Source of the DNA: Thermoanaerobaculales bacterium
GTDB lineage: Bacteria; Acidobacteriota; Thermoanaerobaculia; Thermoanaerobaculales; Sulfomarinibacteraceae
Reading direction: 5' to 3'
Length of the DNA: 46,916 nucleotides
Assembly (NCBI GenBank): GCA_029287235.1
Contig: JARFRM010000213.1
Coordinates: forward strand, 1-46,916
Below, in pieces: positions 1-46,916 of this stretch (position 1 is the first letter of the stretch; every line of letters starts with the position of its first letter). The position numbers and the translations under genes are program-made. Below the pieces are notes generated by a model that made no database searches, had not been told where the DNA came from, and saw only the letters and a program-made list of their open reading frames with translations.

Positions 1-876
1 GTTCTGCTCGGCGCCGAGATCCTCTTCGGGAAAATCGTCTCCATCGGCGTGCCCGGTCTCATGGTCGCCTGGATCGTCACACCGACGGTGATCATCTTCA
101 TGTGGTTCTTCGGCACTCGAGTCCTCAAGATGGTGTCCAAACCGCTGGTGATGATCATCGCCGCAGCGACCTCGGTCTGCGGCGTCTCGGCCGCGATCGC
201 GGTCGCCGCAGCGACCCGGGCGAAGAAAGAGGAGCTCACCCTCGGTGTCGGCATGACCCTGATCTTCACCGTGTTGATGATGATCTTCATGCCGATGTTC
301 ATCCACTGGGTCGGCATCTCCGAGGTGCTCGGGGGCGCCTGGATGGGCGGCACCATCGACTCAACCGGCGCGGTGGTCGCCGCCGGCGCCTTTCTCGGCC
401 CCGACGCCGAGACCGTCGCCGCGGTGGTCAAGATGATCCAGAACATCCTGATCGGCGTCGTCGGTTTCTTCGTCGCGCTGTTCTGGATCACGTCGGTCGA
501 GCGCGACGCCGACGCCCCGCGGCCCGGTCTCGGTCAGATTTGGGTGCGCTTTCCGAAGTTCATCGTCGGCTTTGTCGCGGCGTCGGTGCTCTTCAGCTTC
601 GTGCTGTCGCCGCTTTTCGGCTCGCTCTTCGACGGCAACGGCGTCAAGCTCGTCGAGTCGAGCATCCTCAAGGCCGTGACCAACCCACTCAGGGGATGGT
701 TCTTCTGCCTCGCATTCGTCGCCATCGGGCTCGAGTCCAACTTCAAGGAGCTGGCCGCCCAGATGGAGGGCGGCAAGCCCATGCTGCTCTACGTCGTCGG
801 CCAGAGCTTCAACCTCGTCCTGACCCTGGCGATGGCCTGGTTGGCGTTCGTGGTGCTCTTCCCGAACGCGGTTTGA
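1..876 (+). CDS. YeiH-family putative sulfate exporter, 5' truncated by window edge
   Basis: A hydrophobic integral membrane protein whose reading frame is open from the first base, so the true start lies outside the window and the ATG at 49 is internal. The visible first residues ([10 protein letters not shown]) resemble the conserved LLG-A-LLFG helix of the UPF0324/YeiH family, annotated as putative sulfate exporters. About 290 residues remain, with roughly eight membrane segments and a family-like [18 protein letters not shown] stretch around residues 117-134. The family is expected to export a small anion from the inner membrane; the substrate is not shown by sequence. It ends at 876 and the convergent M20 gene ends at 877, so the stop codons abut with no spacer. 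Confidence 0.82.
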
Positions 877-2148
877 TCACTCCCGGGCGGCGAGCCTGCC
901 GAGCAGCAGCGCCGAAGCGGCCCGGACACCGACCTTGAGAGCCTCCTCGTCGGGCTGGAACGTCGGGGTGTGGACGTAGCTCGTCCAGCCCTTCTCGGTG
1001 TTGCCGACGCCGAGCATGAAGAAGAAGCCCGGCAACACCTCGGCGTACTCGGCGAAGTCCTCGGCCGCCATGATGGGGACCGCCTCAAAAACGGCCTCCT
1101 CGCCAAGCATCGATTGGAGGATCTCCACCGATGACCGGGTCAGAGCCGGATCATTGACCAGCACTGGAGTGAACCGCCGGTAGTCCACCTCACAGGTGGC
1201 GCGGTGTGCGGTGCAGACACCGTCGACGATCCGGGAGATGGCGGCCTCGACCTGATCCCGGACCGAGGGTTCGAGGGTCCTGACGGTGCCGGTGAGCTCG
1301 GCCGAACCGGCGATGATGTTGAAACGATTGCCCGCATCGAAGGTCCCCACCGAGACCACTGCCGGTTTTCGGGCATCGACCTCACGCGCGATGATGCCCT
1401 GCAGCCCGTCGACGATCTGGGACCCGACCCAAACGGCGTCGATTCCGTCCTGGGGCGCCGAACCGTGGGTCATGCGACCGGTCACCCGAATGGTGAAACG
1501 ATCGGCCGAGGCCATCACCCCGCCGCTCCCCCATGCGATGGTGCCGACCTCGTGGTTCGGCATGACGTGGGACCCGAAGACGGCCACCGGTGTCGGATCG
1601 TCAAAGACTCCCTCTTTGAGCATCAGCGTCGCCCCGCCCTCCTCACCGGGAGGCGCACCTTCCTCGGCCGGTTGGAAGAGGAAGATCACCGTGCCGGGGA
1701 CATCGTCCTTCATGCCCATGAGCAGCTCTGCGGTCCCGAGACCGACCGTCATGTGGACATCGTGGCCGCAGGCATGCATCACACCCGGGTTTTGCGACTT
1801 CCAGGGGACATCCACGGCCTCGTCGATGGGCAGAGCATCGATGTCGGAGCGCCAGGCCACCACGGGACCGGGCCTGCCGCCCTCGAGCACCGCGACCACT
1901 CCGTGGCCGGCGATTCCGGTCCGTGGCTCATAGCCCATCTCGCGCAGGCGACGTGCGATCTCGGCCGAGGTGGCAACCTCTCGATTGGAGAGCTCAGGGT
2001 GGCTGTGGAACCAGCGCCGACACTCGACCAGCTCCGGGTAGAGCCTATCTGACGCATCGTTGATCCTGTCCATGGTCTCGACATCGAGGGCGAGCCCCGT
2101 ACAAGGAACAAGAAGAACGAGCACGCACAGTGTGAGAAACAGTCTCAT
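877..2148 (-). CDS. Secreted M20 family amidohydrolase (hippurate/IAA-amino-acid hydrolase-like)
   Basis: A 423-residue metal-dependent amidohydrolase of the M20 peptidase family, expected to cleave N-acyl amino acids or similar amides. An N-terminal signal peptide (hydrophobic residues 3-20, ending near GLALD) places it outside the cytoplasm, which is less usual for this subgroup. Family motifs are in order: HSHPELS at 48-54, MHACGHDVH at 124-132 (Cys127 and His129 are expected ligands), FQPAEEG at 158-164, His194, AAEDFAEY at 361-368 and a final His393. A lid/dimerisation domain lies around 205-315. The start is supported by a purine-rich GGGGGA upstream. It is 64 bp downstream of the aminotransferase gene on the same strand, so co-transcription with it and the GntR regulator is possible. 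Substrate is unknown. Confidence 0.9.
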   Translation of the reverse strand: MRLFLTLCVLVLLVPCTGLALDVETMDRINDASDRLYPELVECRRWFHSHPELSNREVATSAEIARRLREMGYEPRTGIAGHGVVAVLEGGRPGPVVAWRSDIDALPIDEAVDVPWKSQNPGVMHACGHDVHMTVGLGTAELLMGMKDDVPGTVIFLFQPAEEGAPPGEEGGATLMLKEGVFDDPTPVAVFGSHVMPNHEVGTIAWGSGGVMASADRFTIRVTGRMTHGSAPQDGIDAVWVGSQIVDGLQGIIAREVDARKPAVVSVGTFDAGNRFNIIAGSAELTGTVRTLEPSVRDQVEAAISRIVDGVCTAHRATCEVDYRRFTPVLVNDPALTRSSVEILQSMLGEEAVFEAVPIMAAEDFAEYAEVLPGFFFMLGVGNTEKGWTSYVHTPTFQPDEEALKVGVRAASALLLGRLAARE

Positions 2149-2212
2149 GAAATCCCCCGGGATCTTGATAGCACGTCAACGAGCTTCGCGCCAGGGACTA
2201 TTTCCGGATCCC

Positions 2213-3406
2213 TCAGCCCATCGCCATCGTTTTCTTCCCGTTCCGCTGCCCGGCATAAGCCGCGATGTCGGCGACCGCGGCGATGGCCCGGTCGATGTCC
2301 GAATCGGTGGTGAACGCACCCACCGAGAAACGCACGGTTCCGTCGATCTCGGCGGTTCCGATTCCTTCGTGGACCTGCGGCGCACAGTGGAGACCGGTAC
2401 GGGTGATGACGTCGTGTTCGACATCGAGGAGCTGGCCGGCCTGGTCCGCCGGCAGGCCGTCGATGTTGAAGACAAAGACCGGCAGGTGATTCCGCGCCAT
2501 ATCCGCGCAGTACAAGGTCACGCCGTCCATGTCCCGAAGCGCCTCATAGAGCCGGGTGGCGTGGACCATCTCCTCGTCGTAGAGGGCCTTGACCCCACCC
2601 CTGGAAGCTATCCATCGCTGTCCGGCGAGAAGACCGGCGATCCCCATGGTGTTGAGGGTGCCGAACTCGAAACGCCACGGGTAATCGAGCGGCTGGGTCT
2701 TGAGCGCGCTCTTCACCCCGGTTCCACCCGATCGGCATGGCATGAGATCGACGTGTTCGGCCATGTACATGCCGCCGGTCCCGGTCGGTCCGAAGAGCGA
2801 CTTGTGACCGGTGAAGCCGAGCACGTCGATCTTCATCTCGGCGACGTCGATATCGATCAGACCGGCCGTCTGGGCGGCGTCCACCGCAAAGAGAACCCCA
2901 TGGCGGCGGCAGATCGCGCCGACCTCGGCGACCGGCTGAATGGTTCCGATGACGTTGGATCCATGGTTCATGACGACCAGCTTGGTGTTGGGTCGGATTC
3001 TCGCTTCGATGTCGGCCGGATCAACGAACCCGTCGGCGTCGAAAGGGACAAAATCGACGTCAACGCCCATGCCCTTGTACTGATACATCGGCCGGAGAAC
3101 GGAGTTGTGCTCGAGACAGGTGGTGATGGCGTGATCACCCGGCTTGAGAACGCTCCCGATCAGGAGATTGAGGGCATCGGTGACGTTGAGCGAGAAGACC
3201 AGGCGATTACGATCGGTCCCGCCGAAGAAATCAGTCAGCGCCTGGCGAGCCTCGAGCAGGGTGTCCTCCGCCTCGAGGGCAAGATCAAAACCGGTTCTCC
3301 CGGGGTTGACGCCGCGGGTGGCGTAGAAGTCGCACATGAACCTGATGACCTCGGGCGGTTTGGGGAAGGTCGTTGCCGCATTGTCCAAGTAAACGAAATC
3401 GCTCAT
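2213..3406 (-). CDS. Class-V aminotransferase, cysteine desulfurase family
   Basis: A 397-residue PLP-dependent fold-type I enzyme. It opens with YLDNAATTFPKP, the signature of the cysteine-desulfurase-like family that includes group II desulfurases and selenocysteine lyases. The Schiff-base lysine is Lys202 in GHKSLFGPTGTGG and the probable catalytic cysteine is Cys341 in RTGLHCAP. The ATG at 3406 is chosen because it precedes the conserved N-terminus, has GAGGTG upstream, and sits one base after the GntR stop (TGACATG), so it is translationally coupled to the regulator. An upstream in-frame extension to 3520 is rejected. The context (dedicated FCD regulator, then an M20 hydrolase) looks catabolic rather than iron-sulfur assembly: no suf or isc gene is nearby. 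Whether it acts on cysteine, selenocysteine or another amino acid cannot be told. Confidence 0.9.
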   Translation of the reverse strand: MSDFVYLDNAATTFPKPPEVIRFMCDFYATRGVNPGRTGFDLALEAEDTLLEARQALTDFFGGTDRNRLVFSLNVTDALNLLIGSVLKPGDHAITTCLEHNSVLRPMYQYKGMGVDVDFVPFDADGFVDPADIEARIRPNTKLVVMNHGSNVIGTIQPVAEVGAICRRHGVLFAVDAAQTAGLIDIDVAEMKIDVLGFTGHKSLFGPTGTGGMYMAEHVDLMPCRSGGTGVKSALKTQPLDYPWRFEFGTLNTMGIAGLLAGQRWIASRGGVKALYDEEMVHATRLYEALRDMDGVTLYCADMARNHLPVFVFNIDGLPADQAGQLLDVEHDVITRTGLHCAPQVHEGIGTAEIDGTVRFSVGAFTTDSDIDRAIAAVADIAAYAGQRNGKKTMAMG

Positions 3407-3407
3407 G

Positions 3408-4109
3408 TCACACCTCGGAAATTGGAATTTCAACGTTGTCTGCGGCGGCAAGAGCACGCCGAATGCGTTCGAATGAAGAAGTGATCTGCTCCTCGGCGCA
3501 GGCGGCGGCGGCCGCGACATCCCGACGCCTCATGTGGCTGACCAGAAGCTCGTGCTCGTTGCGCATCTCCGGCCCGAAGTCACCGAGATCGAGGCCGAGG
3601 AAGAAGAACCGCTGCATGGAAACCAGCAGGTTGCGGAGTACTGCGAACAGACGGTCATTCCGCGACAACGACGCGACCTCGAGGTGAAATCCGAGGTTTT
3701 TGTCGAGGAAGTCGACATACGACGCCCAGTCCGAGTAGGTGTACTCGGTGGCCGCGAGCTCTCCGAGGCGGTCGAGCTCTTCGTCGGTGGCGCGGGTGAC
3801 CGCCAGGGCCACGGCGCGGGTCTCGATGGCGATTCTGAGCTCGAAGCTGTCGGAGATCTCTTTCGGCGAGATCGGGCTGACAAAGTAGCCCTTGTAGGGA
3901 ATGGCGGTGAGGAGCCCTTCCTGTTGGAGCCGCCGGCACGCTTCGCGCACGGGCACTCTGCTGGTCCCATAGGTGTCGGCGAGGGCCTGCTCGGCGAGGG
4001 CGGCGCCCGGCCTGTGACACAGGGTGATGATGTCCCGCTTGAGAGATCGGTAAACCCCCTCGGCCGCGGTTCGGCGTGGAGGAGCCGCAGTGGTGTGGGA
4101 ATCGACCAT
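3408..4109 (-). CDS. GntR family transcriptional regulator, FCD/FadR subfamily
   Basis: A 233-residue regulator. Residues about 15-78 form the winged helix (the recognition-helix region reads SRVPVREACRRLQQEGLL) and about 85-220 form an all-helical FCD effector domain. In the FCD part, an Asp136-x5-His142 pair, His186 and His192 match the usual metal-binding pocket, suggesting a small carboxylate ligand. The ATG at 4109 is chosen over the longer frame because two GTATAC operators and the promoter lie immediately upstream. With a -10 box seven bases before the ATG and no Shine-Dalgarno, the message is probably leaderless. It is co-transcribed with the aminotransferase one base downstream. It probably represses its own operon and is relieved by the pathway metabolite; the metabolite is unknown. 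Confidence 0.92.
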   Translation of the reverse strand: MVDSHTTAAPPRRTAAEGVYRSLKRDIITLCHRPGAALAEQALADTYGTSRVPVREACRRLQQEGLLTAIPYKGYFVSPISPKEISDSFELRIAIETRAVALAVTRATDEELDRLGELAATEYTYSDWASYVDFLDKNLGFHLEVASLSRNDRLFAVLRNLLVSMQRFFFLGLDLGDFGPEMRNEHELLVSHMRRRDVAAAAACAEEQITSSFERIRRALAAADNVEIPISEV

Positions 4110-4116
4110 AACAGGG

Positions 4117-4144
4117 ATTGTATACAATTCGTATACAAGGTCAA
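4117..4144 (-). promoter_or_regulatory. Promoter with tandem GntR-type operators ahead of the GntR gene
   Basis: Read on the minus strand, TTGACC (4144-4139) and TACAAT (4122-4117) form a -35/-10 pair with a 16-bp spacer. Two palindromes fill the promoter: ATTGTATACAAT at 4117-4128 (perfect) and CTTGTATACGAA at 4139-4128. Their GTATAC cores are exactly 11 bp apart, about one helical turn, so two dimers would bind the same face. TTGTATACAA-like sites are typical of FCD regulators. A repressor here would block RNA polymerase directly, which supports autoregulation. Transcription would start about at 4110, leaving essentially no leader before the ATG at 4109. Confidence 0.72.
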
Positions 4145-4451
4145 GCGGCTGAAAGAACGAGCCTTCGTTGGTAGAGAGATCTTCGATCACGGGAGCCGCA
4201 ATTTCAAAGCAGATCTTGCAGACTGCGCGTATTCGTCGTAAGCTGTCAGTCGGGCGTCACCCTGCGCGCGGCCGAAACCCACCGGGGAGGTCGCCGACGC
4301 CCGGATCACCGCTCGACGAAGACCGCTCTCTGAATGGCGAGCCACGACTCGTGATCGTGAAACTCATGCGGTCTCGACGAGCCTCATGACTCGGACCCCG
4401 GCTCGGTGATGTGGAGCCCTTGTCGAATTCTCCCTGTGTTTGAGGGAAGGT
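4145..4451. other. Intergenic region upstream of rho
   Basis: About 300 bp between the GntR promoter and rho. No convincing gene is seen. The best plus-strand promoter candidate is TTGCAG at 4216-4221 with TAAGCT at 4239-4244 (17-bp spacer), which is a weak match. It would give an mRNA leader of about 200 nt, long enough for autogenous control of rho, which is known for rho in other bacteria. The GAGGGAAGG just before the ATG at 4452 is the ribosome-binding site. No clear terminator hairpin or riboswitch was recognised. Confidence 0.3.
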
Positions 4452-5651
4452 ATGACTGAGAATACGGAACAGCAACAGAAATCACACAACCGAAAACCAC
4501 GTCGACGCCGGCGGCGACCCCGCCGTCGCGGAGGCCCGAAGGGTCCGCCGACCCCGGTCCAGGGCTATCTCTGGGTCCGCGAAAAGGGCAGCCCGATGCT
4601 GGTGGCAGCCAAGAACAACTTCGTTGCGTCAAAGACGGACCCACTGGTTCCCGTGGAACTGATCAACAAGCTGCACCTGGAAAGCGGGCTCTTTGTCGAA
4701 GCCAAGGCGCGCGGCACCGACCGGCCACGGGTCTTCGAAATCGACACCATCGAGGGTATGTCGCCCGAGGAATATCGCGGTAAGGCCCTTCCGTTCCAGG
4801 AGTTGATCAGCATCGACCCCCTCGAGAGGTTCAACCTCGAGACCGAGCCCGATCTCGTTGAGCCCAGGGTCGCGGAGCTCATCGCCCCGCTTGGGAAAGG
4901 CCAACGCTGTCTCATCGTGTCACCTCCCAAGGCCGGCAAGACCACCTTGCTGCAGCAGATGGCGCACGCGATCGCGATCAACCACCCCAACACGACCATC
5001 TTCGTGCTGCTGGTCGACGAACGCCCAGAGGAGGTCACCGACTGGAAGCGAAGCATCTCCCGCGGTGAAGTCTTCGCCTCGTCGACGGACCAGAGCTTGG
5101 AGTCGCACATCCAGGTCTCCGAGATGGTCTTCGAGCGCGCCCGTCGATTGGTGGAGATGGGCGAGGATGTGATCGTGTTCATGGACTCGCTGACCAGGAT
5201 GTCCCGCGCCTTCAACAACCTGCAGAAGGGTTCCGGCCGGATCATGTCCGGCGGAATCGACTCCCGCACCATGGAGAAGCCGCGACGCTTTTTCGGTTCG
5301 GCGCGGAATGTCGAGGACGGCGGCAGCCTGACGGTGGTCGCCACCTGTCTCATCGACACCGGATCGCGGATGGACGAGGTGATCTTCCAGGAGTTCAAGG
5401 GAACCGGCAACATGGAGATCGTGCTCGATCGCAAGCTCTTCGAAAAACGGATCTTCCCGACGATCAACATCCCCCAGTCGGGAACCCGGAAGGAGGAGAA
5501 GCTGTACCCCAAGGAACAGGTCGAAAAGCTCTATCTCATGCGCCGCGCCCTGTCGTCGTTGTCACCCGAGGCAGCGATGGAGCTTCTCTTGCAGAAGGTG
5601 CGCGAGTTCTCGTCCAACGAACTCTTCCTCCAGTCTCTGCAACTCAAATAG
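4452..5651 (+). CDS. rho: Transcription termination factor Rho
   Basis: A 399-residue hexameric RNA helicase that terminates transcription. The N-terminal 35 residues are very Arg-rich and disordered, followed by a cold-shock-like RNA-binding domain (about 36-105, beginning PVQGYLWVREKGSPML). The RecA-type ATPase has Walker A in SPPKAGKTT (157-165), Walker B in VIVFMDS (240-246), and the Q- and R-loop region DSLTRMSRAFNN. The length is close to that of E. coli Rho (419) but lacks a full N-terminal helical bundle. The ATG at 4452 is chosen over an in-frame TTG at 4440 because GAGGGAAGG lies directly upstream. It is a monocistronic-looking gene, with mqnE starting 42 bp later on the same strand. 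Confidence 0.97.
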   Translation: MTENTEQQQKSHNRKPRRRRRRPRRRGGPKGPPTPVQGYLWVREKGSPMLVAAKNNFVASKTDPLVPVELINKLHLESGLFVEAKARGTDRPRVFEIDTIEGMSPEEYRGKALPFQELISIDPLERFNLETEPDLVEPRVAELIAPLGKGQRCLIVSPPKAGKTTLLQQMAHAIAINHPNTTIFVLLVDERPEEVTDWKRSISRGEVFASSTDQSLESHIQVSEMVFERARRLVEMGEDVIVFMDSLTRMSRAFNNLQKGSGRIMSGGIDSRTMEKPRRFFGSARNVEDGGSLTVVATCLIDTGSRMDEVIFQEFKGTGNMEIVLDRKLFEKRIFPTINIPQSGTRKEEKLYPKEQVEKLYLMRRALSSLSPEAAMELLLQKVREFSSNELFLQSLQLK

Positions 5652-5693
5652 ACCGGGCTTGTTTCGAGAATCAATCTCAACAATAATGTCGCC

Positions 5694-6848
5694 GTGTCCA
5701 TAGTCTCTGATCTTCGTCTTCTCGACCCGCATCTGGCGCCCATCGCCGAGAAGGTGCTCGCGGGCGATCGCCTCGATCGTGCGGACGGCATTGTCGTCGC
5801 CACCAGCGATGACCTGCTCGGTGTCGGACGATTGGCCAATATCGTCCGCGAACGGCTCCACGGCGATCGCACGTACTACAACATCAACCGCCATCTCAAT
5901 CCGACCAACGTGTGTGTCGCCTCATGCAAGCTCTGCGCGTACTACGTGCCGTGGCGCGACCGTGAACGCGGTTGGACCTACTCCGTCGAACAGGCTGTCG
6001 AGGTCGCGGCCCGCGATGTCGACGAGTCGGTGTCCGAGCTCCACATCGTCGGAGGACTCCACCCCCAGCTTCGCGCCGACTATTACGAAGAGCTTTTTCG
6101 CGAACTCAAGCGGCGCTTCCCGTGGATTCACCTCAAGGCACTCACCATGATCGAGCTCGATTTCATCGCCACCGCATCGCGGATGGAACTCACCGAGCTG
6201 ATTTCACGCCTCAAGGAAGCGGGCCTTGACTCCTGCCCGGGGGGCGGCGCCGAGATCTTCGCCGAACGCGTCCGCAATCAGATCTGCGACCACAAGACCG
6301 ACGGTAACCGCTGGCTCGACATCGCCCGCGAGGTCCACCGTGCCGGTATCCGCTCGAATTGCACCATGCTCTACGGCCATGTCGAGCGGGCCGAGGAGCG
6401 GATCGATCATCTCCTCTCGCTGCGCGAACTCCAGGACGAGACCGGGGGCTTCCAGTGCATGATTCCCCTGGCCTTCCACCCCGAAAACACGGAGCTTGAT
6501 CACCTGCCGCCCACCGGCGGTCGTCTCGATGTCCAGACCATCGCCACCAGCCGCCTGATGCTCGACAATGTTCCACACATCAAGGCCTACTGGATCATGC
6601 TCGGTGAGAAGATCGCCCAGGTCGCCCTTGACTTCGGCGCCAACGACCTCGATGGGACCGTGGTGGACGAACGTATCACCTCTGCCGCGGGCGGAACCGC
6701 CGGCACCGGGCTCGAACGGCAACGGCTCGAGTACCTGATCCGCGAAGCCGGGAGGACTCCGGTCCTGCGGGACACGCTTTACCGGCCGCTCGGCTCCTCC
6801 TCAGCCGCTTCGCCTTCGTCGGTCGGCGCCGGCGCCTCGGCATCCTGA
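5694..6848 (+). CDS. mqnE: Aminofutalosine synthase MqnE (radical SAM, menaquinone pathway)
   Basis: A 384-residue radical SAM enzyme. The cluster-binding CxxxCxxC is Cys74, Cys78 and Cys81 in TNVCVASCKLCAYY. The ELHIVGGLHP stretch and overall layout match MqnE, which joins 3-enolpyruvyl-benzoate to SAM to make aminofutalosine in the futalosine route to menaquinone. The related MqnC has a similar fold but lacks the VGGLHP signature as I know it. The start is GTG 5694; the nearby ATG at 5686 is out of frame and meets a stop after five codons. After the conserved end (DTLYRPL) there is an Ala/Ser-rich tail of about 18 residues that overlaps 70 bp of the convergent cvpA gene. No other mqn gene is in the window. 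Confidence 0.9.
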   Translation: MSIVSDLRLLDPHLAPIAEKVLAGDRLDRADGIVVATSDDLLGVGRLANIVRERLHGDRTYYNINRHLNPTNVCVASCKLCAYYVPWRDRERGWTYSVEQAVEVAARDVDESVSELHIVGGLHPQLRADYYEELFRELKRRFPWIHLKALTMIELDFIATASRMELTELISRLKEAGLDSCPGGGAEIFAERVRNQICDHKTDGNRWLDIAREVHRAGIRSNCTMLYGHVERAEERIDHLLSLRELQDETGGFQCMIPLAFHPENTELDHLPPTGGRLDVQTIATSRLMLDNVPHIKAYWIMLGEKIAQVALDFGANDLDGTVVDERITSAAGGTAGTGLERQRLEYLIREAGRTPVLRDTLYRPLGSSSAASPSSVGAGASAS

Positions 6849-7303
6849 GTCTCTCCCTCGTAAAGACCCAGGACCGTCTCGACCCGCGCCAGAAGCACCG
6901 AGCGCTCCTCGATGGCGGCCAGCTCGGGCGAGAGTCGAACCGCGGTCACCAGGAGCACCGCCAGGACCGCGGCCGCGGCCGCACCGGCCAGACCTGCGCC
7001 GAGAAGACGGTTGAGGCAACCCAGTTTGAGCGCTTCGAGGGTCTTTTCCATTCCCCAACCGGCGAGGAGGCAGAGCAGTGCGACCACGACGAGCGGGAGC
7101 AGATAGGCCAAGCCGAGGGTGAGCCACTCGCTGTTCACAAGCCCGGTGAGACTGACCGCAAGATCCGGGCCCACGACCAGGGACAACCAGAGTCCGAGCA
7201 CGACGCCCCCGAGCCCGAAGACAATTCGGATCGCCCCCTTGAAAAACCCGCCCAGGGTGATGCCGGCCCACACGACGACCAGCACCCAGTCGAGGATGGT
7301 CAT
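6779..7303 (-). CDS. CvpA family membrane protein
   Basis: A 174-residue inner-membrane protein with about four hydrophobic segments in the first 130 residues. It begins MTILDWVLVVVWAGITLGGF, which matches the N-terminus of CvpA (colicin V production) proteins: a short helix, then a glycine-rich helix carrying FKGAIR. The C-terminus is acidic, rich in Glu, Ala and Pro, and encoded antisense to the tail of mqnE. The start ATG at 7303 overlaps the stop of the CBS-domain gene by four bases (ATGA), showing translational coupling. CvpA proteins are associated with envelope integrity in proteobacteria; a specific role here is not shown. Confidence 0.85.
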   Translation of the reverse strand: MTILDWVLVVVWAGITLGGFFKGAIRIVFGLGGVVLGLWLSLVVGPDLAVSLTGLVNSEWLTLGLAYLLPLVVVALLCLLAGWGMEKTLEALKLGCLNRLLGAGLAGAAAAAVLAVLLVTAVRLSPELAAIEERSVLLARVETVLGLYEGETQDAEAPAPTDEGEAAEEEPSGR

Positions 7304-7725
7304 GCCAGCAAGCGTACGGTCAATCTGAGAAAGTCGGCCTCGGTGACGATGCCGAGGAGATCGCCTTCGTCGTTGACCACGGGCAAACAGCCCCACTTGT
7401 TGTCGAGGAGCGTGTGTGCGGCTTCGGCGACCGGTTCATCCGGGCTCACCGTGATCACGTCACGGTGCATGGCCTCGGCCACCGGCACCGTGACGAAGAC
7501 CCGACGTTGCTCCGCCGGTTCGACCTCGGCAAAGATGGAGAACGACGCCGCCAGAAGATCCCGGTGGGTGACCAGGCCGACGAGCTTCTTCCCGCGAAGC
7601 ACGGGCAGATGGCGGATCCGACCGCGATCCATGCATCTCTTGGCGTGGGCCAGGGTCTCGTCCTCGATCAAGGTGATCACATCGGCGGACATGATGTCGG
7701 CTACGGTCATCTCGATCTTCGACAT
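7300..7725 (-). CDS. CBS-domain pair protein
   Basis: A 141-residue soluble protein made of two CBS motifs (a Bateman module). The first covers about residues 5-60 (TVADIMSADVITLIEDETLA through RHLPVLRGKKLVGLVTHRDLL), the second about 79-137 (VAEAMHRDVITVSPDEPVAE to GILGIVTEADFLRL-like). Such modules bind adenosine nucleotides and regulate partners. It has no attached catalytic domain. The ATG at 7725 is chosen because GGAGGT lies four bases upstream; an in-frame ATG at 7737 overlaps that site. The stop overlaps the cvpA start, so the two are expressed together, possibly from the end of the fab operon upstream. Confidence 0.93.
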   Translation of the reverse strand: MSKIEMTVADIMSADVITLIEDETLAHAKRCMDRGRIRHLPVLRGKKLVGLVTHRDLLAASFSIFAEVEPAEQRRVFVTVPVAEAMHRDVITVSPDEPVAEAAHTLLDNKWGCLPVVNDEGDLLGIVTEADFLRLTVRLLA

Positions 7726-7860
7726 CTGGACCTCCATGAGCCAGTGTACCGTAGAGATTCTCGTTGTTCGTTTCTCGCCGCGAATCATCGACCTGCGTCG
7801 CTGGGGGCGCGATGAACGAGAAACCAGTCACGAGCCACCCGGTGAGCCCGAGAGCTCCAG

Positions 7861-8598
7861 TCAGATATACAAACCACCCGAGACGTTGATCACGACGCCG
7901 GTGATGTACGAGGCATGAGGGCCGGCAAGAAAGGTGACGGCGTCCGCGACATCGGTGGGCGTCCCGAGGCGGGGAATGGCGACCGTCTTCATCAGCGCGG
8001 CGCGCTGGTCGTCGGTCAGGGCGTCGGTCATGGCCGTCTGGATGTAGCCCGGCGCCACCGCGTTGACCGTGACGTTGCGGGGCCCGAGCTCACGGGCGAG
8101 CGATTTGGTGAACCCGATGAGACCGGCCTTCGATGCCGAGTAGTTGGCCTGGCCGGCATTGCCCATGAGCCCGACCACCGAAGCGATATTGACGATCCGG
8201 CCGCTCTTCTGCCTCATCATGATCTTGGCCGTCGGCTGCGTCACCTTGAAGGCCCCGTCGAGGTTGATCCTCATGACGAGGTCCCAATCCTCGGGCTTCA
8301 TCCGGACGAGCAACTGATCGCGGGTGATCCCGGCGTTGTTGATGAGAATATCGAGGTGACCGTGATCGGTATGGATGGCCTTGACCACCTCGGCTGCCGC
8401 CGCGGCGTCGGTGACATCCATCGACCGGCCCTCGGCCGAACCGCCGCCGGCCGTGATCTCTTCCACGATCTCGTTCGTGTCGAGGACATCGGCGCAGACC
8501 ACATGGGCCCCTCCACCGGCGAACTTCCGCGCGATCTCAGCCCCGATGCCCCGCGCCCCACCGGTGATGACCGCTACCTGACCTTCAAAGTCACCCAT
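7861..8598 (-). CDS. fabG: 3-oxoacyl-ACP reductase FabG
   Basis: A 245-residue short-chain dehydrogenase that reduces 3-oxoacyl-ACP with NADPH in fatty acid elongation. The cofactor loop is GGARGIG (13-19), NNAG is at 87-90, and the catalytic residues are Ser140, Tyr153 and Lys157 in YSASKAG. Length and motifs match FabG closely. An AAGGAGGATGAT ribosome-binding site precedes the ATG at 8598. It is the last fab gene of the run plsX-fabH-fabD-fabG. acpP and fabF, which often follow, are not next to it. Confidence 0.95.
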   Translation of the reverse strand: MGDFEGQVAVITGGARGIGAEIARKFAGGGAHVVCADVLDTNEIVEEITAGGGSAEGRSMDVTDAAAAAEVVKAIHTDHGHLDILINNAGITRDQLLVRMKPEDWDLVMRINLDGAFKVTQPTAKIMMRQKSGRIVNIASVVGLMGNAGQANYSASKAGLIGFTKSLARELGPRNVTVNAVAPGYIQTAMTDALTDDQRAALMKTVAIPRLGTPTDVADAVTFLAGPHASYITGVVINVSGGLYI

Positions 8599-8631
8599 AT
8601 CATCCTCCTTGCATTCTTCGATCTGCCAGTC

Positions 8632-8697
8632 TTCCCGAATCTGAACGATTTTCCCAGGAGCGCGAACGCCCCTGGAAAAATCGTTCAGATTCGGGAA
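8632..8697. repeat. Long imperfect palindrome between fabD and fabG
   Basis: Arms at 8632-8658 and 8671-8697 pair over 27 bp with a single mismatch (G against A at the inner part). The 12-base loop can itself form a short GCG/CGC stem around CGAA. It starts two bases after the fabD stop codon (8699-8701) and ends well before the fabG ribosome-binding site. No T-run follows on either strand, so it is not a standard intrinsic terminator. It could be an mRNA-processing or stabilising stem, or a REP/MITE-like element. Confidence 0.8.
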
Positions 8698-8698
8698 C

Positions 8699-9640
8699 TC
8701 AGGTCACTAGCTCGGAAATCACATTTTCGATCGATTCGACGGTTCCGGCGGGATAGGAGGTCGCCGAGCGGTCGATCCGCTTGACGAGACCGCAGAGAAC
8801 ATTGCCCGCGCCGATCTCGACAAAGGTGTCGAAACCGTCGGCGCGCAACCGCGCGATGGTCTGAGACCAGAGGACCGGCGCGTCGACCTGACGGATCAGG
8901 CCATCACGAACCTCGTCGGGCGAACTCACCGGCGAGGCATCGACGTTGCGGTAGACCGGAACCGCGAGGTCGGCGAAAGCCAATTCACGAAGCGTCGGCT
9001 CGAGGCCCTCGCGCGCGGGCGCCATGAGCGGCGAGTGGAAGGGCGCCGACACCGGCAGCGGTAAGGCCCGTCGGGCTCCGCGCTCCTTGCAGACCTCGAT
9101 GGCTCGATCCACCGCACCCGCGGTTCCGGCGATCACGACCTGACCGGGAGAGTTGAAGTTGGCCGCGACCACGGCCTCACCTAAGGCGGCGGAAATCTCA
9201 TCACAGATCCCGACCACGACCTCATCATCGAGACCGAGGACCGCTGCCATGGCGCCCTCGCCGACGGGGACCGCCTGCTGCATGAGCCGGCCCCGCTCGC
9301 GCACGGTCCGAGCGGCGTCCACTGCACCGAGCCCGCCGGCCGCCACCACCGCCGAGTACTCCCCGAGGCTGTGACCGGCCACCGCTTCGGCCCTGAATCC
9401 ACTCTCGGCCAGCACTTGCCAGGCTGCCACCGAGTGGGCGAGCAGCGCTGGTTGGGTGTTGGTTGTCAGTCTCAGCTCTTCCTCGGGTCCGTTCCAACAC
9501 AACTCGGAGAGACCCGCCCCGAGACCACTGTCGATCTCGGCAAAGACCGAAGCGGCCGTTGGCCACCGGTCGGCGAGATCGTGTCCCATTCCCACTTTTT
9601 GACTTCCCTGACCCGGAAACAAGGCTGCGATGCGTGCCAT
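8699..9640 (-). CDS. fabD: Malonyl-CoA:ACP transacylase FabD
   Basis: A 313-residue acyltransferase that moves malonate from CoA to acyl carrier protein. The N-terminal FPGQGSQKVGMG (8-19) supplies the oxyanion hole, the nucleophile is Ser91 in GHSLGEYSA, and the catalytic His is probably His202 in SAPFHSPLM. AGGAG lies seven bases upstream of the ATG at 9640. Both flanking gaps, to fabH and to fabG, are occupied by palindromes. Confidence 0.96.
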   Translation of the reverse strand: MARIAALFPGQGSQKVGMGHDLADRWPTAASVFAEIDSGLGAGLSELCWNGPEEELRLTTNTQPALLAHSVAAWQVLAESGFRAEAVAGHSLGEYSAVVAAGGLGAVDAARTVRERGRLMQQAVPVGEGAMAAVLGLDDEVVVGICDEISAALGEAVVAANFNSPGQVVIAGTAGAVDRAIEVCKERGARRALPLPVSAPFHSPLMAPAREGLEPTLRELAFADLAVPVYRNVDASPVSSPDEVRDGLIRQVDAPVLWSQTIARLRADGFDTFVEIGAGNVLCGLVKRIDRSATSYPAGTVESIENVISELVT

Positions 9641-9675
9641 CTCGACTCCTTTGATTCTCGCTGGATCGCGAGCTT

Positions 9676-9742
9676 GCCCGGACTATTCATGAGCTGTCTG
9701 CTGCGACCAAAGAGGCGCCGAAACCTCATGAATAGTGCGGGC
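9676..9742. repeat. Imperfect palindrome between fabH and fabD
   Basis: Arms at 9676-9693 and 9725-9742 match over 18 bp with one mismatch, around a 31-base loop. The outer base of the right arm is part of the fabH stop codon (9742-9744). The 36 bp to fabD hold its ribosome-binding site. The arm motif CGGACTATTCATGAG resembles the stretch CGGACGATTCATGGG at 12031-12045 in the rpmF-yceD gap, hinting at a repeat family. No T-run follows, so it is not a classical terminator. Confidence 0.7.
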
Positions 9743-10740
9743 TAGAAGCGTATCAGGGACGATGCCCAGGTCAGGCCACCGCCGAAGGCGGACGTGAGCA
9801 CAAGGCTGCCCGGTTTGAGCCGTCCCTCGTTGCGGGCATCGACCATGGCGAGGGGGATCGAGGCCGCCGAGGTGTTCCCTACACGTTCGACATTGGTAAA
9901 GACCTGGTCCTCCGTCAGCCCGAGACGGTTGCCCACCGCCTGGATGATCCGCATGTTCGCCTGGTGGGGAATGAAGAGATCGAGGTCTTCGACACCGATA
10001 CCGGCCGCCCCCATGACCTCGCGACTGATGTCGGTCAAAGACCGAACCGCCACCTTGAAGGTCTCGTTGCCGCGCATCTTGATGAAGGGCAGCTTCCGGT
10101 CGATGGAATCCGTGCTGTGCGGCGGGAAGCGGGATCCGCCGCCCGGCATGCAAATGAGATCCGCGTAGTTGCCGTCCGTCCGCCACCTGAGGTGGAGGAT
10201 GCCCTCCCCGGGCTCTCCGGGCTTGAGCACCACCGCGCCCGCACCGTCACCGAAGAGAACACAGGTCGTACGGTCGGTCCAGTCGACATAGCGGGTCAGG
10301 CACTCCGCACCGATCACCAGGATCGTCTTGGCTTCAGAGGTGGCGATGAACTGGCGACCGACGTTCAGGGCGTAGGTAAAGCCCGAGCACGCCGCCGAGA
10401 GGTCGAAACAGGCCGCGTTGACCAGTCCCAGCACCGGCTGGACCATGGCCGAGGTCGCCGGAATCGGTTGTTCCGGCGTCGCCGTGGCAAGGATCAATAG
10501 ATCAACCTCCTCCGGCTCGACCCCGGCGTCGGCCAGTGCCTCCCTGCCGGCTCGTACCACGAGGTCGGTCAGGGCCTCGCCCTCGGCAACCACACGCCGC
10601 TCTTTGATCCCGGTTCGGGTCCTGATCCACTCGTCGCTGGTTTCGACCATCGCCTCGAGTTCGGCGTTGGTGAGAACCCGTTCCGGCAGGTAGGAACCGA
10701 GACCGACGATCTTCGCGGTCTTCACGAAATGGTCGTGCAT
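9742..10740 (-). CDS. fabH: 3-oxoacyl-ACP synthase III FabH
   Basis: A 332-residue ketoacyl synthase that starts fatty acid synthesis from acyl-CoA and malonyl-ACP. The triad is Cys118 in DLSAACSG, His259 in IPHQANMRII and Asn289 in ERVGNTSAAS. The ATG at 10740 is chosen because the protein begins at the conserved TAKIVGLGSYLPE, and the stop of plsX lies one base upstream (TGAGATG), so the two are coupled. A longer in-frame extension to 11142 lies within plsX and is rejected. Confidence 0.96.
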   Translation of the reverse strand: MHDHFVKTAKIVGLGSYLPERVLTNAELEAMVETSDEWIRTRTGIKERRVVAEGEALTDLVVRAGREALADAGVEPEEVDLLILATATPEQPIPATSAMVQPVLGLVNAACFDLSAACSGFTYALNVGRQFIATSEAKTILVIGAECLTRYVDWTDRTTCVLFGDGAGAVVLKPGEPGEGILHLRWRTDGNYADLICMPGGGSRFPPHSTDSIDRKLPFIKMRGNETFKVAVRSLTDISREVMGAAGIGVEDLDLFIPHQANMRIIQAVGNRLGLTEDQVFTNVERVGNTSAASIPLAMVDARNEGRLKPGSLVLTSAFGGGLTWASSLIRF

Positions 10741-10741
10741 C

Positions 10742-11770
10742 TCAGCTCTCCTGGCCTTCGTTGGGCACGGCAAGGACCTCGAGGATCTTGTCGCCGATGT
10801 TCTGGATGACATCGCTCGACCCGTAGGAGTCGGCAAAACGGATCGCGTTGCGAATGGCCTTGGCGGTCGATCGGCCGTGGCCGATGAGGCAGGCGCCGTT
10901 GACACCGAGCAGGGGCGCGCCGCCGTGCTCGGAGTAGTCGACCTTCCGTTTGACGTTGCGAAAAGCACCTTTTGCCAGAACCAGACCGGCCCCATAGAGG
11001 GGTGACTGCCGGGCTTCCTCCTTGAGCATCCCGACCACCATCTCACCGAGTCCTTCAGCCACCTTGAGGATGACGTTGCCGGTAAAGCCGTCACAGACGA
11101 CCACATCCACGTTGCCGGTGAAGACATCCCGGCCTTCCACATTGCCGATGAAGTTGATCCCGGCCCCCTTGAGAACTCGGTACTGCCGACGAATCCGCGG
11201 CCCCCCCTTGGTCTCCTCTTCGCCCACCGACATCAACCCGACCCGTGGTTCTTCCACGCCGAGCACCGCCGAAGCGTAGTACGAGCCCATGACCGCGAAC
11301 TGAACCAGCTGTTGAGGCTTGGCCTCTACGTTGGCGCCGACATCGAGAACCAGGGTGTGGCCGTCCAGCTTGGGCAGGATCGCGGCAAGGGCGGGCCGGT
11401 CGACGCCACCGATCATACCGAGGGCGGATTTGGCTGCGACCCACGCCGCCCCCGTGTTGCCGGCAGTCACCATGGCCGATGTGCGCCCGCTGCGAACCAG
11501 ATCGGCGCACACCGAGAGCGACGAATTGCGCTTGCCTCGGAGCACCGTCATCGGAGGATCCTGCATCCCGACGACATCGGCGGCATCCACCAGTTCAAGA
11601 CCGCTGGGAATCGATCGAAATCGTCCGAGCTCCCGGCGCAACCGCTTGATGGGACCAACCAGAAAGACGGATTGATCGAATTCAGAGACGGCGTCCAGTG
11701 CCCCCTGGATCCGGATCTGGGGCGAGCCGTCGCCTCCCATGGCATCGAGTGCGATGGCCCGCGTGGCCAT
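10742..11770 (-). CDS. plsX: Phosphate acyltransferase PlsX
   Basis: A 342-residue enzyme that makes acyl-phosphate from acyl-ACP, the first step of phospholipid synthesis through PlsY. It begins with the family signature RAIALDAMGGDGSPQ and has the conserved VTAGNTGA at about residues 99-106, GLMSVGEEE, and CDGFTGNVILK. The length is typical. A GTG one codon upstream (11773) is an alternative start. It lies 40 bp downstream of rpmF and is coupled to fabH. Confidence 0.95.
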   Translation of the reverse strand: MATRAIALDAMGGDGSPQIRIQGALDAVSEFDQSVFLVGPIKRLRRELGRFRSIPSGLELVDAADVVGMQDPPMTVLRGKRNSSLSVCADLVRSGRTSAMVTAGNTGAAWVAAKSALGMIGGVDRPALAAILPKLDGHTLVLDVGANVEAKPQQLVQFAVMGSYYASAVLGVEEPRVGLMSVGEEETKGGPRIRRQYRVLKGAGINFIGNVEGRDVFTGNVDVVVCDGFTGNVILKVAEGLGEMVVGMLKEEARQSPLYGAGLVLAKGAFRNVKRKVDYSEHGGAPLLGVNGACLIGHGRSTAKAIRNAIRFADSYGSSDVIQNIGDKILEVLAVPNEGQES

Positions 11771-11810
11771 CACTCACCCGCACAACTGAGATTCGGTCGC
11801 TCCACGAGCG

Positions 11811-11996
11811 TCAGTCTAGGTCCTCGACCTCGATGACTTCGCGGCCTTTGTAGCTTCCGCAATGTGGGCACACCTGGTGCGGTGGCTTGGGTTCGAAGCA
11901 GGATGTGCAGAGGCTCCAGCCGGGTGGCACGAGCCCGTGGTGGGAGCGTCGTTTGTCGCGACGCGTTCTCGATATTTTATGCTTTGGATTCGCCAT
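11811..11996 (-). CDS. rpmF: Ribosomal protein L32
   Basis: A 61-residue large-subunit ribosomal protein. The N-terminus (MANPKHKISRTRRDKRRSHH) is the basic L32 tail. The four-cysteine zinc form is present: Cys30, Cys33, Cys43 and Cys46. GGAGAA precedes the ATG. The neighbours yceD upstream and plsX downstream give the classic yceD-rpmF-plsX order. Confidence 0.97.
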   Translation of the reverse strand: MANPKHKISRTRRDKRRSHHGLVPPGWSLCTSCFEPKPPHQVCPHCGSYKGREVIEVEDLD

Positions 11997-12018
11997 CAGA
12001 GTTCTCCGTTTCGTCTCA

Positions 12019-12045
12019 CCGGGTCTGACCCGGACGATTCATGGG
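12019..12045. repeat. Short hairpin and fab-palindrome-like motif in the rpmF-yceD gap
   Basis: CCGGGT (12019-12024) and ACCCGG (12028-12033) pair around CTG. The following CGGACGATTCATGGG (12031-12045) differs at only two positions from the left arm of the fabH-fabD palindrome (CGGACTATTCATGAG). A full right arm is not present here. It may be a decayed copy of the same element or coincidence. Confidence 0.4.
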
Positions 12046-12069
12046 GTTTCGTTGCGTGAGTATGATGTC

Positions 12070-12603
12070 TCATGCGTCGTTCGGGGTCCTTCCCGCCAAT
12101 TCGCCCAAGGCCGCCCATCTTGGATCGACCTCCGGTTCACATCGGCAGGCGCCCTCCAGGTTGCGATTGGAACCGCAGCGCGGACACAACCCGGCGCATT
12201 CTTCCGAACACAACACGCGGATCGGCATCTCAAGCTCGACCTGCTCGATCGCCAGCTCATCGAGGTCAAGCAGCGGCTCCTCGAGGTACACAACATCGAG
12301 ATCGGCCGCGTCGAGTACGAAATCAGGGTCACGAGGCGCCGCTTCGAAAAGAGCGACCTCCAGATCGAAGCTCGACTCCATCTGCCATTCCACCGGCTCG
12401 AGACAACGCGAACAGATCAACCGACCATCGGCGTGGGTGTGACCGTCGACGAAATAGTTGTCGCCCGCCGAACGCACGCTCCCCTCGAGCCGAACCTTCA
12501 TCGGTCCAATGACTCGGGTCGGGTCGAACCGGTCGGCATCGAAACCGGTGGTTTCGTTGAAGCGTATCGGCTCACCCTCGATCTTGGAAAGGTCGATCTT
12601 CAC
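12070..12603 (-). CDS. YceD family (DUF177) protein
   Basis: A 177-residue acidic protein of the YceD/DUF177 family, which is linked to 23S rRNA accumulation in other bacteria. It has two cysteine groups that may bind metal: CSRC at 64-67, and Cys132, Cys136, Cys140 and Cys143 in the stretch LCSEECAGLCPRCG. The start is GTG 12603, supported by GGGGAGAGGT upstream; an ORF extension to 12648 would run through the promoter -10. It is the first gene of the rpmF-plsX-fab operon. Confidence 0.85.
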   Translation of the reverse strand: MKIDLSKIEGEPIRFNETTGFDADRFDPTRVIGPMKVRLEGSVRSAGDNYFVDGHTHADGRLICSRCLEPVEWQMESSFDLEVALFEAAPRDPDFVLDAADLDVVYLEEPLLDLDELAIEQVELEMPIRVLCSEECAGLCPRCGSNRNLEGACRCEPEVDPRWAALGELAGRTPNDA

Positions 12604-12629
12604 ACACACCTCTCCCCACAAGGGGCGGA

Positions 12630-12658
12630 AGTATAGCACTCGGGCCACCGACTGGCTA
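12630..12658 (-). promoter_or_regulatory. Extended -10 promoter for yceD-rpmF-plsX-fabHDG
   Basis: On the minus strand, TGCTATACT (12638-12630) is an extended -10 element. TAGCCA at 12658-12653 is a four-of-six -35 match with a 17-bp spacer. Transcription would start near 12622 and give a leader of about 20 nt carrying GGGGAGAGGT before the yceD GTG at 12603. This is the only clear promoter upstream of the whole lipid-precursor run. Confidence 0.6.
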
Positions 12659-12768
12659 GGAGCCGGTGGGGAATAACATCATCGTCGCCCAACGGGTACC
12701 GTGAAGGCCCATTCGTGTCGGAATCTCGGCGCAAATGACCGCCGGGGCCGCATATCACCGACGCTCTC

Positions 12769-13713
12769 TCAGGTGAGTCCCGCCGCTGGTTCGCCCTCAG
12801 ACACGCCGGTGGCGATGATGATCCCCGTTCCCAGCGCGGCAATCGAGCACAGACTCCACAGCACACCGCCGAGAAGCGGAAGAAATCGAATGATCAACAA
12901 CACTAGGACCCCGACAAAGACCTCAACGGTCAGCGGGAGAGGTCGGTTCCACCAACGCCGCAGCAACACACCTCCGACATAGCCGCCGACGACGGTCAGC
13001 CCGGTGGCGCGAACGGCGAAGAACAGCACCGTTATCGCCGCCGCCAGTGGAACGCCGATGGTCGGCCCGAGCCCGAGCACCGCGACCAATGCGGCGAAAA
13101 AAGTGATGCCCGCAGCCAGCCCCAGAACCAGGACCCTGAATCCGAGCCGCGGCAGAACCCAGACTCCGTACCGAAGGCGGGTCGACAGGCCGAAGGCGAG
13201 GGCCGTGGTGACCAGCAACCAGCCCCCCGAGGTCAGCAGACGGACGGCCAGGGTGACCTGCAGCGGCGCCCCGTCTCCGGGGCGGAGGGCAACCTTGGAC
13301 AACGAAGAAAAGGCCAGGGTCCGGCCTTCGATCACCGCCCCGGGTTCGGCCTCGACCTCACCGAAGATCGCCACGACGTGGCGGCCTACCCGTGCCCGCG
13401 CGTCGAGACGGAGATCTCCCCCGATGACCACCACGTCACCGGCCACGTCGGCCAGGGGCCCGAGGTGCACGTCCGCCTCGAAGGCGACCACATCACCGAC
13501 GACCTTCTCGTTGACCACGATGTCGTTGAAGACGGTGGTTCGCGGTGCCGCCTCGGCGGTTGCCTGACTCGCCGCAACCGCGACCACGAAGGCGATAAGG
13601 GGCACGACTCCGCACTTCTTGCCGGGCGTCGTGGTGAGGGCAGCGAGGCGCTGTGCGTCGACGGTCGCGGCAGCCCGCCGCCGGGAACTCCGGGCTAGCC
13701 GTCGTGGCGCCAT
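12769..13713 (-). CDS. Membrane protein with polymer-forming-like N-terminal domain
   Basis: About 314 residues. After a basic N-terminus there is a signal-like hydrophobic stretch ending ASQATAEAAP, then a beta-rich repeat region (VVNEKVVGDVVAFEADVHLG, ADVAGDVVVIGGDLRLDARA) that looks like the bactofilin/polymer-forming turn pattern. The C-terminal half has four or five membrane helices. It is probably an exported, membrane-anchored envelope protein. The start is uncertain: ATG 13713 or GTG 13731, both overlapping the end of the anti-sigma gene. It is the third gene of the sigma/anti-sigma unit, so it may be its target or sensor partner. Function not known. Confidence 0.75.
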   Translation of the reverse strand: MAPRRLARSSRRRAAATVDAQRLAALTTTPGKKCGVVPLIAFVVAVAASQATAEAAPRTTVFNDIVVNEKVVGDVVAFEADVHLGPLADVAGDVVVIGGDLRLDARARVGRHVVAIFGEVEAEPGAVIEGRTLAFSSLSKVALRPGDGAPLQVTLAVRLLTSGGWLLVTTALAFGLSTRLRYGVWVLPRLGFRVLVLGLAAGITFFAALVAVLGLGPTIGVPLAAAITVLFFAVRATGLTVVGGYVGGVLLRRWWNRPLPLTVEVFVGVLVLLIIRFLPLLGGVLWSLCSIAALGTGIIIATGVSEGEPAAGLT

Positions 13714-14234
13714 GGCGAGATCTGCCGCCACCGACGGGCTGTGACTGCAACCACTCCGAGTCCCAGGAGGCTGACCAGGACGGCGCCCACGATGACTCCC
13801 GGACTGAAGAGCGCGGTTGCGGCTCCAACCGAGGTGGTGAGCACCGTGTTCCAGTCACCGACGGACGCGGCGAGGGACACCCAGCCCTGGGAGGACCATA
13901 CGGGAAGCAAGGCGAGCAGGCTGCCGCCGGGAAGCCCGCCGAGCATCACAGCACCGAGGAGAGCGACAAACAACGAGGCCGCCACGGGAAGGAGCGCGAG
14001 AGCACGCCGGCGGCGACGCAGAGTGCGCACGGCGACACGCACACGGTCTTCCATGGCGGGATCGGCGGGGGGCAGAACCTTGGCGAAAATCAAGCCGAGG
14101 GCGCTCTCGGCAGCAGCGACCTCGCAACATTGCGGGCAAAGCTCGAGGTGCCGGCGTTCCTCGTCGGAAAGCCGCTCAGTCTCACCGAGAACCTCGGCGA
14201 GAAGCTCCTGGATTGCCTCACAACTTGTAGCCAC
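13695..14234 (-). CDS. Anti-sigma factor with zinc-finger (HxxxCxxC)
   Basis: A 179-residue membrane protein. The N-terminal domain has the ZAS anti-sigma signature His29-x3-Cys33-x2-Cys36 in RRHLELCPQCCE. A strongly basic RRRRR patch precedes a membrane helix at about 78-100, and another helix lies at about 146-166. It would hold the adjacent ECF sigma factor inactive at the membrane until an envelope signal arrives. It starts 29 bp after the sigma gene and overlaps the downstream membrane gene. Confidence 0.87.
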   Translation of the reverse strand: MATSCEAIQELLAEVLGETERLSDEERRHLELCPQCCEVAAAESALGLIFAKVLPPADPAMEDRVRVAVRTLRRRRRALALLPVAASLFVALLGAVMLGGLPGGSLLALLPVWSSQGWVSLAASVGDWNTVLTTSVGAATALFSPGVIVGAVLVSLLGLGVVAVTARRWRQISPWRHDG

Positions 14235-14263
14235 CTCGGCCTCCTCTCACGGCACCGCCAACC

Positions 14264-14836
14264 TCAAAGAAAGGTCGCCAATGCCTTTCGTAATACGGTA
14301 TGCGCGCGAAAAAGTTTGTTCTTGACCGTTCCCAACGGCATTTCTTTGAACTCGGCGATTTCCTGGTAGCTCAGACAACCGAAGTGCCGCAGCATGACGA
14401 GCTCTCGATACTCCGGCCTGAGCTCGTCAATGGCCGCTCTGAGCGAGTTCGCGAGCTCGGAGTTCTCAAAATGGCCGAGGGGGTCCTTGGTGAGGTCCTC
14501 CACCACGATCTCCACCTCATCGCCCTCCCGATCGGTACGGTACAACGCCACCGTTTTCAGCTTGCGTCGGCGGAGGTGGTCGATTCCGAGATTGTGGCCG
14601 ATTCGAAAAAGCCATGTCGAAAAGCGGTACTTGGGGTTGAAACGCTCGAGGGCCCCCCAGGCGCGAATGAACGCTTCCTGGCTGAGCTCCCGGGCAAGCT
14701 CGACATCCCCCACAAGTTGACTGAGAAACGCCGTCAATCGCCGTTGATAGCGGCGCACGAGAGCGGTAAACGCATCCTCGTCCCCATCAAGGGCAAGCCG
14801 CACCAGTTGTTCGTCGGAGGCCTTCTCGAAGCTCAC
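14264..14836 (-). CDS. ECF sigma-70 factor (RpoE-like)
   Basis: About 190 residues. Region 2 is at about 10-80 (DEDAFTALVRRYQRRL, ELSQEAFIRAWGAL, RFSTWLFRIGHNLGIDHLRRR) and region 4 at about 130-185 (LRPEYRELVMLRHFGCLSYQEIAEF then GTVKNKLFRAH). The start is uncertain: GTG 14836 fits the usual family N-terminus and lies just after a TATCAT box (14851-14846), while an in-frame GTG at 14908 has a GGAG about ten bases upstream. It leads the sigma, anti-sigma, membrane-protein operon and is divergent from the secreted VWFA gene, which could be in its regulon. Confidence 0.93.
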   Translation of the reverse strand: MSFEKASDEQLVRLALDGDEDAFTALVRRYQRRLTAFLSQLVGDVELARELSQEAFIRAWGALERFNPKYRFSTWLFRIGHNLGIDHLRRRKLKTVALYRTDREGDEVEIVVEDLTKDPLGHFENSELANSLRAAIDELRPEYRELVMLRHFGCLSYQEIAEFKEMPLGTVKNKLFRAHTVLRKALATFL

Positions 14837-15024
14837 AGCGTCGTCATGATACAAGGTTTCGCCCGGGCTGCCGCGCGCACCGGCAATCCTCGAGTCCGGT
14901 AGGTTCACCGGCCGTTTGCTCCGGACAGCGAGGCTAGCTGCTCATGATACCGTCCGGGAGCGACAAACGGTGGAGCACGATTCCCGATCCGGAGTTCAGG
15001 TTAGACTCTTCGTGGAGGTGGATT

Positions 15025-16749
15025 GTGAAGACGAAGTGGATCACCATCATTCTGGCTCTTTGCCTCGGCGCATCTGTGGTCCTCGCCCAGGACGATGAGA
15101 CGACCCAACCGGCGCCGCAAGACGCCGTGGGTGGGCTCCCGTTCGCCGGCGAGGTCGATGTGACGGTGGTGACCGTCAACGTCTACGTCACCAACAAGCA
15201 GGGTCTGGCCGTTTCCGATCTCACCGCCGATGACTTTGTCCTGACCCAAGATGGAACCCCCCGGCCGATCAGCAACTTCGGTCTATTCACCGACGAGGTC
15301 TACCGCAGCTACTATAGCGGCCAGCAGCCTCCAACCGGCCAACCCACCCCGACGCCCGTCCCCGGAACCGAGACGCTTTCAAAAGACAGCTTCCGCCCGG
15401 TCTACGTGGTGCTCTATTTCGACAACGCCAACTCGCGGTCCCTCGATCGAAATCGGCTCATCACCCAGATGCGCACCTTTGTTCGGGAAACCCTGCAACC
15501 ACCGGTGCAGATGATGGTCATCTCCTACAACAAGTCGTACGACGTGCTGCAGACCTTCACGGACGACCAGAGAGAGATCTACAACGCCCTCCGCGAGGTC
15601 AAAATGATGACCGGCGGTCGCACCGAGACCGACAACGCCCGTAAGGATATTCTCCGACAATTCTCAGACTCCCAGCGGAATTCCCAACAGGACGTCGGCA
15701 GTATGAACCGCGCCCACGGGATGATGATCGGCTTCGCCGAGGAGGAGGCCAACGATCTCCAGTTCACCCTCGGCGCCCTCAGGGACACGGTTACCATGCT
15801 GTCCGGCCTGCCGGGCAAAAAGGTCATCGTCTATGCCTCCAACGGCCTCCCCATGATTGCCGGCCTCGATCTCTTCTACGCCTATGCCAACACCTACCAC
15901 GAGTCCTCGGCCATCACCGAATCCGCCCGCTACAACATGAACCGCCACTTCAACTCTCTTGTCTCCAACGCCAACGCTCAGGACATCAGCTTCTATACAT
16001 TCGGCGTCGGCGGGCTCGAGAACCCCACGCTGTCGTCGGCCGAGCTCGGCACCGCGCAGGATTCCATGTCCGCGAGTATCGGGATGCAGAACTACCTCGA
16101 TCCCCTGCGTTTCATGGCCGACTCGACCGGGGGAGCCTGCACCGTCAACACCAATGATTTCACCGCCGGACTCGAGAAGGTCGGACAAGATTTCTTCACC
16201 TACTATTCCCTCGGCTACACCCTTCATCAAAGTGGTCTCGACAAGGTCCACAGGATCAAGGTCGAGCTTCCCAACCACCCCGACTATCGGGTCCGCTACC
16301 GACAGCGTTTCGTCGAGAAGAGTCTCGAGAGCAGGGTCCAGGACAAAGTCGTGACGGGCCTCATGTTCCCCCTCGACGACAACCCCATGCAGATCATGAT
16401 CGAGATCGGTAGCCAGGGCCCCGCCGGCGAGACCCGGTGGATGGTGCCCTTCAAGCTGTCGTTCCCCCTGCGAAGGGTGGCCCTCCTGCCTACCGGCGAG
16501 GACTATGTCGGCAACGTGACCTTGTTTCTCGCCGCTCGAAACAGCAAGGGGGACCGTTCCGACGTGGTCCGCCAGAATCACGAGATCCGGGTCAAGGCGG
16601 CCGACTACGACGATGCGCAGCTCAGGCGCTACACCATCACGGCCAATCTCCTCATGGAGGAGGGAAGCCACAACGTCGCCGTGGGTATTCTCGACCCCGT
16701 CACCCGCAACGCCTCGTTCTCAACGACCAAGGTGACGGTGAGGGAGTAG
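15025..16749 (+). CDS. Secreted VWFA-related domain protein (acidobacterial type)
   Basis: A 574-residue exported protein. A signal peptide covers residues 1-21 (cleavage after SVVLA). A short beta domain (about 43-90, DVTVVTVNVYVTNKQGLAVS and LTADDFVLTQDG) is characteristic of the VWFA-related proteins numerous in Acidobacteria. A Pro/Thr linker follows, then a von Willebrand A-like domain from about 125, whose metal site is degenerate (DNANS at 133-137 in place of DxSxS). The C-terminal 200 residues are beta-rich. The start is GTG 15025 with GGAGGTG five bases upstream; a longer in-frame ORF to 14944 lacks a signal. Function unknown, probably envelope or extracellular binding. Confidence 0.87.
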   Translation: MKTKWITIILALCLGASVVLAQDDETTQPAPQDAVGGLPFAGEVDVTVVTVNVYVTNKQGLAVSDLTADDFVLTQDGTPRPISNFGLFTDEVYRSYYSGQQPPTGQPTPTPVPGTETLSKDSFRPVYVVLYFDNANSRSLDRNRLITQMRTFVRETLQPPVQMMVISYNKSYDVLQTFTDDQREIYNALREVKMMTGGRTETDNARKDILRQFSDSQRNSQQDVGSMNRAHGMMIGFAEEEANDLQFTLGALRDTVTMLSGLPGKKVIVYASNGLPMIAGLDLFYAYANTYHESSAITESARYNMNRHFNSLVSNANAQDISFYTFGVGGLENPTLSSAELGTAQDSMSASIGMQNYLDPLRFMADSTGGACTVNTNDFTAGLEKVGQDFFTYYSLGYTLHQSGLDKVHRIKVELPNHPDYRVRYRQRFVEKSLESRVQDKVVTGLMFPLDDNPMQIMIEIGSQGPAGETRWMVPFKLSFPLRRVALLPTGEDYVGNVTLFLAARNSKGDRSDVVRQNHEIRVKAADYDDAQLRRYTITANLLMEEGSHNVAVGILDPVTRNASFSTTKVTVRE

Positions 16750-16752
16750 CGA

Positions 16753-16784
16753 TTTTCACCGGCCGCTCCGCGAACCGGTGAAAA
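16753..16784. terminator. Bidirectional intrinsic terminator
   Basis: TTTTCACCGG (16753-16762) and CCGGTGAAAA (16775-16784) form a perfect 10-bp stem with a 12-base loop, with A/T ends that give a T-run on both strands. It lies four bases after the VWFA stop and seven bases from the end of the convergent biotin-carrier gene, so it can end transcription from both sides. Confidence 0.85.
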
Positions 16785-16790
16785 AGCCGT

Positions 16791-17294
16791 CTACTCGAGC
16801 TCCACGAGCAGGCCGCCGGTGTCGATGGTCTGGCCGGGTTCGACGTGGACGGCGATGACCTTGCCCGCCCGATCGGCGGTGAGCTCATTCTCCATCTTCA
16901 TCGCCTCGAGAACGACCAACGGCTGCCCTGCCTCCACCCCGTCATCAACGGCGACATGCACCTTGACGACCTTGCCCGGGATCGGCGCCTCGAGCCGGCT
17001 CGGACCAACCGTTGCCGCCGCGGCACCCGCCTCGATGGCCTCCACCGGGGTGAGCACCTCGATGTCGAAGTCTCGCTCGCCGACGGCGACCCGCCACTGC
17101 CGGTCTCGGCCCCGTAGGTAGCTCACCGAGAAGCTGCGTCCATCCTCGACGTATCGCAACGAGGCCACGGCGTCGTCGAGCCGTATCAGATCCACCCGTC
17201 GGCGCTCGGTATCCATGACGACCTCGAAGCCATCGCGTACCCGCTCGACCTCAACCTCGTGACTCGCGTCTCCTTGACGAACGACCCACTTCAT
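16791..17294 (-). CDS. Biotin carboxyl carrier subunit of acyl-CoA carboxylase
   Basis: A 167-residue protein. The C-terminal 70 residues are a biotinyl domain with the lysine to be biotinylated at Lys133 in EAMKMEN. The N-terminal 90 residues (MKWVVRQGDASHEVEVERVR onward) look like the beta-barrel part of the BT domain found between biotin carboxylase and BCCP in fused PccA/MccA proteins. The ATG at 17294 overlaps the stop of the biotin carboxylase gene by four bases and has GGAGGT seven bases upstream. Together the two genes equal one PccA-type alpha subunit. Confidence 0.9.
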   Translation of the reverse strand: MKWVVRQGDASHEVEVERVRDGFEVVMDTERRRVDLIRLDDAVASLRYVEDGRSFSVSYLRGRDRQWRVAVGERDFDIEVLTPVEAIEAGAAAATVGPSRLEAPIPGKVVKVHVAVDDGVEAGQPLVVLEAMKMENELTADRAGKVIAVHVEPGQTIDTGGLLVELE

Positions 17295-18808
17295 CTCGGA
17301 TACCTCCCGTGCTGCTGCCGGGCACCTTCCTGCCACCAGTGACTGCCCTCGCCATGGCTGTAGGGATCGCCGGAGACTTCTCCCGCCTCCAGTGTGGCGA
17401 GGCAGACCGCCGCCACCACCGCCGCCTCCTCGGCCTCGGGATCCTGAAGACCGTGCAGCTCCTCCAGCCGCTGCGAGGCGAGGAGTTCGTCGAGAAACCC
17501 GGTGTGAAAGTCCGCCTCGGCAAATTCATCCATTTCGACCAGGGCACGGAACAGGGTCAAGGTCGTGGCGATGCCGCGCAACTGGTACTCCTGCAACGCC
17601 CGCCGCAACCGCGCAACCGCGGCCGGTCGGTCGGGAGCGTGGACCACCAGCTTGGCGACCATGGGATCGTAGTCCAGGGGAACAACGCTTCCTTGAAAGA
17701 CACCCGAGTCGACCCGGATCCCCGGTCCGCTGGGACGCACGAGAAGGGAGATCCGACCGGGTGAGGGAGCGAAGTTGCGCAGCGGGTCCTCGGCGTAGAC
17801 CCGGCACTCGATGGCGTGCCCACGGGGGAAGAGATCCTCCTGCCGCCAGGACAGCTCGCGACCGAGCGCGAGGTTGATCATCTCGCGGACCAGATCGACA
17901 CCATAGACCTCCTCGGTCACCGGGTGCTCGACCTGGAGCCGGGTGTTCATCTCGAGGAAGTAGAAATCGCCGTCGCCATCGACCAGAAACTCCACCGTCC
18001 CCACCGACTGGTACCCCGAACCGCGGACGATGGCCAGGGCCGCCTCGCCGAGACGCCGCCTCAGATCGGCGTCGACCACCGGCGACGGACACTCCTCCAC
18101 TACCTTCTGGTGGCGACGCTGGATCGAGCATTCGCGTTCACCGAGGTAGACCGCGTTGCCGTGTTTGTCGGCGGCCACCTGGACCTCGATGTGACGAGCC
18201 TGTTTCACGAGTCGTTCGACATAGACGCGATCATCCCCGAAGTAGGCGCCTCCCTCCGATCGGGCGCGGTCAAAAAAGGCGGCCAGATCATGACGTTCGT
18301 GGACCTCGCGCATCCCTTTGCCGCCACCACCGGCCACCGCCTTGAGCAGCACCGGAAGTCCGTGCTGATCTACAAAGGCCTCGAGCTCGGCGAAGTTTTC
18401 GAGAGGTTCGACCATCCCGGGAATCAGGGGAACCCCGGTATCGACGGCGAGCTTGCGGCTCTCGGTCTTGGAGCCCATGAGGGTGATGGCGGCGGCGGGC
18501 GGTCCGACCCATGTCAGCCCCGCAGCCTCGACCCGTTCGGCGAAGTCGGCGTTCTCGGCGAGGAAGCCATAGCCGGGGTGGACGAGGTTTGCGCCGCTTG
18601 CATCGGCCGCGGCGAGCAGACGATCGATGTCGAGGTAGCTCTCCGAAGCCGCCGCCGGTCCGATGGGAAAGGCCTGATCGGCCATGAGCACATGCGGCGA
18701 TCGGCGATCGACCTCGGAGTAGACCGCCACGGTTTCGATGCCCATCTCGCGACAGCCGCGGATGATTCGAACGGCGATCTCACCGCGGTTGGCAACCAGT
18801 AACTTCAT
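17291..18808 (-). CDS. Biotin carboxylase subunit of acyl-CoA carboxylase
   Basis: A 505-residue ATP-grasp enzyme that carboxylates biotin with bicarbonate. It starts MKLLVANRGEIAVRIIR, has the glycine-rich loop KAVAGGGGKGM (156-166), the RECSIQRRHQK stretch, and EMNTRLQVEH (286-295). After the carboxylase core (to about 450) it has a helical tail ending HWWQEGARQQHGRYPR, matching the first part of the BT domain. The stop overlaps the biotin-carrier start. The gap to the pccB-like gene upstream holds the TTAGCTG array. Substrate is most likely propionyl-CoA, methylcrotonyl-CoA or a similar acyl-CoA. Confidence 0.93.
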   Translation of the reverse strand: MKLLVANRGEIAVRIIRGCREMGIETVAVYSEVDRRSPHVLMADQAFPIGPAAASESYLDIDRLLAAADASGANLVHPGYGFLAENADFAERVEAAGLTWVGPPAAAITLMGSKTESRKLAVDTGVPLIPGMVEPLENFAELEAFVDQHGLPVLLKAVAGGGGKGMREVHERHDLAAFFDRARSEGGAYFGDDRVYVERLVKQARHIEVQVAADKHGNAVYLGERECSIQRRHQKVVEECPSPVVDADLRRRLGEAALAIVRGSGYQSVGTVEFLVDGDGDFYFLEMNTRLQVEHPVTEEVYGVDLVREMINLALGRELSWRQEDLFPRGHAIECRVYAEDPLRNFAPSPGRISLLVRPSGPGIRVDSGVFQGSVVPLDYDPMVAKLVVHAPDRPAAVARLRRALQEYQLRGIATTLTLFRALVEMDEFAEADFHTGFLDELLASQRLEELHGLQDPEAEEAAVVAAVCLATLEAGEVSGDPYSHGEGSHWWQEGARQQHGRYPR

Positions 18809-18830
18809 TCCGCTCCCCCACGCTTCCCTA

Positions 18831-18886
18831 TTAGCTGTTAGCTGTTAGCTGTTAGCTGTTAGCTGTTAGCTGTTAGCTGTTAGCTG
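18831..18886. repeat. Tandem array of eight TTAGCTG heptamers
   Basis: Eight perfect head-to-tail copies of the 7-mer TTAGCTG (56 bp), followed by an AT-rich stretch (TCAATTCATAACTCATCGCT and on to about 18920) with imperfect CAATTCA/CACAATT echoes. It lies in the operon between the carboxyltransferase gene and the biotin carboxylase gene. Seven-base repeats cannot be coding in phase with neighbours here and they contain stops in some frames. Copy number is likely variable by slippage. Confidence 0.95.
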
Positions 18887-18923
18887 TCAATTCATAACTC
18901 ATCGCTCACAATTCACAATTTTT

Positions 18924-20471
<1,548 letters not shown>

Positions 20472-20604
20472 GCATCCTCCTCCATCGCCCGCGGCAAGAC
20501 CGCCGCGAGGCGTCTCAGCATTCTACCGCGTGTCGAGATCATTCACTCGATTGATTTCGTTCTCCCCCGGGCGGCTGCGACAACCCATTCCGACGAGACA
20601 GCGG

Positions 20605-20616
20605 TACCATACCGCT
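20605..20616 (+). promoter_or_regulatory. Candidate -10 box for a leaderless tldD-like transcript
   Basis: TACCAT (20605-20610) lies six bases before the GTG start at 20617, and no Shine-Dalgarno is present. The TANNNT-N6-start layout is the usual signature of leaderless genes. No good -35 is seen. Confidence 0.4.
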
Positions 20617-21906
20617 GTGACGAGTCCCTCTCACAGCAGCGCCGTCTTTGATCCAGCGTGGCTGGATGACCTCGCGGACGGCTGTCGCCGGCTTCCGGGA
20701 TCGCACCCCCGCTTCGAAGACCTCTTCCTCGAGCGCCGTCTCGAGATTCGAGTGGCCGCCGGATCCGAGGTGGCTTCGTGCCGGGTGGATGGTGGTGCGG
20801 CCCGTTGGCGCTTTCCCTCGCGGTGGGCCATCCATGCCGCCACGGGCGTGTCGTCCTCGGCGGTCGCCGAGCTGGTGTCACGCTATGCCGATCGCCTCGA
20901 ACTCCCACCGAGCCCGCCGCCGGCCGTTGATCTCAACCCACCACCCGGGTGGGTCGACTGGGCGCGGGAGATCGCCGAGCGAACGGCGGACCACAACACG
21001 GTCATCCGCTTTCTGACCCGGCGCGCCGTAGTCGTCCGCCGCGACTCATGGCGGCAGGTGACAAGTCCCCCGCTCGTGCGACTGGAAAGCCGCAACATCG
21101 GCAGCACAGCGCTGCTGGCAGTCTGGGGTCATCCGCGGCTCGGTGATTGGATCCGAGCGGTCTTCGAGCCCCCACCCGCCCGCGGGTGGAGTCCCTCTCC
21201 CGGTCTGCAAACCCCGGTGATCTTCACCGAGGGAACTGCCGGCGCGCTGTTGCACGAGCTCGTCGGACATCTCGTGGAGGGCGACCTCATCGCGAACGGC
21301 CGGTCCCCCCTCGCCGGCCTCGGCGGGGCGAATCTCACCGAGGCCGCCATCGATCTCACCGACGACCCAAGGCGCACCGATCTTCCCGGCGCCTTCGACT
21401 GTGACGACGAGGGGATTTCGGCCAAAGCCGTGACCCTGATGCGGGGGGGTCGACTCTGCGGTCTGTTGTGCGACCGCGAAACCGCAGAGGTCTGTGAGGT
21501 CGCACCGGGTCGCGGGCGCCGCGCCGACTGGAGACACCCTCCGGTGCCGCGTCTGTCCAACCTGGTGATCCCGGCCGGGTCCGCCTCTCCCGCGGCAATG
21601 GAAGCCGATCTGTCCCACGGCATCGTCGTCACTCGTCTGTCGGGCGCCACCGTCGATCCCGTGTCGAGCCGGACGGTGCTCCGGGTGGAACGGGGATTCG
21701 AGATCCGAAACGGCCGACGGCGGCGACCGCTGGCGCCATTGGAGCTCACCGGGGGGGTCACCGAGATCCTCGCCGCGATCGACCCTGATGTGGGCGACGA
21801 CCCGAGTCCGGACTGGCGGCTGGGCTGGTGCGTCAAGGATGGCCTCCCCCTGCCCACCGGCTCGGAGGCACCGACCCTGATGGTCCGCCGCCTCGAGGTT
21901 CTCTGA
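20617..21906 (+). CDS. TldD-like metalloprotease family protein
   Basis: A 429-residue protein of the TldD/PmbA family. The metal motif is His213-Glu214-x3-His218 in LLHELVGHLVEGD, the HExxxH signature of the TldD catalytic subunit, followed by a downstream region (RRADWRHPPVPRLSNLVIPAG) matching the conserved PRMTN-type stretch. TldD/TldE heterodimers degrade unfolded peptides and mature some modified peptides. The start is GTG 20617, six bases after a -10-like TACCAT; upstream in-frame sequence overlaps pccB antisense and is rejected. The stop overlaps the tldE-like start by one base (TGATG). Sequence is divergent from the E. coli protein. Confidence 0.85.
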   Translation: MTSPSHSSAVFDPAWLDDLADGCRRLPGSHPRFEDLFLERRLEIRVAAGSEVASCRVDGGAARWRFPSRWAIHAATGVSSSAVAELVSRYADRLELPPSPPPAVDLNPPPGWVDWAREIAERTADHNTVIRFLTRRAVVVRRDSWRQVTSPPLVRLESRNIGSTALLAVWGHPRLGDWIRAVFEPPPARGWSPSPGLQTPVIFTEGTAGALLHELVGHLVEGDLIANGRSPLAGLGGANLTEAAIDLTDDPRRTDLPGAFDCDDEGISAKAVTLMRGGRLCGLLCDRETAEVCEVAPGRGRRADWRHPPVPRLSNLVIPAGSASPAAMEADLSHGIVVTRLSGATVDPVSSRTVLRVERGFEIRNGRRRRPLAPLELTGGVTEILAAIDPDVGDDPSPDWRLGWCVKDGLPLPTGSEAPTLMVRRLEVL

Positions 21907-23264
21907 TGCCGTCACATTCGCGACCGGACGATCTCCCGGCAAAGCTGTCGCGTGCGATCGAGGCCTGCGGCGGCCGGCTGTCGACAGGAGAGGCCAAACG
22001 GTGGGAGGTCTTTGCCAAGAGCTCGTTGACTCGAGAAACCGAGCTGATCGACGGACGGCTGCGACGGACGGTGCAGATCGAGGAGAGTGGGGTCGGCGTC
22101 CGGATCTGGGATGGGGCCCGGGCCGGTTTCGCCGCGATCTCGGGACTCGACGGATCCGCCGCACGGTCCGCGGTCGCGGCGGCGCGGGCCGGTGCCGCTC
22201 CGGGCCCCGATCCGATGCCGCCGCAACGTCTGCTCGGCCTGACCGCGATACCGCCCGGACCCCGAATGCCGCCGCGGGGTTGGGCTCAACATGTCACGGG
22301 AGAACTCGCCATCGCCATCGCCTCGATGTCGAACGGAAGTCTTCGCCTGGGCCGGACCGTCGTCCAGGAGGGTCACTACGCCTGGCAGCTGTGTACCGCC
22401 GACGACTGGTCGGCTGACCACCACCGAACGGTGGCCTCCATGTTGGTTGAAGTGCTGATCAGCGACCGCCCCGGGATCTGGCGGGAATGGATCCACATCG
22501 CCGACCCCGAGTCATTCGCGGCGGAAGCCGTGGCAGCCAGGATCGGCAACCGCGCCCTGCTGACCCGCCACCGGATCGCCACCGATCAAGGTCTTCACGA
22601 CCTGATTCTCCACCCGGAGGTGAGCTCCCAACTTCTCGCCGCCATTTCACCGCTCTTTCTCGCGTGCCCGGACGACCGGGACCCGCTCCCGGGTCTGCTC
22701 GGCCCCGACGGCCTGCTCTCAGCGTACGCTCTGACCCTGGTCGACGACCGTTCCGATCCGATGGCCCCGGTCGTCGGCCCGTGTGATGGCGAAGGTCTAC
22801 CGGCGCGTCGCACCCTTCTCCTCGAGGAGGGCGCGCCGCGCCACCGAATCGCGAACTTCGCCGATGCCCGGCGATTCGACGAGACCCCACGCGGCGGAGC
22901 TGTTCGCCTTTCCTACCGCGACCGGCCGTCCTCCGGACCGGCGAACCTTCGAGTGCTCACCGACGACGGCATGGCGGCGGGTGAGCTGCTCTCGGCAAGC
23001 GATCGAGCCCTGTACCTCCTGCGCCCGCTCGCCACGGTCACCGCCGACCTCGGCAACGGCACCTACAGCCTCATTGCGTCGGGGGTCTGGCTCGATCGGC
23101 AACGGGTCCGGGGATGGCATCCCGTGGTCGAGCTCTCGGGCAGCCTCGGCACCCTGTTGCGACGCATCGATGCGGTCGGAACCGACCTCTGCTGGTTTCA
23201 GACGGCCCATGGTTTCGTCGGCGCATCAACGCTGCTGGTTCGACAACAGCCGGTGGTGGGATAG
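21906..23264 (+). CDS. TldE/PmbA-like protein
   Basis: A 452-residue partner of the preceding TldD-like protein. It lacks the HExxxH motif, as expected of the non-catalytic TldE/PmbA subunit. The C-terminal beta domain (about 300-450) includes RDRPSSGPANLRV and DRALYLLRPLATVTADLGNGTYSL, resembling the PmbA region that faces the active chamber. The ATG at 21906 shares its A with the stop of the tldD-like gene. The stop codon TAG lies inside the first unit of a 7-bp-period repeat. No precursor peptide gene is seen close by. Confidence 0.8.
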   Translation: MPSHSRPDDLPAKLSRAIEACGGRLSTGEAKRWEVFAKSSLTRETELIDGRLRRTVQIEESGVGVRIWDGARAGFAAISGLDGSAARSAVAAARAGAAPGPDPMPPQRLLGLTAIPPGPRMPPRGWAQHVTGELAIAIASMSNGSLRLGRTVVQEGHYAWQLCTADDWSADHHRTVASMLVEVLISDRPGIWREWIHIADPESFAAEAVAARIGNRALLTRHRIATDQGLHDLILHPEVSSQLLAAISPLFLACPDDRDPLPGLLGPDGLLSAYALTLVDDRSDPMAPVVGPCDGEGLPARRTLLLEEGAPRHRIANFADARRFDETPRGGAVRLSYRDRPSSGPANLRVLTDDGMAAGELLSASDRALYLLRPLATVTADLGNGTYSLIASGVWLDRQRVRGWHPVVELSGSLGTLLRRIDAVGTDLCWFQTAHGFVGASTLLVRQQPVVG

Positions 23265-23297
23265 TTGACAGTCGACAGTTGACAGTCGAGAGTTGGT
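23263..23297. repeat. Five degenerate heptamers, AGTTGAC/AGTCGAC
   Basis: Units AGTTGAC, AGTCGAC, AGTTGAC, AGTCGAG and AGTTGGT run head to tail with exact 7-bp period. The first overlaps the stop codon of the tldE-like gene. The 33 bp that follow lead to the ribosome-binding site of the YchF-like gene. It has the same period but a different unit from the TTAGCTG array at 18831. Confidence 0.85.
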
Positions 23298-23330
23298 GTC
23301 TCGGGATCGATTGACCCGATGGAGGCAGCA

Positions 23331-24407
23331 ATGGAAGTCGGCATCATGGGATTGGCGGCGAGTGGCAAGACTTCACTCTTCAGCCTCCTCACCGGACAGG
23401 ATCCATCGACGGCGAGTGGGCGCCGCGACGCCAGTCAGGTCGGCATCGCCAAGGTGCCCGACCCTCGACTCGACGTGTTGGCCGAGATGTATCAGCCGAA
23501 GAAGTTCACCCCGGCGACGATTCGGTTTGCCGATGTCCCCGGCATCCCCGACGAGCACCGCGGCGACACCAGTTTCAACCTGCCCGAGCTGCGAACCGCC
23601 GATGCACTCATGGTGGTTCTTCGAAACTTCGAGTCCGATGCCGTCGCACACCCCAAAGGATCGGTGGATCCCAGACGCGATCTCGAACACATCGAAGAGG
23701 AGTTCATCCTCCAGGATCAGATGGTGGTCGAGCGGCGGCTCGAGAGGCTCCGCAAGGACATTCAGAAACGGCGCGATCCGGACCTGGAACGCGAACGTGA
23801 TCTGCTCGAGCGCTGTCTGGTGATCCTCGAGTCAGCGACGCCGCTGCGAAACGAGAGCTTTGATGCGAACGCACGGAAGAAGCTTCGAGGGTTCACCTTC
23901 TTGTCTCTCAAACCCGTGTTGGTTGTGGTCAACGTCGGTGAAGATGACGTGGCGTCGGATCCCTTTTCGGATCCGGGATGGGAGGCATGGACCTCACGGC
24001 CCGGCCTCGCCTTCACCCGGGTCTGCGCCACCCTCGAGAGCGAGCTCGCAGAGCTCGATGGCGACGATGCGCAGGTCTTCATGGAGGATCTCGGATTGGA
24101 GGATCGGGCGCTCGAAAGGATCATCGGCGAGTCCTATCGCCTCCTCGGTCTGATCTCGTTTTTCACCGTCGGCGACGACGAGTGTCGCGCCTGGTCGATC
24201 ATGGACGGCACCGAGGCGTTGGAGGCCGCCGGCGAGATCCACTCCGACATCCAACGGGGCTTCATCCGCGCAGAGGTTGTTCCCTATGACGAACTGATCG
24301 AGGCGGGATCACTGGCGGCATGCCGGCAACGCGGGACTCTGCGACTCGAGGGCAAGACCTATCAGGTGCTCGACGGCGAGGTGGTTCACTTCCGGTTCAA
24401 CGTCTGA
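23331..24407 (+). CDS. YchF/OBG-like GTPase, divergent
   Basis: A 358-residue P-loop NTPase with the size and layout of YchF (about 363). The P-loop is GLAASGKTS (7-15), where ordinary YchF has GLPNVGKST; G3 is DVPG (68-71). VDPRRDLEHIEEEFILQD matches the conserved YchF helix, and the C-terminal domain resembles the DUF933/TGS part (GLISFFTVGDDECRAWSI, IHSDIQRGFIRAEV). YchF proteins bind the ribosome and hydrolyse ATP rather than GTP. This copy is diverged in both the P-loop and the NVGE specificity motif (normally NxxE), so nucleotide preference is open. GGAGG lies five bases before the ATG at 23331; an ATG at 23319 overlaps that site. Confidence 0.85.
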   Translation: MEVGIMGLAASGKTSLFSLLTGQDPSTASGRRDASQVGIAKVPDPRLDVLAEMYQPKKFTPATIRFADVPGIPDEHRGDTSFNLPELRTADALMVVLRNFESDAVAHPKGSVDPRRDLEHIEEEFILQDQMVVERRLERLRKDIQKRRDPDLERERDLLERCLVILESATPLRNESFDANARKKLRGFTFLSLKPVLVVVNVGEDDVASDPFSDPGWEAWTSRPGLAFTRVCATLESELAELDGDDAQVFMEDLGLEDRALERIIGESYRLLGLISFFTVGDDECRAWSIMDGTEALEAAGEIHSDIQRGFIRAEVVPYDELIEAGSLAACRQRGTLRLEGKTYQVLDGEVVHFRFNV

Positions 24408-24451
24408 GAACTCTCTCCCTCACTCCCCGGCAACCATCCTCTGCGGATGGA

Positions 24452-25429
24452 TCAGACGAGGGCCTTGGCGATCTCGTAGAGACCGGGCCACACAGGCTGC
24501 AGAGAGGCCTCCGGCGAGGTTTCGCCGATCGTCGGGGAGCTTCTCTGACCACCGGTCCCGCCGACTCCCTCGGGGACGCCGTAGGGAGGACTGTCGGGAT
24601 CCGGAAGCTCGGTGGATGTTCCTCCACCGCCACGCACCGTCCCGTTTGCCGCACCGCCGGCGACCGGATCCGCCCCCGAACTACGCGGCGATCGTACGGT
24701 CGAGGTCCGCGAACCGCTGGCGGCGGCACCTGCAGGCACCGGTACCGGCTCGCTCGGGCTCGTCATCTCCGGCTCTGGTGTCGCAGGTGGGGGGGACGTC
24801 CCTTCGAGCTGCTCGCGTACCCGGCGAACCGCGGACGGATCCATGAACGGCATGGGCATTGTCTTTTCGAATCGCTCGCTGTCGAAATGCCGGACCTGCG
24901 CGCCCAGCTGGAGCTTCGACGACAGGATCTCGGGGTTGATCTTTGGATTCGCAAGCTCGGGGGCGTGTTTGAAGGCCATTTCGTAGTGCTTCATGGCCGA
25001 TTTGGCTTCCCCGGTCTGCTCCTCGAGGAGCCCGAGGTAGAAGTTGGCCCAGGCGTGACCGCTCTGCTTCTTCAGGCACTTCTTGTAGGCCGAACGCGCC
25101 CCGCCGAGGTCACCGCTGTGGTGTTCGACCAGCCCGATTCGGAACCACGCGTCCGCAAGCTCGGGATCGAGCTCCAGCGCTTCGCGAAGATACCTCACGG
25201 CATCGTTCGGCCAGCCCCGGTAGAACAGCATCGTGCCGAGATCCACCAACTCTTCCGGCTCGAGCTCGCCGGCTTCGGCGCGTTGCCAGTAGACCCGAAT
25301 GGTCTCGTCACCCGGGTCGTCGATGACGAGCCACTTGACGAAAATGGGATCGTTGGCCGCAACCTCGAAGACCAGCACCAGCAAGGCCAGTCCGGTCGCC
25401 AGGATCTTGGTCGTGGTCGCGAGCTTCAT
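24452..25429 (-). CDS. Exported TPR-repeat protein
   Basis: A 325-residue protein with an N-terminal hydrophobic signal or anchor (residues 8-24, ILATGLALLVLVFEVAA). Tetratricopeptide repeats cover about residues 55-160 (VDLGTMLFYRGWPNDAVRYL, AWFRIGLVEHHSGDLGGARS, ANFYLGLLEEQTGEAKSAMK). The last 120 residues are low-complexity Pro/Gly/Ser-rich. TPRs usually bind partner proteins; it is probably periplasmic-facing. The ATG at 25429 overlaps the stop of the coiled-coil gene upstream by four bases, so the two products are likely made together. A 6-bp stem at 24434-24450 just after the stop is too weak to call a terminator. Confidence 0.82.
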   Translation of the reverse strand: MKLATTTKILATGLALLVLVFEVAANDPIFVKWLVIDDPGDETIRVYWQRAEAGELEPEELVDLGTMLFYRGWPNDAVRYLREALELDPELADAWFRIGLVEHHSGDLGGARSAYKKCLKKQSGHAWANFYLGLLEEQTGEAKSAMKHYEMAFKHAPELANPKINPEILSSKLQLGAQVRHFDSERFEKTMPMPFMDPSAVRRVREQLEGTSPPPATPEPEMTSPSEPVPVPAGAAASGSRTSTVRSPRSSGADPVAGGAANGTVRGGGGTSTELPDPDSPPYGVPEGVGGTGGQRSSPTIGETSPEASLQPVWPGLYEIAKALV

Positions 25430-25989
25430 GTTCCTGACTCCCGTTTGCGTACCTTTCGTGCCGCGAGTTTCACCTTACCATCCTCCACGCGTACCTCGAA
25501 CTGAACCTGGCGACCGAGCCTCTCCTGAATCTGCTCTCTCTGTCGATCGAGCTGCTGATCGAACTCGGAGCGTCCCATCCGAACATCAAGACCGAGCTGA
25601 CGCTTGGCTGAAACATACCGGTCATACAGCGATCCACGTCCAGAGGAGTCTACGGAGGTCACCGTCGGGCCGTTTGTTTCTTCGATGTGGGGCTTGGTCC
25701 TCGGCGAAGACAAGCCGGCATCTCGAGCCAACCGCCCCTCCTCCCGATCCCTGAGCATTCGCTCCCAGTTCTGCGAGTAGCTCATGAACCGATGCTGGAG
25801 CTGCTCGACCCGGAACTGGTCGGCGCGGCGGTTGAAGGTCTGCTCCGCGAGGGTCCGAAGCCTCTGAGCGAAGCGAGCCCGTTCGACCTCGGGAGGTACG
25901 CGGAGCCCGCCCGAGAAGAAGCGTTCCCAGTTCTTCACCTGTTCTCGAAGATCTCGCTCGAGCATCTGGATCTTCTGTTCGAGATCCAT
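25426..25989 (-). CDS. MXAN_5187-like coiled-coil protein
   Basis: A 187-residue soluble protein. It begins MDLEQKIQMLERDLREQV, a coiled coil, followed by NWERFFSGGLRVPPEVERAR, which resembles the MXAN_5187 C-terminal domain known from delta-proteobacteria and Acidobacteria. The second half has more charged helices (FDQQLDRQREQIQERLG). Function is unknown. The ATG at 25989 is chosen because GGTGGAG lies immediately upstream. The stop overlaps the TPR gene start. Confidence 0.75.
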   Translation of the reverse strand: MDLEQKIQMLERDLREQVKNWERFFSGGLRVPPEVERARFAQRLRTLAEQTFNRRADQFRVEQLQHRFMSYSQNWERMLRDREEGRLARDAGLSSPRTKPHIEETNGPTVTSVDSSGRGSLYDRYVSAKRQLGLDVRMGRSEFDQQLDRQREQIQERLGRQVQFEVRVEDGKVKLAARKVRKRESGT

Positions 25990-26035
25990 CTCCACCCCCT
26001 TGTCACTCTCGGATGACTGTCGCGACGCCCCGAGA

Positions 26036-26047
26036 TACAATGACGTC
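26036..26047 (+). promoter_or_regulatory. Candidate -10 box for a leaderless selA transcript
   Basis: TACAAT (26036-26041) lies six bases before GTG 26048, and no Shine-Dalgarno is visible. It has the same TANNNT-N6-start arrangement as the tldD-like gene. It sits 47 bp upstream of the divergent coiled-coil gene start, so that gap also holds the opposing promoter. Confidence 0.5.
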
Positions 26048-27436
26048 GTGCAGTCTCAGTATCGCACCATCCCGGCCATCCATCGCCTCCTCGAGCTCCC
26101 TTCGCTGATCGAGGCGGTCGAGCGCCTCGGTCGACCTCCGGTCATGGAGGCCTGCCGGTCGGCCGTCGACCACCTCCGCCGGCTCATCGCCGATGGCGCC
26201 ATCGATGAAACAGACGTGCCCTCCGCGGTCGAGGCCCTCGAACAGGATATTCTCGCCAATCTCGAACACGCAACCCGTCCGGCCTACCGCGAGGTCGTCA
26301 ACGCCACCGGCGTTCTGATCCACACCAATCTCGGACGGTCACCGCTGCCGGTCGACCGGGCTTCTTCCCTCGGATCATACCTCGCATTGGAGTTCGACCT
26401 GACCACCGGTCGGCGAGGCCAGCGACTCGCACCGCTTCGGCACCGCATCGCGGCGATCTGCGGCGCCGAGGCGGCCGTGATGGTCAACAACAACGCCGCC
26501 GCGCTGCTCCTGATCTTGAGCACCCACGCCCTTGGCCGGGAGGTGATCGTCTCGCGCAGTCAGCTCATCGAGATCGGTGGGTCGTTCCGCCTGCCCGATG
26601 TGATGGCGGCTTCGGGCTGCCGATTGATCGAGGTCGGTTGCACCAACCGGACCCATCTCGCCGATTTCGAAAACGCCATCGGCGAGAACACCGCTGCGAT
26701 CCTCGTTGTCCATCAATCCAATTTCCGCATCGTCGGCTTCACGACCGAACCCACAACTCCCGATCTCGCCGATCTGGTGCACCGCCACGGACTGCCGTTC
26801 ATCGTCGACCAGGGATCCGGCTGCCTGCACGACCTCCGTCGTTGGGGTCTGCCGGCCGAGCCCACGGTCGGTGAACTGCTCGCCGACGGCGCCGATCTGG
26901 TCTGTTTCTCGGGCGACAAACTCCTGGGCGGCCCCCAGGCCGGGAGCATCGTCGGCCGCCGCGAGTGGGTCGAACCCCTCGGCCGCCACCCGCTCTACCG
27001 GGCGCTGAGGCCGGACAAGACCGCGCTGACCCTGATGGACCAGGTGCTCGCCGCCCACCACGCCGACCGCCTCGAGGAAATCCCGCTCTACGCCATGATG
27101 TCCGCTTCCCTCGACAGCCTCACCCGGCGTGCCCGCCGCATGGGCGGCCGTCTTCGCAAAGCCGGAATCCCGGTCCGGGGTTGTCGGCTTCGGTCCGCCC
27201 TCGGTGGCGGCACCACCCCCGAGGAGACCATGCCGAGCTATGGCCTGGCCATCGGCGGCGGGCAGACCCTGCACGATCTGCTGCGCGAGAGCGGGGTCCC
27301 CGTGATCGGCAGACTCGAGGATGACGAGGTCCTTCTCGATCTCAGAAGTGTCCAGCCGTCACAGGACCCGATCCTGGAGCGATCGGTGACGTCGGCCTAC
27401 AGGGGACTCATCAATCGCCAGGACGACGGTAAGTAG
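26048..27436 (+). CDS. selA: L-seryl-tRNA(Sec) selenium transferase SelA
   Basis: A 462-residue PLP enzyme that converts seryl-tRNA(Sec) to selenocysteinyl-tRNA(Sec) using selenophosphate. The N-terminus (MQSQYRTIPAIHRLLELPSL) matches the SelA domain that binds tRNA(Sec), with NATGVLIHTNLGRSPL at 85-100 and the PLP lysine Lys291 in CFSGDKLLGGPQAG, close to Lys295 of E. coli. The start GTG 26048 is chosen because the family N-terminus begins there; an in-frame TTG at 26000 is further upstream. It ends overlapping the convergent prepilin peptidase gene by 40 bp. selB, selD and the tRNA(Sec) gene are not seen here. Confidence 0.95.
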   Translation: MQSQYRTIPAIHRLLELPSLIEAVERLGRPPVMEACRSAVDHLRRLIADGAIDETDVPSAVEALEQDILANLEHATRPAYREVVNATGVLIHTNLGRSPLPVDRASSLGSYLALEFDLTTGRRGQRLAPLRHRIAAICGAEAAVMVNNNAAALLLILSTHALGREVIVSRSQLIEIGGSFRLPDVMAASGCRLIEVGCTNRTHLADFENAIGENTAAILVVHQSNFRIVGFTTEPTTPDLADLVHRHGLPFIVDQGSGCLHDLRRWGLPAEPTVGELLADGADLVCFSGDKLLGGPQAGSIVGRREWVEPLGRHPLYRALRPDKTALTLMDQVLAAHHADRLEEIPLYAMMSASLDSLTRRARRMGGRLRKAGIPVRGCRLRSALGGGTTPEETMPSYGLAIGGGQTLHDLLRESGVPVIGRLEDDEVLLDLRSVQPSQDPILERSVTSAYRGLINRQDDGK

Positions 27437-28170
27437 AGCCAGAAAATCACCGCGACGGCGAGGAAGGTCCCGAAGGGCAGCGCGGTCTTGCCCGAACCAC
27501 GTCCAATGGCAATGAGGAATCCCCCAACCAACGCACCCAGGACCGCCGCCACCACGAGCACCATCAGACAGCCGTGAAGCCCGACCACCGAACCGATGGC
27601 CGCAAGATACTTGACATCGCCCCATCCCATGCCGTCGATTCCGCGCAACCATCGGTAGAGCAGGATGACGCCGGTGGGCAGGGCGGCGCCGACCAGTGCC
27701 CCGGCCACGGAATCGACAAAGGTCGTGAAGCCGCCGAACCAGGAAAAGACCAGACCGAAGACGATGGCGGGATAGGTCATGATGTCGGGCAGGATCTGGT
27801 GCTCGAGATCGATGAGGGCGAGGGCCAGGGAGAGCCAGGCAAAGACCACCACTTCGACGGTGACCGGCTCGAGACCATAGAGGCCGACTCCGAAGGCCGC
27901 CAGCGCCCCGGCGGCCGCCTCGACCACGGGGTAGCGAAAGGCGATGGCACCACGACAGCTCCGGCACCGCCCGCCGAGCACCAGCCACGAAAGGAGGGGC
28001 ACATTGTCATACCAGGCGATGGGAGTCGCGCACGAGGGACACGCCGACCGGGGTTTGACAATGGACATCCTCCTCGGAACGCGGTAGATCACCACGTTGA
28101 GGAAGGAACCCACCACCGCCCCGAGGACGAAGGCTTCCACGATCAACAGGGGTTGGATCCAACCATCCAT
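27397..28170 (-). CDS. Type IV prepilin peptidase / N-methyltransferase
   Basis: A 257-residue polytopic membrane aspartic protease that cleaves and methylates type IV prepilins and type II secretion pseudopilins. The cytoplasmic loop has two CxxC pairs (Cys44, Cys47, Cys69 and Cys72), the full-length methylating form. The aspartates are expected at Asp121 in LIDLEHQILPD and Asp185 in GMGWGDVKY. About eight membrane helices are visible. It ends inside the 3' end of selA, antisense, and its start lies 28 bp inside the 3' end of the upstream GT4 gene. No pilin gene is seen nearby. Confidence 0.94.
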   Translation of the reverse strand: MDGWIQPLLIVEAFVLGAVVGSFLNVVIYRVPRRMSIVKPRSACPSCATPIAWYDNVPLLSWLVLGGRCRSCRGAIAFRYPVVEAAAGALAAFGVGLYGLEPVTVEVVVFAWLSLALALIDLEHQILPDIMTYPAIVFGLVFSWFGGFTTFVDSVAGALVGAALPTGVILLYRWLRGIDGMGWGDVKYLAAIGSVVGLHGCLMVLVVAAVLGALVGGFLIAIGRGSGKTALPFGTFLAVAVIFWLYLPSSWRLMSPL

Positions 28171-29297
28171 CGATAGAGTTCCTCCAGTTTCCGCACCATG
28201 TGGTCTCGGCCGAAATCGTCGAGTCCGTCGGCCGCCGCGGCAGCCATGGATTGCCGGCGTTGATCGTCGGCGAGGATCGCGACCACCGCTCGAGCCAGCG
28301 CCGCGGGATCGCCCGGCGGGACGAGATCGCCGTTAATTCCAGGTCGGATGACCTCCGGCGTGCCGTCCACCGCGGTGGCGACCACCGGGACTCCGGCCGC
28401 CAGAGACTCGACCACGGAACACGGCAGACCCTCGTGGAGCGACGACAACACCGACACGGTGGTCGCCGCCAGAAGCCCGGGAACATCGTCCCACCAGCCG
28501 CAGAAGACGACGCGGCCGGCGAGACCGAGCTCGGCCGCCCGGGCCTCCGCCTCGCCCCGCAGAGGACCGTCCCCGACCATGACGAAACGAAGATCCGGCA
28601 CTTCTTCGGCCATCAACGCCGCCGCACGAATGAAGTCAAGAGGAGCTTTCTGTGGTTTGAAGTTACCGATCTGGGTCACCAGCGGAACCCCCTCGGGGAG
28701 ATCCAGTCGTCGACGCGCCCCGAGACCATCGCCCGGAGCCCGAAAACGATCGAGATCGACGCCCGCGCGAATCACCGTCGCTTCCTCGGCTTTCCAAAGC
28801 CCGAGCTCGACACCGCGGTCGAGGTTGACTCGAGACACCGCCACGAAGTGGTTGGTCCAGCGGGCGGCGAGCTTTTCGGCGCGAAAGAAAGCCGCCCTTC
28901 CGATCGGCGACTGAAGCGGTGTGAAACCGAAGCCGTGCACCGTGTGGACCACCGCCGGGACGTTCTCCAGACGGGCCGCGAGTCGGCCGAGAACACCGGC
29001 CTTCGACGAGTGGGTGTGGACAACATCCGGCTGAAAACGACGGATCGCCGAGCGCAGCTCCGCCAATGCCCGAAGATCGCTCATCGGCGACACCGGGCGC
29101 ACGAGACTTGATATCTCGAATCGGGTGACATCGGTCAATGCCCGGGCTTCCTCATCGAGTACGTCGCCCGGGCCCCAGGCAAGACCGGCGTCGAAGACGT
29201 CCCGGTCGAGGTGGGAGGCGGTGTGGAGGGCGACCCGCTGAGCACCGCCGAGCTCGAGGCGGGTGATCACCGTCAGCACTCTGATGGGTGGATTCAA
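28143..29297 (-). CDS. Glycosyltransferase family 4
   Basis: A 384-residue GT-B glycosyltransferase. The N-terminal domain opens with IRVLTVITRLELGGAQRVAL, the glycine-rich acceptor loop. The C-terminal donor domain has the EX7E region HEGLPCSVVESLAAGVPVVA. It probably adds a hexose to a lipid-linked glycan at the inner membrane. The start is an unusual TTG at 29297 that overlaps the stop of the flavoprotein gene as TTGA, with GGAGGCGGG ahead of it; longer frames lie antisense or in the upstream gene. It overlaps the start of the prepilin peptidase gene by 28 bp. Confidence 0.93.
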   Translation of the reverse strand: MNPPIRVLTVITRLELGGAQRVALHTASHLDRDVFDAGLAWGPGDVLDEEARALTDVTRFEISSLVRPVSPMSDLRALAELRSAIRRFQPDVVHTHSSKAGVLGRLAARLENVPAVVHTVHGFGFTPLQSPIGRAAFFRAEKLAARWTNHFVAVSRVNLDRGVELGLWKAEEATVIRAGVDLDRFRAPGDGLGARRRLDLPEGVPLVTQIGNFKPQKAPLDFIRAAALMAEEVPDLRFVMVGDGPLRGEAEARAAELGLAGRVVFCGWWDDVPGLLAATTVSVLSSLHEGLPCSVVESLAAGVPVVATAVDGTPEVIRPGINGDLVPPGDPAALARAVVAILADDQRRQSMAAAAADGLDDFGRDHMVRKLEELYRWMVGSNPC

Positions 29298-30589
29298 CCC
29301 GCCTCCTCGGCCAGGCGCCTCGCCGCCGCCATCCCGTCGAGAACGGCGTCCTCCATGGCCGAGTACTTCCACTCGGCCCAGCGGCCCGTCAGACGTACGT
29401 CGTGAGATCGAAGCCACGCGCGAAGCATCGAGACCGCATCCCTCCGATCATGGTCAAAAACGACATAGGCGGGATCGACCATGGTCAGTTGCCGGACCTC
29501 CACATTTTCAGGGTCAAGCAGGCCCGCACCGGCCAGAGCGGTCTCCGCCTCGGCGGCTTCAGCAACCACATCACCCCTCCCGGGGACGAAGCTGATTTCC
29601 ACCGACACCGTGTGACAGCCGTCAGGGGCGAGGCGGCCGTGGTTGGAGGGGAAGCCCACCCGGTAGTACGAGACCTCGGGGTCGGGAAAGTAGCGCCAGT
29701 GCTCAGGGACCGGCGCCGGGCCCCGGACCCCGAGGGCGATGTTGAGTACCCGAACCCAGCGCAGGGCCCGTCGAGCTTCGGCCACATCGCTGGGAAGCTC
29801 GTCGCAGACCATGTCGAGCAACCTCGGCAGAGAAATCGTGGACACCACTGTGTCGAAGGCGAGACGTTCACCCCCGGCGAGCTCGAGCCAGTGTTCACCG
29901 AGGTGGAGTCGGACCACTTCGGAGTCGGTTCTCAGATCCGGAACCCGATCCGCCACCCGGTCGGGCAGCAGTCGGATCCCGCCCGAGGTCGGGTATCGAA
30001 AGACCGCGTTGTAGCCGATTTTCTCGTCGTGAAGACCGAGAGCACCGTCGACGACAGCCTCGAGATCCGGCTTCGGGACGTATCGCCCGACCCAATCGAG
30101 ACCGAGCTCCTCGGGCTCGGCGCGATAGAGCTTGCGGTTGTAGGGAAAGAAGAAGTGCTCGGCGAGACCGGTGCCGAAACGTTCGAGGACCCAGTCGCGG
30201 AAGGTCGTGGCCTCGTCCTCGCCATCCCCTCCCCAGGCACGGATGAAACCGAGGAGACAGTCGCGCCGGACATTGGCGGCGAGACCGTGGGTGTGGATCT
30301 GGATCGGATAGGGGGTCACGTGGTCACCGACCACGATGGCGGCTCTTCGCTCCCACACCCGCAGTTGCTCCCAAACACCGATCTCGGTCAGATACGCCTC
30401 GGTCTCCGGGCGGCCGACATGGAGGAGATGGCCCGTGTGGTCGAAGGTATAGCCATCGGCCTCGATGCTCCGGCAGGCGCCCCCCGGTTCGGACTCGCGC
30501 TCGAGCACCGGGGCGATGATGCCGGCTGCCGCCAGTCGCTCGGCGGCCACGAGACCCGTCAGGCCCCCACCCACCACCAGCGTCTTCAC
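29294..30589 (-). CDS. FAD-dependent oxidoreductase, UDP-galactopyranose mutase/protoporphyrinogen oxidase-like
   Basis: A 431-residue flavoprotein. The FAD loop is VVGGGLTGLVAAERLAAAG at the N-terminus, followed by EPGGACRSIEADGYTFDHTGH and FFPYNRKLYRAEPEELGLDW, which resemble the amine oxidase/protoporphyrinogen oxidase superfamily group found in glycan loci, including UDP-galactopyranose mutase. A sugar-ring or sugar-oxidation role fits the neighbours but is not proven. The start is GTG 30589, overlapping the stop of the WecA-like gene as GTGA. Its stop overlaps the GT4 start as TTGA. Confidence 0.85.
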   Translation of the reverse strand: MKTLVVGGGLTGLVAAERLAAAGIIAPVLERESEPGGACRSIEADGYTFDHTGHLLHVGRPETEAYLTEIGVWEQLRVWERRAAIVVGDHVTPYPIQIHTHGLAANVRRDCLLGFIRAWGGDGEDEATTFRDWVLERFGTGLAEHFFFPYNRKLYRAEPEELGLDWVGRYVPKPDLEAVVDGALGLHDEKIGYNAVFRYPTSGGIRLLPDRVADRVPDLRTDSEVVRLHLGEHWLELAGGERLAFDTVVSTISLPRLLDMVCDELPSDVAEARRALRWVRVLNIALGVRGPAPVPEHWRYFPDPEVSYYRVGFPSNHGRLAPDGCHTVSVEISFVPGRGDVVAEAAEAETALAGAGLLDPENVEVRQLTMVDPAYVVFDHDRRDAVSMLRAWLRSHDVRLTGRWAEWKYSAMEDAVLDGMAAARRLAEEAG

Positions 30590-31590
30590 TCGGCCTCCAT
30601 GTCGACTCGGCCCAACCAGATCAGGACCGCGAGCACGATGACGCCCACTCCCGACGAGACGATCAACGTCGTGACCGGGTCGAGGTAGATGACGACCAGT
30701 CCGATGCCCCCAAGCACCACGGACGCCCCATAGCAAGCGAGAACCGTGCGGGTGGTCGATCCGCCAAGACGGCGGCGCAGGCGTAACGGGATGTGATCGG
30801 GGCTGCCGTAGTAGATCTTTCGACCAGCCCGTGCGCGAAGAAACATGACGAAAAAAGTGTCGATAACGGGCAGGGCGAGGAAGTAGAGCGGCGCCAGAAA
30901 ACCGAGCTCGTTGTAGCGCGTGTAGTCCATGACCATGGCCAGGGAGCCGAGGGTGAAACCGATGAAGAGGCTGCCGCAGTCGCCGAGATAGATGACCGCC
31001 GGATGGAAGTTGAAACGGAGGAAGCCGAGGAGAGCGCCGATCATGGCCACGGTGAAAAAGGCGACCACCATCCTGCCGTTGAGCAGCGCCACGACGAGCA
31101 GGTAGGTCCCGGAGATCAATCCGAGACCCGTCGCCAACCCATCCATGATGTCACTCAGATTGAATGCGTTGGACATTCCGACGAGCCAGAAGACGGTGAG
31201 GGCGATCCGGGCCCACCAGGGAATGAAGATGATGTGCAGCATGACCCCTGCCTTGAGCAGGACAAAGACCGCCACCGCCTGGCCGACGGCCTTGGGCTTG
31301 GGCGTGAGCGCTCCGAAGTCGTCGACCAGACCGACCATGGTGACGATGGTCGAGGCGAGCAGAAGGGCGAGGAGCTCTTCGTCGAACTCGAAGGTCATCC
31401 CGATGGACAGGAGGAAGGCGACAAAGACCGCGAGTCCCCCGAGATAGGCCACCGGCTGCTCGTGGAGCTTGAGCTGACCATCGGGCCGATCGACGACCCC
31501 GAACCGAAGCGCCGCGTCCCGGGCCATGGGTGTCCCGACCAACGCCAGCAGGTAGGCGAGAAAGAACCCGAGCATCAGTTGGATCACCAT
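30586..31590 (-). CDS. MraY/WecA/TagO family undecaprenyl-phosphate glycosyl-1-phosphate transferase
   Basis: A 334-residue protein with about ten membrane helices. Motifs are in order: LGGLAVFVAFLLS, VGLVDDFGALTPKPK (the DD motif), NAFNLSDIMDGLATG (the NxxNxxDGxDGLA-type catalytic stretch), and YLGDCGSLFIGF. Near the C-terminus SPDHIPLRLRRRLGG replaces the usual HxHHR. It would link a sugar-1-phosphate to undecaprenyl phosphate and so start a surface glycan. ATG 31590 overlaps the GT2 gene stop by seven bases. The sugar donor cannot be assigned from sequence. Confidence 0.93.
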   Translation of the reverse strand: MVIQLMLGFFLAYLLALVGTPMARDAALRFGVVDRPDGQLKLHEQPVAYLGGLAVFVAFLLSIGMTFEFDEELLALLLASTIVTMVGLVDDFGALTPKPKAVGQAVAVFVLLKAGVMLHIIFIPWWARIALTVFWLVGMSNAFNLSDIMDGLATGLGLISGTYLLVVALLNGRMVVAFFTVAMIGALLGFLRFNFHPAVIYLGDCGSLFIGFTLGSLAMVMDYTRYNELGFLAPLYFLALPVIDTFFVMFLRARAGRKIYYGSPDHIPLRLRRRLGGSTTRTVLACYGASVVLGGIGLVVIYLDPVTTLIVSSGVGVIVLAVLIWLGRVDMEAE

Positions 31591-32543
31591 GGCAAGTCTG
31601 CAAGCCTCCGTCGTGGGCGGCGGTTTCGCGACCGCCACTCGCTGATCACCAACCGCCACCGCCGAGCGATGGCCGCCAGGAGCTTCGGCCGCCGCACCAC
31701 GCTGAGGGTCGTCATAACCGAATCCCATCCCAAGAGTAGGGGTAGCCGCAGGGCAAGATCAAGGGTGTCGAGGTGTCGAAGGAGGGTCATCCAGCGATTG
31801 GTGACGACACAGGCCTCGAGCTCCACCGGCCGGCGCCAGCGTAGCGGCCCTCGGCCATCCGATGCGCCGGCCCCACGGCCGTGGACCGCCACGGCGTCGG
31901 GAAGGCTCGAAATCCGGAAGCCTGCGTTGACCAGGCGCCAACCGAGCTCGAGATCCTCCCAAAAGCAGAAGAACTCCTCCGCAAAGGGCCCGCTGCCGTC
32001 ACTCACCGCGATCAGCGCGTCACGCCGAAACACCGCGAGAGCCCCGCAGGCGGCAAGCACCGGTCGCGGACGGAGCAACTCGGGGGTGAGCTCCCGACCG
32101 TAACCGCGATCGCGGACCTCGAGGGTGAGCGGGTGCAGGACCTGACCGACGCTGTCCACCGTCACGCCGCCGCCCCGCATGAGTCGCGGTGCGACCCCGG
32201 CCAGAGAGGTTTCGGCGGCGAGGGTCTCGGCGGCGAGCCGCAGACAGTCGGGAGCGACCGCAACATCGGGATTGACGAAGGCGACGATCTCGCAGTCGTC
32301 GGCAACTGCGGCGAAGCCCCGGTTGCAGCCGCCGGCAAAACCCGTGTTGTCGTCGAGGGCGAGAAGGTCGACTCGGCCGTCTGCGAACCTCGACACCACA
32401 TCGCGGGAATCATCGGTGGAGGCATTGTCGACGACGATGACCTTTGCGACTCCGTCCGCAGCCGCCAGCGACTCGAGGCACAACGGCAGCTCGTCCGCCG
32501 AGTTGAAGCTGACCACCACCACGCTGACGGAGCTCGTCACCAT
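31584..32543 (-). CDS. Glycosyltransferase family 2 (rhamnosyltransferase-like)
   Basis: A 319-residue GT-A enzyme. It opens with SSVSVVVVSFNSADELP, has VDNASTDDS, NTGFAGGCNRGF, and the DxD-type metal motif VNPDV. The E-D-x-E-L motif FFCFWEDLELGWRLVNAGF is the general base. The layout resembles dTDP-rhamnose-type transferases such as WbbL. The start is unsure: ATG 32543 or ATG 32600, neither with a clear Shine-Dalgarno. It is divergent from the TMTC-like gene and leads the run down to the prepilin peptidase. Confidence 0.92.
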   Translation of the reverse strand: MVTSSVSVVVVSFNSADELPLCLESLAAADGVAKVIVVDNASTDDSRDVVSRFADGRVDLLALDDNTGFAGGCNRGFAAVADDCEIVAFVNPDVAVAPDCLRLAAETLAAETSLAGVAPRLMRGGGVTVDSVGQVLHPLTLEVRDRGYGRELTPELLRPRPVLAACGALAVFRRDALIAVSDGSGPFAEEFFCFWEDLELGWRLVNAGFRISSLPDAVAVHGRGAGASDGRGPLRWRRPVELEACVVTNRWMTLLRHLDTLDLALRLPLLLGWDSVMTTLSVVRRPKLLAAIARRWRLVISEWRSRNRRPRRRLADLPW

Positions 32544-32650
32544 CGACGCCTGAGTCGAGCGGCGACGACTCGAAACCTGGGTCGCTGATGGAGTGGACAT
32601 TGGCCCGGCATCAGAGAAATTATCTCACTGTTCGCCGGCGCCCTGCCACA

Positions 32651-34378
32651 ATGGAACCGGTGAGCAGGCAGGCTGCAAATTTCCGCACCATCCTCGGCGC
32701 CCGCCCGTGGCTGCAGGCCGTACTGCTGACGGCCGCCGTGGCGACAATTCTCTCACCGAGTCTCGGTGCGGGGTTCGTGTGGGACGATTTTTCCCAGATC
32801 GTCGATTCGCCGACCATCGCCGATCCCACCGCCCCCGGACGCTATTTCTCTCTGAACGTCGTCGAGTCCTACGGCTCGGAGGGCCGCGGGGCAGACGGGG
32901 TGGACACCTACCGGCCGCTCTTCTTCATCACGATGTGGCTGGTCCACAAGATCAACGGCGCCGACCCCTTCTGGTTCCACCTGGCGGTGCTCACGGCCCA
33001 TCTCGGCGTCGGTCTGCTGCTCTGGACCGCGGCGCGCCGATGGGTGGAGTCGAATCTGGCGGCGGCCGGTGTCTTCCTCGCCTTCACCCTCCACCCGGTC
33101 ACTGCCGAAGCCTTCCTCTGGGCCTCCGCCGTCTCCGAGCCCATGGCGGCCGCCGGTCTCCTCGGTTCGGTCCTCATCCTCGACCGGTGGTGTGGCCGGG
33201 ATCGGACCAACATCGTCGCCGCCACCATCGCGGGCCTGGTCATGCTGCTCGGTTTGCTGGCCAAGGAGGCCGTTCTCACCGCGCTGCCGGTGGTCTCGCT
33301 CTTCCTGTGGCGGGTCCGCGGGGTCCGCCTCCGCGCTCTGCTCGGACCGTGGATCGCCGTCGCCGTCTTTCTCGCCCTCCGGGTCCACGCGCTCTCGGGG
33401 CTCCAGGCCACCGGCAGTGGCGTGGGCCAGCGCACCGACGCCCTGAGAAATTTCCCGGTGCTGATCCTGGACGGTCTGCGCGCCATGCTCAGCCTGTGGC
33501 CGGTGGGAATCCGCCACCTCTACTGGGATTACCGCGATCTGTCGTGGGCCGCCAGTCTCGGCGCCGCAGCCATTGTGCTCGTGCTGTTTGCTCTCGCATG
33601 GCGGTTCCGTCGACGGTTGCCGCTGACACCCACCGCCCTCGGCGTGACCACCTGCATGATGGTTCCGGTGGCCCTCATCGCGACGGTTCCGGGTTGGGGC
33701 GGTTTCGGCCGCTATCTCTACCTGCCGTGGGGCTTCACCGCGCTCGCCGCCGCCGAGATCGGTCGTCGTCTCATCCGCCGCCTCGACGAGCGGGCTCCCC
33801 GCCTCCGCTGGACCGTGACCGCGGTGGTTCTCGTCTTTCTCTCGGTCGAGACGCTCGGTCTGCGCCACGCCCTCGAGGTCTATCACTCGCAGGAGAATCT
33901 GGCTCGCGCTTCGGTCGAACTCGAGCCACATGCGCCCGACGGGTGGGAGTGGCTCGGGAATCACTACGTCGAGATCGACGACCCGGCCAACGCTGCTCGC
34001 TGCTATTCAAGAGCTCTGGCCATCGCCCCCGGACTCTACCGGCCACGCCACAACCTCGCCGCCACCCTGCTCCACCTCGGCCGACCGGCCGAGGCTCTCG
34101 AGCACGAGCGCATCGCAGAAACCGGCCACGGCTTCAGCGCCAACGGCTGTTTTGTGACCGTCTCGGCGCTCATTCAGCTGGGCCGGTTGTACGAGGCCGC
34201 CGAACGACTCCTGATCGGTCTCGATAGGGCCCCGGACGACCCTCAGCTGAGGGGGCTCCAGACACGACTCCTGGCCGATCATCCCGACCCCGATGGTTAT
34301 CGCAACTGGCTCGAAGCTCAGCTCGCGGCGGCACCCGATCGAGCGGCCGCGGCGGTCATCCGTCCGCTGCTTCGCTGA
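32651..34378 (+). CDS. TMTC-like membrane protein with TPR repeats
   Basis: A 575-residue membrane protein. It has the features of the TMTC/DUF1736-type GT-C proteins: VWDDFSQIVDSPTI near the first helix (acidic pair), YRPLFFITMWLVHK, and FTLHPVTAEAFLWASAVSEP. Around ten helices run to about residue 405. The C-terminal 170 residues hold TPR-like repeats (GWEWLGNHYVEIDDPANAAR, ARCYSRALAIAPGLYRPRHN). Bacterial relatives are thought to transfer lipid-linked sugars on the periplasmic side. The ATG at 32651 has no clear ribosome-binding site. Its 3' end overlaps the next, convergent GT4 gene by 23 bp. Confidence 0.82.
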   Translation: MEPVSRQAANFRTILGARPWLQAVLLTAAVATILSPSLGAGFVWDDFSQIVDSPTIADPTAPGRYFSLNVVESYGSEGRGADGVDTYRPLFFITMWLVHKINGADPFWFHLAVLTAHLGVGLLLWTAARRWVESNLAAAGVFLAFTLHPVTAEAFLWASAVSEPMAAAGLLGSVLILDRWCGRDRTNIVAATIAGLVMLLGLLAKEAVLTALPVVSLFLWRVRGVRLRALLGPWIAVAVFLALRVHALSGLQATGSGVGQRTDALRNFPVLILDGLRAMLSLWPVGIRHLYWDYRDLSWAASLGAAAIVLVLFALAWRFRRRLPLTPTALGVTTCMMVPVALIATVPGWGGFGRYLYLPWGFTALAAAEIGRRLIRRLDERAPRLRWTVTAVVLVFLSVETLGLRHALEVYHSQENLARASVELEPHAPDGWEWLGNHYVEIDDPANAARCYSRALAIAPGLYRPRHNLAATLLHLGRPAEALEHERIAETGHGFSANGCFVTVSALIQLGRLYEAAERLLIGLDRAPDDPQLRGLQTRLLADHPDPDGYRNWLEAQLAAAPDRAAAAVIRPLLR

Positions 34379-35516
34379 GGATTCGCTCCAAACGATCGAC
34401 GTGGGTCGACACCGAGAACTGTGATCTCGCTCGATCGGCTGCCGCGCTGCCGAGCCTCCTGCGAATCTCGGCACTGCGGGCCAACTCCACGATCCGGTCA
34501 CCAAGAGCCTCCGCCGCTCCCGGCTCCACCATGAATCCGGTCCCACCATCGACCACCATTTCAGGAACCCCACCGGTGCGGGTGGCGATGACCGGACGCG
34601 CGGCGGCCATGGCCTCCATGATCACTCTCGGCAGTGAGTCGGGCCAGATGCTCGAGAACGCCACCACGTCAACCGCGGCCAGGAGCCTGAAGATGTCGTC
34701 CACCGGCGGTATCAGGTGGAAATGATCGGTTTTGGGCGAGGCGGCGATCCGGCGGCGCACGGCGTCGATCTCGGCGGCGGGCCCGTAGGTGGCGAGAACA
34801 ACGTGGAGATCGGGGATGCTTCTCAGCGCGTGCTCGGCGGCGGCGACCAGATCAGAGACGCCCTTGTGGACCGCCATCCCGCCGAGAAACCCAACCATCA
34901 GACCCTCGGTCGGCAGACCCAGACCGGCCCGGGCCGTGACGCTGTCGTCGATCCGATCGGGCACATCGACTCCGTTGTGAACCACTGAGACCCGGTCCCC
35001 GAGCCCCTCGTCTCGGATCCAGCCCGCCACCGCTTCACTCACCGCCACGATCCGGCTCGCGTCTCGGGCAAGTCGCCGAGCGAACCAGGTTCGGCGACGG
35101 CCGGGCGGCAGGATCTCGCGCACGTGCCACACCACCGGCAGACCGAGGGCGCGAGCCGCAGCCGCCCCCTTGAGCTGGGGCAGACAGTTGACATAGACCA
35201 CATCCGGCCAATATCGATCCAGCCAGACCATCATTCGGCGGGTTCCGGTGTCGGGCATGCGCCAGCGCAGATAGCGCAGAATCTGTTTCGGTGCCGGCTG
35301 CGGCCCCCACTGGACGAGCCAGCACGCGCGCGAGGGAATGGCGGCCACCTCCACCCCCGCACCCTCGAGCCCATCGGCAAGACTCCACGGACCGGGTGCG
35401 ATGACGGCGGTTTCGTGGCCCCGCTCCGCCAGCGCCTCGACGAGGAAGGCGAGACTTTTCTCGGCGCCGGTGGGAGCGCCGGTCGAGGCGAGATGGGAGA
35501 TTCCCGCGAGCTTCAC
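34356..35516 (-). CDS. Glycosyltransferase family 4
   Basis: A 386-residue GT-B enzyme. The acceptor loop is GAPTGAEKSLAFLVEAL, the Rossmann donor domain begins at about GLMVGFLGGMAVHKG (family sugar-binding loop), and the C-terminal motif is SIWPDSLPRVIMEAMAAARPVIATRTGGVPEMV. The start is GTG 35516, overlapping the stop of asnB as GTGA. It lies in an operon with asnB, between it and the convergent TMTC-like gene. Confidence 0.93.
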   Translation of the reverse strand: MKLAGISHLASTGAPTGAEKSLAFLVEALAERGHETAVIAPGPWSLADGLEGAGVEVAAIPSRACWLVQWGPQPAPKQILRYLRWRMPDTGTRRMMVWLDRYWPDVVYVNCLPQLKGAAAARALGLPVVWHVREILPPGRRRTWFARRLARDASRIVAVSEAVAGWIRDEGLGDRVSVVHNGVDVPDRIDDSVTARAGLGLPTEGLMVGFLGGMAVHKGVSDLVAAAEHALRSIPDLHVVLATYGPAAEIDAVRRRIAASPKTDHFHLIPPVDDIFRLLAAVDVVAFSSIWPDSLPRVIMEAMAAARPVIATRTGGVPEMVVDGGTGFMVEPGAAEALGDRIVELARSAEIRRRLGSAAADRARSQFSVSTHVDRLERILSEAADG

Positions 35517-37393
35517 CAGGAGATCTCCTCCGGTCGCCCATCGAGGCGCCGCTGCCAGCTCTCGAGCACCATCAGGGTCCACAGAGCGGTGCCGTGGTCC
35601 CGCCGCCCCTCGATGTGCTCATCGAAGATCCTCTTCACCACATCGGGCTCGAAGAGTCCTCGCCGGCGGACGCTCTCGGGCGCCAGCAGATCGTCGGCCG
35701 CCGATCGGAGATCAGCCCGCAGCCACGGACCGATAGGGGTGGCGAAGGCCTGTTTGCGCCGGGTCGCGGCGGTCTGCGGGATCACGCCTTTCACGGCGCG
35801 CCGCAGCAGGACCTTGTCACGCATCAATGTCGCCTTGACCCGGCCCGGGAGAGGCAGCACGAAATCAGCCACCTCGTTGTCGAGGAAGGGGACCCTCACC
35901 TCCAGCGAATGCGCCATGCTCATCCGATCAACCTTGGGCAGGAGGTCGCCCGGCAGGAAGCTCTCGCGATCGGTGGCGAGGCGGCCGTTGACCGGATCGG
36001 CCCGGTCAAAGCGCAGCCAGCGGTCGGCGAGATCAGCGAGCGAACCGAGCATGGCCTCCTCGCTCGCCAGGGAGGCGGTGGTCAGTTCATCGATCTCGAC
36101 GGCGGTGAAGATCCTCCCCCAGTGGAGCTGGCGGGCGAGGCCCGGCGTCATCCGGGACCGCTCCAGAACCCTCTCCGACGGGGTCCGTCCAACGAGCCTC
36201 ATGGCCATGGGCACGCACCGCCTACCGGGAGCGCCGAGAAGATCGAAGGCGACATCGAAACGCTGGCGCTCGTAGCCGCCGAAGATCTCATCGGCACCCT
36301 CACCGGACAGCGCAACCGTCACTCTGTCGCGGGCGAGCCGCGACATGTACCAGGTCGGAATGGCGGTGCAGTCGGCGTTGGGTGTGTCGAGCCCATCGAG
36401 GATCGCGTCCAGATCACGCGCCACGGTGACCGGGTTCATGACGAGCTCGTGGTGGTCGCTACCCAGGTGCTCGGCCACTGCTCTCGCCGCCGGAAGCTCG
36501 GAGACCGCCCCCGGGCCCTCGAATCCGACCGAAAAGGTGCTCAACGCCCCCGAGACCGATCGTTGTGCCAGCGCCGAAACGGTGGATGAGTCCACCCCCC
36601 CCGAGAGAAACACACCCACCGGAACATCGGCGACGAGCTGGCGCTCGACGGCTTTGCCCAGCAACTCCCGGAGCTCCGCCGCCGCGTCGGCCGGCACCGT
36701 CGCCCGATCCTCGGGCCCCGGTGGCCGCCAATAGGATCGGAGCCTCTCGCCGCCACCCTCCTCGAAACTCAGCACCGATGCCGCCGGCACCGCTCGCACT
36801 CCATCGAGAAGAGTCCCGTTGGGCGACGGAAAGCCGAGGGCGAGATAGTGCCTCAGCTCGACGGGATCGATCTCCAATCGAGCGGGGAAACCACCGGCCA
36901 GGAGGGCGCGCAGCTCGGAAGCGAAAGCGATCCCGGCGCCTTCCCGGCACCAGAAGAGGGGTTTGATGCCGAATCGGTCCCGGGCGAGATGGAGCACCCG
37001 CTCGCGCCCATCCCACAGCGCCAGGGCGAACATCCCATTGAGCCGCGCGAGGCAGCCGATCCCTTCCTCGACATAGAGCCTGAGCACCACCTCGACATCA
37101 CCGCGGCTTTGAAAACTGTGGCCCTTGGCCTCGAGCTCCGTCCGCAGTTCACGGAAGTTGTAGATCTCACCGTTGAGAATGATGGCGATGGGACCGTCTG
37201 TGAGCACGATGGGCTGCTGCCCGGTCTCCAGATCGATGACCGACAGCCGGCGAAAACCCAAGGAAACACCCTCGTCGTCGAAGAACCCCTCATCGTCCGG
37301 ACCACGGTGAACCAGCTGTCGGGTCATGGCCCGAACCCGCCGCGACCGTTCGTCGCGGTCCATCGCACCCAGGATTCCGGCTATTCCGCACAT
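35513..37393 (-). CDS. asnB: Asparagine synthase (glutamine-hydrolysing)
   Basis: A 626-residue class II amidotransferase. The N-terminal Ntn domain has the nucleophile Cys2 in MCGIAGILG, the C-terminal synthetase domain has the PP-loop GVFLSGGVDSSTVSAL. In E. coli AsnB it makes asparagine from aspartate using glutamine. Such enzymes are common in polysaccharide loci, where they may amidate sugar acids, so its acceptor here is uncertain. It is followed by the GT4 gene with a 4-bp overlap. A 144-bp gap separates it from the radical SAM gene, with no clear feature. Confidence 0.94.
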   Translation of the reverse strand: MCGIAGILGAMDRDERSRRVRAMTRQLVHRGPDDEGFFDDEGVSLGFRRLSVIDLETGQQPIVLTDGPIAIILNGEIYNFRELRTELEAKGHSFQSRGDVEVVLRLYVEEGIGCLARLNGMFALALWDGRERVLHLARDRFGIKPLFWCREGAGIAFASELRALLAGGFPARLEIDPVELRHYLALGFPSPNGTLLDGVRAVPAASVLSFEEGGGERLRSYWRPPGPEDRATVPADAAAELRELLGKAVERQLVADVPVGVFLSGGVDSSTVSALAQRSVSGALSTFSVGFEGPGAVSELPAARAVAEHLGSDHHELVMNPVTVARDLDAILDGLDTPNADCTAIPTWYMSRLARDRVTVALSGEGADEIFGGYERQRFDVAFDLLGAPGRRCVPMAMRLVGRTPSERVLERSRMTPGLARQLHWGRIFTAVEIDELTTASLASEEAMLGSLADLADRWLRFDRADPVNGRLATDRESFLPGDLLPKVDRMSMAHSLEVRVPFLDNEVADFVLPLPGRVKATLMRDKVLLRRAVKGVIPQTAATRRKQAFATPIGPWLRADLRSAADDLLAPESVRRRGLFEPDVVKRIFDEHIEGRRDHGTALWTLMVLESWQRRLDGRPEEISW

Positions 37394-37537
37394 CTCAGAC
37401 TGCCGATCGATCCATCATGACGCGACACCCAACCGAGCACAACCAGAGGATCGGGGAGCGATCGGCCGACCGACGCGGATCGCCCGTCCTCCGCGCAACG
37501 GGAAATCGCACACCGCCACCAGGCCGTCGGTAACCTC

Positions 37538-38632
37538 TCAGTCCGCGGACCGACTGTTCGGTTCCCATTCGGGCATGTGCCACACCAGCTCGGTGTAGCG
37601 GCGACACAACTGATCGAGCTTCTGGTCGGCGAGAAACCGGTCGTCGATACCGAGGAGCTCGTCCACCGGCGGTTCGAGATAGATGACTGTCGGGTTGTTC
37701 TGCAGCTCTTCTCGACGGCGGACAAGCGTCGATTTGAGCTTTCGCGACGTCCTTTCGATGGTCTCCTTCCAGAACGGATCTTCGGTGTTTCCGCCGATCC
37801 GCTGGACGGTCTGGGCATCGAAGAAGTGAATCTGTGGCGGGCTCAAATCCAACGCCCATTTCAAGAACGGGTTGATCTCGTGAATCGCCGTTGGGGTGAT
37901 CAGATACTTTGGTGCCACAGCAACCGAACCTCGGCGTAGGAGCTCCTCTGTGAAGGCCTTCGCGTGTTCGACACGCAAACCCATGTTGTTCTCGTATGTC
38001 TCCGGTTGGAACCCGACGAACGACACTGTGACCACCGAGAACAACTCCTCGACCTTGTCCACCCAGGCGATCGGCACGTTCCCGTTGGTGACCAGGTTGA
38101 GCTGGATCTCCGGATGGCGTTGCTTGACGTCCCTCAGCCATCGCATCGACTCTTTCTGTACCAGCACCTCGCCACCCTGCACGATCAGGGTCTCCGGCCG
38201 CACCTCGTCGATGAGCCGTGAGAGTTCCTCGTAACGGTCCCACTCCTGGTCCCACATCGGCGCGTCGACGCAGCACACCGAGCACGTCGCCTGGCAGGCG
38301 AGAGAGAACTCGATGTTGAAACCACGGAGACGCTCATCGTCCCGCGCCGATCGCAAACGGTATCCATGGCACGAGCACGGTTCGGAGAATCGACGCATCT
38401 TGTCCATGAGGTCCGGGTCGTTGATGCTCCCGATTCGGTGGTGTTCGCCGCCCCCCGATCTGCAGCAGGGATAGACGTCGCCTTCGTGTGTGACAAAGGG
38501 GAAATCGTAGTGGCATGCCCGCTCGGGCAGATTGGGATCCGGAGCACTTCGATCGTAGCGCCACCTGCGAATGCTGGCGAGGACCTGGGGTCCGAGAAGA
38601 GTTTTCACTACCTGGCGGGTGCGGTGCAGCAT
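37538..38632 (-). CDS. Radical SAM protein with cysteine-rich SPASM-like N-terminus
   Basis: A 364-residue radical SAM protein. The cluster motif is Cys113, Cys117 and Cys120 in SLACQATCSVC. Upstream of it, the first 90 residues carry Cys40, Cys56, Cys57, Cys86 and Cys88, including the stretch GDVYPCC and GSINDPDL that resemble a SPASM/twitch cluster-binding domain, which normally follows the core. The rest is a partial TIM barrel (TLIVQGGEVLVQKESMRWL, NLVTNGN). It lies in the glycan locus, so a sugar or peptide modification is possible. The ATG at 38632 has GAGG about ten bases upstream. The substrate is not known. Confidence 0.82.
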   Translation of the reverse strand: MLHRTRQVVKTLLGPQVLASIRRWRYDRSAPDPNLPERACHYDFPFVTHEGDVYPCCRSGGGEHHRIGSINDPDLMDKMRRFSEPCSCHGYRLRSARDDERLRGFNIEFSLACQATCSVCCVDAPMWDQEWDRYEELSRLIDEVRPETLIVQGGEVLVQKESMRWLRDVKQRHPEIQLNLVTNGNVPIAWVDKVEELFSVVTVSFVGFQPETYENNMGLRVEHAKAFTEELLRRGSVAVAPKYLITPTAIHEINPFLKWALDLSPPQIHFFDAQTVQRIGGNTEDPFWKETIERTSRKLKSTLVRRREELQNNPTVIYLEPPVDELLGIDDRFLADQKLDQLCRRYTELVWHMPEWEPNSRSAD

Positions 38633-38695
38633 GCGCGAAAATCCTCGTTCGTGGGTGAGTCTCGGGGGGCCGGAGGGTCCATCGAGCTGATGGCG

Positions 38696-38704
38696 AGTAT
38701 ACCA
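38696..38704 (-). promoter_or_regulatory. Extended -10 promoter candidate for the radical SAM gene
   Basis: On the minus strand TGGTATACT (38704-38696) matches the extended -10 form. It lies in a locally AT-rich stretch, 64 bases upstream of the ATG at 38632. No strong -35 is seen. The gap from the upstream GT4 gene is 242 bp (38633-38874) and otherwise shows no gene. Confidence 0.4.
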
Positions 38705-38874
38705 CCTTTCTCTTTGAACACCGATTGTAAATCAATTGGTGACAAAAGGTTAGATGAATCAACTTCGTCTCGGAAACGACGGCCCCGGCCCTGATCACCG
38801 GCAATATCGAGACGACGTCGCTGCCCAGGAGCGTCTGATGAAACACCGGGTTCGGTCTGATGAGGCCACCTGGT

Positions 38875-39939
38875 TCAGTCGAGTAGACCGTCGATGATCT
38901 CCGCCATCTTCGAGCCCACGAGATCGAGGGAGTATCTCTCCTCGACCACCCCTCGCGCCTTCAGACCCATCGTTGATCTCAGCTCCGGATCTCGAGTGAG
39001 GCGGAGAAGGTTCTCGACCCACTCGTCTTCGTTTGACGCGAACTCTCCACTCACCCCCGGCTCGACGATCTCGCGGTTCATTCCCACCGGTGACAGCACC
39101 ACGGGCAGTCCCATGGCCATGCACTGGAGTGCCTTGTAGCTGCACTTGCCTCGATTCCAGGGCGTGTCCTCGAGCGGCATCAATCCGATGTCGAAATCCT
39201 CCAGACAGGCCGCTTCCCGATCGATGGTGAACCGCTCGAAATCGATCGGCAGATCGCATGGAGGTGGTTCTCCGTTGGACACCACCTTGAGCCTCACCGC
39301 CGGATTCTCGGCCAGGACCCGTCGGAAGACCGGCAGCAGGTGGGTCCACTGCACAAGATTGCCGGCGGTCCCGATCCAGCCGAGAACACACCGTTCGCGA
39401 GGCCCTCCGCCCTCGGCGGGCTTGAAGATCCCGGTATCGACACCGGTCGGGAGGACCACGGTTCGACCGGAGGGGCCGGCTTCAGCGAGATGGTCGTTTC
39501 CGGCAATGATGAGATCAGCGGCGGCCACCGTTGCCTGAAAGTTCCGACGGTACCTCCTCTTGGCCTTCCCGCTCTGAGGTTCATCGGGCGAGGGAAGATA
39601 GACGGCATCGTCATACTCGTACACGACCTTGGAGGCGACCCGTCGCAGCAGCCTTGCGGTCACTCCAGGAAAGGTCTTGCGGTAGACCACCACCACCTCC
39701 GCCCTCGAGGCGGCAGCCAGATCCCGCACCAGCTCCACCGGCCGCAGTCCCCAACGCCTCCGGAGCCGGTTTGGATCGACCCCGATGGGGACCAGGGCCT
39801 CGACCCCAAGACCCCGGTCTTCAAGGTATGGCCTGTACGCCATCGCCCGGAGTCGGGTTCCCGGGTTCGCGCGATCCCCAACAGTGAGGAAGAGCACCCT
39901 GGACGGCGCTTTCACCACTGCTGTCTCAGCTCGATTCAT
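38875..39939 (-). CDS. Glycosyltransferase family 4 (GT-B)
   Basis: A 354-residue glycosyltransferase. It opens SRVLFLTVGDRANPGTRLRA, has YEYDDAVYLPSP, a loop VLGWIGTAGNLVQW, and the C-terminal region DFDIGLMPLEDTPWNRGKCS followed by YKALQCMAMGLPVVLSPVG, typical of GT4/Glyco_trans_1 in exopolysaccharide loci. The ATG at 39939 overlaps the stop of the fucose-synthase gene by four bases. Confidence 0.9.
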   Translation of the reverse strand: MNRAETAVVKAPSRVLFLTVGDRANPGTRLRAMAYRPYLEDRGLGVEALVPIGVDPNRLRRRWGLRPVELVRDLAAASRAEVVVVYRKTFPGVTARLLRRVASKVVYEYDDAVYLPSPDEPQSGKAKRRYRRNFQATVAAADLIIAGNDHLAEAGPSGRTVVLPTGVDTGIFKPAEGGGPRERCVLGWIGTAGNLVQWTHLLPVFRRVLAENPAVRLKVVSNGEPPPCDLPIDFERFTIDREAACLEDFDIGLMPLEDTPWNRGKCSYKALQCMAMGLPVVLSPVGMNREIVEPGVSGEFASNEDEWVENLLRLTRDPELRSTMGLKARGVVEERYSLDLVGSKMAEIIDGLLD

Positions 39940-40874
39940 GTCTGATTTTCGAGGAACCACCGATAGGTCTGCTCGACACCATCACCGAGCTCGAGCCGAT
40001 GGCTCCAACCGAGCTCGTGCAGGCGACTGACATCGAGGAGTTTCTGAGGCATACCGTCGGGCTTCGACACATCGAAGACGATCCTCGCCTCGGGGTACAC
40101 GATCGAGGCAACGAGCTCGGCCAGCTCGCGAATGCTCAGATCGACCCCGGTTCCCACGTTGACGTGTTCCGCCTCATCGTAGCGACGCATGAGATGAACG
40201 CAGGCATCCGCCAGATCATCGACATGTAGAAACTCACGCCGTGGCGAACCCGTGCCCCAGAGGACCACCTCTCCGCTCCCCGTCACCTTGGCCTCGTGGA
40301 AGCGACGAATCAACGCCGGCAGCACGTGCGAGCTCTCGAGATCAAAGTTGTCGTTGGGGCCGTAGAGATTGGTGGGCATGGCCGAGATGAAATCGCAGCC
40401 GTACTGTTCCCGGTAGGCCTGGCAGAGCTTGATCCCGGCGATCTTGGCCACCGCATACGACTCGTTGGTGGGTTCCAGGGGCCCGGAGAGCAGGTACTCC
40501 TCACGCATGGGCTGTGGACACTCACGCGGATAGATGCACGAAGATCCCAGGTAGAGCAACCGCTTGACGTCGTAGAGGTGGGCGGCGTGGACCACCGTCG
40601 CGTGGATCATCATGTTGTCGTAGATGAACTCGGCCGGCCGGGTGGAGTTGGCGAGAATCCCCCCCACCGTACCGGCGACCAGAAGTACGAACTCGGGCCG
40701 GTTGGCCTTGAACCAGTAGTTCACCGCCGCCTGGTCACGCAGATCGAGCTGGTCGCGGGTGGCGGTGAGCACCGAGTCGAAGCCCTCGTCCTCGAGCCGT
40801 CGGACCAGGGCCGAGCCTACCAGACCGGTGTGACCGGCGATGAAGATTCGGGCGGAGGTCGTCAGCTCGTCCAT
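39936..40874 (-). CDS. fcl: GDP-L-fucose synthase
   Basis: A 312-residue short-chain dehydrogenase/epimerase-reductase that turns GDP-4-keto-6-deoxymannose into GDP-L-fucose. The cofactor loop is GHTGLVG (14-20), the catalytic triad region is SSC at 111-113 with Tyr140 and Lys144 in ESYAVAK, and the substrate stretch is SCIYPRECPQPMREEYLL. The ATG at 40874 fits the family N-terminus. GDP-mannose dehydratase (gmd), the usual partner, is not in the window. It is coupled to the downstream GT4 by an ATGA overlap. Confidence 0.94.
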   Translation of the reverse strand: MDELTTSARIFIAGHTGLVGSALVRRLEDEGFDSVLTATRDQLDLRDQAAVNYWFKANRPEFVLLVAGTVGGILANSTRPAEFIYDNMMIHATVVHAAHLYDVKRLLYLGSSCIYPRECPQPMREEYLLSGPLEPTNESYAVAKIAGIKLCQAYREQYGCDFISAMPTNLYGPNDNFDLESSHVLPALIRRFHEAKVTGSGEVVLWGTGSPRREFLHVDDLADACVHLMRRYDEAEHVNVGTGVDLSIRELAELVASIVYPEARIVFDVSKPDGMPQKLLDVSRLHELGWSHRLELGDGVEQTYRWFLENQT

Positions 40875-40965
40875 TGGTGCTTCATTTTCCCATAGCTGGG
40901 CCGTTCCTGCGCGGAGATTGCCTCGATCGGGCCCGCCGAACACCGATACTCGACCCGGACAAAGC

Positions 40966-40978
40966 TACAATCTCATCG
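40966..40978 (+). promoter_or_regulatory. -10 box directly ahead of a leaderless short ORF
   Basis: TACAAT (40966-40971) sits seven bases before an ATG at 40979. The same spacing is seen at selA (six) and the GntR gene (seven). No convincing -35 is present. The divergent fcl gene starts 92 bp away. Confidence 0.45.
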
Positions 40979-41026
40979 ATGGCAGTCCACTCTCGACCCT
41001 CTGAACCGGCGTCCCGCGCGCTGTGA
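40979..41026 (+). CDS. Candidate 15-codon leader ORF coupled to GT2
   Basis: ATG 40979 opens a 15-residue frame (MAVHSRPSEPASRAL) whose TGA stop (41024-41026) overlaps the GTG start (41023) of the glycosyltransferase as GTGA. The ATG is seven bases after TACAAT, so the transcript would be nearly leaderless. The GTG of the glycosyltransferase has no Shine-Dalgarno, so ribosomes may reach it only by finishing this frame. The peptide has no recognisable domain. It could also be a chance frame within a 5' untranslated region, or an N-terminal mis-start. Confidence 0.4.
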   Translation: MAVHSRPSEPASRAL

Positions 41027-42057
41027 CCGAACCGGCCCCACCCCCGTTTCCACCTCCCCCGGACGGAAAATCCGGTTGGCCGTGGACCTCCGACGATGAC
41101 GCCAACCCGCTGAGGCCCGGTCCGCGCAACAACGCCGCGCCAAGGGTCACCGTCATCACTCCGTCGTTCAACCAGGCTGAATATCTCGAAGAGGCCATCC
41201 GGTCGGTGGTCCTACAGGATCACCCCAACCTCGAGTATCTCCTCCTCGATGGGGGCTCCAGCGACGGCTCGGTGGAGATCATCGAACGCTACGGACCCTG
41301 GATATCGTTCTGGGTGAGCGAGCCGGACGGCGGTCAGGCCGAGGCGATCAACACGGCCTTCAGGCGGGCCACCGGCGAGTTCATCTGCTGGCTCAACTCG
41401 GATGACGTGCTGTACCAGGGGTATGTCTCGCGGCGGGTAGCGGAGTTCGGCACCCGTGAGAAAATCGACCTGATCTACGGCGACATCGACATGGGATGGG
41501 ACAGTGGCGAACGCAGCATCCTCCACGGGGAGCCGCCGTTCTTTCTCGACATGCTGCGGACGCTCAGGGTTGCCGTACCCCAACAGGGCGCGATGTGGCG
41601 CCGGTCCACCGTTGAAAAACTCGGGGGACTCGACCCGCGATGGCGGGTGGTGCTCGATCGGGAGTTCTTTCTCCGGATCCTCCACCGCGGTGCTGCCGAG
41701 TACATTCCGGGCCTCTGCGGGTTCTTTCGTCAGCACGACGGGGCAAAGTCCATCGCCGAAGCTACGGCCTGGGTCAACGAGCTGCCCACCATGTACTCGG
41801 AACTCTTTGCCGAGGAGAACCTGGAGCCCTCGGTCAGACGGCTCGAGCGCGAAACCATGGCCACCGTTCACCTCCTCTGCTCCGACATTCTGCGCGCCGC
41901 CGGTCGATGGAGCGGCTCACTGATGCACATGGCCAAGGCCATGCGCTGGCACCCGACCCACGCCATTTCGAGTTTCTTCAGCGCGCGACTCGCGGGGCTT
42001 CGCCGTCGTTTTTCGGGTCAACCCGGCAGCACCGGCACCCGTCAGGAGCCGATGTGA
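41023..42057 (+). CDS. Glycosyltransferase family 2
   Basis: A 344-residue GT-A enzyme. After a proline-rich first 40 residues the domain begins PRVTVITPSFNQAEYLEEAI, followed by YLLLDGGSSDGSVEII, SEPDGGQAEAINTAF and the DxD-like NSDD in FICWLNSDDVLY. Such proteins use nucleotide sugars at the inner membrane. The start is GTG 41023, without a Shine-Dalgarno but overlapping the stop of a 15-codon ORF. It ends overlapping the methyltransferase start as GTGA. Confidence 0.9.
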   Translation: MTEPAPPPFPPPPDGKSGWPWTSDDDANPLRPGPRNNAAPRVTVITPSFNQAEYLEEAIRSVVLQDHPNLEYLLLDGGSSDGSVEIIERYGPWISFWVSEPDGGQAEAINTAFRRATGEFICWLNSDDVLYQGYVSRRVAEFGTREKIDLIYGDIDMGWDSGERSILHGEPPFFLDMLRTLRVAVPQQGAMWRRSTVEKLGGLDPRWRVVLDREFFLRILHRGAAEYIPGLCGFFRQHDGAKSIAEATAWVNELPTMYSELFAEENLEPSVRRLERETMATVHLLCSDILRAAGRWSGSLMHMAKAMRWHPTHAISSFFSARLAGLRRRFSGQPGSTGTRQEPM

Positions 42058-43070
42058 ATCCGAAGGAAAAACCAACCACGGCGCCCCCTCTCGACGGGGC
42101 GGCCCAAACACCGACGACAGGCGTCACCGAGAAGATCGAGAAGGTCGAACGCTGTCCGCTCTGCGGATCTCGCCGGCTCTCTCTCCAGTTCGTTGCCCAT
42201 GACACGCTCCACGGGATGCCGGGTGAATGGGGTGTGGTCGCGTGCTCCGACTGCCGCCTGATGTGGACGTCGCCCCGGCCGACCAGGGAGACCGTGGCTT
42301 CGTTCTACCCGGAGGAGTACCAACCCCATGGGGGGCACTTCGCCCCGGCATCGCCAGGGGATCGCGCCCCCCTCCTTCGACGTCTCGCAGGTCGTGTACT
42401 GGATCCGAAGGAGGTCGTCATCCCAGACCCTCACCGCCCACGGCGGGTGCTCGAAGTCGGTTGCGGGTCCGGGCGGGTTCTCGCCGAGCTCGCCGACAAG
42501 GGATGGGACGCACACGGTCTCGAGCCATCGGCGGCCGCCGTGGCCACTCTGAGGGCTCACCGCGATCTCCCGGTCCGGGTGGGCACGATTGAAGAAACGA
42601 CATACCCCTCGGGATCGTTTGATCTGATCGTCGCTTCGATGGTGCTCGAGCACCTGCATGACCCGATTGCCGACGTCGTCAAGCTCCGGAACTGGCTCTG
42701 TCCGGGCGGCCACCTCACCGGCTCGGTACCCAACTGCGCAAGTTGGGAGTTTCGCTTCTTCGGTGCCGAGTGGTTTGCCCTCCAGCTTCCGACCCACCTC
42801 TTTCACTTCACTCCATCGACCCTCACCCTCCTTCTCGAAAAGGCCGGATTCACACACATCCGCATCCACCACCAACGCAATGTGAGCAACCTGATGATCC
42901 ACTTCGGCCGATTCCTCGAAAAACACCGTCTTCCCTCGGCGAAGATCTTCCTCGACTACCCCACCATCGGTCCCCGTGCTCTCAGGCTTGTGGTCCGACC
43001 GGCCGCTTCGGTCCTCGCCTGGTCCCGACAGGCGGGGAGAATCTCGTTTGTTGCAAAGCGCAGCCCATGA
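42054..43070 (+). CDS. Class I SAM-dependent methyltransferase with zinc-like N-terminus
   Basis: A 338-residue protein. The N-terminal knuckle has Cys34, Cys37, Cys64 and Cys67 (CPLCGS and ACSDC). The Rossmann domain has motif I at VLEVGCGSGRVLAEL (132-146), and SFDLIVASMVLEHLHDP. The Cys-pair plus methyltransferase arrangement is common for sugar C- or O-methyltransferases in O-antigen loci. The start GTG 42054 overlaps the GT2 stop (GTGA) and has CAGGAG upstream. It overlaps the next GT4 gene start as ATGA. Substrate not known. Confidence 0.9.
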   Translation: MNPKEKPTTAPPLDGAAQTPTTGVTEKIEKVERCPLCGSRRLSLQFVAHDTLHGMPGEWGVVACSDCRLMWTSPRPTRETVASFYPEEYQPHGGHFAPASPGDRAPLLRRLAGRVLDPKEVVIPDPHRPRRVLEVGCGSGRVLAELADKGWDAHGLEPSAAAVATLRAHRDLPVRVGTIEETTYPSGSFDLIVASMVLEHLHDPIADVVKLRNWLCPGGHLTGSVPNCASWEFRFFGAEWFALQLPTHLFHFTPSTLTLLLEKAGFTHIRIHHQRNVSNLMIHFGRFLEKHRLPSAKIFLDYPTIGPRALRLVVRPAASVLAWSRQAGRISFVAKRSP

Positions 43071-44335
43071 TCGAGACAGAGCGGCTTCCCCCCATCCGTC
43101 ATTTCAACACGAACTCATACGGGGGAGCGGCAACCGCGGCGCGGAAGATCCACGACTCCCTGGTGGCTTCCGGGATCGACAGCCGCTTCTACTTCGTGGA
43201 TGGAGACTCAGATGGGCCGAACTACGAGAAACTGCGCCTGGATCCGCGGTTCGGAGTCTGGGGCCGGCTCTTTCGCTCCGCTCTCCATCGGTTCAGACAG
43301 AGAGTCGGTTCCGCTGGATCGGCGATCTATGAGCCCTTCGGGTGGCCGACGATTCCCGGCCGCGCCCTCGATCTGAGCGTCGTCGAACCCGCTTCGATCC
43401 TCCATCTGCACTGGGTCGTCGGGCTCCTCGACTATCGGTCGTTTTTTCGTGGAGTGCCGGTCGGCACGCCGATTGTCTGGACTCTCCACGACATGAACCC
43501 CCTGACCGGAGGCTGCCACTATGCGTGGAGCTGTACCGGATTTGTCGATCAATGCCGCCATTGTCCTCAACTGGCCGGGCTCGCCGGCATCGCCATGGCA
43601 ATCAAGAGCCAGGACCTCAAGAAACAGGCGCTTTCACACCGAAATCTGCACATCGTCGCCAACAGTCGGTGGCTCGAGGAAGAGGCCAGAAAAAGCCGGA
43701 TCTTCGACTCGGCTCGGTCCTTCAGGACGATTCACCTTGGTGTCGATCCCGAGGCATTTCGACCTCGCGACCCACTCGCGGCAAGGCGACGGTTGGGTCT
43801 CGACGAGTCGAGGACGATCGTCGCCTTCGGCTCCGCTCGTCTCGACACCCCTCGAAAAGGATTCCGCGAACTTTGTGAGTCGCTCTCCCGCCTGGAAGCG
43901 AAGAACACGATCGAAGTTCTGACCTTTGGTGAACGGGGGTCCGCCGATGGGCCGGCGGGGATCACGTGGCGACACATCGGTCCCATCCACTCCACCGAGA
44001 AACTGGCGACCCTCTACAACGCGGCCGATATTTTCGTGATGCCCTCTCGCCAAGAGGCCTTTGGTCAGACCGCGCTCGAGGCATTGGCGTGCGCAACACC
44101 GGTCGTCGCGTTCGACGTGGGCGGAGTTCCCGATATGGTCCGTCCCAATCAGACCGGGCTGCTCGCCAGGGTCGGCGATGTCGAAGATCTGTCCGGACAG
44201 ATCTACACCCTTGTTGATGACCCCCGCGAGCGAGCTCGGTTGGGCAAAAACGGACGAAATCTGGTGGAAAGAGAGTTCTCCCTCGAACACCAAAGAGATG
44301 GGTATCTGGATCTTTACCAGAATCTTTCTTGCTAG
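43067..44335 (+). CDS. Glycosyltransferase family 4 with cysteine cluster
   Basis: A 422-residue GT-B enzyme. It opens IRHFNTNSYGGAATAARKIH. In the acceptor domain, VWTLHDMNPLTGGCHYAW begins a cluster of four cysteines (GGCHYAWSC, QCRHCP), seen in the WcaL-like group. The donor domain has SRQEAFGQTALEALACATPV. It is the last gene of the GT2, methyltransferase, GT4 run and starts with an ATGA overlap. A related but diverged gene lies at 44819-46069 on the other strand, convergent with this one. Confidence 0.92.
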   Translation: MIETERLPPIRHFNTNSYGGAATAARKIHDSLVASGIDSRFYFVDGDSDGPNYEKLRLDPRFGVWGRLFRSALHRFRQRVGSAGSAIYEPFGWPTIPGRALDLSVVEPASILHLHWVVGLLDYRSFFRGVPVGTPIVWTLHDMNPLTGGCHYAWSCTGFVDQCRHCPQLAGLAGIAMAIKSQDLKKQALSHRNLHIVANSRWLEEEARKSRIFDSARSFRTIHLGVDPEAFRPRDPLAARRRLGLDESRTIVAFGSARLDTPRKGFRELCESLSRLEAKNTIEVLTFGERGSADGPAGITWRHIGPIHSTEKLATLYNAADIFVMPSRQEAFGQTALEALACATPVVAFDVGGVPDMVRPNQTGLLARVGDVEDLSGQIYTLVDDPRERARLGKNGRNLVEREFSLEHQRDGYLDLYQNLSC

Positions 44336-44818
44336 GAGGCTGCACCGCATAGATTCGTTGCTCCGCAACGGAATCTCTGCGGCTCCCCCCTATTGGATTT
44401 GCTGCGCAAATCCTGAAAGCCGATCGAGGGTTGTGTCAGGAATAGTATCGAGTCTGGGACGCAGTCCCTGTCCCGATTAGAATGGAGTATGACTTCGAAG
44501 AAGTACCGCCCATGGAATCCGGATCAGGCGTACTTGTTTCCACCGTCCATGAGGGATTGGCTGAAGGAGGACCATCTGGTGTATCGGCTCCTCGACGTGG
44601 TCGGGTCCCTCTACAACCCCGGATGAGAACAGCAGAGTTCCCGATGCGAAAGCGAGCGATCTTCGTGCAAGGCCCAGGGAAATAAGGATTTGCGCGGAGG
44701 CGTACTCAGTTCCGCCACACAAGGAAATCCACAATCTGACGCCGAGGTTGCCAAGAGCGCCGTTTTCGGACGGGACCTTATCAGCGATGATCGGTGTGAA
44801 CCCTAATCGCCTTCCTCA
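44336..44818. other. Intergenic junction with hairpins and IS remnant
   Basis: About 480 bp between two convergent GT4 genes. Three short stems lie at 44352-44375 (GATTCGTTGC with GCAACGGAATC), 44395-44413 (GGATTTGC with GCAAATCC) and 44456-44468 (GGGAC with GTCCC). One could end transcription of the upstream gene. The IS1182-type transposase stub is at 44489-44626. From 44627 to 44818 no gene or clear structure is seen, although the frames are patchily open. Confidence 0.6.
44489..44626 (+). pseudogene. Truncated IS1182-type transposase N-terminus
   Basis: A 45-codon remnant. Its sequence MTSKKYRPWNPDQAYLFPPS followed by DWLKEDHLVYRLLDVVGSL matches the well-conserved N-terminus of IS1182-family transposases (KYRPYDPDQ..LLPPSL.DWLPEDHLA). 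The frame ends in TGA at 44624 after residue 45, where an intact transposase would go on for about 400 more residues. No downstream frame resumes the family, so most of the element has been deleted. It indicates past transposition into the glycan locus. Confidence 0.8.
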
Positions 44819-46069
44819 CTAAAGCCCCTCACCGCGATTCATGAGCCGCCGGAATAGGTCGGTATAGCGTTCAGCCTGTACGCGATCGTCGTAGTGCTGC
44901 TCGGCGTACGAACGGCAAGATAGCCGTAGGCGGCTCCACTCTTCGCGGCCAGCTAGCGCCCCGGTGATGGCGTCGGCCAAGGCCTCGCCGTTGCTGGCCC
45001 CGGCAAGCCACCCTGTGACACCGGGAACGACCATATCCGGCACCCCTCCGATGGGCAGGCCCACGACCGGCGTCCCGCAAGCGATCGCCTCGATAACGAC
45101 ATTGGGTAGGTTGTCGACCTGTGCCGGGTGAACAAACAGGTCCGCTGCCGAATACGCCAAGACCTTCAACCGCTCATCTTCGACGAATCCAAGAGAGTGG
45201 TTCTCCTGATGGTCCATCTCGATTCGACCGGCTCCAAGCGTGAGCAGGCATACCGACCCCGGTGGCAAATGATGGAGCGCATCCTCCAGCACCTGGGCCC
45301 CTTTTCGCCGTTCCCTCCAGTCAGCAGCACAAATCAAGAGCAGTGGCCGCGTGGTCTCGATACCGAGAGCGGTCCGCGCCGCATTTTGGTCAATCGGCCT
45401 AAAGTTCTCGAGAGGAAGGCCATAGGGTATGTACTTCACCCGATTCGATCGCCATAACCCACTCTCCGCCTCGCCCTGAAGCCATCGAGACGGACTCACA
45501 GCAACGAGGTTTCCCATCGAGCCCATCACATCCGCTCGATACCTCCAAGCGGATGAGATCATCGCAGGCGGCAATGTCGGATGTTCATTCGGCGTCGGAC
45601 ATGAATGATCACATCCCGATCGGAAGAGGTCGCAATCCCAACTGTACGCGCATCGTCCGGTGAAACTCCACATATCGTGCATGGTCCAGACCACTGGAGC
45701 GGTTTCGGAACACTCTACAACCAAACCCAGTCCCCAACCGGCAGGGATTGCACCGTGGAGGTTGTGGATATTGATCAAATCCGGCTCAAGCCGATCGAGA
45801 ATCGCTCTCAACCGACGCCGTAGGAGTATCCGCCTGACAGCCGGTCTCGTTCGATTCGGCAACAACCGTACAGCTCGACCTGAGTTTCTCCCAAGATCAA
45901 GTCGGATTGTCTCCCAGGGCTGCGGTCTCGTCGACTCGAAATAGACGATTCTGGTGACCCGGTGTCCAGCACAAGTCAGGCCAGTGGCCAGTCGACTGGC
46001 GGCCACCGCGGCTCCACCTTGATCTTCGAGATCCGAAAGCATCACCACATTCAGAGCAGCGCCCGTCAT
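44819..46069 (-). CDS. Glycosyltransferase family 4 with cysteine cluster
   Basis: A 416-residue GT-B enzyme. It begins NVVMLSDLEDQGGAAVAASR, carries VWTMHDMWSFTGRCAYSW with Cys residues following (CAYSWDC, SGCDHSCP), and has a donor domain ending NLPNVVIEAIACGTPVVGLP. It resembles the GT4 at 43067-44335 on the opposite strand, but is diverged. ATG 46069 is chosen; a TTG codon lies one codon upstream. By eye it is less GC-rich than the genes to its left. It lies 28 bp downstream of the ABC ATPase gene. Confidence 0.9.
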   Translation of the reverse strand: MTGAALNVVMLSDLEDQGGAAVAASRLATGLTCAGHRVTRIVYFESTRPQPWETIRLDLGRNSGRAVRLLPNRTRPAVRRILLRRRLRAILDRLEPDLINIHNLHGAIPAGWGLGLVVECSETAPVVWTMHDMWSFTGRCAYSWDCDLFRSGCDHSCPTPNEHPTLPPAMISSAWRYRADVMGSMGNLVAVSPSRWLQGEAESGLWRSNRVKYIPYGLPLENFRPIDQNAARTALGIETTRPLLLICAADWRERRKGAQVLEDALHHLPPGSVCLLTLGAGRIEMDHQENHSLGFVEDERLKVLAYSAADLFVHPAQVDNLPNVVIEAIACGTPVVGLPIGGVPDMVVPGVTGWLAGASNGEALADAITGALAGREEWSRLRLSCRSYAEQHYDDRVQAERYTDLFRRLMNRGEGL

Positions 46070-46097
46070 CAACGATTCTCCGAATCCGGCCGATCAA

Positions 46098-46916
46098 TCA
46101 CAACCATGATCCGTTGACCAGGAACGGTACGGCGCCTCCGAACCCCATGTTCCCTGTGCCGTAGTAGTCGCCGCTCGCGACCTCGAGTATTCCGATCCCA
46201 TCCCTTGGCCAATCGGATTCTTCGCCTCCAACGAGTATTCGGCCACCAACCCGATATCTTCCTGGCGTCAAGGGCAGCCGAGCAAGCCTACAGCGAAAAG
46301 CGCTCTTTCTCTCGTTGACCGAGTAGGTCTTGCCGGTATAGGAACTGTATTGGACGGTCAAGGGCTGGCCGTTTGTCGCGTGAAGCGAGAAACTGACATC
46401 AACATTCTTGAGCTCTCCGCCACTTCGATTTTCGAAACCCATGACCAGAACGATGTCGTGGCCCGACCGCGCAACCGACACTGGGCGGCCGTGTTCATTT
46501 TCCAGACCAAACGATGTGAACAGGAGATCACCTGTGCCAGACCTTTTTGCATCGGCCCGTACACCTGTCCGTAGGCGATCGTGCTGGGATTTGAGGTACC
46601 CCGCAATCACCTGTTCCACAACTCCGTCCATCGAGACAACTCCATGGTCAACCAGGATTCCTCGGGTGCAGAGGTTTTCCACCGCGGCCATATTGTGACT
46701 CACAAACAGCACCGTGCGGCCGCCGCGAGCCACATCGCTCATTTTCCCGAGACACCGCCGCTGAAACGAGAGGTCGCCCACGGCCAGCACTTCATCAACC
46801 AGCAGTATCTCAGGATCGAGGTGTGCTGCGACTGAAAAAGCGAGTCGTACATACATCCCTGATGAGTATCGTTTTACTGGTGTATCCAGAAATCGCCCGA
46901 TCTCTGCAAACTCGAC
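46098..46916 (-). CDS. Wzt-type ABC transporter ATPase, truncated by window edge
   Basis: The frame is open to the last base, so the start lies outside the window. The visible part begins [20 protein letters not shown], then the ABC signature [16 protein letters not shown], Walker [14 protein letters not shown] and the H-loop SHN. From about residue 125 a C-terminal beta domain (about 130 residues) resembles the Wzt O-antigen-binding domain. It would export a polysaccharide with an unseen Wzm permease. The Walker A motif is off the window. This fits ABC-dependent export of the glycan made by the genes to the left. Confidence 0.9.

Follow-up and report, generated by a model that had tools for sequence, protein, structure and literature searches.

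Leaderless short ORFs in described systems

Coupled leaderless short ORFs have been described in mycobacteria, where leaderless translation requires a 5' ATG or GTG and this codon alone suffices for it (Shell et al. 2015, PLoS Genet, PMC4633059). The available part of that paper gives RTGA coupling for 23 of 220 leaderless ORFs of 5-50 residues, vs 32 of 1,000 random sites; some of the coupled ORFs conserve their placement and not their sequence, and a peptide-independent delivery of ribosomes was proposed. A 2025 review in J Bacteriol (PMC12548453) covers, in its available sections, ribosome-delivering uORFs and MIRU insertions coupled at -4. Leaderless genes were also reported for Acidobacteria, where they make up 9.7-19.4% of the genes in three of three genomes (Zheng et al. 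2011, PMC3160421, part of the text). A partial literature search, including parts of PMC3160421, PMC10783764, PMC12548453 and PMC4633059, found no description of coupled small ORFs in Acidobacteriota, and no transcript-start study for this phylum was found in it.

The locus analysed here lies in a stretch of 46,916 nucleotides (the window), which is one entire contig of the source genome G000 (5.07 Mb, 336 contigs). Like the mycobacterial coupled class, it has a predicted leaderless RTG, a frame of 5-50 codons, an RTGA overlap, and a peptide that is apparently unimportant. Unlike that class, as far as the available text describes it (PMC4633059), the frame belongs to an acidobacterial MAG of the order Thermoanaerobaculales, is known from sequence alone, shows no significant enrichment of its kind, and has no orthologous frame that was found. 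With the uORFs of the review (PMC12548453, in part) it shares a -4 overlap and a short ORF predicted here to bring a ribosome to the next start, with no other role. It also resembles the leaderless genes of PMC3160421 and of a Deinococcus-Thermus study (PMC12340547), in which a -10 box lies just upstream of the start codon; in the available parts of both, however, the subject is leaderless genes and not short coupled frames. The small frame is placed here as a predicted member of the known coupled class, in a phylum for which no description was found.

Sequence features of the 40966-41026 element

The first-pass annotation had described TACAAT, seven bases, an ATG, a 15-codon frame, and a TGA overlapping the GTG of the next gene. 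Each of these was confirmed to the exact base, as listed below.

40966-40971, + strand: predicted -10 box TACAAT (sequence; matrix score 11.0 bits)
40972-40978, + strand: seven-base spacer CTCATCG (sequence)
40978-40979, + strand: predicted transcription start, G 40978 or A 40979 (from the spacing of the box)
40979-41026, + strand: 15-codon leaderless-type frame MAVHSRPSEPASRAL with its TGA (sequence)
40979-40981, + strand: start codon ATG of the small frame (sequence)
41024-41026, + strand: stop codon TGA of the small frame (sequence)
41023-41026, + strand: GTGA junction, small-frame stop on the glycosyltransferase start (sequence)

The box, the spacing, the frame and the junction are computed directly from the letters. 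The spacing of the box and the genome-wide peak at 6-7 bases predict an mRNA whose 5' end would be AUG or G-AUG. No TANNNT other than TACAAT occurs on the + strand in 40875-41022. No recognisable match to a -35 element was found upstream of it, and a generic sigma-70 scan returned no promoter in 40700-41300. The length of the frame, 15 codons, falls inside the 5-50 codon range of the class of Shell et al. 2015. The 161-base region around the element is single-copy in G000, contains no repeat structure, and had no match in 19 other genomes of the family. A MIRU-like insertion was ruled out on the first two of these grounds.

Leaderless-type starts in the source genome

A sample of 1.61 Mb of G000 was analysed, in which 1,311 genes were predicted by a simple hexamer gene finder with approximate starts. 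The first contigs sampled were mostly selected for TACAAT-N7-ATG, so that counts including them are inflated. Among 630 genes that follow a gap of at least 40 bases on contigs not selected for the box, TANNNT-N6/7 was found at 54 in-frame ATG and 25 GTG, vs 12.1 and 5.9 per control spacing pair. The boxes peak 6-7 bases before ATG/GTG. The median SD energy at chosen starts is -1.7 with a box (n=59) and -4.9 without a box after a gap (n=695). Because these two independent signals, the spacing peak and the weak SD, agree, leaderless gene starts are predicted to be common in G000. By sequence signals alone, this agrees with the published Acidobacteria range.

The TACAAT box scores 11.0 bits with a matrix built without the window. 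This score is reached by three of 95,319 ATG/GTG in 1.6 Mb, including the site itself, and the other two are starts of predicted genes. Retraining without the box-selected contigs left the score nearly unchanged (11.1 bits). The 21 sites with at least 10 bits comprise 12 gene starts, the small frame, six other gap sites before genes, and two intragenic sites. TACAAT-N7-ATG occurs 13 times genome-wide and the reversed pattern 0 times; the spacing from TACAAT to the start peaks at 6 (18 among the 100 places listed, from a total of 126). Judged by these scores, the predicted TACAAT promoter is of the leaderless type beyond chance expectation. A G lies two bases 5' of the box. Among 104 leaderless-like starts in the sample of G000, 59% have this G, in a profile that includes box-selected contigs. 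A -35 element is scarce at these starts, with TTGAC at spacer 17 in 6 of the 104. The upstream G and the rare -35 at leaderless-like starts of G000 recall extended -10 promoters.

The glycosyltransferase start and the following genes

The small frame precedes a family 2 glycosyltransferase gene, the first of three + strand genes linked by four-base overlaps. The genes around the element are:

41023-42057, + strand: family 2 glycosyltransferase PF00535, GTG start without SD (domain match; the start fits four homologues)
41023-41025, + strand: GTG start codon of this glycosyltransferase (sequence)
42054-43070, + strand: methyltransferase PF13489, joined by a GTGA overlap at 42054 (domain match)
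43067-44335, + strand: group 1 glycosyltransferase PF00534, joined by an ATGA overlap at 43067 (domain match)
39936-40874, - strand: divergent NAD-dependent epimerase PF01370, likely start 40874 (domain match)

The epimerase of 39936-40874 is presumably GDP-fucose-synthase-like. The -4 overlap is the commonest same-strand spacing in the first 0.83 Mb sampled (72 cases; the next, -1, has 12). From the upstream stop to the conserved GWPW motif, GTG 41023 is the sole ATG, GTG or TTG in the glycosyltransferase frame. It lies 18 residues before WPW, and the chosen starts of four homologues of the order lie 15-21 residues before it; two of these homologues (L002, L006) have further in-frame start codons upstream of the chosen starts. 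By this comparison GTG 41023 fits the starts of the homologues, and an N-terminal extension is not predicted there.

The fitting start and the missing SD are likewise computed results. The earlier statement that the GTG has no Shine-Dalgarno was upheld by a duplex energy of -1.7 kcal/mol at 41023, as computed with assumed anti-SD letters and not with those of the 16S of this genome. Starts with a four-base overlap (n=141) have a median energy of -6.5, and random positions (n=3,000) one of -3.0. A value of -1.7 or weaker was found for 20% of the after-gap starts without a box, 11% of the four-base-overlap starts, and 29% of the random positions. GTG 41023 is not itself a leaderless start, with -15.9 bits on the promoter matrix.

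Coupling in the genome and conservation of the frame

The small frame stays open in 83% of shuffles. Given the promoter, the chance of the GTGA overlap is about 7% (83% open, 1/3 for the frame, about 1/4 for the A), and the overlap alone is only mildly surprising. In the gaps of G000, 6 of 39 leaderless-like short ORFs of 5-50 codons are RTGA-coupled (six frames, five genes), a count inflated by box-selected contigs. For comparison, 23 of 195 are coupled when the box is at another spacing (p 0.35), and 221 of 2,450 when no box lies at spacing 5-8 (one-tailed Fisher p 0.14). With an upstream G, 4 of 17 short ORFs are coupled. Pooling with 0.8 Mb from four relatives gave 7 of 48, likewise inflated, vs 304 of 3,183 (p 0.17) and vs 27 of 243 (p 0.32). 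On contigs not selected for the box, a promoter score of at least 8 left three coupled ORFs at spacing 6/7, and three and none at two control spacings. A significant genome-wide excess of leaderless frames with RTGA coupling did not emerge from any of the four counts, in G000 or with the pooled relatives. Missed upstream genes probably inflate the baseline, and in the absence of mapped transcription starts the test has little power.

Other frames with this arrangement were also seen. On the - strand of the window, at 11770-11805, TAGACT is followed by seven bases and a GTG that opens a leaderless-like frame of 11 codons (VERPNLSCAGE). Its TGA overlaps the GTG (11773) or ATG (11770) start of a gene that ends at 10742; the TAGACT box is weaker and lacks the upstream G. 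A leaderless-like frame of 16 codons on the - strand of L032 (about 4000-4062 of the reverse complement) is ATGA-coupled to a TonB-dependent receptor, whose start also carries an SD (GGAGG).

The nearest homologue of the glycosyltransferase, in G003 of the same family, is 48% identical, and no closer one was found among 36 other genomes of the order. The small frame is missing there while the glycosyltransferase is present, and none of the nine homologous loci compared within the order has it (L010, at a contig end, was omitted). Conservation of the frame across relatives, which had been suggested as a check, was not borne out; for the frame itself, this is an outcome that the first-pass annotation had named as refuting. 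Most of the nine loci have an open frame of at least 60 codons, a putative gene, that ends near the possible start. At three of them (L007, L008, L011), a leaderless-type box lies directly before a possible start of the glycosyltransferase homologue itself. In G003, the gene immediately upstream, on the same strand, is the epimerase homologue. Since the likely glycosyltransferase start overlaps the end of this gene by 14 bases, coupling of some kind may persist in G003 with a different upstream partner.

Parallels at the permease and UbiA genes

Three further coupled cases of G000 involve UbiA, an aminotransferase/phosphotransferase protein, and the TonB receptor; the family comparison covers UbiA. 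One of the six RTGA-coupled frames of G000, at L107:4468-4584, precedes a binding-protein-dependent permease (PF00528) that starts at L107:4581. A permease survey matched 18 of 20 genomes of the family and gave 12 loci, of which 11 were usable (L261 was omitted, as its match is not at a gene start). At four of the 11 loci (G000, G006, G012, G019), GCC-TATAAT-N6-GTG opens a frame that ends in the ATGA of the permease:

L107 (G000): small frame of 38 codons upstream of the permease start
L254 (G012): small frame of 10 codons upstream of the permease start
L255 (G019): small frame of 40 codons upstream of the permease start
L256 (G006): small frame of 10 codons upstream of the permease start

When the four leaders are aligned, nothing but the box, the GTG and the junction is common to all, and the two 10-codon bodies are 38% identical. 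The permease pair is one in which the predicted architecture, and not the peptide, is kept in four genomes, three of which (G006, G012, G019) belong to one genus. Given G000, the chance of the frame and its openness in the other three loci is about 2% (0.656 x 0.810 x 1/3 x 0.375 x 1/3). Some SD pairing was found at two of the four permease starts (-6.5, -5.1). In L254, short tandem-like GATACCAGATACCGG-type repeats lie upstream of 1459, just 5' of the permease promoter.

At the other seven loci, a solute-binding-protein gene (PF00496 in G002; tblastn shows homology across all seven) lies upstream, and its end falls anywhere from 4 bases inside the permease start to 63 bases before it. This direct junction is missing in all four small-frame loci. 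The solute-binding-protein gene is still upstream in G012 and G006, where the tblastn match ends about 190 and about 230 bases before the permease start, respectively. No tblastn match to it was found within 639 bases upstream in G019 and 1,500 bases upstream in G000.

The promoters before UbiA were compared at two positions:

L067:7238-7324: box and spacer TATACTCCCGCGATG, coupled 24-codon frame (G000)
L157, near 15660-15680: box and spacer TATACTCCCGCGATG, UbiA gene itself (G002)

The identical box and spacer lead to a coupled 24-codon frame (TTGA) in G000 and directly to the UbiA gene in G002. On these letters, the comparison is that of one putative promoter used two ways.

The small peptide as a possible sensor

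Canestrari and colleagues reportedly described polycysteine leaderless attenuator uORFs in 2020. The small frame is similar in being short, of leaderless type and first in its operon, and differs in having neither a regulatory codon run nor an attenuator structure. Its GC3-GC2 is 0.0, compared with a gene mean of 0.34, and 4% of 15-codon gene pieces are so low. Its hexamer score is lower than that of 99% of such pieces. Nothing in these measures suggests a functional or selected peptide, though fifteen codons are few. No regulatory codon run or single-amino-acid run was found in MAVHSRPSEPASRAL, and no terminator-like site in 40700-41300. Folding was not unusual (z = 0.50; equalled or bettered by 133 of 200 shuffles), and no Rfam family matched at its gathering score. 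By the folding, Rfam and terminator scans, no attenuator, riboswitch, antiterminator or SD-sequestering structure was found near the small frame.

These results bear on the possibility that the frame is a leader-peptide attenuator, in which stalling within the 15 codons would sense a metabolite or an amino acid and control the operon. The frame sits at the predicted 5' end of the operon, and leaderless cysteine-rich attenuating uORFs are known in mycobacteria, according to the available part of PMC13236596. The missing one-amino-acid run and terminator-like site, the fold z of 0.50, the Rfam search without a match at the gathering score, and the frame's lack of conservation make such a sensor extremely improbable at this locus. 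The first-pass annotation had proposed that the frame may be a leader peptide controlling the glycan operon; with no codon run, terminator, folding, Rfam match or coding signature, this proposal is unsupported.

Proposed mechanism and alternative explanations

We consider it probable that the leaderless small frame delivers ribosomes to the glycosyltransferase GTG that lacks an SD, and that the peptide does not act in sensing. RNA polymerase would initiate at G 40978 or A 40979 from TACAAT, and the message would open with the small-frame AUG. A ribosome would start on this 5'-terminal AUG, read 15 codons, and terminate at the UGA. The terminated ribosome might then re-initiate at the overlapping GUG and translate the glycosyltransferase, and translation would continue into the methyltransferase and second glycosyltransferase genes, which are linked by GTGA and ATGA. 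The peptide itself would have no role, and the small frame would be a device for ribosome delivery. In this scheme, we infer the transcription start, the translation of the small frame, the re-initiation, and any selection for the arrangement. The delivery reading is the best supported one because the predicted promoter is strong and of the leaderless type, the genome appears to use leaderless starts, the GTGA is exact, and the published class has the same anatomy. The permease parallel in the same family also favours the arrangement. The part of the earlier proposal in which the frame delivers ribosomes to the glycosyltransferase is likely on these grounds, while the part on leader-peptide control is not retained. 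The absence of the frame at nine loci and the lack of significant enrichment of the class count against delivery; the SD pairing at two of four starts, and the single genus of three of the four genomes, count against the permease parallel.

The frame might instead be incidental: the promoter would be real and the 5' AUG perhaps translated, but SD-less initiation would reach the GTG on its own, 44 bases downstream, and the overlap would be luck. The overlap chance of about 7% given the promoter allows this, as do the missing enrichment in G000 and the missing conservation of the small frame; in M. tuberculosis, short-ORF translation was described as pervasive and mostly non-functional (PMC9094748, part of the text). 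However, SD pairing at the GTG is weaker than in about 80% of the after-gap starts without a box, a ribosome that finishes the small frame necessarily halts on top of the GTG, and the permease case retains the architecture while the peptide changes. We regard an incidental frame as unlikely on this balance.

Two other explanations concern the start of the gene and the start of the transcript. The glycosyltransferase could be an ordinary leaderless gene with an N-terminal extension, from which a real or assembly frameshift produced the small frame. The promoter is of the same class as those of leaderless genes, and UbiA of G002 begins at a leaderless-type ATG after a box and spacer identical to those of the coupled 24-codon frame in G000. 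On the other hand, the chosen starts of the homologues (15-21 residues before WPW, compared with 18 for the GTG) leave no extension, and the small frame does not resemble coding sequence in its codons, which makes a frameshift very improbable. Alternatively, TACAAT might not be the promoter; the transcript would then start at another point of the divergent gap, without the small frame at its 5' end. The missing -35 and the negative sigma-70 scan in 40700-41300 would agree with this, but leaderless-like starts of G000 seldom have a -35 (6 of 104), no other + strand TANNNT lies in the gap, and the box is in the top three of 95,319 sites. We give very little credence to a start elsewhere, and ribosome delivery by the small frame is the reading that is preferred here.

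Possible replacement of upstream genes

Beyond ribosome delivery at this one locus, leaderless mini-ORFs of these Acidobacteriota might act as substitutes for upstream genes where a coupling-dependent start no longer has its direct junction with the cistron before it, a general role that we regard as doubtful. The junction would be lost by inversion, gene loss or a widened gap, and a 5'-AUG/GUG promoter with any frame ending in RTGA would take over; such a course of events is possible and is put forward tentatively. The idea is attractive and is based on two loci, the glycosyltransferase (epimerase overlap in G003 vs the small frame) and the permease. The persistence of the upstream gene, further away, in two of the four permease loci makes it slightly less probable.

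If this picture is true, ribosome delivery by leaderless mini-ORFs would not be restricted to mycobacteria and would occur in a distant phylum. Operon genes could survive rearrangement by keeping the overlap junction and swapping the upstream gene for a few codons. In that case, gene annotation in such genomes may overlook first cistrons and give no account of starts that lack an SD.
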